From positions 1-42,120 of the forward strand of contig JARXAF010000154.1 in assembly GCA_029865985.1 (NCBI GenBank): a DNA stretch of 42,120 bases, written 5' to 3'. The position numbers and the translations under genes are program-made. Shown piece by piece: positions 1-42,120 of the stretch. The DNA comes from Verrucomicrobiota bacterium (GTDB lineage Bacteria; Verrucomicrobiota; Verrucomicrobiia; Limisphaerales; UBA9464). A model generated the notes under the pieces. It was given only the letters and a program-made list of their open reading frames with translations. It was not told where the DNA came from and made no database searches. The first letter of the stretch is position 1; each line of letters starts with the position of its first letter.

Positions 1-1338
1 TACGGCAACTCCCACAGCTGGATGTCTCACGAGAAGGGCCGCGGATGGGTGGTCCTGGAGTTCACAGAACCCCGGCGCATCGACCGGGTGAGTTGGGCCC
101 GTGACCGTGAGGGAGAATTTTCCGATCGCTTGGCTACGGCCTATCGCATCGAAGTGGAAACGGACTCGGGCAACTGGATCACGGTCGCCGATGCCAGTGA
201 CCGCAAACCTTTTGAGGGCCGAAACCCCACAGCGGACGAGTGGGAATTGCTGCCCGCCGCCCTGGCTGGATTGGATCCCCGGTCCCGCCAACAGACCCAG
301 GCGCTCCTGGACGAACGCCTCCGAATCGAACGCGCCATTGCCGGCGCCGTGGCCTCGCAACAGGCTTTTGCCGGAGTCTTCCGCAAACCCGACCGCATCC
401 ACTTGCTGCGCCGGGGTGATCCCGAGCAGCCCGGGCCCGAGGTGGCACCGTCGGTGCCGGAAGTCTTGGGAACCGTGCGCCTGCCGGCCGACGCACCGGA
501 GCCCGAGCGGCGACAAGCTCTGGCCCGATGGCTCACTCAACCCGATCAGGCCTTGATCGCGCGGGTCATGGTCAACCGGATCTGGCAGGGACATTTTGGG
601 ACCGGACTGGTGGACACACCCAGTGACTTCGGCCGCGCCGGTAGCCGGCCATCCCATCCAGGGCTCTTGGACGGGCTGGCCCGCGAGTTCCTCGCCAACG
701 GTGGATCCGCCAAGCACCTGCACCGGTTGATCGTGCTGTCGTCCACTTATCGACAGTCTTCCGCACACCGAAAAGCCGCTGCAGCATTGGACGCCGAAGC
801 ACGCCTTCTCTGGCGCTACCCGCCACGACGTCTGGGCTCCGAACCCATTCGCGACGCCATGCTCGCGGTGGCTGGAGAACTCAATCGACAACGCGGCGGC
901 CGGGGTTTCGACCTCTTCGATCAACGCGGCGGCCTCAGCGGATTCAAACCGGTGGAGTCCTTCCCGGCCGACGGCCTGCGCCGCATGATTTACGCGCATA
1001 AAGTGCGCCGAGAACCCGAGGCGGTATTCGGAGCCTTCGATTGCCCGGATGCCGGACAGAGCACGTCACGGCGGCGCGAATCGACGACCCCCATCCAAGC
1101 CCTGAATCTTTGGAACAGCCGCTTCACGCTGGAACGCTCGTCCGCCTTGGCCCGTCGGGTGCGACACGAAGCCGGAAGCCGGCCGCAAGACCAAGTCCAA
1201 CGGGCCTTCCTGCTGGCGCTGTCACGACCCGCCACGCCAGCCGAAGAACAGGAAGCCCTGGCAGCTCTGCAGGGACAAGGTCTTGAGGTGCTGTGCCGGG
1301 CCCTCTTCAACAGCAACGAGTTCCTCTTCATTCCATGA
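1..1338 (+). CDS. DUF1553 (PSD1) domain protein, C-terminal part
   Basis: The reading frame is open from base 1, so the N-terminus lies outside the window; 445 residues are visible. The first ~60 residues look like a discoidin/F5-8-type carbohydrate-binding segment (VVLEF, RIDRVSW, YRIEV). The rest matches the DUF1553/PSD1 family of planctomycetes and verrucomicrobia: [20 protein letters not shown], then [18 protein letters not shown] and LSSTYRQSS, and near the end a [12 protein letters not shown] segment. Full-length relatives carry an N-terminal cytochrome c-like CxxCH domain and DUF1549, which would be upstream. The biochemical role of the family is unsettled; it is often placed with polysaccharide use. 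The stop codon overlaps the start of the next gene (ATGA), so the two are translationally coupled. Family call is firm; function is not known. Confidence 0.85.
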
Positions 1339-2816
1339 ACCCCGGGGCAGACTCTCTTTCCTTCCAAGGCCATGGACTGCTCGACCGCCGGGGTTTCCTG
1401 GGTCGCAGTGCCACCGCACTGGGCTCGGTCGCCCTGACCCACCTGCTCGGTCGAGAGGGCCTTCTGGCGGCCCAACCGGATGCGAGCGCTGTCCTCGCAG
1501 ACCTGGCCCACCCCAACCGTCCGCGTCCGCCACACTTCTCCCCGAAGGCCCAGAACGTCATCGTGATTTTTTGCGCCGGGGCGGTCAGCCAACTCGAAAC
1601 CTGGGACTACAAACCCGAGCTCCACCGTTGGCACGATAAACCCATGCCGGGCGGACCCGCTGTGACGTTCCAGGGACCGGCCGGAAATCTGGCCCGCCCT
1701 CAGTACGCCTTCCGACCACGCGGAAAAACCGGCAAGATGGTTTCGGACCTCATCCCGCACCTGGCCGAGTTGACCGACGACATCGCCTTCGTCCACTCGC
1801 TCACCAGCAAGAGCAACACCCACGGGCCTGCCGAGAATTTCCTCTCCACCGGGTTCGCCCTCGACGGCTTCCCCAGTGTCGGGTCATGGATTGGCTATGC
1901 GTTGGGCACCGACAATCAAGACCTGCCGGCCTTCGTCTCGCTCCTCGACCCCCGCGGCGTCCCGCAAAATGGATCGAACAATTGGGGCTCGGGCTTCCTA
2001 CCGGCCACCTTTCAAGGAACGACGTGGAGCGCCCAAAATCCGGTGCGTCACCTGTCGGCGCCCGGAATCACCCGAGACGCCGATCAAGCCGCCCGCCGCC
2101 TGCTCGGGCAGTTGAACCAGCGCCACCTCGAAGCGCACCCCGGTGACGAAAAACTCGCCGCCCGAATCGCCAGCTATGAGTTGGCGGCGCGAATGCAGCT
2201 CAGCGTTCCGGAGATCAGCGATTTGTCCACCGAGCCGGCCCACATCCTGAGGGCCTACGGAGCCGACGACACCGGCCATCCCATCAAGGCGGGTTTTGCC
2301 CGCAACTGTATCTTGGCACGGCGGCTCGTGGAGCGGGGCGTGCGGTTTGTGCAACTCTTCAATGGGGCCTACGCCAGCGGCGGCGAACTCAACTGGGACG
2401 GTCACAACAAGCTCAAGGAACAGTACGACCGCCACGCAGCCATCCTCGATCAACCCGCGGCGGCCCTCATCCGCGACCTCCGGCAGCGGGGTCTTCTGGA
2501 GAACACGCTCGTGGTCTGGTGCACCGAATTCGGACGCATGCCGTTTTTCCAGAAGGGCGCTCAAGGAAGGGATCACAACCCGGACGGGTTCACCTGTTGG
2601 ATGACCGGCGCTGGAATTCGCAAAGGAGTCAGCCATGGCGTGACCGATGAACTGGGACGGGCGGCCGTGAGGGACATCCATCCGCTGTACGACTTCAATG
2701 CCACCCTCCTGCACTTGCTCGGACTGGACCACGAACGACTGACCTTCGAGCACAACGGGGTGCAGCGACGCCTGACCAATGTCGAAGGCCACGTGATCCG
2801 CGAGATACTCGCCTGA
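1335..2816 (+). CDS. DUF1501 domain protein with Tat-type signal
   Basis: A 493-residue member of the DUF1501 family, a distant relative of alkaline phosphatase/sulfatase folds, exported and of unproven activity. Residues 17-22 read DRRGFL, followed by a hydrophobic stretch ([15 protein letters not shown]), which is a twin-arginine signal. Family landmarks are [19 protein letters not shown], the [17 protein letters not shown] segment, [10 protein letters not shown] and [13 protein letters not shown] near the C-terminus, with His and Asp residues likely to bind metal. The ATG at 1335 overlaps the previous stop codon by 4 bases; a Met 14 codons upstream (1293) is in frame but would overlap the DUF1553 gene more. 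DUF1553/DUF1501 pairs occur together in many copies in these phyla, and this is a standard pair. Confidence 0.88.
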
Positions 2817-2943
2817 TGGCGGACCATGGTCGCCGACCCATGGGTCCATCCTTGCCTTACGACCACTTCGGGCCTACCGATTCCACCGATAAACCCCTGG
2901 GCGGTCCGATCATCCGCTCCCGGATCGGTCCCCATCCACCAGC

Positions 2944-3483
2944 ATGTCCCAATTCATCGATACCCCAGTCCCTTGGTGGCAGGTGATGGCCATTGGCCGC
3001 AATCCTCGCACCACCCTGGTTCGGTTGGCCATCACCCTGGTACTGGTCTTCGTGGGTTTTAAAATGTCCATCCAACCGATCCGGGTGCAGGGCATCAGCA
3101 TGCAGCCCACCTATCGGGACGGTCAGCGGCGCTTTCTCAACAAGTTGGCCTACCAGTTCGCACCGCCCCAGCGCGGAGACGTGATTGGAATCCAGGAGGC
3201 AGGCAAACAAGTCCTCCTGCTCAAACGGGTGATCGCCCTTCCCGGGGAGCGATTGCGCATCGTGCAAGGCACCGTACTCATCAACGGTGAACCGCTCGAG
3301 GAGCCCTACCTCCTACCCCCGACCAACGGGGTCCAGAACCCGGCTCGATGGAATGTGGAAGAACTGCGGCTGCAGGATGATGAACTCTACGTCATCGGCG
3401 ACAACCGTTCCATGCGTCAGGCGGACCACTACTTCGGGATCGTGAATGAAAACCGTATTGTCGGCCGTCTGATGAACCCATGA
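2944..3483 (+). CDS. lepB: Signal peptidase I
   Basis: A 179-residue type I signal peptidase, the membrane-bound serine protease that removes signal peptides from exported proteins. One N-terminal membrane helix (about residues 25-41) precedes the catalytic domain. The nucleophile is Ser52 in GISMQPTY, and the general base is Lys94 in LLLKRVIALPGE. The conserved GDNR box is at 152-155, although the usual S-x-D-S-R continuation is altered (SMRQADHYFG). The protein is short compared with the E. coli enzyme (324 residues) and resembles the compact form seen in many bacteria. Its stop overlaps the start of the next gene by 4 bases. The upstream DUF1501 gene ends 127 bases earlier, so lepB probably has its own promoter, which I could not identify. 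Confidence 0.92.
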   Translation: MSQFIDTPVPWWQVMAIGRNPRTTLVRLAITLVLVFVGFKMSIQPIRVQGISMQPTYRDGQRRFLNKLAYQFAPPQRGDVIGIQEAGKQVLLLKRVIALPGERLRIVQGTVLINGEPLEEPYLLPPTNGVQNPARWNVEELRLQDDELYVIGDNRSMRQADHYFGIVNENRIVGRLMNP

Positions 3484-3983
3484 TTCCCTTGCCTCGGAAG
3501 ATCTGGCTCGGAGTGCTGGTCGCCCTGGCGATCGGAGCGCTCTGGTGGCTCATCCCCTCCGAAGAGGAGCGCATCCAACAGGTCCTCGAGCAGGCCCGGG
3601 CTTCCGTCTCCTCCGAGGGCAAACCCGCTGATGGCTTGGCTCTGCTGGCCCGCGTGAGTCAATTGACCCAGTGCCTGACCCGGGATGTGGAAATCCAGGT
3701 GGATGTCTTTGGCGGGCTCTCTGGAAATCTCAACGGGGTGGACGAGGTTCGGGCGGCCGCGGCGGGGATGGCTCAACAATTCCCCGGATTGAAGGTCCGA
3801 CTCAGCGAGATCCAAATCAGCGAACTCATGCCGACCTCGGCAAGGGCCACATTGGTGGCGGCCATCGACACGGGTTCCCGAAATGGCCAGACCGCTCAGG
3901 AATTCGAACTGCGGTTCCGAAAATGGGAAGGCCGGTGGTACATTTCCAAGGTCGCCACCGTTCAAGCGCTGCGGGCGCGTTGA
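3480..3983 (+). CDS. Membrane-anchored NTF2/SnoaL-like protein
   Basis: 167 residues. There is an N-terminal membrane helix or uncleaved signal (residues 8-25, KIWLGVLVALAIGALWWLIP), then a helix (EEERIQQVLEQARASV) and an alpha+beta domain ending in FELRFRKWEGRWYISKVATV. That ending is typical of the last strands of NTF2-like/SnoaL-like folds (a strand with W-x-I followed by V). No catalytic residues can be assigned. The start codon overlaps the lepB stop (ATGA), so the two are made together. It might act in the periplasm or at the membrane alongside the peptidase, but that is inference from coupling alone. The family call rests on overall shape and is moderate. Confidence 0.72.
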   Translation: MIPLPRKIWLGVLVALAIGALWWLIPSEEERIQQVLEQARASVSSEGKPADGLALLARVSQLTQCLTRDVEIQVDVFGGLSGNLNGVDEVRAAAAGMAQQFPGLKVRLSEIQISELMPTSARATLVAAIDTGSRNGQTAQEFELRFRKWEGRWYISKVATVQALRAR

Positions 3984-4056
3984 ACTCTACGATCACTTTT
4001 CTGGCGGGTATAAACCCTTGCTGACAACCCGGGCGGTGCCAGTACCTTGCCGCCAC

Positions 4057-4233
4057 ATGAAGACACTGCTCATCTTCGGCTGCTTGGGTCTGTCCATTGG
4101 TGGTGGCCACATCTGGGGCATCGCGCTCAACTTCCACCTCCCGGTGGTCGTCTCCGTCGTCGGAGCCATCGCCACGGTCACCGGCGGACTTCTCGCCGGC
4201 CTCATCGGCGCGTCCGACGAGATCGAGGGTTGA
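4057..4233 (+). CDS. Small hydrophobic membrane protein (58 aa)
   Basis: A short frame, ATG at 4057 to TGA at 4233. It starts MKTLLIFGCLGLSIGGGHIW and continues with a hydrophobic, Gly-rich segment that ends GGLLAGLIGASDEIEG. Two membrane helices are likely (about residues 3-20 and 27-50), with an acidic tail. I do not recognise a family. It lies 73 bases downstream of the NTF2-like gene on the same strand and 45 bases before the convergent clpX-like gene. The reading is plausible because the hydrophobic pattern and acidic C-terminus look protein-like, but the gene is short and unproven. Confidence 0.5.
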   Translation: MKTLLIFGCLGLSIGGGHIWGIALNFHLPVVVSVVGAIATVTGGLLAGLIGASDEIEG

Positions 4234-4278
4234 TTCGACGGCCGGTGCCGAAAGGTTCCCGAGCTGCCGCGGCAATGG

Positions 4279-5538
4279 TCAACGCCCGCCCTTGAGCAAC
4301 TCGCGCAAGGCTTTGCGCGGATCGGCCACCAATTCGGGAGTCACCTCGAACCGACGCACCTTGCTGGACGGCAAGGCAAATTTGAGGTCCCGGAACACAC
4401 GCTCGCACACGGTCATCAATCCTCGAGCACCCGTGTTTTCCTGACCGGCCATCCGGGCCAGGCTGCGGAGGCCCGCATCGGTGAATCCCACCTCGATCCC
4501 ATAGGCCGAGAAGGCGCGTTCGTACTGGTGGATAAGGCTGCTCTCACTCTTGCGGAGCACATTGAACAAGTCGTCGGCATCCAGCCCATGACATGCCACG
4601 CGCACTGGCAAACGACCCACAAATTCCGGCTCCAGCCCATACTGGATGAAGTCGCTGGTCATGGCTTCAGCCAACAGCTCATCGGTGCTGAGGCGAGACG
4701 CTTTCGAAGCCGACCCGGGCGCATCAACGGCACCGCTGGTCGCCGACGTCAGCAACCGGGAACGAATCCGCTGATCCAAACCGGCGAACGCGCCGCTGAC
4801 GATGAAGAGGATGTGGCGGGTATTGATGGTCTCCGGTTGGCCCGATCCATTGCCGCGCATCGCCGTCATGGCGTTCTGGATTTGCGCGTTCATGTCATTG
4901 GGTGACACCACCGGAACGTCGCCATCCTCCATGAGCTTGAGCAGGTTAGTTTGCACTCCCCGACCCGAGACATCTCGGCCTCCGCTCTCGCCGCGCGTGG
5001 CCAATTTGTCCACTTCGTCCAAGTAGATGATTCCATGCTCGGCGCGTTTCACATTCCCGCCGGCTTTGCGAACGAGATCGCGAACCAGATCATCCACATC
5101 GCCGCCGACGTAGCCTGTCTCGCTGAACTTGGTCGCGTCGGCCTTCACGAACGGCACACCAATCAGCTCGGCCGCCGACCGGATCAAGTGCGTCTTGCCC
5201 ACACCCGTCGGACCCAGCAGGAGCACGTTCTGCTTTTGATAGAATGGGGCATCCACCCCTTCCTGCGTCATCCGCACGTGCTGAAAATGGTCGCACAAGG
5301 CCACACCGAGCACCTTCTTGGCTTCCGTCTGGCCAATGACGAAGCGGTCGAGATGACGGGCGATTTCCCGGGGCTTCAAATTGAAGGTGAACTGCTCGGA
5401 CGGAATGGCCACCGTCGCCACTCCCGGCTTGGTCCAGGATTCTTTCTCCGGCCGGGCCCGACGACGGCGGCTGGGAACAGCAGGTCCCTCAGCGACAGGG
5501 CCGAGGGCATCAGGATGACCGGAAGGAATCTTGGACAT
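4279..5538 (-). CDS. ClpX-like AAA+ unfoldase lacking zinc domain and IGF loop
   Basis: 419 residues from the ATG at 5538; upstream codons in the same frame (to 5802) look non-coding. The AAA+ core is clear: FVIGQTEAKKVL (67-78), Walker A GPTGVGKT (109-116), the GYVG pore loop (142-145), Walker B IIYLDEVDKLA (170-180), ILFIVSGAFAGLD (243-255), PEFVGRLPV (304-312) and the sensor-2 GARGL (370-374). E. coli ClpX starts with a four-cysteine zinc-binding domain; here residues 1-48 are Pro/Arg-rich with no cysteine. The ClpP-docking IGF tripeptide expected after the GLD segment is replaced by an Ala/Ser/Gly-rich stretch (about 263-281), and the RKH pore loop is not evident. It is therefore a ClpX-family ATPase that may work without ClpP. 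No clpP is adjacent. Confidence 0.88.
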   Translation of the reverse strand: MSKIPSGHPDALGPVAEGPAVPSRRRRARPEKESWTKPGVATVAIPSEQFTFNLKPREIARHLDRFVIGQTEAKKVLGVALCDHFQHVRMTQEGVDAPFYQKQNVLLLGPTGVGKTHLIRSAAELIGVPFVKADATKFSETGYVGGDVDDLVRDLVRKAGGNVKRAEHGIIYLDEVDKLATRGESGGRDVSGRGVQTNLLKLMEDGDVPVVSPNDMNAQIQNAMTAMRGNGSGQPETINTRHILFIVSGAFAGLDQRIRSRLLTSATSGAVDAPGSASKASRLSTDELLAEAMTSDFIQYGLEPEFVGRLPVRVACHGLDADDLFNVLRKSESSLIHQYERAFSAYGIEVGFTDAGLRSLARMAGQENTGARGLMTVCERVFRDLKFALPSSKVRRFEVTPELVADPRKALRELLKGGR

Positions 5539-5734
5539 ATAAGCAGTGATGCGACTGCAAATGCAGTCTGTCGCAACGGTGGAGCCATTCCGAAGAAATC
5601 CCAAACGTGATTTCCAAACACGATTTCCGATTGGGGCTTTCAAACCGAGTCCACCCATTCGACCCCAATCCGATGATCCCCTGGGCGCTGGAGCCGGTGG
5701 TTGACCCGATTGGGTTTCACGGAAGAATGACACG

Positions 5735-6385
5735 ATGCCCCGCGAATCTGCGAGCGCCCGCCGGCAACGGGTCGGTACCGTGATGGAACGCCTGCGTTCC
5801 ACCTATCCGGAGGCCCATTGTGAATTGCGATTCTCCAACCCGCTGGAGCTCTTGATCGCCACCATCTTGTCGGCCCAGTGCACGGACAAGCAGGTCAACA
5901 TCGTCACCGAGGATCTGTTCCAAAAATACCGATTCGCCAGTGACTATGCCCAGGCGGATCCGGAAACCCTAGCCCATGACGTCCGCCGCATCGGGCTCTT
6001 CCGCAACAAGGCCCGCAATATCCAGTCCTGCTGTCGCGTCCTAGTGGAACAACACGGGGGACAAGTTCCTCAGTCGATGGAGGCCCTCGTCGCCCTCGAT
6101 GGAGTGGGCCGCAAGACGGCCAATGTCGTGATGGGAAACGCCTTCGGCATCCAATCCGGCATCGTCGTCGATACGCATGTGGCCCGCCTCTCCCAGCGAC
6201 TTCGATTGAGCGCTCACACCCAACCTGAGAAAATCGAACAAGACTTGATGCAATGGGTGGTTCCCACCGATTGGACACTGTTCAGCCACTGGCTCATTTG
6301 GCATGGCCGGCGACGCTGCGGGGCACGCTCACCGGAGTGCAGTGCCTGTGAAATCCGCGATTTGTGCCCCTCAGCGATCCATTGA
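5735..6385 (+). CDS. nth: Endonuclease III (DNA glycosylase/AP lyase)
   Basis: A 216-residue base-excision repair enzyme that removes oxidised pyrimidines and nicks abasic sites. The helix-hairpin-helix reads LDGVGRKTANVV, with catalytic Lys127. The catalytic Asp is Asp146 in VVDTHVARLS. The C-terminal [4Fe-4S] cluster ligands Cys195, Cys202, Cys205 and Cys211 follow the C-x6-C-x2-C-x5-C spacing exactly. Length is normal for bacterial Nth. The gene is divergent from the clpX-like gene; the 196-base gap between their starts presumably holds both promoters. The N-terminus from ATG 5735 adds only a few residues before the first conserved helix, so the start is likely right. Confidence 0.95.
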   Translation: MPRESASARRQRVGTVMERLRSTYPEAHCELRFSNPLELLIATILSAQCTDKQVNIVTEDLFQKYRFASDYAQADPETLAHDVRRIGLFRNKARNIQSCCRVLVEQHGGQVPQSMEALVALDGVGRKTANVVMGNAFGIQSGIVVDTHVARLSQRLRLSAHTQPEKIEQDLMQWVVPTDWTLFSHWLIWHGRRRCGARSPECSACEIRDLCPSAIH

Positions 6386-6512
6386 TCCGGGACCGCGGCT
6401 TCTCGACGGAATCAATCGATCACGACCCTTGGTTTTTTGAGCGGCTGACAGCCTTCCGCCGAACTCGAATTCCCCTCGTTCCGGGCAACGGATCCGGGCA
6501 CTCTTTCCAACG

Positions 6513-7079
6513 ATGACCAACGCGGAAGCACTCTCCTTGTTCCGGCAAACCGGAGCCCTGCTCGACGGGCACTTCATCCTTCGCAGTGGCTTGCACAGCC
6601 GTCAGTTCTTCCAATGCGCTCAAGCCTTGCAGGAAATGCCGCTGGTGGAGCGTTTTGGTGCGGCGCTGGCGGACAAGGTGCGAGCTCTCGGAATCGAGAC
6701 AGTGATCGCTCCGGCCATGGGCGGGCTGGTCATCGGTCAAGAGGTGGCTCGCCAACTGCGTTGCCGCTTCATCTTCGCCGAAAAGGAAAATGGAGTTCTG
6801 GTTCTGCGGCGTGGATTCAAGATACGGGCCGGAGAGCGCTGCCTCGTTGTGGAAGACGTGGTCACCAAGGGCGGGCGCGCGTTGGAGACCGTCCACATTG
6901 TCCAAGGCCTGCAAGGGACGGTCGCCGGCGTGGCTATGGTCGTGGACCGCTCGGACGGCACCTTGGATTTGGGGGTTCCTTTGATCCCGCTCATCAGTCT
7001 GGAAGTGGAGACCTTCGATCCCCAGAATTTACCCCCGGACTTGGCAGCCACTCCAGCCACCAAACCCGGCAGCAAGTAG
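6513..7079 (+). CDS. pyrE: Orotate phosphoribosyltransferase
   Basis: A 188-residue enzyme of pyrimidine synthesis that joins orotate to PRPP to give OMP. The PRPP-binding loop is LVVEDVVTKGG (111-121), the standard V-V-x-D/E-D-V-x-T-x-G-G form. The N-terminal GHFILRSGLHS matches the orotate-binding G-x-F-x-L-x-S-G-x-x-S pattern of the longer PyrE subgroup, and IETVIAPAMGGLVIGQEVAR is the Rossmann-like core. It stands alone, 127 bases after nth on the same strand and convergent with coaE. No other pyrimidine genes are nearby. Confidence 0.94.
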   Translation: MTNAEALSLFRQTGALLDGHFILRSGLHSRQFFQCAQALQEMPLVERFGAALADKVRALGIETVIAPAMGGLVIGQEVARQLRCRFIFAEKENGVLVLRRGFKIRAGERCLVVEDVVTKGGRALETVHIVQGLQGTVAGVAMVVDRSDGTLDLGVPLIPLISLEVETFDPQNLPPDLAATPATKPGSK

Positions 7080-7169
7080 GTTCCCCTGCGATCGGAAATG
7101 GATGGCGAGCACATCGCTCGTCATACTGGGCGCTCTCATCGAAGGAATGAGAGATCGTTCGTTCTAGGC

Positions 7170-7766
7170 TCAAGACGGCCGTCCCGCCGATTTCAACACC
7201 AGTCGGATTTGCTGGTGGAGCACCTCCAGGGAACCTTCGTTCCAGAGACCATAGTGCGCCCGCTGAAGCTTATCAGCCATCGGGAGCTGGGCGGATAACC
7301 GTTGGTTCACCATCTCATCAGACCACTGGCGTTCTCGCAGCCGTTGCCATTGAGTGCGCTCGCTGCAAGCCAAGGCGATGACGGCCTGAAAGTGTTGGGC
7401 ATAGCCCTTCTCATACAGCAACGGAATGACCACCACCGCATGACTGCGACCTTGGACGGCTTGTTCGCGAACCCAATGCGTCCAAACCTCAAAAATTCGC
7501 GGATGGAGGATGGATTCCAGGTTTTTTCGGGCTGAAGCGTCTCGAAAAACCAAGCGCCCAAGCGCCGATCGATCCAATTGGCCTTGGGAATCCAGGATTT
7601 CCGTTCCAAAGGTTTCAACGATCTTTGAGAGCGTCGGTAGACCGGGCGCAACCAGATCTCGCGCCACCGTGTCGGTATCGAGGACAGGAATGCCTAGTGC
7701 CGACACGAACAGCGCCGTCTCGGATTTCCCTGCGCCGATTCCGCCCGTGATACCCAGGGTGATCAT
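7170..7766 (-). CDS. coaE: Dephospho-CoA kinase
   Basis: A 198-residue P-loop kinase for the last step of coenzyme A synthesis, phosphorylating the 3'-hydroxyl of dephospho-CoA. The P-loop GGIGAGKS is at residues 8-15. It is followed by the CoaE-typical VLDTDTVARDLV, the HPRIFEVW segment and VVIPLLYEKGY, all at expected spacing. Length is normal. The ATG at 7766 sits only 3 bases from the U-run of the terminator that closes the long upstream operon, and no Shine-Dalgarno sequence is visible in the few bases left. The gene must therefore be translated from read-through mRNA, from a start with a weak ribosome site, or as a near-leaderless transcript. Confidence 0.94.
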   Translation of the reverse strand: MITLGITGGIGAGKSETALFVSALGIPVLDTDTVARDLVAPGLPTLSKIVETFGTEILDSQGQLDRSALGRLVFRDASARKNLESILHPRIFEVWTHWVREQAVQGRSHAVVVIPLLYEKGYAQHFQAVIALACSERTQWQRLRERQWSDEMVNQRLSAQLPMADKLQRAHYGLWNEGSLEVLHQQIRLVLKSAGRPS

Positions 7767-7769
7767 TTC

Positions 7770-7807
7770 AAAAAAAGAGCGCTGGAGAATCGAGATTCTC
7801 CAGCGCT
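7770..7807 (-). terminator. Rho-independent terminator of the secretin operon
   Basis: Read on the minus strand there is a perfect 14-bp stem (bases 7807-7794 pairing with 7791-7778; arm AGCGCTGGAGAATC) with a 2-base loop, then CT and a run of seven U (7776-7770). It lies 53 bases after the stop of the 1094-residue protein and directly before the coaE start codon on the same strand. Confidence 0.88.
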
Positions 7808-7860
7808 TCTGATAGGTGAGGACTTGGATCTAGCTTCCAAGTCCGACCAATACCAAGCCA

Positions 7861-10800
7861 TCAGGGCTTGTAAAGAATTCGGTAAGCCTTCGCGCCCGTG
7901 CCTTGATCCAAAGCGTCGTAGAACTTCAGCACCTTGGAGGACCCCGAGGTATTGGCCAAACGACTCAAACCCGTCCAGGAAGTGCCCACAGCTGGCTCCT
8001 GGGCCAAGATTTGATACTCGGTGTTGGCCGCAGCATCCCATGAAATCTCAATGTAGGGCTTACCCTGAATTTGAATGGCCTTGGTGGTGACCACCGCACC
8101 TGAGAATGGGGTGGAATCGATGGCATTGACAAGACCGTCACCGTCGGAATCCAGCGACATCGAGTACCGAACGGACCAAGAAGCTTCGACGACATAACCC
8201 GTGCCGACGTCGACGGAAACCGGTCCACCATTGGCGCCAGCAATCGGGACCAAGCGCAACCGACCGCCCAAAGCTCCATCCAGAACCGGGCCTGAAAGCT
8301 CGACTCCGTTGACGGAAACGATGCTGTAATAGAGGCGCGTATTGCTGTCGATGGTCAGAATCGACGCCAAGCCATCGGCATCAAACGTCTTGTTGGTGAC
8401 GTTGATGTACTGGCTGAACTCTCCATTCAACTCCAGGCGCCGGGTGTAGAGGGCGCGTTCACCGGATCCGGCGGCACGAATGTCTGCTCGTCCGTATTCG
8501 CCGACGGTCAAGACCAAGGCACCGATGGCCGAGTTATTCACTAAACCAGCAGCCTCGGTCCCACGATCCAAACCCGGCCAAGCCACAAAAGCGGTTTCAA
8601 AGCGACCGGCCCTGACGGAAACGCTCACGCCACTGAGGTCGTTGGAGGCCGCATTAGCTCCCAATTTGACCCCTGCTCCCGACAAAACAAAGACCTTGCC
8701 AGCGGGTGCCACAAACCGGTCCGAGACATTCAAGCTAATCAGGTTCGGAGTACCGATCAGACCACCCTCCGTCGCGTCCAGAGTGTTGGCGGTAACATTC
8801 AATCCCCCTCCGGCCAAGATGCTGTTGGTTCCTGCCAAGACCATCGAATTCATGGCTAGGTCAACGACATTGCCACCCTCGATCCGCCCCGCCTGGTAGA
8901 ACGTGGATGCACCCAATCCCAGGTAACCCGAAGAGATCAAGGTGCCGGTATTCGTGATGTAGTTCAGAGCCGTGCTCTGTCCCACGCCCAGAGCAATGCG
9001 CTCGCCGAAGATGTCAGAAGAATTGGAAAGAGTCTTCAGCATCGGGAAGGTGCGGGAAGAAACCCCGAGCGAACCGACCAATTGGAAGCTCCCCTGGTTT
9101 GTCCAGTTTTCGGTAACCGGAGCCACCTGCTCGTTGCCGGAGATCGAAGACGCTCCGGAAAATCCATCCGGGTAGGTGGTCGGAATCGCGTCGACGTTGG
9201 GCACCTGGTACAGGACCGGATCCACAGTGGTCAAGTTGGTTGCTCGCAGCTTCAAGCCGACGAGCTCACCCGTGGTTTTCAAGGGATCGATGTCTGCATC
9301 GATAATCATCACTCGGAAGTGGGTATCGGCCAAAAGATTCGCAGGAGTCGTTGTTCCGGTCCCCGCGTTGGGATCCGAGGTTGCTGCAGCCGCAGCGGGA
9401 TCCGGGAACTCTGCAGTGTTGGTCCACGAGGTCACAAAGACTTTAATGATGCCCGTCAGATTCGGTTGCCCCACCGGGTTCAACCCACGGTAGACCATGG
9501 TGCCGTTGGTGGATCCCAGGTCATAGTTGGCGTAGGGTGCGGCGATGCTCGTGGACGTCGACGAGGTCACGTGCTTGGCCTTGATATTGACCACTCCGTG
9601 CGCACGGATGCGGGCGTCCTCGAGATTGAGGTTGTTCGCCTCGATCCTCACTCGGCCGGCGAGATTTGTGGCGTACCCAAAGGAGGATTGGGATTGCGAT
9701 CCAAAGAAACCTCTGCCGAGCGAACGGATTACCGACCCATAGGTGCTGTTAGTGGGGTTGGGAATCTTGGAAGGCAGCGATGTGATGGCGAACGAATAAG
9801 CCATGTAATCATTGGTCGAGATCAAATTGGTGTAGGCCACGCCGTTTGTCATCAAACCGAAGTAACCCTTTGTAAACAGATCCCTAGTGAACAGGCTGTT
9901 TGCACCCGATTGTGAGTTATTCAGATAGCGTGCCAAGAGATTCGATTTGGAAATCGGATTGAGAGGATTGAGCTCGTCACCAATGATGGCTCTCTCGGCG
10001 CGACTGATAGGAATCGAGACTCCAACATTGCGAGTGAGGCGAACATTGTAGGGCACTGCCGTGTTGGGAATCTTGTAATCCCAACCATAAATATTCGTGG
10101 GCGCCGTAGTGAAGCTCTCGACGATACGCAAGCTCTCAAAGTCGACCGATCCGGCTGTGTTGTTCGTGTTGAGGTATCCCAAGGTCACCGCCAAGTTGCG
10201 GGTCCCATCCACCAAAGCCGAAGCCACGACGTTGGAGTTGCGGTTGATGATGAATACCGCATTGATGCGGTTGTTGGTAGCAGTCAGCTGGTTTGTCTGG
10301 ATGTAAACCAAGGCTGGCACCGGAGGAAGACCGATCGACGAAATCCCATCACCGATCCAATTTTCAGGGTTGTCGATAGGGTTACCTGGGACCCGATCAA
10401 TGGCCGCAAGATAGCTGATGTCGATGTTTGCCAGAACATTCGTGACCACGATGTTTGTGGTCGCTGTCGTATAGGTGGTTCGCACCGGTCTGGCGGTTGC
10501 GAAGGACCCAAGTTCCAGCGGTAGTGTCGAATATCCCCAATACAAATTCTCGACTCCTCCAGGACTGTTCGCGACATGAATGCCGCCCTCAAGACTCGCA
10601 AATCGCCCAAATTCCGGGGAGGTGCGATTGAGGGTAGTCAGGGTGGATCGAGTGAGATCGACGTTGTGACCATTGGCAGCAATGTCTCCCCAAAATGAAA
10701 CAGAGATCCGGCCCCGATTGACAATGTTGGTCGCATTGAGAATCAAATACCCGCCGTCCCCGTAAGTGTAGGATTGTCCATCTGGATAACCAAAACCGAA

Positions 10801-11145
10801 GATGGCCGTACCAATGCCTTCAATCACGGCACGATCCCCATTGTAAATGGTCTGACTGGGATACCGGAAGCCTCTGGAATTCACGTTCAGGAACTCCATT
10901 CCATAGCTCGCCTGAATTGTTCCCAGATTTGTGTAGTTGAGAGTATTACGGGTCGCAAATAAATCAAATGTGTCGGCAGAGAATGTCCCTGCATTAACAA
11001 ATGAGACCGCGTCGATTGGCCGATCTACCGAGTAATTGTCCCCGTTGTAGAAATCGCCCGCAATGGCAACCCAACTGAAGGCCACAGCAGAAATGATGGA
11101 TCTGACCATGATAGAGATTCGGGTCGAGAATTTCGTGGTTTTCAT
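7861..11145 (-). CDS. Large exported beta-rich protein (1094 aa)
   Basis: Residues 1-29 form a signal peptide (positive start MKTTKFSTR, hydrophobic core, cleavage probably after AIA). The bulk is rich in Asn, Thr, Gly, Ser and Ile, with many short strand-like segments (NYTNLGTIQASYG, NNLNLEDARIRAHG, NWTNQGSFQLVGS), suggesting a beta-helix/hemagglutinin-like repeat fold. The last ~75 residues form a separate domain: ISWDAAANTEYQILAQ ... WTGLSRL ... AYRILYKP. A similar C-terminal pattern occurs in the propeller protein two genes upstream. I do not recognise a named family; there is no cell-wall anchor or autotransporter barrel. It is the last gene of the operon, 8 bases after the preceding stop, and is followed by a strong terminator. 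It is probably a surface or extracellular structural/adhesive protein, by inference. Confidence 0.85.
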   Translation of the reverse strand: MKTTKFSTRISIMVRSIISAVAFSWVAIAGDFYNGDNYSVDRPIDAVSFVNAGTFSADTFDLFATRNTLNYTNLGTIQASYGMEFLNVNSRGFRYPSQTIYNGDRAVIEGIGTAIFGFGYPDGQSYTYGDGGYLILNATNIVNRGRISVSFWGDIAANGHNVDLTRSTLTTLNRTSPEFGRFASLEGGIHVANSPGGVENLYWGYSTLPLELGSFATARPVRTTYTTATTNIVVTNVLANIDISYLAAIDRVPGNPIDNPENWIGDGISSIGLPPVPALVYIQTNQLTATNNRINAVFIINRNSNVVASALVDGTRNLAVTLGYLNTNNTAGSVDFESLRIVESFTTAPTNIYGWDYKIPNTAVPYNVRLTRNVGVSIPISRAERAIIGDELNPLNPISKSNLLARYLNNSQSGANSLFTRDLFTKGYFGLMTNGVAYTNLISTNDYMAYSFAITSLPSKIPNPTNSTYGSVIRSLGRGFFGSQSQSSFGYATNLAGRVRIEANNLNLEDARIRAHGVVNIKAKHVTSSTSTSIAAPYANYDLGSTNGTMVYRGLNPVGQPNLTGIIKVFVTSWTNTAEFPDPAAAAATSDPNAGTGTTTPANLLADTHFRVMIIDADIDPLKTTGELVGLKLRATNLTTVDPVLYQVPNVDAIPTTYPDGFSGASSISGNEQVAPVTENWTNQGSFQLVGSLGVSSRTFPMLKTLSNSSDIFGERIALGVGQSTALNYITNTGTLISSGYLGLGASTFYQAGRIEGGNVVDLAMNSMVLAGTNSILAGGGLNVTANTLDATEGGLIGTPNLISLNVSDRFVAPAGKVFVLSGAGVKLGANAASNDLSGVSVSVRAGRFETAFVAWPGLDRGTEAAGLVNNSAIGALVLTVGEYGRADIRAAGSGERALYTRRLELNGEFSQYINVTNKTFDADGLASILTIDSNTRLYYSIVSVNGVELSGPVLDGALGGRLRLVPIAGANGGPVSVDVGTGYVVEASWSVRYSMSLDSDGDGLVNAIDSTPFSGAVVTTKAIQIQGKPYIEISWDAAANTEYQILAQEPAVGTSWTGLSRLANTSGSSKVLKFYDALDQGTGAKAYRILYKP

Positions 11146-11153
11146 CGGTCAGT

Positions 11154-12605
11154 TCAGTTGCTCCGAAGGGAGAGAACAGCTGCTTCGAGATCCGAGAGCT
11201 TGCTGCCAATCGGGTAGAGAATCGGAGCGTTAGTGCTGCCGTCAAATGAGCCCCAAATATTGCCGGGCTGCCCGTCTTGCTCGTCGGTGTTACCGATGTG
11301 CAGCGAGTAAACGCCGAGCTTCGAAAAGGTATAGCTGGAAATGGGTTCAATGGTTCCCGGACCTTCGGCGGCGGCATCGAGGGTGGCACCGGTATTCTGG
11401 AACGTCACCGGAGAGAATTCGAAGGCAACGGGAGCGTAGTTATCGAGCACACCGAGATCTCGAGCACTGATCAAAATCTCTGGGCGTGCAATCAAACGAC
11501 TGACAACTTGTCGGGTGACAACACCATTGGAGCTGACCACTTCGGGGTAAGTGACTGCCGCCTGACGGGCGTTCTGGCGAAGCACCGGGTCCAAGTTGAC
11601 TTTGATAAAGCGAACCCGATCAACACCGGCCCGAACCGCGAGATTGACTAGTTGGAGCGTGTTGCTGGTACCAGTGGTTCCCACCGCGGTGGTGCCGATT
11701 TGGTTGGAAGAATCGGCCACGGTCCAAGGTGACTCCAAGGAGGCAGAAGCGCCACCGGTACTGGCTGAAACGCTGCCGCGGAAGGATCCAGCGGGCGCGC
11801 TTTCATAGTTGCGGTTGGCAGGGTGATACAAATAGCGCAATCCGCCCGCATCGTCCCGGGTGAGTCCGGTGAAGTAACGGCCGTTCGGGTTGATGGACCG
11901 CGCAACACGGTCGTCACTGGTCACAAAACTATTGATGCTGACGGTAGACGCCAAACTGATATTGGGATTGGCGGAATCAACCGGAATTTCACGAGCATCA
12001 GAGAATATCCGGGCGCCATCACCATTGAAGATGTCGCGCACGATGTACGAATACATGGTCCCATTCACATAGCGGGAAGGACGGCCGGAAATCGGATCAT
12101 AATTGAAATTAGCAACCGAATATCGAATCGGGTCAACACCCCGTCCACGGATGGACCAACACCAACGCTCTGGAGATGTCAGCCCCAGTGTGGCCATGAT
12201 TTGCGAGAGGATCTGGGTTTTAACATCAATGAGCCCCAGGGCACTGGCCGTCGGGTTGACTCCATCGGCCTTGAGCGGAAATTCCTCTAGGTTTTCGCTG
12301 AATGCAGAAACATTAGTAAGACTGTTGAAGAGAGCAAATGCCTCATCCACGGCACGCGCTCCATCGGCGCCGAAGAATTCCATGAACGACCCATCAATGC
12401 CGTAGGTGACGACCGGGGTACTGAGGCGATATTCGTCTCCACGCAATCTCGGGCCACCATATTCAGGGGCGCTATCCGGGATGTTATAGCCGAGATCAGG
12501 AGCCTGCCAGCCTGCCATAGGGCCGAGCAGGGTAAATGCACGGGTCGGCAGGACTCCGAGCAGCAGCAGGGCGACGATTTGAACGATAAAGGGGGTCGTG
12601 CGCAT
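11154..12605 (-). CDS. Exported protein of unknown family (483 aa)
   Basis: There is a clear signal peptide (MRTTPFIVQIVALLLLGVLPTRA, cleavage after TRA). The mature part begins FTLLGPMAGWQAPDLGYNIP and contains FMEFFGADGARAVDEAFALF, RWCWSIRGRGVDPIRY, YIVRDIFNG, and further on GLRYLYHPANRNY. The C-terminal half has a beta-sandwich look (PVTFQNTGATLDA ... YSLHIGNTDE). I see no HExxH, catalytic triad or carbohydrate-binding signature and do not recognise the family. It starts 2 bases after the stop of the propeller protein and ends 8 bases before the next start, so the three are co-transcribed and may act together. Exported location is secure; function is unknown. Confidence 0.85.
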   Translation of the reverse strand: MRTTPFIVQIVALLLLGVLPTRAFTLLGPMAGWQAPDLGYNIPDSAPEYGGPRLRGDEYRLSTPVVTYGIDGSFMEFFGADGARAVDEAFALFNSLTNVSAFSENLEEFPLKADGVNPTASALGLIDVKTQILSQIMATLGLTSPERWCWSIRGRGVDPIRYSVANFNYDPISGRPSRYVNGTMYSYIVRDIFNGDGARIFSDAREIPVDSANPNISLASTVSINSFVTSDDRVARSINPNGRYFTGLTRDDAGGLRYLYHPANRNYESAPAGSFRGSVSASTGGASASLESPWTVADSSNQIGTTAVGTTGTSNTLQLVNLAVRAGVDRVRFIKVNLDPVLRQNARQAAVTYPEVVSSNGVVTRQVVSRLIARPEILISARDLGVLDNYAPVAFEFSPVTFQNTGATLDAAAEGPGTIEPISSYTFSKLGVYSLHIGNTDEQDGQPGNIWGSFDGSTNAPILYPIGSKLSDLEAAVLSLRSN

Positions 12606-12607
12606 GG

Positions 12608-14140
12608 TCAGCGATCGGATTGGACGCGGAAGTAGGACTGAGAAGCAGCGCCTGCATCAACGGACGCTGTCTGAGTGGTCGAGGTGGCCGTTTGAGTGGC
12701 CTGAACCTCGTTCCAGTGGAGGAGATCCGTGGAGGATTCCAGACGGTACTTGGCCCCGACCACCGCTTCCCAAGAAAGGCGAAGCTTTTGGCGCGGAGTC
12801 ACGGACACCTTTTTAAGATCGCGTGCCGACAAGTCTACTCCGGTGCTGATACCCGAAAAATCGCTCCAAATAGCGCGATATCCCGAAGCGGTGGCCACCA
12901 CATTGGGAGCGAATTGATCGTTCCTGCGATTTTGGTTGAGAATCATTTCTTCACCGGCAACCAGGCCGTTGGCGGTGATGGCTTTGGCGGCGATGCCCAA
13001 ACCCGATCCGTCAGCCCCGCGTGTGGACCACACGGCCAAGGCTCCCTCAGATCCGGAAGAGATACGAACCCCGGTTTGGTCATAGGACCGGAAGTCGTTG
13101 AGGGTGGTCGGGGATCCGACGACAACTCCCGTGTTGGAGACGATGGCTGTGCGGATGTCCCAAGATGATTTGGAGTCCAAATCAAACTCTGACCATCCGA
13201 TGATCAGCTTGCCGGTAGGCAGCGTGGCCATGGACGGCCGATCGCAAGGCGCCGCAGCTCCGTTGACCCAGATGGGGGAAGCCGCTTTGCCGTCCGCGTG
13301 GATGATCTGTGCAAAAATGTCGGAGTTTGCCTCCCGACGGGTGCCTTGGCCACCTAGGTTCAGGACATCGGCAGACGCTTGTTCAGCCACCCAGGCAACG
13401 GCGAGGTCACCATTGGGGAGAGCCGAAATCGTCGGTGCCCGATCGACTAATGCAGAAGTACCAAGCACCCGACGATAACCAGAAGGTGATCCAGAACCCT
13501 TAAAGCTCTGCAAATTGATCTTGGACGAGACCCCATCGGCTCCGATGGACTGCCAGGCGAAGGCGAACCCTCCACCGGGGACTTCCGTCATCGCTGGTGA
13601 TTCATGGCTGCCGTTGGAATCAGCCAAAGCCACCACCCACTCATCACCTTGAGGCACTCCAGAGCGGGAGAGCTTGCGGGCATGGATGGATTGCTTGCCG
13701 GGCTTACCGGATTGCCAGGCGACCACAGCCGATCCATCCGCCAAGGCCACCACCACAGGATTCTCTTGATTGAAAAGAGCCTGCTGGTTGACTCGGAGGA
13801 TTTGCGGACTGGCCGATCCCGATTGCAGATTCAACACCCGTGAACCGATCCCGAGCCCATCGCCATCAATGGCGTTGTCCTGCCAAACGACGAACGCGTT
13901 CGACCCTGCGGCGGCCACCGATGCATTGACCTGATCGCCGGCAAGACCAACCGGTGAGGCGCTGTTGGGCAGGATTCGTACCTCGCCCCCGAGGATCTCT
14001 ACCGTTGCCGGTGCGACTTCCTGAATCGTCAAACGCGGCGCTTGAAGAGTGATCCCCTGGCCTAGGACCGACCCTGTGAGACCGATGAGGGCGAGCCCCA
14101 TCAGCGTCCAAGGTGATCGTCTATTTCGGATTTGGTTCAT
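12608..14140 (-). CDS. Exported seven-repeat beta-propeller-like protein
   Basis: 510 residues. The signal peptide is about residues 1-27 (RRSPWTLMGLALIGLTGSVLG). Seven diverged repeats of roughly 45-60 residues follow, each with a P-x-x-x-x-L-x-x-G-x-x-x-V-x-W core: AFVVWQD, SAVVAWQS, GFAFAWQS, DLAVAWVA, KLIIGWSE, GALAVWST and GYRAIWSD. Seven such units fit a seven-bladed propeller. The C-terminal ~65 residues form a separate domain (LRLSWEAVVGAKYRLESSTD, LHWNEV, SYFRVQSDR) similar in pattern to the end of the 1094-residue protein downstream. There is no obvious active site. It follows the secretin gene after 72 bases and is tightly linked to the next gene. I propose a secreted or surface protein handled by the upstream machine, as inference only. 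Confidence 0.84.
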   Translation of the reverse strand: MNQIRNRRSPWTLMGLALIGLTGSVLGQGITLQAPRLTIQEVAPATVEILGGEVRILPNSASPVGLAGDQVNASVAAAGSNAFVVWQDNAIDGDGLGIGSRVLNLQSGSASPQILRVNQQALFNQENPVVVALADGSAVVAWQSGKPGKQSIHARKLSRSGVPQGDEWVVALADSNGSHESPAMTEVPGGGFAFAWQSIGADGVSSKINLQSFKGSGSPSGYRRVLGTSALVDRAPTISALPNGDLAVAWVAEQASADVLNLGGQGTRREANSDIFAQIIHADGKAASPIWVNGAAAPCDRPSMATLPTGKLIIGWSEFDLDSKSSWDIRTAIVSNTGVVVGSPTTLNDFRSYDQTGVRISSGSEGALAVWSTRGADGSGLGIAAKAITANGLVAGEEMILNQNRRNDQFAPNVVATASGYRAIWSDFSGISTGVDLSARDLKKVSVTPRQKLRLSWEAVVGAKYRLESSTDLLHWNEVQATQTATSTTQTASVDAGAASQSYFRVQSDR

Positions 14141-14212
14141 GGATGGTTTGCTCTAAGACGGGTGGCCTCCGAGCAGTTCAATCATTCCACCGACTGGATT
14201 GTGAAAGGTCGC

Positions 14213-17203
14213 TTAAAACGCCGTTGGGTTGGCCGTCGTCCGGGGCGGATTGGTGCTCGGATCCATCGGGAGATTCTCCGGATCATGAACACGCTTGCCC
14301 GCTGCATCAACGATGGTCGCCGTGACAAAGATCATGAGGTTCTTCTTCACGGTCCGCGAGTTTTCGCTGCGGAAGAGACGTCCCAGGACGGGCACGTCAC
14401 CCAGAACAGGAACTTTGTCGCGTGACTTCACGTTATCCTCGGCGATCAAACCGCCCAAGGCAACCGTCTGGCCATCCCACACGATAGCGCTGGTGGTGAC
14501 CATGCGCACGCGGAGACGCGGGAGCGGCAAAACGGAGGTACGGCTGATCGGCGAGCTGCCGGAGGTCAAGCCGAGAATTTGAGGCACGAACGGACCCGGA
14601 TCGTCGTAACCAACGAATTCTGTGATCGTCGGGAGAATGGTCATTTGAATGGTCTCGTCATCCGAGGACACATAGGGAACAACATCCAGAACCGGACCGA
14701 ACGGTTGGGAAACGGTTCCCGGGATGATCAAATTGATCGCGGCCTGGTTCACGTTGTTGCCAACGCCACCACCGCCGAGTCCACCACCGCCGCCGCCACC
14801 ACCTTGTCCACCGCCACCGCCGCCGCCGCCCTGATTGTTCAAACCCGTTGCAATGGTGCGGACATCGGAGACTTCGACGTGAGCCTGACGACCACTCAGG
14901 GTCGTGACTTTCGGAGCGGAGAGAAGATCCACACCGTCACGCTGTTCCAACGCGCGGATAACCACCTTGAATTGAGGATCGGTCAAGATGCCGGTGAGGC
15001 TGAACACCTCAGGGATTTTGCCGCTGTCCGCGGTGGTGTTACGCAATCCGGAGGTGACCAATTGATCATTCGCGCCGGGAGCGGCCAAACCGGCGACGCT
15101 GGTGCCAGGGAAGACGCCGCCGGGCAAAACCTGAGAGCCATCGACCGAGGTGCTGCCGGGATTGGCCCTCGAAGGTTGACCCGTGTAGCTCGGGGCACTA
15201 CCGCCAGAAAGACCGAGGCGGCCTCCACCCAACAGGGCGTTGCCCAGGAGCCAATCAAAGCCCAAGGCCTTGCTGTCGGTTTGGTTGATCTCAGCGAAGC
15301 GCGCTTCGATCTCCACCTGCGGAGGCGTCACATTCAGGATCTGAATGGCTTTCTCGATGACGTCCAAGTCGGAGAGGGTCGCTCGGACGAACAGGATTCC
15401 GGTGCGGTCATTGAAGAACAAGGCCTTTTGATCCTGTTCCCAAGGGGCAACACCGGGCGGATAAGCTCCACCCATCCCACCGCCCATGCCGCCCATGCCG
15501 CCGCCCATACCACCCATACCTCCGCCCATGCCGCCCATACCCATGCCGCCGCCCATACCGCCCATACCACCACCCATGCCGCCCATGCCACCACCGCCCA
15601 TGCCACCGCCCATGCCGCCGGGCATCATGGTCATGGGGAAGTTGAGACCGCAGGACATGAAGAACATGCGAACGACGACTTGGATATTGGCCGTCAGGTT
15701 GGTGCGAGTCACACCGGTGATTCCGGCGCCGCCCATGCCGCCGCCCATGCCGCCGCCACCACCACCGCCGCCCATACCGCCGCCCATACCACCACCACCG
15801 CCGCTGACTTCAACGCGGGGAATGGTGAACACGCCACCTTGGCCACCTTGACCGCCACCGCCACCACCACCGCCGCCGCCGCCTTGACCGCCGCCCTGAC
15901 CACCTTGGGCCACCGCGGGGGTCATGCCGGTGACGCTCTCCAAACCTTCCATGAAGGTATTGGGATTGACCCGCCACCAACGGGAATGAAGCTGGGTCGC
16001 CTCAGGGAGACGCTGACGGAACATGATGCCCCACTCTTCCACCGAGTATTTCAAAGGCTTCTCGGAAACCTGCGAGATGATTTCAAGAACGTCTGCCAGG
16101 CGCAAATCTCGCAAAGCCGGATTGATGCGAACCGGAACATTGTTCAGGTCGACCGGTTCAGCGGCCTGTTGAGCTTGTTGAGGGGCTCCAGTAAGAGGAT
16201 CCACTCCACCCATTCCCGGAGTAGACAACGGCTGATCCACCTGCGAATTCACCACGAACGCGATACCCTTCTTCTCCGGATCACGAAGGCGGGTTTGCTC
16301 ATCGAGGTACTTCACGACCTCACCCAGCGGCAGTCCATCAAACTTGATCTCGTTGATGCGGATGGTGTCGAGCTTGTGATAAATCGCCTGACGGCCGGAT
16401 CCGGTATGGACGCGATTGGTGCGACCGAACGGATTGGCAATCGGAAGCTTCGACTTGGGCTGCTCCCAATATTGCTCCACTTCGAGCAGTTTATCCTTGT
16501 CGGTCAAAAGCTTCTCGCGATGAGCGCGGGTGTACTTGGACTCCCGAATGATGTTCAAGTACTGGTAGGCCGGACCGTTGTCGGGATCGAGCTTGATGGC
16601 CTCCTGAAGCTTGGTTTCGGCGCGATCGAAGTGTCCCATTTCAAAGGCCAGCTTGCCGTCCTGAACGGCGATCGCAGCGGCCAATTTGTTGGTCTTGTCC
16701 TGGCCGATGTAGCTCAACGCTTCGTCGGAGGGGACGCGTCCCACCAAGTTGGCGAGGCGTTGATCATTCTCGCGCTTGAAGTTCTTGGCCTTGATGTGGT
16801 TCGGGTCGACCTTGAGGATGCGCCTCACCTGGAGGTCGGCTTCCTTGTACTCGCCCGCCTTTGCGGCATTGTAGGCCAGCGCCAAGCGAGTGGAAGTGAA
16901 GCCCTCGATGGTGATGTTGCGTTCCTTCTCAACGCTCGAACCCAATTCCTCGGTCAAATTCCAAGCGTCTTCGTAGGCCTTGGCGGCCGACGTGAGATCG
17001 CCCTGCTTAGCGGCAGTTGCGGCAGCCTCCAACGTCTTGCGCAAGACGATGGCTTTTTCTTCGCGCCGTACGGCGATCTCACCGGCTTCCTGCGCCACGG
17101 CGCGGGTGGAGACGGTATCGAACGCGGCAATGAGTGCGACGAGACTCAGGATCTTCGAGACTTTCGTCATGGGGTTCTTCACGGGTTGGACTAAAATGGA
17201 CAT
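14213..17203 (-). CDS. TPR-containing secretin, PilQ/GspD-like, Gly/Met-rich
   Basis: 996 residues. The signal peptide ends near residue 38; Met12 (17170) is an equally plausible start with a shorter signal. TPR-like helices occupy about 55-220 (AFEMGHFDRAETKLQEAIKL). N-type domains lie around 278-430 (INEIKFDGLPLGEVVKYLDE) and 590-640 (GILFVRATLSDLDVIEKAIQ). The secretin core runs from about 730 to 966: LLSAPKVTTLSGRQAHVEV, then the signature VPVLGDVPVLGRLF (931-944) and KKNLMIFVTATIV. Four Gly or Gly/Met tracts interrupt it (434-457, 468-492, 529-579, 792-813). Secretins form the outer-membrane pore of type IV pilus, type II and related systems. The upstream PilMN-, PilO- and PilP-like genes make this the PilQ position, equivalent to Amuc_1098 of Akkermansia. 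The ATPases and pilins are not in the window. Confidence 0.92.
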   Translation of the reverse strand: MSILVQPVKNPMTKVSKILSLVALIAAFDTVSTRAVAQEAGEIAVRREEKAIVLRKTLEAAATAAKQGDLTSAAKAYEDAWNLTEELGSSVEKERNITIEGFTSTRLALAYNAAKAGEYKEADLQVRRILKVDPNHIKAKNFKRENDQRLANLVGRVPSDEALSYIGQDKTNKLAAAIAVQDGKLAFEMGHFDRAETKLQEAIKLDPDNGPAYQYLNIIRESKYTRAHREKLLTDKDKLLEVEQYWEQPKSKLPIANPFGRTNRVHTGSGRQAIYHKLDTIRINEIKFDGLPLGEVVKYLDEQTRLRDPEKKGIAFVVNSQVDQPLSTPGMGGVDPLTGAPQQAQQAAEPVDLNNVPVRINPALRDLRLADVLEIISQVSEKPLKYSVEEWGIMFRQRLPEATQLHSRWWRVNPNTFMEGLESVTGMTPAVAQGGQGGGQGGGGGGGGGGGQGGQGGVFTIPRVEVSGGGGGMGGGMGGGGGGGGMGGGMGGAGITGVTRTNLTANIQVVVRMFFMSCGLNFPMTMMPGGMGGGMGGGGMGGMGGGMGGMGGGMGMGGMGGGMGGMGGGMGGMGGGMGGAYPPGVAPWEQDQKALFFNDRTGILFVRATLSDLDVIEKAIQILNVTPPQVEIEARFAEINQTDSKALGFDWLLGNALLGGGRLGLSGGSAPSYTGQPSRANPGSTSVDGSQVLPGGVFPGTSVAGLAAPGANDQLVTSGLRNTTADSGKIPEVFSLTGILTDPQFKVVIRALEQRDGVDLLSAPKVTTLSGRQAHVEVSDVRTIATGLNNQGGGGGGGGQGGGGGGGGLGGGGVGNNVNQAAINLIIPGTVSQPFGPVLDVVPYVSSDDETIQMTILPTITEFVGYDDPGPFVPQILGLTSGSSPISRTSVLPLPRLRVRMVTTSAIVWDGQTVALGGLIAEDNVKSRDKVPVLGDVPVLGRLFRSENSRTVKKNLMIFVTATIVDAAGKRVHDPENLPMDPSTNPPRTTANPTAF
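14765..14830 (-). repeat. Gly-codon tract inside secretin core
   Basis: Low-complexity GGN codons encode residues 792-813 of the secretin (almost all Gly, one Gln and one Leu). The tract falls between the strand ending in VRTIATGL and the strand AAINLIIPG, so it is an inserted loop within the conserved pore domain. Confidence 0.8.
15467..15619 (-). repeat. Gly-Gly-Met tandem codon repeat in secretin
   Basis: About 150 bases of imperfect 6-9-base units (plus-strand CCGCCCATG/CCACCCATA) encode residues 529-579, only Gly and Met in GGM/GGGM blocks. The pattern suggests expansion by slippage or unequal exchange, with synonymous changes between units showing it is not brand new. Confidence 0.9.
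15728..15904 (-). repeat. Two further Gly-rich tracts in secretin
   Basis: Residues 434-457 (15833-15904; Gly/Gln) and 468-492 (15728-15802; Gly/Met) are low-complexity, separated by a short ordered piece (VFTIPRVEVS). Together with the 529-579 tract they surround a segment with hydrophobic character, IQVVVRMFFMSCGLNFPM. Confidence 0.8.
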
Positions 17204-17224
17204 GCAACGAGCCGGTTGTGGGAA

Positions 17225-18022
17225 TTACCTCGCCACGGTGGTACGCACGGAATTGGGCGCGGACACTACTAGTTCCTCTTTCTCGATGGCAACAATCTTG
17301 TAGACCGCGCCGGAAAGAGTGATGGATTCGCCGACCCGCTTTTGTGGGAAATCCCTGCGATCGGCCTCATACCGGAGGTCGGCAGCGTATCCCTGCGTGC
17401 GACGGAAGCTCTTGCCCTTGGTCAACTGGAACGACTCTCGGGTGGAGATGAGTTCGCAGACGAAGTTCGTGGGCGCATCTTTAGGACCCTGAATGTCGAC
17501 GAGGCGAAACAGTTGGTCCTTGTTGTCAGAGCCTACGGCCACCGACTCAACCATGGCGCGACGACCGTTGACGGTCTTCTCATAATCGCGGCGCACGGAG
17601 AATTGATACCGCGGTGCGTCCGGGGTGCCGGCGACTTGTTCAAAGGCGATCTCCAGAACCAGATCATGGGCACTGACGTAGGCCAAACCAGAAGCGCCGG
17701 TGTTGGCGCGGGGCTTGGAGGGTTCGAGGCGACCACTGGCACCGCGTACCCAAGTGACAGGATTGAAAGTGTAGTGATCTTGAGCGGCCAAGACGGTCGG
17801 TGTTCGGCTTGTCACCCGCTTGAAGGCAGTCTGGGTGAGGTTGGTTTCCAGGTTCTCAGGCACCATCGGCTTTTGCTTGGCACCCGCCAAAGCCTGAAGG
17901 GCATTTTCGAGGTCCGTGCGGACCTGAGACACGGAGAGGACCAGGAAGATGGCCAGGCCGGCGACGGCCAGAAGGACGACTCCCAAGACCAGCTTCTCGT
18001 ATTGTTTCTTGATGAATTCCAT
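17225..18022 (-). CDS. PilP-like / Amuc_1099-like inner-membrane protein
   Basis: 265 residues with one N-terminal membrane helix (about 12-32, VLGVVLLAVAGLAIFLVLSV) after a short basic start, then a periplasmic region. The C-terminal part (KRVGESITLSGAVYKIVAIE followed by KEELVVSA) resembles the small beta domain of PilP/GspC-type proteins, where a short sheet contacts the secretin. Sequence similarity to PilP is not obvious; the call rests on position between the PilO-like protein and the secretin, topology and size, matching Amuc_1099 in the Akkermansia locus. It begins 19 bases after the PilO-like stop and ends 21 bases before the secretin's first possible start. Confidence 0.75.
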   Translation of the reverse strand: MEFIKKQYEKLVLGVVLLAVAGLAIFLVLSVSQVRTDLENALQALAGAKQKPMVPENLETNLTQTAFKRVTSRTPTVLAAQDHYTFNPVTWVRGASGRLEPSKPRANTGASGLAYVSAHDLVLEIAFEQVAGTPDAPRYQFSVRRDYEKTVNGRRAMVESVAVGSDNKDQLFRLVDIQGPKDAPTNFVCELISTRESFQLTKGKSFRRTQGYAADLRYEADRRDFPQKRVGESITLSGAVYKIVAIEKEELVVSAPNSVRTTVAR

Positions 18023-18041
18023 GGGTTCCGGGAGTTGCGGC

Positions 18042-19058
18042 CTAACGGCGGGTCGCCTTCGGAGCCTGAGTTGAAGCCGGAGGGAGTGCTAACCGCACGA
18101 CCTCGAAGCCTAGGGTGACTCTGATGGGTTTCTGCTCGAGAACGATATCGCCAACCTTGCCCGACGGAGTCGCCGCGGCGGCATTGGGCTGTGAAGCTGG
18201 AGGCATCGTTCCCATTCCAGGGCGAAGACCATAACGGCTCATCATGGCCATCATTCCAGCGGCCGGATTCGCCGGAGCCGCTTCAGCCGACTCGGAACCA
18301 TCCCCAGAAGGGCGGTCCACGTTGACGGTCTTGAGAACGTAGGCGTTGGAGGCTCCCACAAACCGGGTCAACACTTCTCCCAGTTCAGAGCTGAAGCACT
18401 GGAATTGCACCTCGTACGGATGGATCCCCGCTCCGATCACCGTATTGGTTCCCACCTTCTTGGAGAGGATGTCTCCAGACCCGGCGGGCTCATTGGTACC
18501 AATGGCCGACCTCTTGATATGTTGCAAGGAATGGATCTTGGAGGCGAAGAGGATTTCCGAGAACTCGCGGATGTCGTTCAAGGCCAAGGCCAACGGCTGG
18601 AGGGTGTTGGGAGCCAAACGCAACTCCCGACGCTGAGTGCTGAAGGTAAAGTTGTATTTCGAGCTGGCGCCAGACCCTCCATCCGACCCGGACGGAAGTT
18701 TAACACCTTTGCGCTCAGCAGAACGGTCCAATTCACCGATGGTGCGGGTGAGGAGCGCCTTGAAAGATGCGTCATCCAAGGCTCCTACGGTAGAATACTG
18801 GGAGAAGGTGCTCAGGGACTGGGCTTTCAGCTCGGCAAACCGAACTTGCTCGGCCTTGGCCAACTCGATGTTCTTGGTGTTTGGGTACGGCTCCCGTTTG
18901 ACCAAGGTGTCGTACTCGTTTTTCTTGGCCTCGAGTTCCCCATTGGCGGCTTCAGCATCAGACTGTGCCGAGAACAGGTAGACCGCCCCGCCGATGAGCA
19001 GGGCCAACGCCACAGCTAGGCTGATAACGAAGGCAAGGTTGCGCTTGATCCAGGACAT
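18042..19058 (-). CDS. PilO-like / Amuc_1100-like protein
   Basis: 338 residues: a short basic N-terminus, one membrane helix (about 8-29, LAFVISLAVALALLIGGAVYLF), a coiled-coil-like helix (about 33-84) and then a periplasmic alpha/beta region. The segment YEVQFQCFSSELGEVLTRFV ... NAYVLKTVNV (215-247) has the ferredoxin-like rhythm of PilO/GspM and resembles the equivalent part of Amuc_1100 (LEIAFQGDRESVLKAMNAI). A flexible Ala/Pro/Met-rich linker (about 255-300) carries MSRYGLRPG, a motif also found in the PilMN fusion. A last strand VTLGFEVVRLALP follows. The gene begins one base after the pilMN stop (TGA T ATG). PilO proteins pair with PilN in the periplasm and link the inner-membrane platform to the secretin. 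Confidence 0.82.
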   Translation of the reverse strand: MSWIKRNLAFVISLAVALALLIGGAVYLFSAQSDAEAANGELEAKKNEYDTLVKREPYPNTKNIELAKAEQVRFAELKAQSLSTFSQYSTVGALDDASFKALLTRTIGELDRSAERKGVKLPSGSDGGSGASSKYNFTFSTQRRELRLAPNTLQPLALALNDIREFSEILFASKIHSLQHIKRSAIGTNEPAGSGDILSKKVGTNTVIGAGIHPYEVQFQCFSSELGEVLTRFVGASNAYVLKTVNVDRPSGDGSESAEAAPANPAAGMMAMMSRYGLRPGMGTMPPASQPNAAAATPSGKVGDIVLEQKPIRVTLGFEVVRLALPPASTQAPKATRR

Positions 19059-19059
19059 A

Positions 19060-20943
19060 TCAGAGCTTGATGGGGCGCTTGAGCTTGAGCTTCAGAGGGA
19101 AGGTGAAGGTCGCAGTGGTGTCTTCGACCTGCTCAAGATTACCGGAAAGTGAGGTTTCAGAAGCTTCAAAGAGGGGACTCGCCTTCGCCAGCTTCTCCAG
19201 ATCGTAGGCAATCTGACCATTGGCCTCTTGCTTCACCTTCTGCAAATTGACGGCTCGGATGCTGAGGTTGAGCACGGCCACTTCGTTGGTGGAAGTCGTG
19301 GATTTGGCCTTGGCACCGCCACTGGCTGCAGCGCCTTCAGTGGATCCACCACCCTCTCCACCCTCGGATCCAGTCATGGCGGACTTCGGAAGCAGGCCAT
19401 ACCGCGCCATGAGCTCCTTGCTCATTTGCGGGACCTTCGGAGCCTCTTCGTCGGCCGCGGCCACCTCAGGCTTAGGGGGTTCCGTAGAGTAGAACGTGTC
19501 CACCCAAATGCCCACCGGCACACCCAGCTTCTGTGAAGACTCGGCCTCGGTGGCCTTCAGGATGCTGCGAACCTCTGCGAGAATATCGGGCCAATAAGCG
19601 CGTTCGTTGAGCCAAGCACCCAGTTGGTCGGTCTGCTTATGGATCTCGGAAAGCTTGGCTTCTTCGCCCTTGAGCGAGGTTTCTACACGAGCCAAGGGTT
19701 CCACCTTTTCGGAAATGGTGGCCAAGCCTTCGCGGCGAACCGTCGCGACCTTGTTGTAGAACAATCCAGCGGCCCAAACACCGGCGGCGGCCACGAAGGC
19801 GGCGGCGATGAGGAACGGCTTCTTGGAGTTGAAATCTTGACGGGCCTTGGAGCTCTTGGGCAGCAAGTTCAGCTCGACCGGGCAGTCGGCGATGTTGCGC
19901 AATCCCAGACCCACAACCTCACCGAAGAACGAAGCCGACTTTTCCAATTCCTCGATGTTGACCGACGGATCGATCTGAATGTTGCGGAACGGGCTGAAGT
20001 ATTCGACCGGCAGGTTGAGCTTTTCTTGGAAAAACTCGGCGGAATAGGCCATCACCGATCCGCCACCGCAGAGAAACACCCGCTGAGGAGCCGATCCACC
20101 CTGTTGGGTGCGGTAGAATTGAACCGTCTGATTGACCTGCATGTGCAGGCGAGTCAGGACGTTTCGGGCCACCTTGGAAACCGCAGCCACCTTCGGATCA
20201 TCAGGTTCCTCGTAAGCGCCACCCAGACTGACAAAACCTTGAGCGATCTTGAATTTCTCGGCCTCGGCGAAGGGCACCTTGGACTCGGCTGAGTACTCTT
20301 GGGAAATGGTGTTGGCTCCGACCGGAACCGTCCGGACGTAGAACTTGTTCTTCTCGAAGAGCAAGACATTGCTGGTCTTGGCTCCGATATCGATCAAGAG
20401 GCTGCAGCCCTCAACATCACCGTAATTGTATCGGAAGGCATTGGCCAAGGCGGACATGGAGGCGTCCACCACTTCCATCTTGAGGCCCACCGACTCACCG
20501 ACAGCGAAGAGTTTCTCGACCACCTCGGCCTTGATGGCAACAAGCAGTACTTCGCGAGCCCCGTCGGCCGCGGTTCCGAGGATTTGATGATCCCATGCAC
20601 TCTCAGTCAGCGGGAACGGCACGTTCTGCTGAGCCTCGTACTGGATGATCTGGGAAATCTTGGAGGCGTCGACCGGGGGAAGCTTTACGAACTTCGAGAA
20701 AACCTGATAACCCGGAGCGGTGATATTCGCCTGACGGGAGACAAAACCACCCTCGGCCAGAAGCTCGGTCAGGGCACGCTTCAGGACTCCATCCCGGGCG
20801 GCATCTTGTGAACCGGGTAGGCCCAGAGCACGGACTCCAAAACGGAGGAGCTTCAAACCGCCACCGTCGGCCGGCTCGAACTCAGCGATCTTCAGGGTCC
20901 CTGCCCCGAAGTCGATTCCCAGAAACGTTTTGGCTTTTAGCAT
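19060..20943 (-). CDS. PilM-PilN fusion (FtsA-like ATPase joined to PilN-like domain)
   Basis: 627 residues. Residues 1-350 are a PilM/FtsA-type actin-like domain: phosphate 1 GIDFGAGTLKIAE (9-21), PGYQVFSKFVKLPP (77-90), QYEAQQNVPFPL (101-112), phosphate 2 LLIDIGAKTSNVLLFE (182-197) and adenosine-binding VFLCGGGSVM (289-298). Residues 357-363 read VELNLLP, the conserved N-terminal peptide by which free PilN docks onto PilM. Then come a membrane helix (376-396), a coiled coil (about 400-445) and a PilN-like periplasmic domain (WPDILAEVRSIL, then LNLSIRAVNLQKV to the end) interrupted by a low-complexity linker (487-550). PilM and PilN are separate proteins in classical pilMNOPQ operons. It is the first gene of the block and equivalent in position to Amuc_1101. 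Confidence 0.9.
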   Translation of the reverse strand: MLKAKTFLGIDFGAGTLKIAEFEPADGGGLKLLRFGVRALGLPGSQDAARDGVLKRALTELLAEGGFVSRQANITAPGYQVFSKFVKLPPVDASKISQIIQYEAQQNVPFPLTESAWDHQILGTAADGAREVLLVAIKAEVVEKLFAVGESVGLKMEVVDASMSALANAFRYNYGDVEGCSLLIDIGAKTSNVLLFEKNKFYVRTVPVGANTISQEYSAESKVPFAEAEKFKIAQGFVSLGGAYEEPDDPKVAAVSKVARNVLTRLHMQVNQTVQFYRTQQGGSAPQRVFLCGGGSVMAYSAEFFQEKLNLPVEYFSPFRNIQIDPSVNIEELEKSASFFGEVVGLGLRNIADCPVELNLLPKSSKARQDFNSKKPFLIAAAFVAAAGVWAAGLFYNKVATVRREGLATISEKVEPLARVETSLKGEEAKLSEIHKQTDQLGAWLNERAYWPDILAEVRSILKATEAESSQKLGVPVGIWVDTFYSTEPPKPEVAAADEEAPKVPQMSKELMARYGLLPKSAMTGSEGGEGGGSTEGAAASGGAKAKSTTSTNEVAVLNLSIRAVNLQKVKQEANGQIAYDLEKLAKASPLFEASETSLSGNLEQVEDTTATFTFPLKLKLKRPIKL

Positions 20944-20956
20944 TTGGCTTTTAGCA
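20929..20956 (-). repeat. 14-bp perfect tandem duplication over the pilMN start codon
   Basis: TTTGGCTTTTAGCA occurs twice head to tail (20929-20942 and 20943-20956, plus strand). On the minus strand this gives GTGCTAAAAGCCAA followed by ATGCTAAAAGCCAA; the ATG at 20943 opens pilMN, while the upstream GTG copy is out of frame and stops after six codons. Confidence 0.93.
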
Positions 20957-20990
20957 CGATTCGCGTGGAATTTTTAGCCCTCCAAGGACC

Positions 20991-21030
20991 AAAAAATCGC
21001 TCGAGCGAGGCGGGCCTAGCGGCGAGCGAT
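20991..21030 (-). terminator. Stem-loop with U-run in the pilMN leader
   Basis: On the minus strand an 8-bp stem (ATCGCTCG/CGAGCGAT, 21030-21023 with 21003-20996) closes a 19-base GC-rich loop and is followed by six U (20996-20991). It may terminate the HAD gene 170 bases upstream. Because it also lies between a promoter-like sequence and pilMN, it could act as an attenuator. Confidence 0.5.
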
Positions 21031-21046
21031 CACGGATGTATGGGTG

Positions 21047-21075
21047 TAGCTAAAGAAAGCCGGTGGAAGGGTCAA
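21047..21075 (-). promoter_or_regulatory. Candidate sigma70-type promoter of the pilMN-secretin operon
   Basis: Minus strand: TTGACC (21075-21070), a 17-base spacer, then TAGCTA (21052-21047). Transcription would start near 21040, about 97 bases before the pilMN start codon. It was found by eye and is untested. Confidence 0.4.
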
Positions 21076-21103
21076 ACACAAAAGACAGGACCCCGGGAAA
21101 ACT

Positions 21104-21121
21104 TGTTCACATCTGTTCACA
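21104..21121. promoter_or_regulatory. Paired TGTTCACA direct repeats, 10 bp apart
   Basis: TGTTCACA is repeated exactly (21104-21111 and 21114-21121, plus strand) with a 10-base period, so both copies face the same side of the helix. They lie about 30-50 bases upstream of the candidate -35 box on the minus strand, a usual place for an activator. The first copy with its preceding T (TTGTTCACA) is also one base from a DnaA box (TTATNCACA). Confidence 0.4.
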
Positions 21122-21202
21122 ATTTCAGGGACTCACGCCCGCTGATTCATTCCATAAACAGCCGTTTTCACGACGTTTTTGGTGAGAGACCGGGAACGTT
21201 TG

Positions 21203-21889
21203 TCATGAGGGAAGATCCTGTAGCCGGTGTATGGGGAATTCCCGGAGATCAGGCACAACCCAGGTGGCACCGGCTTTCTGGAGTTCTTCCATCGAACCGC
21301 CGCCCGTGCCTACGGCCAAGCAGTGAGCTCCAATGGCTTGGGCACATTCGACATCGCGATGGGTGTCACCCACCACCACAATTTCTTCGCCCTTCAAGCT
21401 CCGGCCCAAATGACGCGACGCCCGGTCCTTGGCGATCCGGGCCAACTGGTTGCGGTCTTCGTGGTCGTCGGCAAAGGCGCCACACACCCAGTCTCCCCAG
21501 AGTGAGTGAGCCCCCAGTTTAATCTTCGCTCCTAGTCGGATATTTCCGGTGAGGAGACCCATCGCAGGCGGTTGCGGCAACGCCCGGAGCGCACTGAGAA
21601 ACTCAGGCACACCGGGACAAATTTCACCCGGGTGCTGCTGGATCCTGTGGTCCAGCAAGAAAACGTAGGCATCCAGGAAATGGCGGATATCCCAGAATTT
21701 TCCCTGCAGGCCATTATTGGTGAAGAATTCTCGGACAAGAGCGGTGTCCGTACGCCCGTGAAAGTGGGTCCGTTCGGCGACTCCGGGCACGCCATAGAGA
21801 AGTTCGGCCGTGCGTCCGAACGCGTGGATGCCGGCTCCACCGGTTCGGATGAGGGTGCCGTCGATGTCGAACAATACCAGTCGGGTCAT
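21203..21889 (-). CDS. HAD-superfamily phosphatase, phosphoglycolate phosphatase-like
   Basis: 228 residues from the ATG at 21889, chosen because MTRLVLFDIDGTLIRTGG places the nucleophile motif DxDGT (Asp8, Asp10) at the start as usual; an upstream in-frame Met would add ten unrelated residues. Motif II is LLTGNI, and motif IV is VVVGDTHRDVECAQAIG. The alpha-helical cap between them fits subclass I (phosphoglycolate phosphatase/beta-phosphoglucomutase group). The substrate cannot be read from sequence. It is 42 bases downstream of the small helical-repeat gene on the same strand, so the two may form an operon. Confidence 0.87.
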   Translation of the reverse strand: MTRLVLFDIDGTLIRTGGAGIHAFGRTAELLYGVPGVAERTHFHGRTDTALVREFFTNNGLQGKFWDIRHFLDAYVFLLDHRIQQHPGEICPGVPEFLSALRALPQPPAMGLLTGNIRLGAKIKLGAHSLWGDWVCGAFADDHEDRNQLARIAKDRASRHLGRSLKGEEIVVVGDTHRDVECAQAIGAHCLAVGTGGGSMEELQKAGATWVVPDLREFPIHRLQDLPS

Positions 21890-21931
21890 GGGGAAAAACG
21901 TGGACGCTGTGATACACAAGTGGGCCGTGAA

Positions 21932-22450
21932 TCAGCCCAGACGACCTGCTTCGATGTCGGCCCAAAGGGGTTTTAGGTCAGGATCGGCCAGGGCCATCGA
22001 TTTGACGGCAGCCGGGTGTTTGGTGAGCTTTACGGCCTTGGAAAACCACTCGGCTGCGATCTCGATCCGCGCGGATTGGGCACAGTAGCAGGCCAAATCA
22101 TAGGGTATCTCAAAGGCCCGGGTCCATCGGCTCTGGATCGGCAACAGGAGGTCATAGGCCTCGCTGGTGCGTCCCAACCAGTGCAGTGCCTGGGAACGAT
22201 AGAGCCAGCCCCACAATTCGTCCCGGGCAACCTCCATGAGCGACAGGGCCACGCCGAGGGCATCGTCATGGCGCTTACAGGCTCGGGCGGCGTGGAATCG
22301 CAACTTGAGCACTTCTGGCTGAAGCTGAAGCGTCTCAGGAAGACGAGCGATCTCCGCCTCGGCTTCGGCCGACAGACCCAGTTCAAACCAGCCTTGGGCC
22401 GCCCGGACGCCGTGCTCCGCTTGTAGGTTGTTGGATAAGGATTCGTTCAC
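21932..22450 (-). CDS. Small TPR-like helical-repeat protein
   Basis: About 172 residues if started at the GTG at 22450; a TTG 16 codons upstream (22498) is the alternative. There is no signal peptide. The sequence is a chain of amphipathic helices with TPR spacing: AAQGWFELGLSAEAEAEIARL, LRFHAARACKRHDDALGVAL, LYRSQALHWLGRTSEAYDLL, YDLACYCAQSARIEIAAEWF. It ends with LADPDLKPLWADIEA, a common ending in bacterial TPR proteins. It is probably a cytoplasmic scaffold; no partner can be named. Confidence 0.72.
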   Translation of the reverse strand: MNESLSNNLQAEHGVRAAQGWFELGLSAEAEAEIARLPETLQLQPEVLKLRFHAARACKRHDDALGVALSLMEVARDELWGWLYRSQALHWLGRTSEAYDLLLPIQSRWTRAFEIPYDLACYCAQSARIEIAAEWFSKAVKLTKHPAAVKSMALADPDLKPLWADIEAGRLG

Positions 22451-22557
22451 CGACAGCGAACGACCGTGACAGCTTTGCAGGCCAATTTGAAGCCCCAAGC
22501 ACGAGAATGGGTTAGGATTGAGAGTTTTGCCGGGGTAACGGAGGTTGAGCCCGCCCG

Positions 22558-23520
22558 ATGCACCTGCTTCTTCCGCTGATCGCCGCCATCGCCTTCGCCA
22601 CTGGTTCGATGGTCTTCAAACGGGCTTTTGCCGAGGGGGCCACGCTCTCCCACGCGGTGGTGGTGAACAACGTTGTTCTTGGCCTGCTGTTCGTCCCATT
22701 GATGGCTCTGGATCCAAACCCGATTCCCTGGGATCGCCTACACCTTCCCTGCATCACCGCGGGTACCTTTATTGCCGGCCATTTGCTCAACGTGGCCGCC
22801 TTGCGGATAGGGGATGTGTCCGTGGCCACGCCCTTGCTCGGGGTGAAGGTGGTGTTTGTCGCGCTGATTGCCCGATTTGTGTTTGGATCGCCCCTTTCGG
22901 ACGGACAAATGATGGCGGCGGCACTGACCAGCGTAGGCGTTCTGGTAACGGGTCTGACCGACTTCAAGATCAGTCCAGCTGGGCTCGGGCATTCATCGGG
23001 GCGTCGGGCCGGGCGCACCACCGTGCTGGCCTTGGGTTGTGCCGCCTCCTTCGCGGTCACCGACGTGCTCATCCAAGTTTGGGCAACTCAGTTCGGGGTT
23101 TTCAATTTTCTGTCCCTCCTCTTTGGAGCCCTGGCTCTGGAGTCCCTGCTGGTGCTGCCGCTGCTGGGCTTCAAAGCCCGTCCAGAGACCCAACACTTGC
23201 CGATTTTCCAGCAGGCGATCGCATCTCTCAAAGCCCCGCCCCAGGCATGGCGTTGGATTGCTCTGGCGACCACCCTGTCGGCCATCCAAGCCTTGCTCGT
23301 CGCCGGAACCATCGCCATCTGGCGGGATGCCGCCGGCGTCAATGTGGTTTATGGAACCCGCGGGCTGTGGGGCCTCGCTTTGGTCTGGTGGGCGGGTTCC
23401 TGGTTCGGCAATGCCGAACGCCGCGATTCCGGACCGCGGGTGATCTTGGCCCGCGCCACCGGAGGCGCGCTCATCCTGACGGCCGTCATTTTGGCCCTGC
23501 AATCCGGACGGCCAGAATGA
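22558..23520 (+). CDS. EamA/DMT-family membrane transporter
   Basis: 320 residues, almost entirely membrane helices (about ten), in two halves typical of the drug/metabolite transporter superfamily: the first from LLLPLIAAIAFATGSMVFKR to VLVTGLTDF, the second from LALGCAASFAVTDVLIQVW to LILTAVILAL. A short charged loop (GHSSGRRAGR) separates them. Family landmarks include ALRIGDVSVATPLLGVKVVF in helices 3-4 and VVYGTRGLWGLALVW in the second half. The substrate is unknown. A GGAGG-like sequence about 14 bases upstream may serve as ribosome site. The gene is divergent from the TPR-like gene and convergent with the dehydrogenase. Confidence 0.82.
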   Translation: MHLLLPLIAAIAFATGSMVFKRAFAEGATLSHAVVVNNVVLGLLFVPLMALDPNPIPWDRLHLPCITAGTFIAGHLLNVAALRIGDVSVATPLLGVKVVFVALIARFVFGSPLSDGQMMAAALTSVGVLVTGLTDFKISPAGLGHSSGRRAGRTTVLALGCAASFAVTDVLIQVWATQFGVFNFLSLLFGALALESLLVLPLLGFKARPETQHLPIFQQAIASLKAPPQAWRWIALATTLSAIQALLVAGTIAIWRDAAGVNVVYGTRGLWGLALVWWAGSWFGNAERRDSGPRVILARATGGALILTAVILALQSGRPE

Positions 23521-23557
23521 TCAGCGGGGGCGTCAGCAGGCGACTTTGAAGCCCAAT

Positions 23558-24856
23558 TCAGGGAGCGTTACCAACGAGCTTCCACACCTCGCCCTTGCCC
23601 GCGGTCAACCCAATGTTGCCATTGGTCAGGACGTACAATTCACCGTCATTGTCCTCACCGAAGCCCACGATGTATCCCGCCACCTTGGAGGGCGTGCCCA
23701 ACTGCAAAGGCTCCACGGTCCATTGGCCTTTTCCGGATTTCGGTCGGTGGGCCACCAGCATGGTTCCACCGGGAACGCCCCAAATCCGACCCCAATCGCC
23801 GAAGACGTAGTCGCCTTGGAGTTCCGGAAAGGCCTTGCCGCGGTAGACAAATCCGCCGGTGACGCTAATGCCGTAGGCCTCGGGGTCCTTCTTGAATCCG
23901 TTGCGGTTTTTGTAGACGGCGACCGGATCAACGAACGGCTCGCCATGGAGGCCTTTCTGCGGGACTTCGGCCGGAGGCTTGTCGGCGGCCTTGGGATTGA
24001 AGCCAATCCACCCTTCGCGCAAACGCCAGCCGTGATTGCCCCCTTTTTGAATGACATTGACCTCTTCCCACATCGACTGCCCGACATCGGCCGAATACAG
24101 GGCATGATCACCGCCGCGGTCAAAGGCCAACCCCCAAGGATTCCGGATACCGTAGGCCCAAATCTCCGGGCGTGCCTTCTTGCCGTCGGCAAAGGGATTG
24201 CTCTTGGGAATGCCATGTCCCTCGGGCGTGTTGATGTCGATGCGTAGGATCTTGCCCAAGAGGGTATCGAGGTTCTGACCGTTACCGATCTCCGACCGTT
24301 TGCCCTCGTCGTTGCCATTCCCACCATCACCGACACCGATGTACAGGTAGCCGTCCGGGCCGAAAGCCATCCGGCCGCCGTTGTGGTTGGCGTAAGGCTT
24401 GTCGATTTCCAGCCGAACCTTCTCGGTCGCCGGATCCAGGGTGAAGGGCTCGCCCGGGGAAGCAGTGAATTCCGAGATCCGCAAGGTGCAATCCCAGTCG
24501 GCAGGCGCGGATTCGCGGCGGGGAGCCGTGTAGGAAATGAAAACCCGTCGGTTTTTCTGAAACTGCGGATGCAAGGCCAGAGCCAAGACCCCGCGTTCAT
24601 CAAAGGCCCCATGATTGATGGGTGACAGACGGTTGGTGAGCGTCAGGACCGGTGTTTCGCGCAGTTGGCCTGGTTTCTCGAGAAGCCGGATGAAGCCAGG
24701 CTGATCGACGATCAATGCCCGACCATCCGGCAAGGCGACGTAGGAGAGGGGTGATGTCAGACCACCAGCCACCCGGGTCAGGGAAACCTGGGGGGCCGCT
24801 TGAAGACCCGCTGCTCCCAAGAGGGACAGAGCAAGGACAACGCAACGCAAAGACAT
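23558..24856 (-). CDS. Exported PQQ-dependent sugar dehydrogenase (GSDH family)
   Basis: 432 residues from the ATG at 24856, chosen because MSLRCVVLALSLLGAAGLQA is a good signal peptide; the frame extends further upstream without coding character. The body is a six-bladed propeller of the glucose/sorbosone dehydrogenase type: GGLTSPLSYVALPDGRALIV, HNGGRMAFGPDGYLYIGVGD, LLGKILRIDINTPEG, IWAYGIRNPWGLAFD, DVGQSMWEEVNVIQKGGNHG and GGFVYRGKAFPELQGDYVFGD. Known members oxidise aldose sugars with PQQ in the periplasm. The IRNPWGLAFD and GNHGW motifs carry the His/Arg contacts of the family. The actual substrate is not determined. Confidence 0.88.
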   Translation of the reverse strand: MSLRCVVLALSLLGAAGLQAAPQVSLTRVAGGLTSPLSYVALPDGRALIVDQPGFIRLLEKPGQLRETPVLTLTNRLSPINHGAFDERGVLALALHPQFQKNRRVFISYTAPRRESAPADWDCTLRISEFTASPGEPFTLDPATEKVRLEIDKPYANHNGGRMAFGPDGYLYIGVGDGGNGNDEGKRSEIGNGQNLDTLLGKILRIDINTPEGHGIPKSNPFADGKKARPEIWAYGIRNPWGLAFDRGGDHALYSADVGQSMWEEVNVIQKGGNHGWRLREGWIGFNPKAADKPPAEVPQKGLHGEPFVDPVAVYKNRNGFKKDPEAYGISVTGGFVYRGKAFPELQGDYVFGDWGRIWGVPGGTMLVAHRPKSGKGQWTVEPLQLGTPSKVAGYIVGFGEDNDGELYVLTNGNIGLTAGKGEVWKLVGNAP

Positions 24857-24959
24857 GGTGGATGAGTAGCGGTTTATGAGTGCGGGTTCAACCTTGGCTT
24901 CCCCCATGGCAAAACCGCGGGGACCGAGATGACGGGTTGACCCAAACGTGTTCTGGGTG

Positions 24960-26102
24960 ATGGATGGTGCGGTCATGAGCTCGCTTCCTGCACACGCCGA
25001 GGGTTCGCAACCCGCAATAGATTCCAGTCCCAGCTTGCTGGACCGACTGCTGGAGGCCGACATCCTTCCCGATCGACTCATCCGATTCGGCATCCGTCGG
25101 CTGCTTCGGGAGCGGTTGGCTGAAGAAGAAGCCCATGGCGATGTCGAGGCTCAGCGGGCTCACCGGATGCGCCTCATCCGAGAGTTGTCCGATTCGCCCA
25201 TCGCCATCGAAACAGCGGCCGCCAACGAACAGCATTACGAGGTTCCGACCCGTTTCTACCAGCTGTGCCTGGGGCCGCGCTTCAAGTACTCGAGCTGCTA
25301 CTACCACACCTTTCGCGAAAGCCTGGCCGAGGCCGAGGAGATCATGCTCGCGCTCACCTGCGAACGGGCCGGGCTGGCCGATGGTCAGGACATCCTCGAA
25401 CTGGGTTGTGGCTGGGGATCGCTCTCACTGTGGATGGCCTCGCATTATCCCAATGCTCGAATCACCGCGGTTTCCAACTCCCGAACGCAACGCGAGTACA
25501 TCGAATCAGAGGCCCGCAAAAGGGGTCTGGCGAACCTCAAAATCCTCACCTGCGACATGAACCGTTTCGAACCCCCCGGGGGCGACGGTTCATTCGACCG
25601 GGTCGTGTCCGTGGAGATGTTTGAGCACATGAAGAACTACCGGCGTCTCATGGCCAACATCGCCCGATGGCTGCGGACTGATGGTCGCCTGTTCGTCCAC
25701 ATCTTCACCCATCGCGAGCACGCTTATCACTTCATCCCCCGCGACCCGAGCGACTGGATGGCCCGGTATTTCTTCACCGGGGGCATCATGCCGAGCGACG
25801 ACTTGCTGCTGTACTTCAATGAAGACCTCCGGCTCGAAGACCATTGGGTGGTCAACGGACGGCATTACGGCCGCACGGCCAACCAGTGGCTGGAGAACAT
25901 GGACGCCAACGAAACCGAGGTGCGCCGCATTCTCGCCGAGACCTACGGCGCGAATCAGGAAACCCGTTGGTGGGTTTATTGGAGGGTGTTCTTCATGGCC
26001 TGCGCCGAACTGTGGGATTTCGAAGACGGGAACCAGTGGCATGTCAGCCATTACCGCTTTGCCAAAGTGCCAGCCGGGGCCCTGCAAACCACCGTCGGTT
26101 GA
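24960..26102 (+). CDS. SAM-dependent methyltransferase, cyclopropane-fatty-acid synthase family
   Basis: About 380 residues from ATG 24960 (GTG 24948 and ATG 24975 are in-frame alternatives). It opens with helical residues and [16 protein letters not shown], the family's N-x-x-H-Y-D/E-x-x-x-x-F-Y segment. The SAM-binding motif [15 protein letters not shown] follows, then [36 protein letters not shown] and [14 protein letters not shown]. The last ~100 residues ([20 protein letters not shown] ... [20 protein letters not shown]) are typical. The same family includes true cyclopropane synthases and coclaurine N-methyltransferase-like enzymes; the overall arrangement resembles the latter subgroup, so lipid or amine methylation are both possible. 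The stop is 3 bases from the end of the convergent ABC permease gene. Confidence 0.88.
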
Positions 26103-26105
26103 ACC

Positions 26106-26921
26106 CTACGCGCTGGCGCTGGTGTAATGGCGGAGGGAAAAGCGCCAGAAGAGTTCGCTCGCAACGAAACAAGCCGCGGCCATGAGCAGCAGTGCGGCCC
26201 ATTCCCACGGAGAAGCCAGCCGTTGGGCCAGCAGCTTGGCCGGAACGTTGGAGACGAGCAGCATGGGCAACACCCAGGTAAAGACCGCACGGTAAGCTCC
26301 CCGGGGAAATGCTTCTGCCGGAAGGCGGGCGATGTTGAAGAGGTTGTAATATCCCCAAACGATGCCCTGGGCCCGGACGGTCCAAAAGGAGATGCACGCC
26401 AAGAGGAACATGAGCGAATAGTGCACGCTCAGTCCGGCCACGCAGACCACCACAAACCCCAACCACTGGGCCGGCGACGGAGTCCGTCCCAGCTGGGCCA
26501 AGGCATAGAAAACCACCGCCAAACCCATGAGGGCATTGGCGATGTTGCCGATCTCGAACTTCTTCACCGAAATCAGGAAACGCGTGTTCACCGGTTGCAG
26601 CAACAGGAGGTCGAGGGTGCCCTTCCGGATGAGCTCGGACAGGTTCGACAAATTGGTGACGAAGAGCATGTGGAAGAGCTGCTGGATGAACTGATTGCAT
26701 CCCACCAGAAGAACCACCTCCCATCGCGACCAACCCGCGATCTGGTCGGTATGGCCATAAAGGACGGTCATGAAGGCCAACTGCAGGCCGAACCACAGGG
26801 CTTCCACCACGATCCACAGCAGGAAGTTCACCTTGAACTGCATTTCGTGGATCAACGAGTAGCGGATGAGCGCGGCGTAGATGCCGGCATAGCGCGTGAG
26901 CAAAGACATGCGAGATTTCAT
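26106..26921 (-). CDS. ABC-2 type permease (DUF990-like), second of pair
   Basis: 271 residues with about six membrane helices and no ATPase domain. Landmarks of the ABC2_membrane_6/DUF990 family are YSLIHEMQFKVNFLLWIVVE near the start, LIRKGTLDLLLLQPVNTRFL in the middle, and FPRGAYRAVFTWVLPMLLVS near the end. Members form the membrane half of exporters with a separate ATP-binding subunit. It starts 12 bases after the stop of the first permease gene, so the pair is co-transcribed and likely forms a heterodimer. The cargo is unknown, and no ABC ATPase gene is present within 10 kb on either side. Confidence 0.87.
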   Translation of the reverse strand: MKSRMSLLTRYAGIYAALIRYSLIHEMQFKVNFLLWIVVEALWFGLQLAFMTVLYGHTDQIAGWSRWEVVLLVGCNQFIQQLFHMLFVTNLSNLSELIRKGTLDLLLLQPVNTRFLISVKKFEIGNIANALMGLAVVFYALAQLGRTPSPAQWLGFVVVCVAGLSVHYSLMFLLACISFWTVRAQGIVWGYYNLFNIARLPAEAFPRGAYRAVFTWVLPMLLVSNVPAKLLAQRLASPWEWAALLLMAAACFVASELFWRFSLRHYTSASA

Positions 26922-26933
26922 TGACTCGGAATC

Positions 26934-27806
26934 TCACCCTCCCACCGCGGTATATTTCCGCAGGCCCCGCGACCAGACGAACCGGGCGATCAGGAAGGCC
27001 GCCACCACCCAAACCCCTTGCAGCACAAACCCCTGCCAAAGATCCGCGCCCTGAATACGCCCCAGATAAACACCCACCGGGAAGTAGAGCAGGTAGGGAT
27101 AGGGGGTCCAGAGGAGGAGCCGGTGCAGGCTGTCCGGAAGGATATCAAGGGGAAAGAGGTGACCACTGGCCAGGAACTCAAAGGCGAACTGGATGAAAAT
27201 GAAGGTGCTGACATCCAGAACCCAGAACGATAAGAGCGCGACGGTGTAGGCGATCAAGAACTGCAACAGTGCGGCCATCAACACCGACACAGGCATGAGG
27301 ACCCAACCCCAGGACGAGGCCGGACCGACGAGGAACTCCCGCTGGAAGAACAGAAAGAACGCGACCGGAATCAGAGCCACGCTGGTGTAAATCAATCGCC
27401 CGGATAGGTAGAGGCACAGGCGATAGGCCAAATAGTCCAAAGGCTTGAGCAGGAATTGGCTCACGGCCCCGTCCTTGATGTCCGCGGCGATTTGCCAGTC
27501 GTCTTCTGCGACCGCAGTGACGGCATCGACGACGGTGACCAACAAGTAGTAACTCACCATCTGGGCCAGCGTGTACGCGCCAATGGCCACACCGGCGGGC
27601 TTGTCGGCATAAATGGCCTGCCAGAGGAAGAGGGTCGCCATGAGCGGGACCAACCCGAAGGCTGCGCGGAAGAGGAAATTGGCCCGGTAGACCAAGGTGT
27701 TCTGAACACCCATGGACAGCACATGGGCGTACTTGCTCCACAGTCCCGCCGGCGGATGGGCTGGCAAGGGATCGGTGGAAACGGAGTTGGCGGACGAGGG
27801 TGTCAT
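26934..27806 (-). CDS. ABC-2 type permease (DUF990-like), first of pair
   Basis: 290 residues, about six membrane helices. KYAHVLSMGVQNTLVYRANF opens the domain, DIKDGAVSQFLLKPLDYLAY is the family's central motif (compare KGTLDLLLLQPVN in the partner), and LPDSLHRLLLWTPYPYLLYF lies near the end. The start codon overlaps the stop of the LON-domain gene by 4 bases (ATGA at 27803-27806), so translation is coupled. It and the next gene should form the membrane part of an exporter; the ATPase subunit must be encoded elsewhere. Confidence 0.87.
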   Translation of the reverse strand: MTPSSANSVSTDPLPAHPPAGLWSKYAHVLSMGVQNTLVYRANFLFRAAFGLVPLMATLFLWQAIYADKPAGVAIGAYTLAQMVSYYLLVTVVDAVTAVAEDDWQIAADIKDGAVSQFLLKPLDYLAYRLCLYLSGRLIYTSVALIPVAFFLFFQREFLVGPASSWGWVLMPVSVLMAALLQFLIAYTVALLSFWVLDVSTFIFIQFAFEFLASGHLFPLDILPDSLHRLLLWTPYPYLLYFPVGVYLGRIQGADLWQGFVLQGVWVVAAFLIARFVWSRGLRKYTAVGG

Positions 27807-28480
27807 TCGGTGACTCCACCCGAAGCGCCCCGATGGACTTCAGCCGCCAAGAACAGCACCAAATGCCGGAGACGGTCCTCCGGATTCACGGTCTCCAAGA
27901 TCATCTGGCGCGCTGCCGGATTGGGCAGGAGCAAGGCCGCGACCAAATCGGTGAAGCGGCTCGGGTTCTTGATGCGCTTCAGTGCTCGGATGCAATCTTC
28001 CACGCGGGTTTCGCCTTCAGCAGGTCCACCGGAGGCCAATTGTCGGATCAAATCCAGCGGCACCGGCTGATCTTGACGCAGGCGCACATCGACCAAGTCC
28101 AGGCTACGATTGACCAGCGCATCCACTTCCGGGGACCGCTCCACATCTTCTTTCACCGGTGTGATGAGGTGCTTGCGAAACGGCTTGGTCTGGACGATCC
28201 GACCCAACCGCACCCGGATGAGACCCTGCAGCACCAAATTGGAAGTTCCGTTCGGATTTTTGACCGAGGCACGCACCAGCCCGAGCGTGGCGATCCGGCA
28301 TGGAGACTCCCGCTTCGCATCGATGCGTTGCATGGCCAGGCAGAACATCCGATGGGTCTCCAAAGATTCGGCCAGCATCTCCCGATACCGGGGCTCGAAG
28401 ATGAACAGGGGCATCATCGCCTGCGGAAACAGGCTCGCTTCTCCCAGGATCATCACCCCCATGCGGTCGGGTATCAACAT
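27803..28480 (-). CDS. LON substrate-binding-domain protein (no protease domain)
   Basis: 225 residues resembling the N-terminal domain of Lon protease as a stand-alone protein. SLFPQAMMPLFIFEPRYREM (about 16-35) is the family signature (P-L-x-I-F-E-x-R-Y). Next come IATLGLVRASVKNPNGTSNL and VLQGLIRVRLGRIVQ, and a helical C-terminal half (DRLRHLVLFLAAEV). There is no AAA+ or Ser-Lys protease part. Stand-alone LON-domain proteins are common and poorly understood. Its stop overlaps the start of the first ABC permease, so the three genes form one translational unit. Confidence 0.86.
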   Translation of the reverse strand: MLIPDRMGVMILGEASLFPQAMMPLFIFEPRYREMLAESLETHRMFCLAMQRIDAKRESPCRIATLGLVRASVKNPNGTSNLVLQGLIRVRLGRIVQTKPFRKHLITPVKEDVERSPEVDALVNRSLDLVDVRLRQDQPVPLDLIRQLASGGPAEGETRVEDCIRALKRIKNPSRFTDLVAALLLPNPAARQMILETVNPEDRLRHLVLFLAAEVHRGASGGVTE

Positions 28481-28691
28481 GGGCTGACGGTAAAGTGGGC
28501 TCCCGCCAACGCAAGGCAGGGGCTCTCAACCAAGACGATTCCCTTGGAACGCGGTCGCTTGCGGGATTTTCAACAGCAAGCAGCTCCATCCCGACAGAAT
28601 CGATCCCGCTCCGAGATTGAATGTATCGGCGGGATCGGTGTCTATTGATGCGGCGAACGGAAAATTCCCGGCCCGCCAATCCTACCTGACC

Positions 28692-29456
28692 ATGAAATCG
28701 AACCTCGTTCCCGCGGTGCTGGTGCTTGTCTGCCTGGGCCTCGGCGCCGGATGGTTTCTGAACTCCAAAAAAGCGGATGAAACCCGGATCAGTCTGGAAG
28801 GCCAACGTTCGGCTCTGTCCAATGATCTGGTCGCCACCACCGGCAAGCTCACCGAACAAGTACGGGTGAATGCGAACCTGGAAACCAATCTCAGCCAGCG
28901 CATCGAAGACCTGAACACGGTCTCCAACAAATGGGTGGCCATCTCGGGCGAACTGACCCGAACCAGCGCAGAGGCCGCCAAGGCCGCAGAAACCGCCAAG
29001 GCCGAGATCGAGCGCCGGGACAAACAAATCTCCGACCTCGAAGGCGAAAAGGACGACCTGACCAAGAAGATGGGTGAACTGAATGGTCAGATTGGGAGCC
29101 TCGAAAATCTCATCAAGGTCACCGAACGGAAACTCGCCGCCAGCGAAGGCGATCGGGAGGTCCTCAAGAAGGAACTCAAGCGACTCATCGCCGAGAAGGC
29201 GGATCTCGAGAAGAAGTTCAATGATCTGGCCGTCCTCCGTGATCAGGTGCGCAAGCTGAAGGAAGAGCTCAACATCGCCCGACGACTCGACTTCATCCGT
29301 CGTGGACTTTACGGCTTCGACAAGAAGGGTGCGCAACTCTTGCAGGAAGGCATCCGACCCAAGACGGCGTCCAGCTCGGCCACCAACGCGTATCCGTTGA
29401 AAGTGGAAGTGGGCACCGACGGCTCCTCAAAGGTGGAAGCGGCTCCCAAGCAATAG
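28692..29456 (+). CDS. Membrane-anchored coiled-coil protein
   Basis: 254 residues from ATG 28692 (a TTG 25 codons upstream is in frame, but the residues it adds do not look coding). One N-terminal membrane helix or signal anchor (VPAVLVLVCLGLGAGWFL) is followed by a long coiled coil (about 30-210) rich in Lys, Glu, Leu and Ala with heptad spacing, e.g. DKQISDLEGEKDDLTKKMGE and LEKKFNDLAVLRDQVRKLKE. A short tail ends in VEAAPKQ. Most of the protein should sit in the periplasm. No family is recognised; an envelope spacer or organiser is possible, by inference. It is divergent from the LON-domain gene. Confidence 0.8.
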   Translation: MKSNLVPAVLVLVCLGLGAGWFLNSKKADETRISLEGQRSALSNDLVATTGKLTEQVRVNANLETNLSQRIEDLNTVSNKWVAISGELTRTSAEAAKAAETAKAEIERRDKQISDLEGEKDDLTKKMGELNGQIGSLENLIKVTERKLAASEGDREVLKKELKRLIAEKADLEKKFNDLAVLRDQVRKLKEELNIARRLDFIRRGLYGFDKKGAQLLQEGIRPKTASSSATNAYPLKVEVGTDGSSKVEAAPKQ

Positions 29457-29550
29457 CCGATCCCCCGGAGCACCGAAACCTCTCCGGGCCAAGGGAACGT
29501 CCACGATCCTCCGCGTTGCGGACAAATCCGGACGGGCCCAATCTCCGCCG

Positions 29551-30627
29551 ATGCACGGGCCTTTGCAGGACTCCCACGGCCGGATCATGCGCGACCTTCG
29601 GATCAGCGTGACCGACCGTTGCAATTTCCGCTGCCTGTATTGCCTGCCCGAAACCGAGGAAGCGGCCAATTTCTATCGCACCCGCTACGACGGCCTGCGC
29701 CATCCCATCTCTCCCAAAATCTCGGCTACCCCCATCCATCGCGAGTGGAAGCCGAAGGCGGAGATCCTGAGTTTCGAAGAAATCACGCGGGTGGTTCGAA
29801 TCGCGGTCGCGCTGGGGATCGAGAAAGTCCGGGTGACCGGAGGCGAACCGCTATTGCGTCAAGGGGTGGAGAAACTCATCGGATCGCTGTCGAAAATCCC
29901 CGGGGTACAGGATCTGGCCATGACAACCAATGGCGCGCGCTTTGGACCCCAGGCTGCCGCCTTGAAGCAAGCTGGCCTGAACCGGGTGAGTTTCAGCATG
30001 GACTCTCTGGATCGGGACAACTTCCGCCGCATGACCAGTCGGGATGGTCTGGCCGGAGTCCTGGATGGGATCCGGCTGGCGCGGGAATTGGGATTCCATC
30101 CGGTCAAGGTCAACGCGGTGATCATTCGCGGAATGAACGACCACGAAATCCCCGACTTGGTTCGCTTCGCCGTGGCGCAAGACCTGAGCCTGCGCTTCAT
30201 CGAATTCATGCCCCTGGACTCCAGCCGCGCCTGGCAAAAGGGGTTGGTCGTTTCAGGGCGCGAGATATTGGAACGCCTTCACGGAGAGTTCGAACTGCAG
30301 CCGGTGGATGCTTCGGCCAATCCCTCGGAGACCGCACGCCGCTGGCGTCTGGCCGGTGGCCAGGGCGAGGTGGGCATCATCGCGCCGGTCAGCGAACCCT
30401 TCTGCGGCCACTGCAATCGGCTGCGCCTGACGGCCGATGGAAAATTGCGAACCTGCCTCTTCAGCCTGGACGAACAGGACCTGAAGCCATTGCTGCGGGG
30501 TGGTGCCTCCGATGACGATTTAGCCGCTCTCTTGCAAGAACGGGTCCGCAACAAAGAGGCGGGTCATAAAATCGGTCAGGCCGACTTCGTCCAACCCCAG
30601 AGGTCCATGAGCTGCATCGGCGGTTGA
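29551..30627 (+). CDS. moaA: GTP 3',8-cyclase MoaA
   Basis: A 358-residue radical SAM enzyme that starts molybdenum cofactor synthesis by rearranging GTP. The SAM cluster is C24-x3-C28-x2-C31 (CNFRCLYC). The second [4Fe-4S] ligands Cys285, Cys288 and Cys302 match the C-x2-C-x13-C pattern. The protein ends in the required Gly-Gly (SCIGG). VRVTGGEPLLR and FSMDSLDRDNF are typical. Between CLPE and ILSFEEI there are about 37 residues where E. coli MoaA has about ten, so an insertion of roughly 25 residues follows the first cluster. No other moa/mog gene is in the window. It is convergent with the PSD1 gene. Confidence 0.95.
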   Translation: MHGPLQDSHGRIMRDLRISVTDRCNFRCLYCLPETEEAANFYRTRYDGLRHPISPKISATPIHREWKPKAEILSFEEITRVVRIAVALGIEKVRVTGGEPLLRQGVEKLIGSLSKIPGVQDLAMTTNGARFGPQAAALKQAGLNRVSFSMDSLDRDNFRRMTSRDGLAGVLDGIRLARELGFHPVKVNAVIIRGMNDHEIPDLVRFAVAQDLSLRFIEFMPLDSSRAWQKGLVVSGREILERLHGEFELQPVDASANPSETARRWRLAGGQGEVGIIAPVSEPFCGHCNRLRLTADGKLRTCLFSLDEQDLKPLLRGGASDDDLAALLQERVRNKEAGHKIGQADFVQPQRSMSCIGG

Positions 30628-30681
30628 ATTGCCGAGGCATCGCTCCCCGCAGTTCCCGGAACGGTGGTCCACCGGAACGAT

Positions 30682-33600
30682 TCAGCCCTTGGTCAGGGTC
30701 TCGTCCAAATTGAAGAGGACATTGGCCAGAGTCATCCAGACGGCCAATTTCCGCGCTTCCAAATCGGCCAATCGCGGGGCCACTCCCACTTGGATGAGTG
30801 CCGCCGCGGACTTGGGGTCGGACCGGAAACTCTGGTCCTGCTGCTGCACGAAACTCAGGAGCCGTCGGTGCTCAGACGCCGTTGGAGGACGACCCACGCA
30901 GCGCGTGAAGGCGTAGTCCACGCGGGCGGCGTCATTGGGCCCGCCTTCGCTCAGGATACGCTGTCCAAAGGCTCGGGCCGCCTCGAGGAGCGTGGGCTCG
31001 TTGAGTCCGGCCAGCGCCTGTAAGGGTGTGTTGGTCCGGGGTCGGCGTGAGACGCACACATCACGGCTGGGAGCGTCGAAGGTGGCGAAGGTGGGATAGG
31101 TACAAACCCGTCGCCAGAAGGTGTAAAGAGCCCGTCGATAGAGGTCCGGGCCATCACTCACCGGCCACTCATCCATGCCGATCTCCGGCCGCAAAAAGCC
31201 AATTTCCTTCCAAAGGTTGGGCACTTGCACCGGATAGACGCTGGGACCGCCGACTTTCTGGTGCAGCAAACCACTGACGGCCAAGGCCTGATCCCGGATC
31301 ATTTCGGCATCCAGACGGAAGCGCGGTCCGCGGGAAAGGAGGCGGTTGTAGAAATCCTTCTCCAGCCGGGTGGCATCAGTCGCAGCGCTCTGGCGGTAGG
31401 TCGCGGACATCACGATGAGCTTCTGCATCGCTTTGACATCCCATCCGCTGGCGATGAACTCAGTGGCCAGCCAGTCGAGCAATTCCGGATGGGACGGCGA
31501 TTCACCCTGGCGACCAAAGTCTTCGCTCGTCTTCACCAAACCAGTCCCGAAGCACCGCTCCCAGAAACGGTTCACGGTGACGCGCGCGGTGAGGGGATTG
31601 GCCGGATCCACCAACCAGCGCGCCAAGGTCAGTCGATTGGGCGGGAGTCCCTGGGGCAACGGCGGAAACACCGCCGGAGTACCTGGTACAACGACTTTAC
31701 CACGGGTCAGGAAGTCGCCTCGGAGATGGATGTACGTCTCGCGAGGTTGTGGCTCGGAGCGTTCCTGCATCACCAGTGTGGTGAACTTCTGCGCCGCCCG
31801 CTGTTTGCGCAGTTGCTCGAGGGCGAAGAGTTCCCGCTCCAGGGAACGGACCTTCTCGGAGGCGGAGCGCTGGCTGGCCGCCAGGAGCTTCGACTGATCT
31901 GCAGAACGCTCCGACGACGATTTGGAGGCCGCCAGCCGAATGTCTTCCGGCAAGGGCCACTGGCGTTGCGGATCCTTCTCGGTGGTCACTGAGATCCGGA
32001 AGCGGCCGATGCAGTGGCTGTTGCCGTGGTAGTGATCGAAACGGAACGTCAGACGACTTCCGCCCCGGTATCCGGCCGGATCTTGCAGTCGGGCGATGAG
32101 GAAGTGGCGTTCTCCAAAACGGGGACCGATGGCCCAACCGGTCTTGGGATTGCGGTCGATGGCATGCTCGGCCCGGTAGTACTGCTGCTCCCAATCGGCC
32201 GTGGCGCTGGCGAAGAAGAGGTTGGTGTTCGCCGGAGCCGGACCATTTCTGGGCGCCGCGGCGAAGGAAAACTCGTCGAGGATGAAGTTGCCGCTGGCGC
32301 CCCACCGGCCGGGGCCATTCTTGGGCAAGCTGGGATCGGGCAAAACTTCGAGGAGAACGGCCGTGATGCCGGTGAGATCCGTATCGGCCTCCACCGTGAT
32401 GGTGTCATAAATGGGATTCACGCCCGTCCCCAGAAGAGAACCATCGGACAAGTTGGTGTAGCCCGAGCCACCGGTGGAATGCGCGTTGACGAGCTGAAGG
32501 GTGCGCCACGGATCCGGCTTTCTAGCGACGGATTTTTCCCAAGCCGATTGGGCCGACTGCAGTTCCTTCTCGGTGCGGGCCAAGTCGTCCTGAGCCTCCT
32601 TCAGACGCCGGGCCAGATGTGCCTCGCTGTCGGCCAGATCGGGCTTGGGCACCTCGACCGAGGGCCCCAGGCTGTAGTTGCCCGAGTCGGTGCTGTTATT
32701 AAAAAAGGCGTAGAAGCGGTAGTATTCCTCGTGGGTGATGGGATCGTATTTGTGCGTGTGGCACTCGGCGCAGTTCAGGGTCAGTCCAAGCCATGCGGTG
32801 CCAACGGTCGCCACCCGGTCCTTCACCGCCTTGGTGCGGTATTCCTCGGCATCGCCCCCGCCCTCGTCATTGACCTTGGTGTTGCGGTTGAAACCTGTGG
32901 CGATGCGCTGGGCCAAAGTGGGTTGCGGCAGGAGATCGCCGGCCAACTGATCAATGGTGAACTGGTCGAACGGCTGATTGCGATTGAAGGCATCGATCAC
33001 CCATTGGCGGTAAGGCCAGATGGACCGGGCCAGGTCCACCTGATAGCCGTTGGAATCGGCGTACCGCGCCAGATCAAGCCAGCCTCGGGCCATGTGTTCC
33101 CCGTAGTGCGGCGACGCCAGCAAACGGTCGACGAGGTTCTCGTAGGCCCGGGGAGAGGTGTCTCCAACAAAGGCCTGAACCTCGGACGGTTCCGGCGGCA
33201 AACCGGTGAGGTCGAGCGATACGCGCCGCGCCAGATTCGCCCGATCTGCTTCTGGCTGAGGCTGTAGTCCCTCCTTGGCCAGCCGGGCCACGATGAACCG
33301 GTCGATGGGATTTCGAAGAGTGGCGGTCTTGGGGAGATCGTCGGGAGGTTGGGAACGGACCGGAGCCTGGAAGGACCAATGCTTCTGGGCGTTGACCTCG
33401 GGCCAAACTGCGCCCTCGCTGATCCAGCGCTTCAGGCTGGCGACCTCAGCGTCCGTCAGGCGGGGCCCCTTGGGCGGCATCACTTCGTCCGGATCGCTCG
33501 AGGTGACTCGACGAATGAGTTCACTGGCCTCGGGTTTTCCCGCCACCAAGGCCACCTTGCCTGACTCGGCCGGAAGGAGAGCCGCCGCCCGGGAATCCAA

Positions 33601-33762
33601 CCGCAATTGGGCCTTCTGCTTGTCGGGTCCGTGACATTCGGAACAGCGCCGAATCAACAACGGTTCGATCTCGGCTGAGAAGTCGGTCGCTGCCAACCCA
33701 CGGGAAACCATCAAGGTTCCGGTGAACAGGGCGATCGCCTTGGGAAGCAGGGGGATCTTCAT
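30682..33762 (-). CDS. PSD1/DUF1549/DUF1553 cytochrome-domain protein
   Basis: 1026 residues from ATG 33762, which gives a signal peptide (MKIPLLPKAIALFTGTLMVS, cleavage near residue 24). Domains in order: PSCyt1 cytochrome c-like domain with CSECH (C40, C43, H44) and DEVMPPKGPRLT; DUF1549/PSCyt2 with FIVARLAKEGLQPQPEADRA, SPHYGEHMARGWLDLARYAD and a second CxxCH (NCAECHTHKYDP, about residue 330); a middle region that looks like a beta-sandwich/concanavalin insert; a coiled stretch; and DUF1553/PSD1 with LTARVTVNRFWERCFGTGLV, MSATYRQSA and NTPLQALAGLNEPT. It is an exported c-type haem protein, family function unproven. Unlike the pair at the left edge, it has no DUF1501 neighbour. Confidence 0.92.
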   Translation of the reverse strand: MKIPLLPKAIALFTGTLMVSRGLAATDFSAEIEPLLIRRCSECHGPDKQKAQLRLDSRAAALLPAESGKVALVAGKPEASELIRRVTSSDPDEVMPPKGPRLTDAEVASLKRWISEGAVWPEVNAQKHWSFQAPVRSQPPDDLPKTATLRNPIDRFIVARLAKEGLQPQPEADRANLARRVSLDLTGLPPEPSEVQAFVGDTSPRAYENLVDRLLASPHYGEHMARGWLDLARYADSNGYQVDLARSIWPYRQWVIDAFNRNQPFDQFTIDQLAGDLLPQPTLAQRIATGFNRNTKVNDEGGGDAEEYRTKAVKDRVATVGTAWLGLTLNCAECHTHKYDPITHEEYYRFYAFFNNSTDSGNYSLGPSVEVPKPDLADSEAHLARRLKEAQDDLARTEKELQSAQSAWEKSVARKPDPWRTLQLVNAHSTGGSGYTNLSDGSLLGTGVNPIYDTITVEADTDLTGITAVLLEVLPDPSLPKNGPGRWGASGNFILDEFSFAAAPRNGPAPANTNLFFASATADWEQQYYRAEHAIDRNPKTGWAIGPRFGERHFLIARLQDPAGYRGGSRLTFRFDHYHGNSHCIGRFRISVTTEKDPQRQWPLPEDIRLAASKSSSERSADQSKLLAASQRSASEKVRSLERELFALEQLRKQRAAQKFTTLVMQERSEPQPRETYIHLRGDFLTRGKVVVPGTPAVFPPLPQGLPPNRLTLARWLVDPANPLTARVTVNRFWERCFGTGLVKTSEDFGRQGESPSHPELLDWLATEFIASGWDVKAMQKLIVMSATYRQSAATDATRLEKDFYNRLLSRGPRFRLDAEMIRDQALAVSGLLHQKVGGPSVYPVQVPNLWKEIGFLRPEIGMDEWPVSDGPDLYRRALYTFWRRVCTYPTFATFDAPSRDVCVSRRPRTNTPLQALAGLNEPTLLEAARAFGQRILSEGGPNDAARVDYAFTRCVGRPPTASEHRRLLSFVQQQDQSFRSDPKSAAALIQVGVAPRLADLEARKLAVWMTLANVLFNLDETLTKG

Positions 33763-33957
33763 GAACTCTGGTATGCGCCCATCGTCCGAGAACCCCCCTC
33801 CAAAAGCCAGAGCGGAAGAGAGTCTGGGTGCAGCCACCTTCGGGAGGTAGAGAGCAGACGGCACTTGATCCCAATGGACGGCATTTTGGACCTCAATGAT
33901 ACCGCTTGGGGATCGCTTCCACAATCGGCCCGGCCCTCCTAGGCTTGGGGCCACACG

Positions 33958-35112
33958 GTGAAGCCCTCGTCCATCTTACTGATCGCAGGCGAACCCAGTG
34001 GCGACCAATTGGCTGCCGAGCTGGTGCGCGCCCTGCAACTTCAGACCGGACCGAGCCGCCCGAGGTTCTTCGGCGCTGGCGGACCGGCGATGGCGGCGGC
34101 CGGGGTGGAGATTCTCTGCGATCTGACCGCCCATTCGGTCATCGGACCGGCCGATGCCTTGCGGCAATTAAGCCGATTCCGGAAGGCCTTTGATGAGTTG
34201 TTGGAAGCCGCCCGCGAGAGGACTCCCGACATCATCATCGGGGTGGATTTCGGGGCCTTCAACCTGCGTTTCCAAAAGGCCATCACCGCCATGGCCCAGG
34301 AACGCACCGGACCGTTCCACAACTGGCGTCCCCGTCGGGTTCAGTTCGTCTCCCCGCAAGTCTGGGCCTCGCGCGCCGGACGGTCCCAGGAAATGCCGCG
34401 GATCCTCGACCGACTGCTCTCGATCCTTCCCTTCGAGAAAGACTGGTATGCCCGAAATGCGCCAGGGGTTCGGGTGGATTTCGTGGGTCACCCCTTGGTC
34501 GATCGACACGGTCCGCCGCCATCGTCACGCATTCGAGAAATGGGCGAACGACCTCATCTGGTCCTCCTCCCCGGCAGCCGCGCCGGCGAGCTGAGACGCC
34601 ACTGGCCGGTGATCGGCCCGGCGGCCCAGAAGGTCGTCCAACAAACCGGCGCTCGATGCACGCTGGTGTTGCCCCATGAAGCGGCCCGAGCGGGCCTGCC
34701 TTCGGGGATTTCATGGCCGACGGAAATGACCATCCAAATTGGCCGCCTCTCCGAAGCCTTGGCCGACGCCGATGTGGCCATTGCCTCGACCGGCACGGTG
34801 ACCTTGGAATGCGCTTGGTTCGCCGTGCCCACGGTCGCGCTCTACAAGACTTCTTGGAGCACCTACCAAATCGGCAAACGGATCATTCAAGTCCCCTATC
34901 TCGCTATGCCCAACCTCCTGGCTGGGAAGGCCGTCATGCCGGAGTTGATCCAAGAAGCCGCGACTTCCGACGCTCTGGCCGAAGCGGCCCTGGCGCTGCT
35001 CACCCAGCCGGTGGCTCTGGCCGCAGCTCGAGAAGAATTGGTTCGGGTCCGGCAGCTGCTCGGCCCTCCGGGTGCTGCTATCCGGGCGGCGGAAGCGATC
35101 CTCGCCGACTGA
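33958..35112 (+). CDS. lpxB: Lipid-A-disaccharide synthase
   Basis: A 384-residue GT19 glycosyltransferase that joins UDP-diacylglucosamine and lipid X in lipid A synthesis. It starts with GTG at 33958. Landmarks: LLIAGEPSGDQLAAELV (7-23), FFGAGGPAMAAAG, FVSPQVWASRAGR, VDFVGHPLVD, LLPGSRAGELRRHWP and IASTGTVTLECAWFAVPTVA. The motif usually written D-x-P-D/G-F-N is D-F-G-A-F-N here (97-102), so the first Asp is kept but the Pro and second Asp/Gly positions are changed. A short insertion (AQERTGPFHNWRPRR) precedes the SPQVW box. The rest of the lpx pathway is not nearby. It is divergent from the PSD1 gene and convergent with the rhomboid. Confidence 0.93.
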   Translation: MKPSSILLIAGEPSGDQLAAELVRALQLQTGPSRPRFFGAGGPAMAAAGVEILCDLTAHSVIGPADALRQLSRFRKAFDELLEAARERTPDIIIGVDFGAFNLRFQKAITAMAQERTGPFHNWRPRRVQFVSPQVWASRAGRSQEMPRILDRLLSILPFEKDWYARNAPGVRVDFVGHPLVDRHGPPPSSRIREMGERPHLVLLPGSRAGELRRHWPVIGPAAQKVVQQTGARCTLVLPHEAARAGLPSGISWPTEMTIQIGRLSEALADADVAIASTGTVTLECAWFAVPTVALYKTSWSTYQIGKRIIQVPYLAMPNLLAGKAVMPELIQEAATSDALAEAALALLTQPVALAAAREELVRVRQLLGPPGAAIRAAEAILAD

Positions 35113-35138
35113 CCTGTATTTTCAGGACACGCCCTATC

Positions 35139-36047
35139 TCACCGACGGGCCACCTTTTTGCGGGCGTCCTCCAAGATCTGACGTTCTGCAGCTGTCAGAC
35201 TGCCGATGCCGTCCCGGGCGATCTTCTCGAGGATTGGATCCACCTCACGGGCCATGAATTCGGCATCGGACAATTTCTCCGGTCGGGCCACAGCGGGCTT
35301 GGAGCCAAAGGTCGGTTTGAGAATCCGTCCCGATGCCGCCCTCGAAGCCGACGTGCGTTGAGACCGGCGTTGTTGGCGCCAACGCTGCCAGGCCTCCGAC
35401 AAGCGATCCCCGAGGCCCTCGCCGCGGTGGTATCCCGCCTGGACCCAGAACCAGCCATAGAGCAGCCCGCCCAAGTGCGCGGCGTGCGCCACGCCATCGC
35501 GCGATGGAACAACGGTGAAAAACAGGGCCACACCCACCGAGAAATAGAACAGGAAACGGGCCGGCACCGGAACGATCAGTGCCAGGAGAATCCGAGCATC
35601 GGGTTCCAAACGGCAGAAGATCGCCAGAAAGGTCATGAGCCCCGCAGAGGCACCCACCACCCGCTGAGAAAATCCATCCGGGAACGCGGCGCTGACCGCC
35701 AATTGCAGCAAGCCTCCCACGAGCCCGCCCACCAACCAAAGGCCCAGCATTCTTCGACCCCCGAACGCCGCCTCGATCGGACGTCCGAACATCCAGACGC
35801 CCAGTCCGTTGAAGAACAAGTGGGTGAAACTGCCATGGAGGAACTGGAAGGTGACCAACTGCCAAACCCACCCGGATTGCCAAACCCGGCTGGAAAGCGC
35901 TCCGTACTGCTGGAGGGACACGCCCATGTAGGCCTCTGCAATGGCTTCCAGGGCAAAGACAATTCCCAGCGCGATGATGAGCATCACCGTCCAAGAGAGA
36001 CCCTGACCGCCCTCCTCCTCGCGCATGTAGTCCCGATCTGAAAGCAT
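35139..36047 (-). CDS. Rhomboid intramembrane serine protease with C-terminal extension
   Basis: 302 residues. Six membrane helices span about 18-205. Rhomboid landmarks are FQFLHGSFTHLFFNGLGVWM (68-87), the catalytic Ser134 in VGASAGLM and His191 in VAHAAHLGGLLYG. Rhomboids cleave membrane proteins within or near the bilayer. After the last helix comes a ~90-residue cytoplasmic tail: a basic Arg/Gln/Ser-rich linker (RLSEAWQRWRQQRRSQR) and a conserved-looking helical module (LSDAEFMAREVDPILEKIAR ... LTAAERQILEDARKK) of the kind found at the end of many verrucomicrobial rhomboids. It is the second of two rhomboid genes in tandem, 75 bases after the first. Confidence 0.92.
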   Translation of the reverse strand: MLSDRDYMREEEGGQGLSWTVMLIIALGIVFALEAIAEAYMGVSLQQYGALSSRVWQSGWVWQLVTFQFLHGSFTHLFFNGLGVWMFGRPIEAAFGGRRMLGLWLVGGLVGGLLQLAVSAAFPDGFSQRVVGASAGLMTFLAIFCRLEPDARILLALIVPVPARFLFYFSVGVALFFTVVPSRDGVAHAAHLGGLLYGWFWVQAGYHRGEGLGDRLSEAWQRWRQQRRSQRTSASRAASGRILKPTFGSKPAVARPEKLSDAEFMAREVDPILEKIARDGIGSLTAAERQILEDARKKVARR

Positions 36048-36122
36048 TGCTTCTGACGATAGTCCGGACAGATGCGATTTTCCAATGCGGATCCGCCTCC
36101 ACCCATCGCGCCGCAGAATGGA

Positions 36123-36791
36123 TCAATGGGAGTCGACAGGATGCGTTCGCTGGAACACCAACGCACAACCCAAACCACCGATGAAGCCTCCGAGATGGGC
36201 CAAATGGGCGATGTGACCCACTGCGAACACCGCTCCGAGGGCACTGGTTAGAATTCCCAACAACAAAATGAATTTGGCGCGGACTTCCATAGGGAAAATG
36301 AGGAAGAACAGCACCCGAAGGCGCTCCTCAGCGTGATAGGCCCCCAGCGCCGCGAGCAATCCGCACAACCCTGCCGACGCACCGACCACCGGACCCCCGA
36401 AGGAATCGGGCATCATCCAGGCTCCGGCCACATGCAGAATCCCACCGACGGTCCCACTGACCAGATAGAGCAGGAGGAATCGCCCTCGACCCAGTGTGGT
36501 CTCCATGACCGGGCCCAGCGAATGCAGCAGCAGGAGGTTCATGGCCAGATGGATCCAGCCTCCGTGAAGAAACTGAAAGCTGAGGCATTGCCACCAGGCA
36601 CCCAAGCGCAAGCCTTCCAAGCTCAGGGCGTGGTGCAATTCGAACCAACGCTTGCGCCCCGGATCCACCCGATAAAGCCACTGCTCATAGGCGAAGAACG
36701 CCAAGTTCAACGCGATCAAGACCCGTGTCGCATGCCGCTCCAGAGGCAAGTCCTCCTCGGGTGGCGGCGGTGCGGGCTGAGGCGGGTTCAT
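36123..36791 (-). CDS. Rhomboid intramembrane serine protease
   Basis: 222 residues from ATG 36791 (a GTG three codons upstream is also possible). The N-terminus is Pro-rich (MNPPQPAPPPPEEDLP). Rhomboid features: FQFLHGGWIHLAMNLLLLHS (73-91), catalytic Ser139 in VGASAGLCGLL and His199 in HIAHLAHLGGFIGG. Unlike its neighbour it ends right after the last helix, without the cytoplasmic tail. The two proteins share only the rhomboid core, so they are not a recent duplication. It begins 25 bases after the stop of the alcohol dehydrogenase, so the three genes may be co-transcribed. Confidence 0.92.
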   Translation of the reverse strand: MNPPQPAPPPPEEDLPLERHATRVLIALNLAFFAYEQWLYRVDPGRKRWFELHHALSLEGLRLGAWWQCLSFQFLHGGWIHLAMNLLLLHSLGPVMETTLGRGRFLLLYLVSGTVGGILHVAGAWMMPDSFGGPVVGASAGLCGLLAALGAYHAEERLRVLFFLIFPMEVRAKFILLLGILTSALGAVFAVGHIAHLAHLGGFIGGLGCALVFQRTHPVDSH

Positions 36792-36816
36792 GGGTGCCAC
36801 TGAGGGATCGGGTGGA

Positions 36817-37845
36817 TCACTCCACCGAGACCATCGCCTTGATCACCCCGGTCTCCGGCTTCAACCAAGACGGGAAATCCCCGATCATTTCCGTGAAGGC
36901 CGAGCGATGGGTGATCCATGGCCGGGTGTCGATCCGGCGCGCCTCAATATGGCTGATGATGCTGCGGAAATCCTCGGGCAATGCATTGCGGCTTCCCAGA
37001 ATGCTCAGTTCCCGTCGGTGCAAGATGGGTGCGTGAGGAAAGCTCAAATCAGCCTGGGTGATCCCGACGTACACCAGACGTCCGGCAAACGCACAAAAGC
37101 CCAGAGCCTGACTCATGGACTTGTGGGATCCCGTGGCATCAATGACCGACTCGGCCCCGTTGCCGTCGGTCAACTTCTCGACCTCGGTGAACTCGGTTCC
37201 GTCACCCCGGGTCAGAACCGTATCGGTCACGCCCATGACATCCCGAACAAAGGCCAGGCGCTGCTCGTTCATGTCCATCACCACCGTCCGAGCACCACTG
37301 AGTTTGGCGAACTCGATGACGCTCAATCCGATGGGGCCCGCACCGATCACCAGAACCGTCTCTCCCGGCTTGGGTGCGGCACGGAACACGGCATGACTGC
37401 CGATGGCCAAAGTCTCCACGAGGGCCAACTGTTCGAAATCCAGGGAGGCGCCGACATGAAGTTTGCGGGCTGGCACCGTGTAGTATCGGCGGAGTCCACC
37501 ATCGCAGTGAACCCCCAGCGTCTGGTTGTGGTGGCAGCAGTTGGTGTGTCCTCGGCGACACGCATGACAGCGCTGGCAGTTCAAGTAGGGCTCTACGCTG
37601 CACCGATCTCCAGGACGCACGTTCGTGACCCCGTCGCCCACCGTCACCACTTCGACACCCAGTTCATGCCCGGGAATCCGCGGGTAGGAAAAGAAGGGCA
37701 TCTTGCCCAAGTAGCCGCCGAGGTCGGTACCGCAAATGCCCACTTGATGGACGCGAACCACAACCTCACCCGGGCCGGGAGCAGGAGGTTCGTCGATGTC
37801 GATCACCCGGAAAGATCCGGGTTTTTCCAGTTGGATGGCCTTCAT
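36817..37845 (-). CDS. Zinc-dependent alcohol dehydrogenase (MDR family)
   Basis: A 342-residue medium-chain dehydrogenase/reductase. The catalytic zinc ligands are Cys38 (GICGTDLGG) and His60-Glu61 (IPGHELG). The structural zinc is held by Cys90, Cys93, Cys96 and Cys104. The NAD(P)-binding motif VIGAGPIGLSVIEFA and the acidic VVMDMNEQRL after strand 2 favour NAD(H). It resembles the threonine/sorbitol/galactonate dehydrogenase branch, and the exact polyol or sugar-acid substrate cannot be told. It is first in a minus-strand run with the two rhomboids, which is probably a positional rather than functional link. Confidence 0.9.
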   Translation of the reverse strand: MKAIQLEKPGSFRVIDIDEPPAPGPGEVVVRVHQVGICGTDLGGYLGKMPFFSYPRIPGHELGVEVVTVGDGVTNVRPGDRCSVEPYLNCQRCHACRRGHTNCCHHNQTLGVHCDGGLRRYYTVPARKLHVGASLDFEQLALVETLAIGSHAVFRAAPKPGETVLVIGAGPIGLSVIEFAKLSGARTVVMDMNEQRLAFVRDVMGVTDTVLTRGDGTEFTEVEKLTDGNGAESVIDATGSHKSMSQALGFCAFAGRLVYVGITQADLSFPHAPILHRRELSILGSRNALPEDFRSIISHIEARRIDTRPWITHRSAFTEMIGDFPSWLKPETGVIKAMVSVE

Positions 37846-37941
37846 GATGGCGATTTGAGCGGATGCTCATCGGAGTGTCCGCAATGAGACAACTGAACGG
37901 AAACCCTGCAACCGACGCGAGAAAATCGTTCCGGTTCACGG

Positions 37942-37970
37942 TTGAATCCGAATTTTGTCCGATCGAATAA
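37942..37970 (+). promoter_or_regulatory. Weak candidate promoter for the pseudopilin gene
   Basis: TTGAAT (37942-37947), a 17-base spacer, then GAATAA (37965-37970), about 62 bases before the start codon. The -10 match is poor. It was found by eye only. Confidence 0.28.
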
Positions 37971-38031
37971 AGGTCACTGACGATCCTGTTGACGACGTTT
38001 TCACGATGTCACACGTTGTTGGACACCTCTT

Positions 38032-38862
38032 ATGCACCTTAAGCCCTCATTCCATCGCTGTCGTCAGCGCGGATTCACGCTGATCGAACTGCTGGTCGTC
38101 ATCGCCATCATCGCCATCCTGGCGGGAATGCTCTTGCCCGCACTCGGCAAGGCCAAGTCCAAGACCGTGGGCATCCAGTGCATGAACAATACCAAACAGC
38201 TTCAGTTGGCGTTCACCTTGTACGCCGGTGATCAGGCTGAAGTCTTGCTGGCTTGCCAAGACGGTTTGCCCGACAGGCGCGCCAATTGGTGCACGGGCGA
38301 TGTCTCCTGGGGTTCCAGTAACACCGGGTCCAACGACGTGGCCCGGAGCCCGATGATGAAGTATGTCGGCAACGCGTTCGCCGTCTGGAAATGCCCGGCC
38401 GACCAGTCGTTCGTGGTCAGTGGCGGCCGGCGGATACCCCGTTTCCGCAGCAACAGCATGAGCCAAGTCTTCGGGTACGGCGAGTGGTTGGATGGATCGA
38501 GTTCCGGTCGGAACCAGACCGCTTGGCGCACTTACTCCAAAGAAGGCAACATCGTGAACCCCTCGCAAACCTGGGTGTTCGTGGATGAGCACCCCGGCAG
38601 CATCAACGACGCGGCCTTCGCCAATCAAATGCGGGATGCCGAAACCGCCAACGCCCGCATCATTGACATGCCCGCTTCTTACCACAACGGCGCCTGCGGC
38701 TTCTCCTTCGCCGACGGTCATTCCGAGATCAAGCGCTGGCGCGGAAGGACCATCCAACCCAAGGCCGTCTTCGGTCAGAATGTCGCATTGAACATCCCGG
38801 CCGCTGATTCCCGACCGGATGTGCTCTGGTTCTTCCAGAACACGACCGCCTCATCTCGATAA
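38032..38862 (+). CDS. Type II secretion-type pseudopilin, H-X9-DG class
   Basis: 276 residues. The class III signal is [20 protein letters not shown], with cleavage after the Gly and methylation of the Phe, followed by the hydrophobic pilin helix and [11 protein letters not shown]. Near the C-terminus [12 protein letters not shown] fits the H-X9-DG motif that defines a very large pseudopilin class in Planctomycetes and Verrucomicrobia. FPxCPADQ-like KCPADQS and [10 protein letters not shown] are also typical. These proteins are processed by a prepilin peptidase and probably assemble on a T2SS/T4P-like platform. It stands alone, with a terminator 38 bases downstream. Confidence 0.93.
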
Positions 38863-38900
38863 GTCGCCCGACGAGTTCGGCACTGGGATACAAAACAAAT

Positions 38901-38938
38901 GGGAGTGGGAACCCTCGAGGTCTCCACTCCCGTTTTTT
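38901..38938 (+). terminator. Rho-independent terminator after pseudopilin gene
   Basis: A 13-bp imperfect stem (GGGAGTGGGAACC with GGTCTCCACTCCC, 38901-38931) with a 5-base loop is followed by G and six T (38933-38938). It sits between convergent genes and may weakly serve the minus strand too. Confidence 0.85.
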
Positions 38939-39004
38939 GCGTTCAAAGGCGCTTCCAGCCTCCTTGGGGATCGGCCCGCCACCCGCGGCGACGGGTCGTT
39001 TCCG

Positions 39005-40336
39005 CTACTTCTTGGCCTTGGGTTTCTTCACGGCCTGGGGCTGTTGCCAATCAGCGATGGCTTCGTTGCCCCAGATGTCGGCAATGGCCTGACGGCGACG
39101 CACCACCGAGGTCTTCTTGCCATGCACCAGAATCTCAGCGGGCAATGAGCGGCTGTTGTAGTTGGAACCCATCACCGACCCGTAGGCGCCGGCGCTCAAC
39201 AGCGCGAGGGTGTCTCCTTCTCCCACCTTGGGCAGCGGACGATCCTTAGCGAAGTAGTCACCACTCTCGCAAACCGGCCCGACCACGTCGGACGACACCT
39301 TAGCCCCAGCCTTCTTCGTCAGCGGCACGATTTCATGGAAGCTGTCGTAAAAAGCGGGCCGGATGAGATCGTTCATCGCGGCATCCACGATGACGAAGTT
39401 CTTCTTGCCGGTCTTCTTGATGTACTCGACCCGGGTGACCAAGGCGCCCGCGTTGCCGCTCATAAACCGACCCGGTTCGAGGAGAATCTTCAGGCCCAAG
39501 GGCTTGAGGAGCGGGATCAGCGTCTTTGCATACAAGTCCGGAGTGAGGATCTCCCGGCCAGCAGCAGTCTTCCACCAGGCAGCGTCGCCCGAGGCAAGGG
39601 CATCCTGATAAACAATGCCAATGCCGCCCCCGATACTGAAGAAGTCGAATCCATGGCGGGCATTGAGCTTGGTCACCAGCGGCGCGACCTTCTCGACGGC
39701 CTGCCGGAAAGGCTCAACATTGGTCAACTGGGAACCGATGTGCATTTGCAAACCTCGAAGGCGGATGTTGGGGAGCTTGGCAGCCCGAGCGTAGACGGCC
39801 TCGATAGATTCAAACTGGATGCCGAACTTGTTGTCGTAAGTGCCAGTGGTGATCTTGGCGTGCGTGTGAGCATCGACGTTCGGATTTACCCGCACGGCCA
39901 CCGGGGCGATTTTCTTGAGCTTCAACGCCACCTTGCTGATGCGCGCCAACTCGGCCTCGGATTCGACATTGAAGCTATAAATTCCCTGCTTCAGAGCGAA
40001 CGTGATCTCCTCCTCGGTCTTACCCACTCCAGCAAAGACGCATTTGCCAGGATCACCGCCAGCGGCAATGACTCGCTGGATTTCACCAGCACTCACGGTG
40101 TCGAACCCGCCTCCGAGGTCCGCGAAAGTGCGGATCACAGCGAGATTGGAGTTGGACTTCATAGCGAAGCAGATCAGGTGATCCACGGACGCCAATGCGG
40201 TATCGAGCTTGGAGTAGTGGTCGGACAGGGTGGCCTGTGAATACACGTAAAGCGGAGTTCCGTGCTTTTGGACTAGGTCCGAAAGCGGGACATCCTCGCA
40301 GAAGAGTTCCCGACCGACATAGCGAAACGAATGCAT
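39005..40336 (-). CDS. lysA: Diaminopimelate decarboxylase
   Basis: A 443-residue PLP enzyme that makes lysine from meso-diaminopimelate. The start at 40336 (MHSFRYVGRELFCEDVPLSD) is chosen because the family begins just before the barrel; 42 codons further upstream are in frame but lie in the terminator region of the next gene. The PLP lysine is Lys60 in FAMKSNSN. Other landmarks: GGGFDTVSAGEI, RVNPNVDAHTH, GLQMHIGSQLT, FFSIGGGIGI, LLEPGRFMSGNAG, VGPVCESGDYFAKDR (active-site Cys) and LLSAGAYGSVMGSNYNSR. The C-terminus is a short Lys-rich tail (VKKPKAKK). Confidence 0.95.
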   Translation of the reverse strand: MHSFRYVGRELFCEDVPLSDLVQKHGTPLYVYSQATLSDHYSKLDTALASVDHLICFAMKSNSNLAVIRTFADLGGGFDTVSAGEIQRVIAAGGDPGKCVFAGVGKTEEEITFALKQGIYSFNVESEAELARISKVALKLKKIAPVAVRVNPNVDAHTHAKITTGTYDNKFGIQFESIEAVYARAAKLPNIRLRGLQMHIGSQLTNVEPFRQAVEKVAPLVTKLNARHGFDFFSIGGGIGIVYQDALASGDAAWWKTAAGREILTPDLYAKTLIPLLKPLGLKILLEPGRFMSGNAGALVTRVEYIKKTGKKNFVIVDAAMNDLIRPAFYDSFHEIVPLTKKAGAKVSSDVVGPVCESGDYFAKDRPLPKVGEGDTLALLSAGAYGSVMGSNYNSRSLPAEILVHGKKTSVVRRRQAIADIWGNEAIADWQQPQAVKKPKAKK

Positions 40337-40405
40337 CGACGGGTTTTGTGCCACAGAGCAGACCCGGAGATCAACCGCGACCCTAGTCTTCGACTCCAGT
40401 ATATG

Positions 40406-40435
40406 AAAAAAGGCGGCAGGAAACCCGCCGCCTTT
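40406..40435 (-). terminator. Rho-independent terminator after sugar isomerase gene
   Basis: On the minus strand a 9-bp stem (AAAGGCGGC/GCCGCCTTT, 40435-40427 with 40417-40409), extended by a GG/CC pair, is followed by a run of U to 40406. It separates the isomerase gene from lysA. Confidence 0.82.
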
Positions 40436-40479
40436 ATTGGCTATTGAACAGCTCCGGCTCAAACCCGCACAGAGATGCG

Positions 40480-41511
40480 TTAAGCTCCCATGCCGTCTTC
40501 GAAGCTGCCGCCTGCCTGCGGGAAACAGAGATTTTTGGCGACGTAGGCAATGCCATCGGCCGAACAGAAATCCAGAGCCTTGTGAGCGCTCTCGGCCTCG
40601 ACCACCAGCGGGGCTGATTCGCAGCCGTGCAGCTTGCAGTAGCGGTCTTGGTAGCCCACGGCCAAAAGGAGCTCAACGTAGCGCTGCATGTTGAGGTCAC
40701 CGCTGCCGAGGTCGGTAAACTGCATGGCCCGACGGGTCCAGTTGGACTCCATAGTCCGCAGCGGGAATCCCGGGCGGATGACGAAGTTTTTCACGTGGGC
40801 GGCATAGATGTATTTGCCGACTTTTAAGAAACGACTCTCCCACGATTCACCTTCCCAGCAGTGAGACGGATCGGCGTTCACCGCAAGGCACGGATCGTTG
40901 TCGCAAATTTGCACCAGCATCAGGAAGTCGTCGGCCGTCATGGCGGCCGTGCCGGGATGGATTTCGTGGCACAACTTCAGACCTAGACTGTTGGCGTGCT
41001 TGCGCAGCTTGGCCGTCTTCTTGACGAAGCGCTCTTGGCCTTCCTTGACCAAATCAAAACCAGATCCCCCCCAGAAACCCCAGGGATAACCGCTGGCCAG
41101 TTCCCAACCGAAGGCCACGCCCCAGAACATGGGCATGGACTTCACGCCGAGATCGGCTGAGAGATCCATCAACTTGAGGAGATACTTCTCGTGCCAGGCC
41201 TCGATCTTTTCGGGCGACAGCTTGGCGACATCGGGTGCGATGAAGGGGTTTCCGGACTTCGTGCCGGTCCAGGCGCTGGTGTGCACCCAGAACGGGCAGT
41301 GGGAGGAGATACCGTCCAAGCGCATGCCCCGGCTACTGAAGGCGGCGGCGATGTCCTTGGCTTTTCGGAAGCCCCCCTTGCCGTCGCTCAGCATGTAGTT
41401 GCTGGGCTGTGCACCGGCTGCACCGGCGTTCTTGGCATAGTCGAGGAACTGCTCAAGGGACTTCGCGCCGTGCTGGGCGCCTTCGATCGAAGCGTGGTAG
41501 GCGTTGGGCAT
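40480..41511 (-). CDS. Sugar phosphate isomerase/epimerase-like TIM-barrel protein
   Basis: 343 residues from ATG 41511 (a Met 15 codons upstream lies inside the likely promoter). It is a xylose isomerase-like TIM barrel (AP endonuclease 2 superfamily): FLDYAKNAGAAGAQPSNYML, RLDGISSHCPFWVHTSAW, SMPMFWGVAFGWE, LKLCHEIHPGTAAMT (metal-ligand Glu and His), LAVNADPSHCWEGES (Asp, His) and YAAHVKNF. These acidic and His residues are the usual divalent-metal site. It has no signal peptide, so it is cytoplasmic. Members act on inositols, rare sugars or related compounds; the substrate is not determined. It appears monocistronic, with its own promoter and terminator. Confidence 0.88.
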   Translation of the reverse strand: MPNAYHASIEGAQHGAKSLEQFLDYAKNAGAAGAQPSNYMLSDGKGGFRKAKDIAAAFSSRGMRLDGISSHCPFWVHTSAWTGTKSGNPFIAPDVAKLSPEKIEAWHEKYLLKLMDLSADLGVKSMPMFWGVAFGWELASGYPWGFWGGSGFDLVKEGQERFVKKTAKLRKHANSLGLKLCHEIHPGTAAMTADDFLMLVQICDNDPCLAVNADPSHCWEGESWESRFLKVGKYIYAAHVKNFVIRPGFPLRTMESNWTRRAMQFTDLGSGDLNMQRYVELLLAVGYQDRYCKLHGCESAPLVVEAESAHKALDFCSADGIAYVAKNLCFPQAGGSFEDGMGA

Positions 41512-41527
41512 AAAAATAGTGTAAATA

Positions 41528-41556
41528 AAAATACCGGCCGATGGACGAACGTGCAA
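41528..41556 (-). promoter_or_regulatory. Candidate sigma70-type promoter of the isomerase gene
   Basis: Minus strand: TTGCAC (41556-41551), a 17-base spacer, then TATTTT (41533-41528). The expected transcription start is about 8-12 bases from the ATG at 41511, so the mRNA leader would be very short and AT-rich, with no Shine-Dalgarno sequence. Confidence 0.5.
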
Positions 41557-41630
41557 CTACCCGCTGGAACCAATGCAGGCAAATCGAAACCGCAAGATTC
41601 TGTTTTTTCCACCAAAGACGAGCCGGTGAT

Positions 41631-42120
41631 TCAGCGGGAAATCTCTAGGCAAAGCAGGTGAGCCCGATCCCTAAAGAAGAACCGACCGAGAGCCAATGCG
41701 GGCAGGGCTCGTGCCCCTGAAACCCCGGCCTGGAATCGACCCTTTTCGACGGGCTTCTCCGGGTTGGCTTCCAAAACGCGCACTTCTCCACTCTCCATGA
41801 GCAGTACGAGTTTTCGACCGGCTGCCAAAACCGATCCTGATCCGGCCCGCTCCAACGACCACCGGACTTTTCCGGAGCTGGCCTCGATGCAGCGGAAGTC
41901 GGGACCCGATTCCTGGCGTCCATGGAATCCATACAAGAAACCATCAACCAACACCGGCGTGGCAAAATGGGAAGAGAGTGACTCGTCACCCGACCACGCG
42001 GGCCGAAGGGTCTTTCCATCGGGTTTGAGCAAGATGGCCCCAACGCCATAGCTGGAGGTCATAAAGACTCCGTCCCCCACGGCAATGGGCGAGGCAGCAT
42101 TCACACTGGCATGCATACGA
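41631..42120 (-). CDS. PQQ-like beta-propeller repeat protein, C-terminal part
   Basis: The frame is open to the right edge, so the N-terminus is missing; about 163 residues are visible. They show repeated propeller strands: SPIAVGDGVFMTSSYGVGAI, TPVLVDGFLYGFHG, FRCIEASSGKVRWSLE, LVLLMESGEVRVLEA and RDRAHLLCLEI. The A/S-x-x-G-x-x-x-W pattern (EASSGKVRW) is the tryptophan-docking motif of PQQ-like propellers such as BamB and quinoprotein dehydrogenases. No PQQ-binding residues can be confirmed in this fragment. Relatives in this phylum are usually exported. It ends 75 bases before the candidate isomerase promoter. Confidence 0.82.
   Translation of the reverse strand, partial: RMHASVNAASPIAVGDGVFMTSSYGVGAILLKPDGKTLRPAWSGDESLSSHFATPVLVDGFLYGFHGRQESGPDFRCIEASSGKVRWSLERAGSGSVLAAGRKLVLLMESGEVRVLEANPEKPVEKGRFQAGVSGARALPALALGRFFFRDRAHLLCLEISR

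Follow-up and report, generated by a model that had tools for sequence, protein, structure and literature searches.

The question raised by this locus is whether three large exported proteins encoded directly behind a secretin gene are substrates of the secretin or belong to the machine of which it is a part. The window, by which we mean the whole stretch of 42,120 nucleotides that was analysed, carries the following features, all on the minus strand.

19060..20943, minus: pilM (Amuc_1101-like), 627 aa; TIGR01175 148 bits (cut-off 133), NF045709 492 bits (cut-off 650)
18042..19058, minus: Amuc_1100-like membrane-anchored protein, 338 aa; NF038287 E 3.4e-19, 69.4 bits (cut-off 180)
17225..18022, minus: Amuc_1099-like membrane-anchored protein, 265 aa; NF042425 E 2.6e-5, 23.9 bits (cut-off 50), and place in the conserved order
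14213..17203, minus: secretin (Amuc_1098/PilQ-like) with TPR N-terminus and long Gly/Met-rich tract, 996 aa; PF00263 101.9 bits (cut-off 27.5), NF042912 360 bits (cut-off 750)
12608..14140, minus: exported protein, predicted seven-repeat beta-propeller with C-terminal module, 510 aa; Trp repeats, position behind the secretin gene
12611..12811, minus: C-terminal module of the propeller protein, about residues 444-510; profile and alignment
11154..12605, minus: exported 483-aa protein, matrixin-like N-terminal half without zinc ligands and beta-rich C-terminal half; AlphaFold model, VIA-align rows, homologues
12174..12206, minus: former active-site helix of the 483-aa protein, residues 134-144, in register with HExxHxxGxxH; Gly141 kept, ligand positions not
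7861..11145, minus: exported 1094-aa protein, predicted beta-helix, with DSDGDG loop and C-terminal module
8251..9528, minus: predicted right-handed beta-helix of the 1094-aa protein, about residues 540-965; structural alignment
7864..8109, minus: C-terminal module of the 1094-aa protein, residues 1013-1094, FnIII-like in the model; structural alignment, profile and alignment
7778..7807, minus: intrinsic terminator, 13-pair stem followed by T7
7170..7766, minus: coaE, flanking gene, found behind the secretin gene in loci outside the order as well; PF01121 158 bits

An earlier note on this DNA had described gaps of 72, 2 and 8 bases from the secretin gene through the propeller, 483-aa and 1094-aa genes (hereafter the trio), signal peptides on all three products, and a strong terminator at the end. 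The same gaps were read from the sequence, the three N-termini are alike signal-peptide-like, and the stem of 13 pairs with seven T residues at 7807-7778 was the strongest of 21 sites scored (shuffled sequence averages 15.9). The spacing is kept throughout the genus (72-91, 2-3 and 8-11 bases), the sole exception being one frame-split 1094-aa gene. From this layout we infer that the secretin gene and the trio are co-transcribed.

The pilM, Amuc_1100-like, Amuc_1099-like and secretin genes stand in the same order as the Amuc_1098-1101 (MUL2) cluster, and by sequence the machine is a verrucomicrobial type IV pilus-like cluster (pilM-N-O-secretin) of this type. MUL2 (Amuc_1098-1102) is, according to excerpts of PMC4960237 and PMC13174399, a type IV pilus-like locus of Akkermansia, and the latter excerpt gives a proposal that it attaches to glycans. 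The likeness to the locus in those excerpts extends to coaE, which lies downstream in loci outside the order, but three differences were seen: the three exported proteins inserted behind the secretin, the ORFs upstream of pilM, which were read by eye as HAD hydrolase-like, TPR-like and transporter-like and among which no MUL2A-like (Amuc_1102) pilin was recognised, and the scores of the secretin, Amuc_1099-like, Amuc_1100-like and PilM proteins against the NCBI equivalog cut-offs (360/750, 23.9/50, 69.4/180 and 492/650 bits). Because all four fall under these cut-offs, the machine is best called a relative of the MUL2 cluster and not an NCBI member of it. T2SSE-type ATPases and T2SSF platform proteins are encoded on other contigs of the genome, and the idea that the operon is a self-contained system had to be given up.

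The trio is carried by a group of mostly uncultured Verrucomicrobiota, probably the order Limisphaerales, and the order secretin, propeller, 483-aa, 1094-aa is retained across it wherever contigs reach. At the family level the gene order was fixed in 37/37, 40/40 and 36/36 informative regions (counts that include three script misses settled by eye), with the propeller gene directly behind the secretin gene in all 37. At the order level it was found in 70/72 and 63/65 loci, and both exceptions are additional copies standing alone (paralogues of the 483-aa gene); an exonuclease-like gene lies between the secretin gene and the trio in many members. The 483-aa family is present in 166 of the 196 genomes of the order versus 3 of 387 over the phylum, and the trio is absent from 19 loci of other orders in which the secretin gene could be seen, coaE following in 17. 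Since the trio is kept across the order and absent from those 19 loci, it has the appearance of a cassette that entered between the secretin gene and coaE. Unlinking of the trio from the secretin in relatives, the observation that the earlier note had named as damaging to its proposal, was looked for, and the linkage was found to be kept. Trio distances follow PilM distances (rho 0.67-0.72) and one another (rho 0.56-0.72); coaE distances follow PilM less closely (0.44), and the secretin distances correlate poorly with those of the trio (rho 0.16-0.43). The trio was not described in the open-access literature searched.

Seven conserved Trp residues, mostly 54-56 residues apart, predict that the 510-aa protein is a seven-repeat beta-propeller. 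Pfam and NCBIfam gave weak tail matches only, and comparison of its family with PDB sequences returned mainly FnIII domains, in a linker that the window's genus has lost. The protein resembles PilY1/PilC, a seven-bladed-propeller tip adhesin of type IVa pili in the excerpt of PMC13190605, in that a seven-bladed propeller is tied to a secretin-based pilus machine. It differs in that PF05567, the PilY1/PilC propeller family, was unmatched by the window protein and 35 relatives, and in that the propeller is N-terminal and another module closes the protein.

For the 483-aa protein no Pfam or NCBIfam family was found, and a PDB sequence search with its family gave chance-level rows only. VIA-align of the AlphaFold model (pLDDT 83) returned metzincins in nearly all 50 rows, but with Z 3.7-5.0, below the tool's safe level; in the better rows the core at residues 24-264 aligned to matrixins with an rmsd of 2.4-2.8 A over about 100 residues. 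The fold statements for the trio rest on such VIA-align rows and are of moderate strength; Foldseek (E<=0.001) matched neither this model nor that of the 1094-aa protein. The likeness to matrixins (M10; karilysin, MMPs) lies in the aligned core and in the Gly of HExxHxxGxxH, Gly141 being retained in 47/49 rows. In contrast, the zinc-ligand positions are not retained, HExxH occurring in none of 120 homologues, and the protein adds a C-terminal half of 200 residues. M10 was not among the six Pfam families matched by any of the 49 family members. An active M10 peptidase was ruled out by the missing HExxH, and for the same reason a role as a secreted peptidase within the matrixin clan is unlikely. 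The model of the 1094-aa protein, which likewise has no Pfam or NCBIfam family, contains a predicted right-handed beta-helix with Z 8-10 to tailspikes and autotransporter passengers.

The earlier note had also recognised a similar C-terminal module in two of the trio proteins. This was borne out by reciprocal profile searches: a profile from the propeller C-termini alone matched the 1094-aa family, and the reverse profile matched as well (E down to 1.4e-9 and 2.8e-7). An alignment of 34 rows shows three invariant residues, a Tyr, a Trp and an Arg, and a further Trp that is nearly invariant. The 483-aa protein is without the module, which is found in about 50 proteins of this genome, nearly always at the extreme C-terminus: 50 of 51 proteins have a single copy, and 46 of 51 have it at the very end (the 51 include L222, a gene read on the wrong strand and again as L227). 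Of 30 module proteins read, 26 end within 6 aa of the match and one runs off its contig, while three give a partial match followed by 34-41 aa ending in the closing motif or a similar one. Members of the module set A6 that derive from this genome match by construction. A search for the module gave 54 matches at E<0.003, 21 of them new; one of these, in a 48-aa frame, was left out, and among the 20 newly read 16 end within 4 aa of the stop, three do not (L228, L239, L243), and one ends 30 aa later, in the closing motif.

A simple hydrophobicity score for signal peptides did not separate the controls. A stricter rule, though still a loose one, was passed by 34 of 37 module proteins (wrong-strand L222 left out). 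Of the controls, which include truly exported genes and false calls such as coaE, it was passed by 11 of the 25 other genes in the window and by 95 of the 221 in loci L260-L279. The module was found in 93 of 194 phylum genomes, counted among the best 30 scored candidates per genome; the 20 phylum loci inspected were chosen from the top of the match list. With PilM scored at E<=1e-40, 80 module genomes have it and 13 do not, versus 87 and 14 of the module-less genomes (Fisher P=1.0). Absence of the module from secreted proteins in general, the other finding that would have told against the earlier note, was not what we saw: many other exported-looking proteins carry it.

How these observations bear on the trio can now be considered. 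Gene linkage alone fits cargo too, and in one reading the secretin belongs to a type II-like secretion system and releases the trio, its three private substrates, outside the cell. The operon linkage and conserved order, the signal-peptide-like N-termini, the beta-helix and propeller folds, which are common among secreted proteins, and the T2SSE and T2SSF relatives in the genome agree with it. However, cargo is not usually kept unchanged and near-single-copy throughout an order, as the trio is; the 483-aa member is matrixin-like without zinc ligands, and the shared module is neither specific to the secretin machine nor present in the third protein. We therefore regard this reading as doubtful; the linkage claimed in the earlier note stands, but its term dedicated cargo fits this fixed, order-specific set less well than component. 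That the cassette merely shares a transcript, hitchhiking between the secretin gene and coaE while its products form an independent surface complex, seems unlikely. The unrelated coaE holds the same place and the exonuclease-like gene intervenes in many members, so neighbourhood is no proof of function here, and two lone 483-aa paralogues exist; yet the trio and the close secretin are lost together (seven family genomes lack the 483-aa gene, and in none of them is the machine seen trio-less with its downstream sequence resolved), and the covariation of the trio with PilM exceeds that of coaE. Least probable is that the module is the tag of this secretin; every module protein in the cell would in that case be exported by it. 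Two module proteins are encoded in its operon and the module is C-terminal and single-copy, but it is independent of PilM over the 194 genomes, 11 genomes with at least five modules lack PilM at E<=1e-40, and many PilM genomes are module-free. Because of this independence the module cannot be read as this secretin's export tag, and we discarded that claim.

The fixed order, near-single copy number and co-divergence suggest instead that the trio consists of dedicated surface subunits and not of freely changing cargo. In the explanation that we prefer as a whole, to which we give a probability of roughly one half, the operon would encode the form of the verrucomicrobial type IV pilus-like (MUL2/Amuc_1098-1101) machine that is peculiar to this order, whose ancestor would have acquired the three genes as a cassette between the secretin gene and coaE. 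The products would enter the periplasm by way of Sec. There they would most likely form a dedicated surface head, either together with the secretin or on the tip of whatever the secretin lets through, built from the propeller and beta-helix proteins, both module-ended, and the matrixin-like scaffold minus zinc ligands. By analogy with MUL2 glycan attachment and PilY1, this head would hold a substrate, perhaps a polysaccharide, and pilus motors encoded elsewhere would work the machine. The Akkermansia MUL2-type machine is medically interesting and its outer parts are poorly known; three large exported proteins permanently tied to a machine of this type are named candidates for its surface head.

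The module itself is a C-terminal domain spread over the phylum, for which the scans made gave no Pfam or NCBIfam model; it is possibly a domain of general use in sorting or attachment, so far undescribed. The earlier note had proposed a common export or sorting domain; its occurrence on many exported-looking proteins agrees with this, but it is independent of the Amuc_1101-type PilM and only two of the three trio proteins carry it. A tentative extension, which we hold as a possibility and no further, is that an outer-membrane carrier reads this beta-sandwich of ~65 residues, which has the closing motif (F/Y)(F/Y)R(V/I) and stands singly at the far C-terminal end of dozens of giant Sec-exported proteins. 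The module would then do for this phylum what the C-terminal domain does in type 9 secretion, and the two trio proteins would be tagged members turned dedicated machine parts. Our searches found no description of the module in Verrucomicrobiota in the open-access literature and no described route by which these bacteria bring very large proteins to the cell surface or beyond it, a matter on which the module offers a handle. The type 9 domain, as given in the excerpt of PMC10994853, is a short C-terminal beta-sandwich on many large Sec-exported proteins; the module shares these properties and a near-invariant basic residue (Lys near the end there, Arg here). It differs in that none of 44 module rows matched TIGR04183, the type A sorting domain (E<=0.1); SprA, the type 9 translocon, was matched in 0/194 genomes and likewise in none of the control genomes. 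Three of the 44 rows matched CBM32/F5-8 type C Pfam models under the cut-off (best E 0.0021; the row shown, 18.6 bits against 28.2, covers positions 47-111 of 127), and the module profile matched the second half of glucanase/chitosanase domains in the PDB, which we take to be CBM32 (E 2.7e-5). The module model resembles FnIII sandwiches (Z 6.3-7.0); unlike CBM32/F5-8 type C and FnIII domains, the module has only 60-70 residues and occurs as one copy at the protein's end.

The operon lies on contig C19 of a 3.6-Mb MAG and runs along the minus strand in the following order:

pilM (-)
two small membrane-anchored genes (-)
14213-17203 (-), secretin gene
12608-14140 (-), propeller gene (510 residues)
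11154-12605 (-), gene of the 483-residue protein
7861-11145 (-), gene of the 1094-residue protein
terminator
coaE (-)

Profile matches identified the first four genes as relatives of Amuc_1101, 1100, 1099 and 1098, respectively, which in Akkermansia belong to a type IV pilus-like cluster. None of the four core proteins reached the NCBI equivalog cut-offs, and we therefore regard the cluster as a relative, not as an NCBI member. PMC4960237 describes the Amuc_1098-type secretin as the most abundant outer-membrane protein in Akkermansia, and PMC13174399 describes amuc_1099-1102 (MUL2) as a type IV-like pilus that mediates attachment to glycans. The gaps, signal peptides, terminator and common C-terminal module reported in the earlier note were each borne out in the window. 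Its proposal of a self-contained system was not upheld, since motor ATPases (seven matches) and platform proteins (six) are encoded on other contigs of the genome. About 17 kb from pilM, at 37993-38862 (+), there is an ORF whose N-terminus ([23 protein letters not shown]) is prepilin-like. Secretin residues about 430-590 (window 15430-15910) form a long Gly/Met-rich low-complexity tract; the contigs of several relatives stop inside it, and the operon may thus be under-counted in assemblies.

Some secretin was found in 50 of 50 family genomes and the 483-residue protein in 43. When close relatives were searched for a trio unlinked from the secretin, scoring only the informative regions among 45 taken, linkage was found throughout: the propeller gene followed the secretin in 37 of 37 regions, the 483-residue gene followed the propeller in 40 of 40, and the 1094-residue gene came next in 36 of 36. 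An automatic rule gave 35, 40 and 35 for these junctions, and its three misses were reassigned on reading: in L063 and L064 the end of the secretin had been set wrongly, and L039 has a split gene. As for the seven genomes without the 483-residue gene, the contig stops at the secretin or at the start of the propeller gene in three, and a close secretin is also missing in the other four, so that none of them displays the machine without the trio.

The propeller was predicted to have seven repeats from the spacing of its seven conserved Trp residues (mostly 54-56 residues). Other propeller members have an FnIII domain and a thrombospondin-type loop ahead of the module (of 35 members, 7 match fn3 and 12 match TSP3_bac), both of which were lost in the window's genus. 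Nearly all structures that aligned with the AlphaFold model of the 483-residue protein (mean pLDDT 83) are metzincins, matrixins among them. The aligned stretch is most commonly residues 24-264, at Z 3.7-5.0 and an rmsd of mostly 2.4-3.5 Å over ~100 residues; such values of Z alone are no proof of fold. At the register of HExxHxxGxxH (residues 134-144), the Gly is retained in 47 of 49 rows and the zinc ligands are not; HExxH occurred in 0 of 120 homologues. We read the model as a matrixin-like scaffold that would lack a zinc site. The 1094-residue model (mean pLDDT 77) has a predicted right-handed beta-helix at about residues 540-965 (Z 8-10 against tailspikes and autotransporter passengers), followed by an FnIII-like sandwich (Z 6.3-7.0), which is the module.

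The module profile found 36 places in its own genome at E<=1, and in 26 of the 30 read the match stops no more than 6 residues before the stop codon; an enlarged profile found 66, with 16 of 20 newly read places ending within 4 residues of it. Among 51 module proteins scored, 50 have a single copy, and in 46 the module lies no more than 8 residues from the C-terminus. The latter also holds for 19 of 20 further loci, which were selected in other families of the phylum. By a loose rule, most carriers (34 of 37) look exported, versus 11/25 and 95/221 controls, and the module is present in 93 of 194 phylum genomes. The proposal of a common export or sorting module stands as regards its spread on exported-looking proteins and finds no support as regards the window secretin: Amuc_1101-type PilM is present in 80 and absent from 13 module genomes, versus 87 and 14 of the others (Fisher P=1.0), and 11 genomes carry at least five modules without this PilM, which speaks against an export tag of that secretin. 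Against Pfam, the module's 44 rows gave a weak fn3 match in one and F5/8 type C in three; the T9 sorting domain profile matched none of them. A PDB search matched half of a glucanase/chitosanase domain (E 2.7e-5), which we take to be CBM32, and glycan binding is the alternative to sorting as the module's role. With one copy per protein and a strictly C-terminal position, the module is similar to sorting domains like the one described for the T9SS in PMC10994853.

By analogy, we favor, at a probability of about 0.5, the reading that the trio is dedicated to the pilus-like machine as its outer part, with a PilY1-like role. The trio would form this outer part, which in turn would hold substrate. 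The likeness to PilY1, a seven-bladed propeller located at pilus tips according to PMC13190605, lies in the role proposed for the trio at the outer end of the machine. That the three proteins are private cargo of the machine would fit their signal peptides as well, and we consider it less likely, given a module that is independent of PilM. Less likely still is that they merely share a transcript with the machine.

In addition, 80 loci from named genomes were compared, 29 of which overlap the 45 family regions. The propeller gene is upstream of the 483-residue gene in 70 of 72 loci (69 by the automatic rule, with L136, a rule artefact, added back), and the 1094-residue gene is downstream in 63 of 65. 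Both exceptions, L131 and L144, are lone additional copies of the 483-residue family away from the operon, and their assemblies also yielded operon copies (L153, L134). Within the order, 166 of 196 genomes have a member of this family, and so do 103 of the 111 good genomes; across the phylum it was found in only 3 of 387, namely the window genome, one of the same order and a weak match. At L103:14306-18010, L104, L107, L115, L152 and L154, an extra very large module-bearing ORF is found between the 1094-residue gene and coaE, a feature of some order members. Six records titled Akkermansia muciniphila (L076, L077, L086, L109, L111, L116) carry the order's operon, group with Limisphaerales-type records and are probably mislabelled MAGs.

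At 20 PilM loci outside the order, with the secretin in view in 19, no trio gene was detected at E<=1e-3, and 17 of these 19 have coaE downstream of the secretin. On the simplest reading, the three genes entered once, as a cassette, between secretin and coaE and have since descended vertically together. Joint descent is argued by trio distances, which over 38 loci track those of PilM (rho 0.67-0.72) and one another (0.56-0.72) more than PilM tracks CoaE (0.44, the comparison value). Secretin distances correlate poorly with those of the trio (rho 0.16-0.43, 38 loci), possibly because the long Gly/Met-rich tract aligns badly. A 5'-3' exonuclease-like (PolA-like) gene, recognized by eye, lies between the secretin and the trio in many order members (L126:6927-8016, L128, L130 and others), the window's genus having no such gene there, and behind the secretin at several loci outside the order (L267-L270, L272-L274, L279).

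Follow-up and report, generated by a model that had tools for sequence, protein, structure and literature searches.

The question raised by this locus is how a type IV pilus PilM ATPase and its partner PilN are arranged when one gene encodes both, and where the peptide that docks PilN on PilM would lie once it is enclosed within the chain. The gene is found in the window, by which we mean the whole 42,120-nucleotide stretch of Verrucomicrobiota DNA analysed here. As the first-pass annotation had proposed, it is a natural PilM-PilN fusion, since one minus-strand open reading frame of 627 residues encodes a PilM domain followed by a PilN-like half (Table 1). The PilM domain, described there as complete, was indeed recovered over its whole length by profile searches, with both TIGR01175 (residues 5-350, 148 bits, cut-off 133) and PF11104 (residues 9-350, 106 bits, cut-off 27) scoring above their cut-offs, and the closest solved structures to this half are the PilM proteins of Myxococcus, Thermus and Pseudomonas. 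Residue K18 aligns with Lys-26 of Thermus PilM, an ATP contact (PMC6325625), and is invariant in 60 relatives; from the profile and this conserved lysine the PilM half is predicted to bind ATP. A sequence error or a false fusion was ruled out, as 57 of the 59 relatives compared match, and nearly all the close ones among them do so with full-length fused frames that have no stops. The fusion is real and old.

Table 1. Features of the fused gene and of the genes downstream of it, in positions of the window.
Feature	Position	Strand	Evidence
Fused PilM-PilN gene, Amuc_1101/MUL2B relative	19060..20943	-	627 aa; NF045709 and TIGR01175 scores
PilM actin-like ATP-binding domain (predicted), residues 1-350	19894..20943	-	profiles, K18 alignment
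Docking motif VELNLLP, residues 357-363	19855..19875	-	conservation, spacing, alignment with 5EOU MARINLLP
Single membrane helix (predicted), residues 376-397 (approximate), within AF2 helix 363-473	19753..19818	-	sequence, AF2
Periplasmic helix (predicted), residues 398-473	19525..19752	-	AF2
PilN/GspL-like ferredoxin-type domain (predicted), residues 474-627	19063..19524	-	fold, orthologue matches, profile-profile comparison
Amuc_1100-like gene, 338 aa, directly downstream of the fused gene	18042..19058	-	NF038287 69 bits, cut-off 180
Amuc_1099-like gene, 265 aa	17225..18022	-	NF042425 24 bits, cut-off 50
Amuc_1098-like secretin, 996 aa	14213..17203	-	NF042912 360 bits, cut-off 750; PF00263 102 bits
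510-aa protein, conserved next gene after the secretin	12608..14140	-	38/46 loci

The identity of the C-terminal half, for which a PilN profile against residues 356-627 had been suggested as the test, was reached by a less direct route. The Pfam PilN profile (PF05137) gave no match to residues 357-627 of the window protein, but taking this as a refutation was overturned by the orthologues, by profile-profile comparison and by the fold. In the orthologue L078 the same region is matched by PF05137 with 23.2 bits (cut-off 22.8), and the orthologues L079-L081, of the same region and layout, reach 17.6-20.4 bits, below that cut-off. When a profile of 169 fused C-termini was compared with a split PilN profile, built from four split Verrucomicrobiota PilN and E. 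coli HofN, the match was 97% (E 1e-10), a value to which the docking motif and membrane helix contribute, as the periplasmic part alone gave 92%; the controls in the same comparison gave 6.5% for PilO and 0.1% for PilP. The AlphaFold model of residues 398-627 (mean pLDDT 82) shows a single long helix and then a ferredoxin-type domain, which is interrupted by a disordered Gly/Ser/Glu-rich insert at about 489-551. The top seven VIA-align rows for this model are GspL domains or PilO; the GspL periplasmic domains score Z 8.1-9.2, with 75-80 residues covered of 75-82, and PilO Z 8.3. Because Z values of 8.1-9.2 are barely above those of unrelated small domains, the fold argument rests on family consistency and not on Z. 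Foldseek alone found no match to the periplasmic domain at E<=0.001, and solved PilN chains are not among the VIA-align matches listed, which is uninformative on identity. A search of the host genome found no PilN elsewhere. Taken with the docking motif of N/D-L-x type before a single transmembrane helix, which the window protein also has, the orthologue matches, the controlled profile comparison and the modelled fold identify the C-terminal half as PilN-like.

The docking peptide had been reported as kept inside the chain, and this stands: VELNLLP is conserved across 169 fused homologues drawn from the whole phylum Verrucomicrobiota. Its position needs correction, however, since the GGGS adenosine motif (residues 293-296) precedes it by about 63 residues, and not about 50, and since the tether measured from the end of the PilM domain at residue 350 is much shorter, comprising residues 351-356 only. 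In the phylum-wide alignment L360 is invariant (169/169), P362 is kept in 168 of the 169 homologues and a phi-[NDSE]-L-x-P pattern occupies the motif position in 167, whereas the linker, the membrane helix and the periplasmic part around it are less conserved. Spacing is equally strict: G345 and P362 lie 17 residues apart in 167 homologues and 16 in the other 2, and P362 and P376 are separated by 14 in all 169. Judged by this conservation pattern, the motif is under selection and not a product of chance. Variable spacing would be expected of a flexible tether, and constancy on both sides of a built-in docking element.

As to where the peptide docks, the structural comparison favours the chain's own PilM cleft. 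The full-length AF2 model (mean pLDDT 81, and 82-87 over residues 351-370) superposes through its residues 5-363 on residues 10-366 of 5EOU_B with Z 34.3 and rmsd 3.7, these ranges being first and last aligned residues only, and with the reservation that AF2 may have learned from 5EOU, which may itself be chain-swapped; PilM-only chains in the same comparison end at 351-353. The 5EOU structure is an engineered P. aeruginosa PilM:PilN(1-12) chimera, which likewise carries the PilN docking peptide on the PilM C-terminus, with a linker from PilM to MARINLLP of nearly the same length as in the window protein, but is artificial and ends after the peptide. Because the model superposes on this chimera through residue 363, we moderately favour docking of VELNLLP in cis. 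Helices are often capped by prolines, and the long helix of the AF2 model begins at 363, right after P362, so that the NLxP segment, as a remnant of the fusion, could serve merely as cap and hinge for the membrane helix and have no docking function; this is distinctly improbable, given that L360 is selected as well as P362, that the spacing is fixed upstream of the motif as well as downstream, and that the segment matches the docked chimera. Somewhat less remote, though still unlikely, is docking in trans, in which the motif would enter the cleft of a neighbouring subunit and link the fused chains into a ring or filament. Myxococcus PilM-PilN has been modelled as a dodecameric ring (as cited in PMC8389850), FtsA, of related fold, forms filaments once FtsN binds its IA-IC cleft (PMC7613929), and a fixed linker length is compatible with a fixed swapped geometry too. 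Against trans docking stand the monomer model, confident at 351-370 and superposing through 363 on a single 5EOU chain, and the shortness of the linker, which makes a neighbour harder to reach. A further consequence of docking in trans, a linked PilMN ring unable to exchange PilM and thereby in a regulatory state that split systems lack, seems to us decidedly more doubtful than trans docking itself.

The genes around the fusion place it in a known group. Homology and gene neighbourhood make the window protein a divergent relative of Amuc_1101 (MUL2B) from the gut bacterium Akkermansia: it scores 492 bits against the Amuc_1101 family profile NF045709, below the equivalog cut-off of 650, and it stands in an operon with homologues of Amuc_1100, Amuc_1099 and Amuc_1098, a feature of that family. 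These three neighbours also fall below their own NCBIfam cut-offs, and the order PilMN-1100-1099-1098 is kept in all 46 related loci that are long enough to tell gene order. The 510-aa protein that follows matched no family above cut-off in profile searches, and in the secretin the core is preceded by long low-complexity stretches rich in Gly and Met (GGMGGGMGGM). Amuc_1101 proteins are homologous to the window protein from residue 1 to about 517 and share the order of PilM domain, motif, membrane helix and periplasmic part; members above the cut-off have the motif LNIDLxP and the same Amuc_1100-1099-1098 neighbours, but are only about 29-39% identical to it. The closest named relatives of the window gene are MAGs labelled Akkermansia muciniphila (several), Pedosphaera, Limisphaera and Limisphaerales. 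Four MAGs titled Akkermansia muciniphila (L118, L120, L124 and L126) hold copies of the fused gene that are 72-100% identical, and because members above the Amuc_1101 cut-off are only so distantly similar, these titles look like naming artefacts. A plasmid origin was also considered and gave no real match. The gene amuc_1101 has been named 'cell division protein FtsA' (PMC5332112) and its product, MUL2B, 'a PilM protein' (PMC13174399), and the NCBI description of NF045709 speaks of PilM-like or FtsA only; within the part of the literature covered by our search, no mention of a PilN half was found. The window protein is therefore a divergent member of a known protein group whose anatomy had been correctly read from the sequence, and what is added here is that its C-terminal half is of PilN type, that the spacing of the motif is strict, that the model matches 5EOU, and that split and fused forms can occur together in one genome.

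Other known systems also resemble this arrangement. One is GspL of type II secretion (PulL, XcpY, EpsL), in which, as in the window protein, a single chain holds a PilM-like domain, one transmembrane helix and a ferredoxin-like periplasmic domain. Published accounts treat PilMN as the orthologue of this single-chain GspL (PMC4471445; PMC3815138). With the domain order shared and GspL domains the best matches of the periplasmic fold, the window protein might be a GspL and not a pilus PilMN, a reading we hold to be very improbable: its N-domain is of PilM type, with PilM profiles above cut-off and the GspL profiles PF05134 and TIGR01709 giving no match up to E=1, its neighbours are the Amuc_1098-1100 set in a different operon, and a distinct GspL-like protein is encoded elsewhere in the genome, within a pseudopilin cluster (L003:9639-11318, in G000:C190). 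That protein is itself another PilM-like fusion, with EFDFLNP ahead of its membrane helix in the place of the docking motif. GspL-like proteins align to PilM over too short a stretch for a PilM/GspL tree. A natural PilM-PilN fusion has also been reported in C. difficile (Melville and Craig 2013, as cited in PMC6916266), which is unlike the present organism in being a monoderm without secretin, and a different PilN motif has been proposed for monoderms (review PMC6916266). Split type IVa PilM and PilN have the same PilM domain, NLLP-type docking motif and PilN-like domain, but as two genes and not one chain.

The novelty implied for the fusion was overstated, as the architecture is that of GspL, the C. 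difficile case is on record and, in the survey of split and fused forms that had been called for, fused forms proved widespread in the phylum. NF045709 matched in 278 of 288 genomes, an upper bound since the weaker matches include other PilM-type proteins. Split operons are rare in the phylum: in four genomes of the 288, a short pilN of its own immediately follows a stand-alone pilM. In these four loci the pilM stop and the pilN start abut, and the pilN N-termini (MNLRIDLI in L110, MSVRVNMM in L112, MIIRIDLL in L113 and MTYPRVNLL in L114) resemble the docking motif of the fused forms of the same phylum. Strong fused matches were present as well in three of the four genomes (G208, G325 and G331). 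Other PilN-domain matches lay mostly in frames of 380-590 residues; three of these were examined, and each frame also contains a PilM match, which in one case falls below cut-off. A [DNE]-L-x-P-like motif precedes the membrane helix in most of twelve inspected frames, so that a motif kept within the chain is a general feature of the fused forms in this phylum.

Putting these results together, we propose that the fused gene encodes an inner-membrane platform subunit of MUL2 type (Amuc_1098-1101), with PilM and PilN in one chain, a proposal that we regard as likely as a whole. Residues 1-350 would form the cytoplasmic ATP-binding PilM domain, and residues 357-363, presumably the former N-terminal peptide of PilN, would follow after a linker only a few residues long and most likely turn back to dock in the PilM cleft of their own chain. 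Beyond this peptide, a single membrane crossing would lead to the terminal periplasmic ferredoxin-like domain, which would pair with the Amuc_1100-like product of the next gene and be connected onward to the secretin via the Amuc_1099-like protein. A fixed 1:1 stoichiometry had been put forward as a departure from classical systems. Split Thermus PilM:PilN complexes, however, form as 1:1, 2:2 or 3:3 and are already about 1:1, so the fusion would fix an existing partnership; and since only PilN-bound Thermus PilM raises the ATPase activity of the motor PilF (PMC6325625), the likely effect is that PilM would stay bound to PilN and so in the form that activates the motor. The accompanying proposal that regulated PilM release is lost is speculative. 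Binding of PilN reportedly changes the partners that PilM engages in split pili, and a lineage with a tethered peptide, together with genomes that have both forms, offers a natural test of whether PilM-PilN exchange matters. Recognition of a PilN half in Amuc_1101 would also mean that the health-linked Amuc_1100 locus is probably an inner-membrane platform of pilMN-O-P-Q type. For the O and P roles in this reading, profile-profile comparison gave no sequence link, at 4.5% for the Amuc_1100-like protein against PilO and 0.4% for the Amuc_1099-like protein against PilP, and a PDB sequence search with both proteins found nothing.

An additional observation concerns the secretins of this genome. 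GspD normally has three Secretin_N domains. On the contig that carries the GspL-like fusion, directly after GspK-GspL-GspM-like genes, a GspD-like secretin of 3950 aa (G000:C190:22334-34186; L205:835-12687:+) contains 38 Secretin_N domains and one secretin core. Its homologues, encoded by open frames of about 3600-4300 aa, were met in several further genera of the same family, and one more family of the order also has them.
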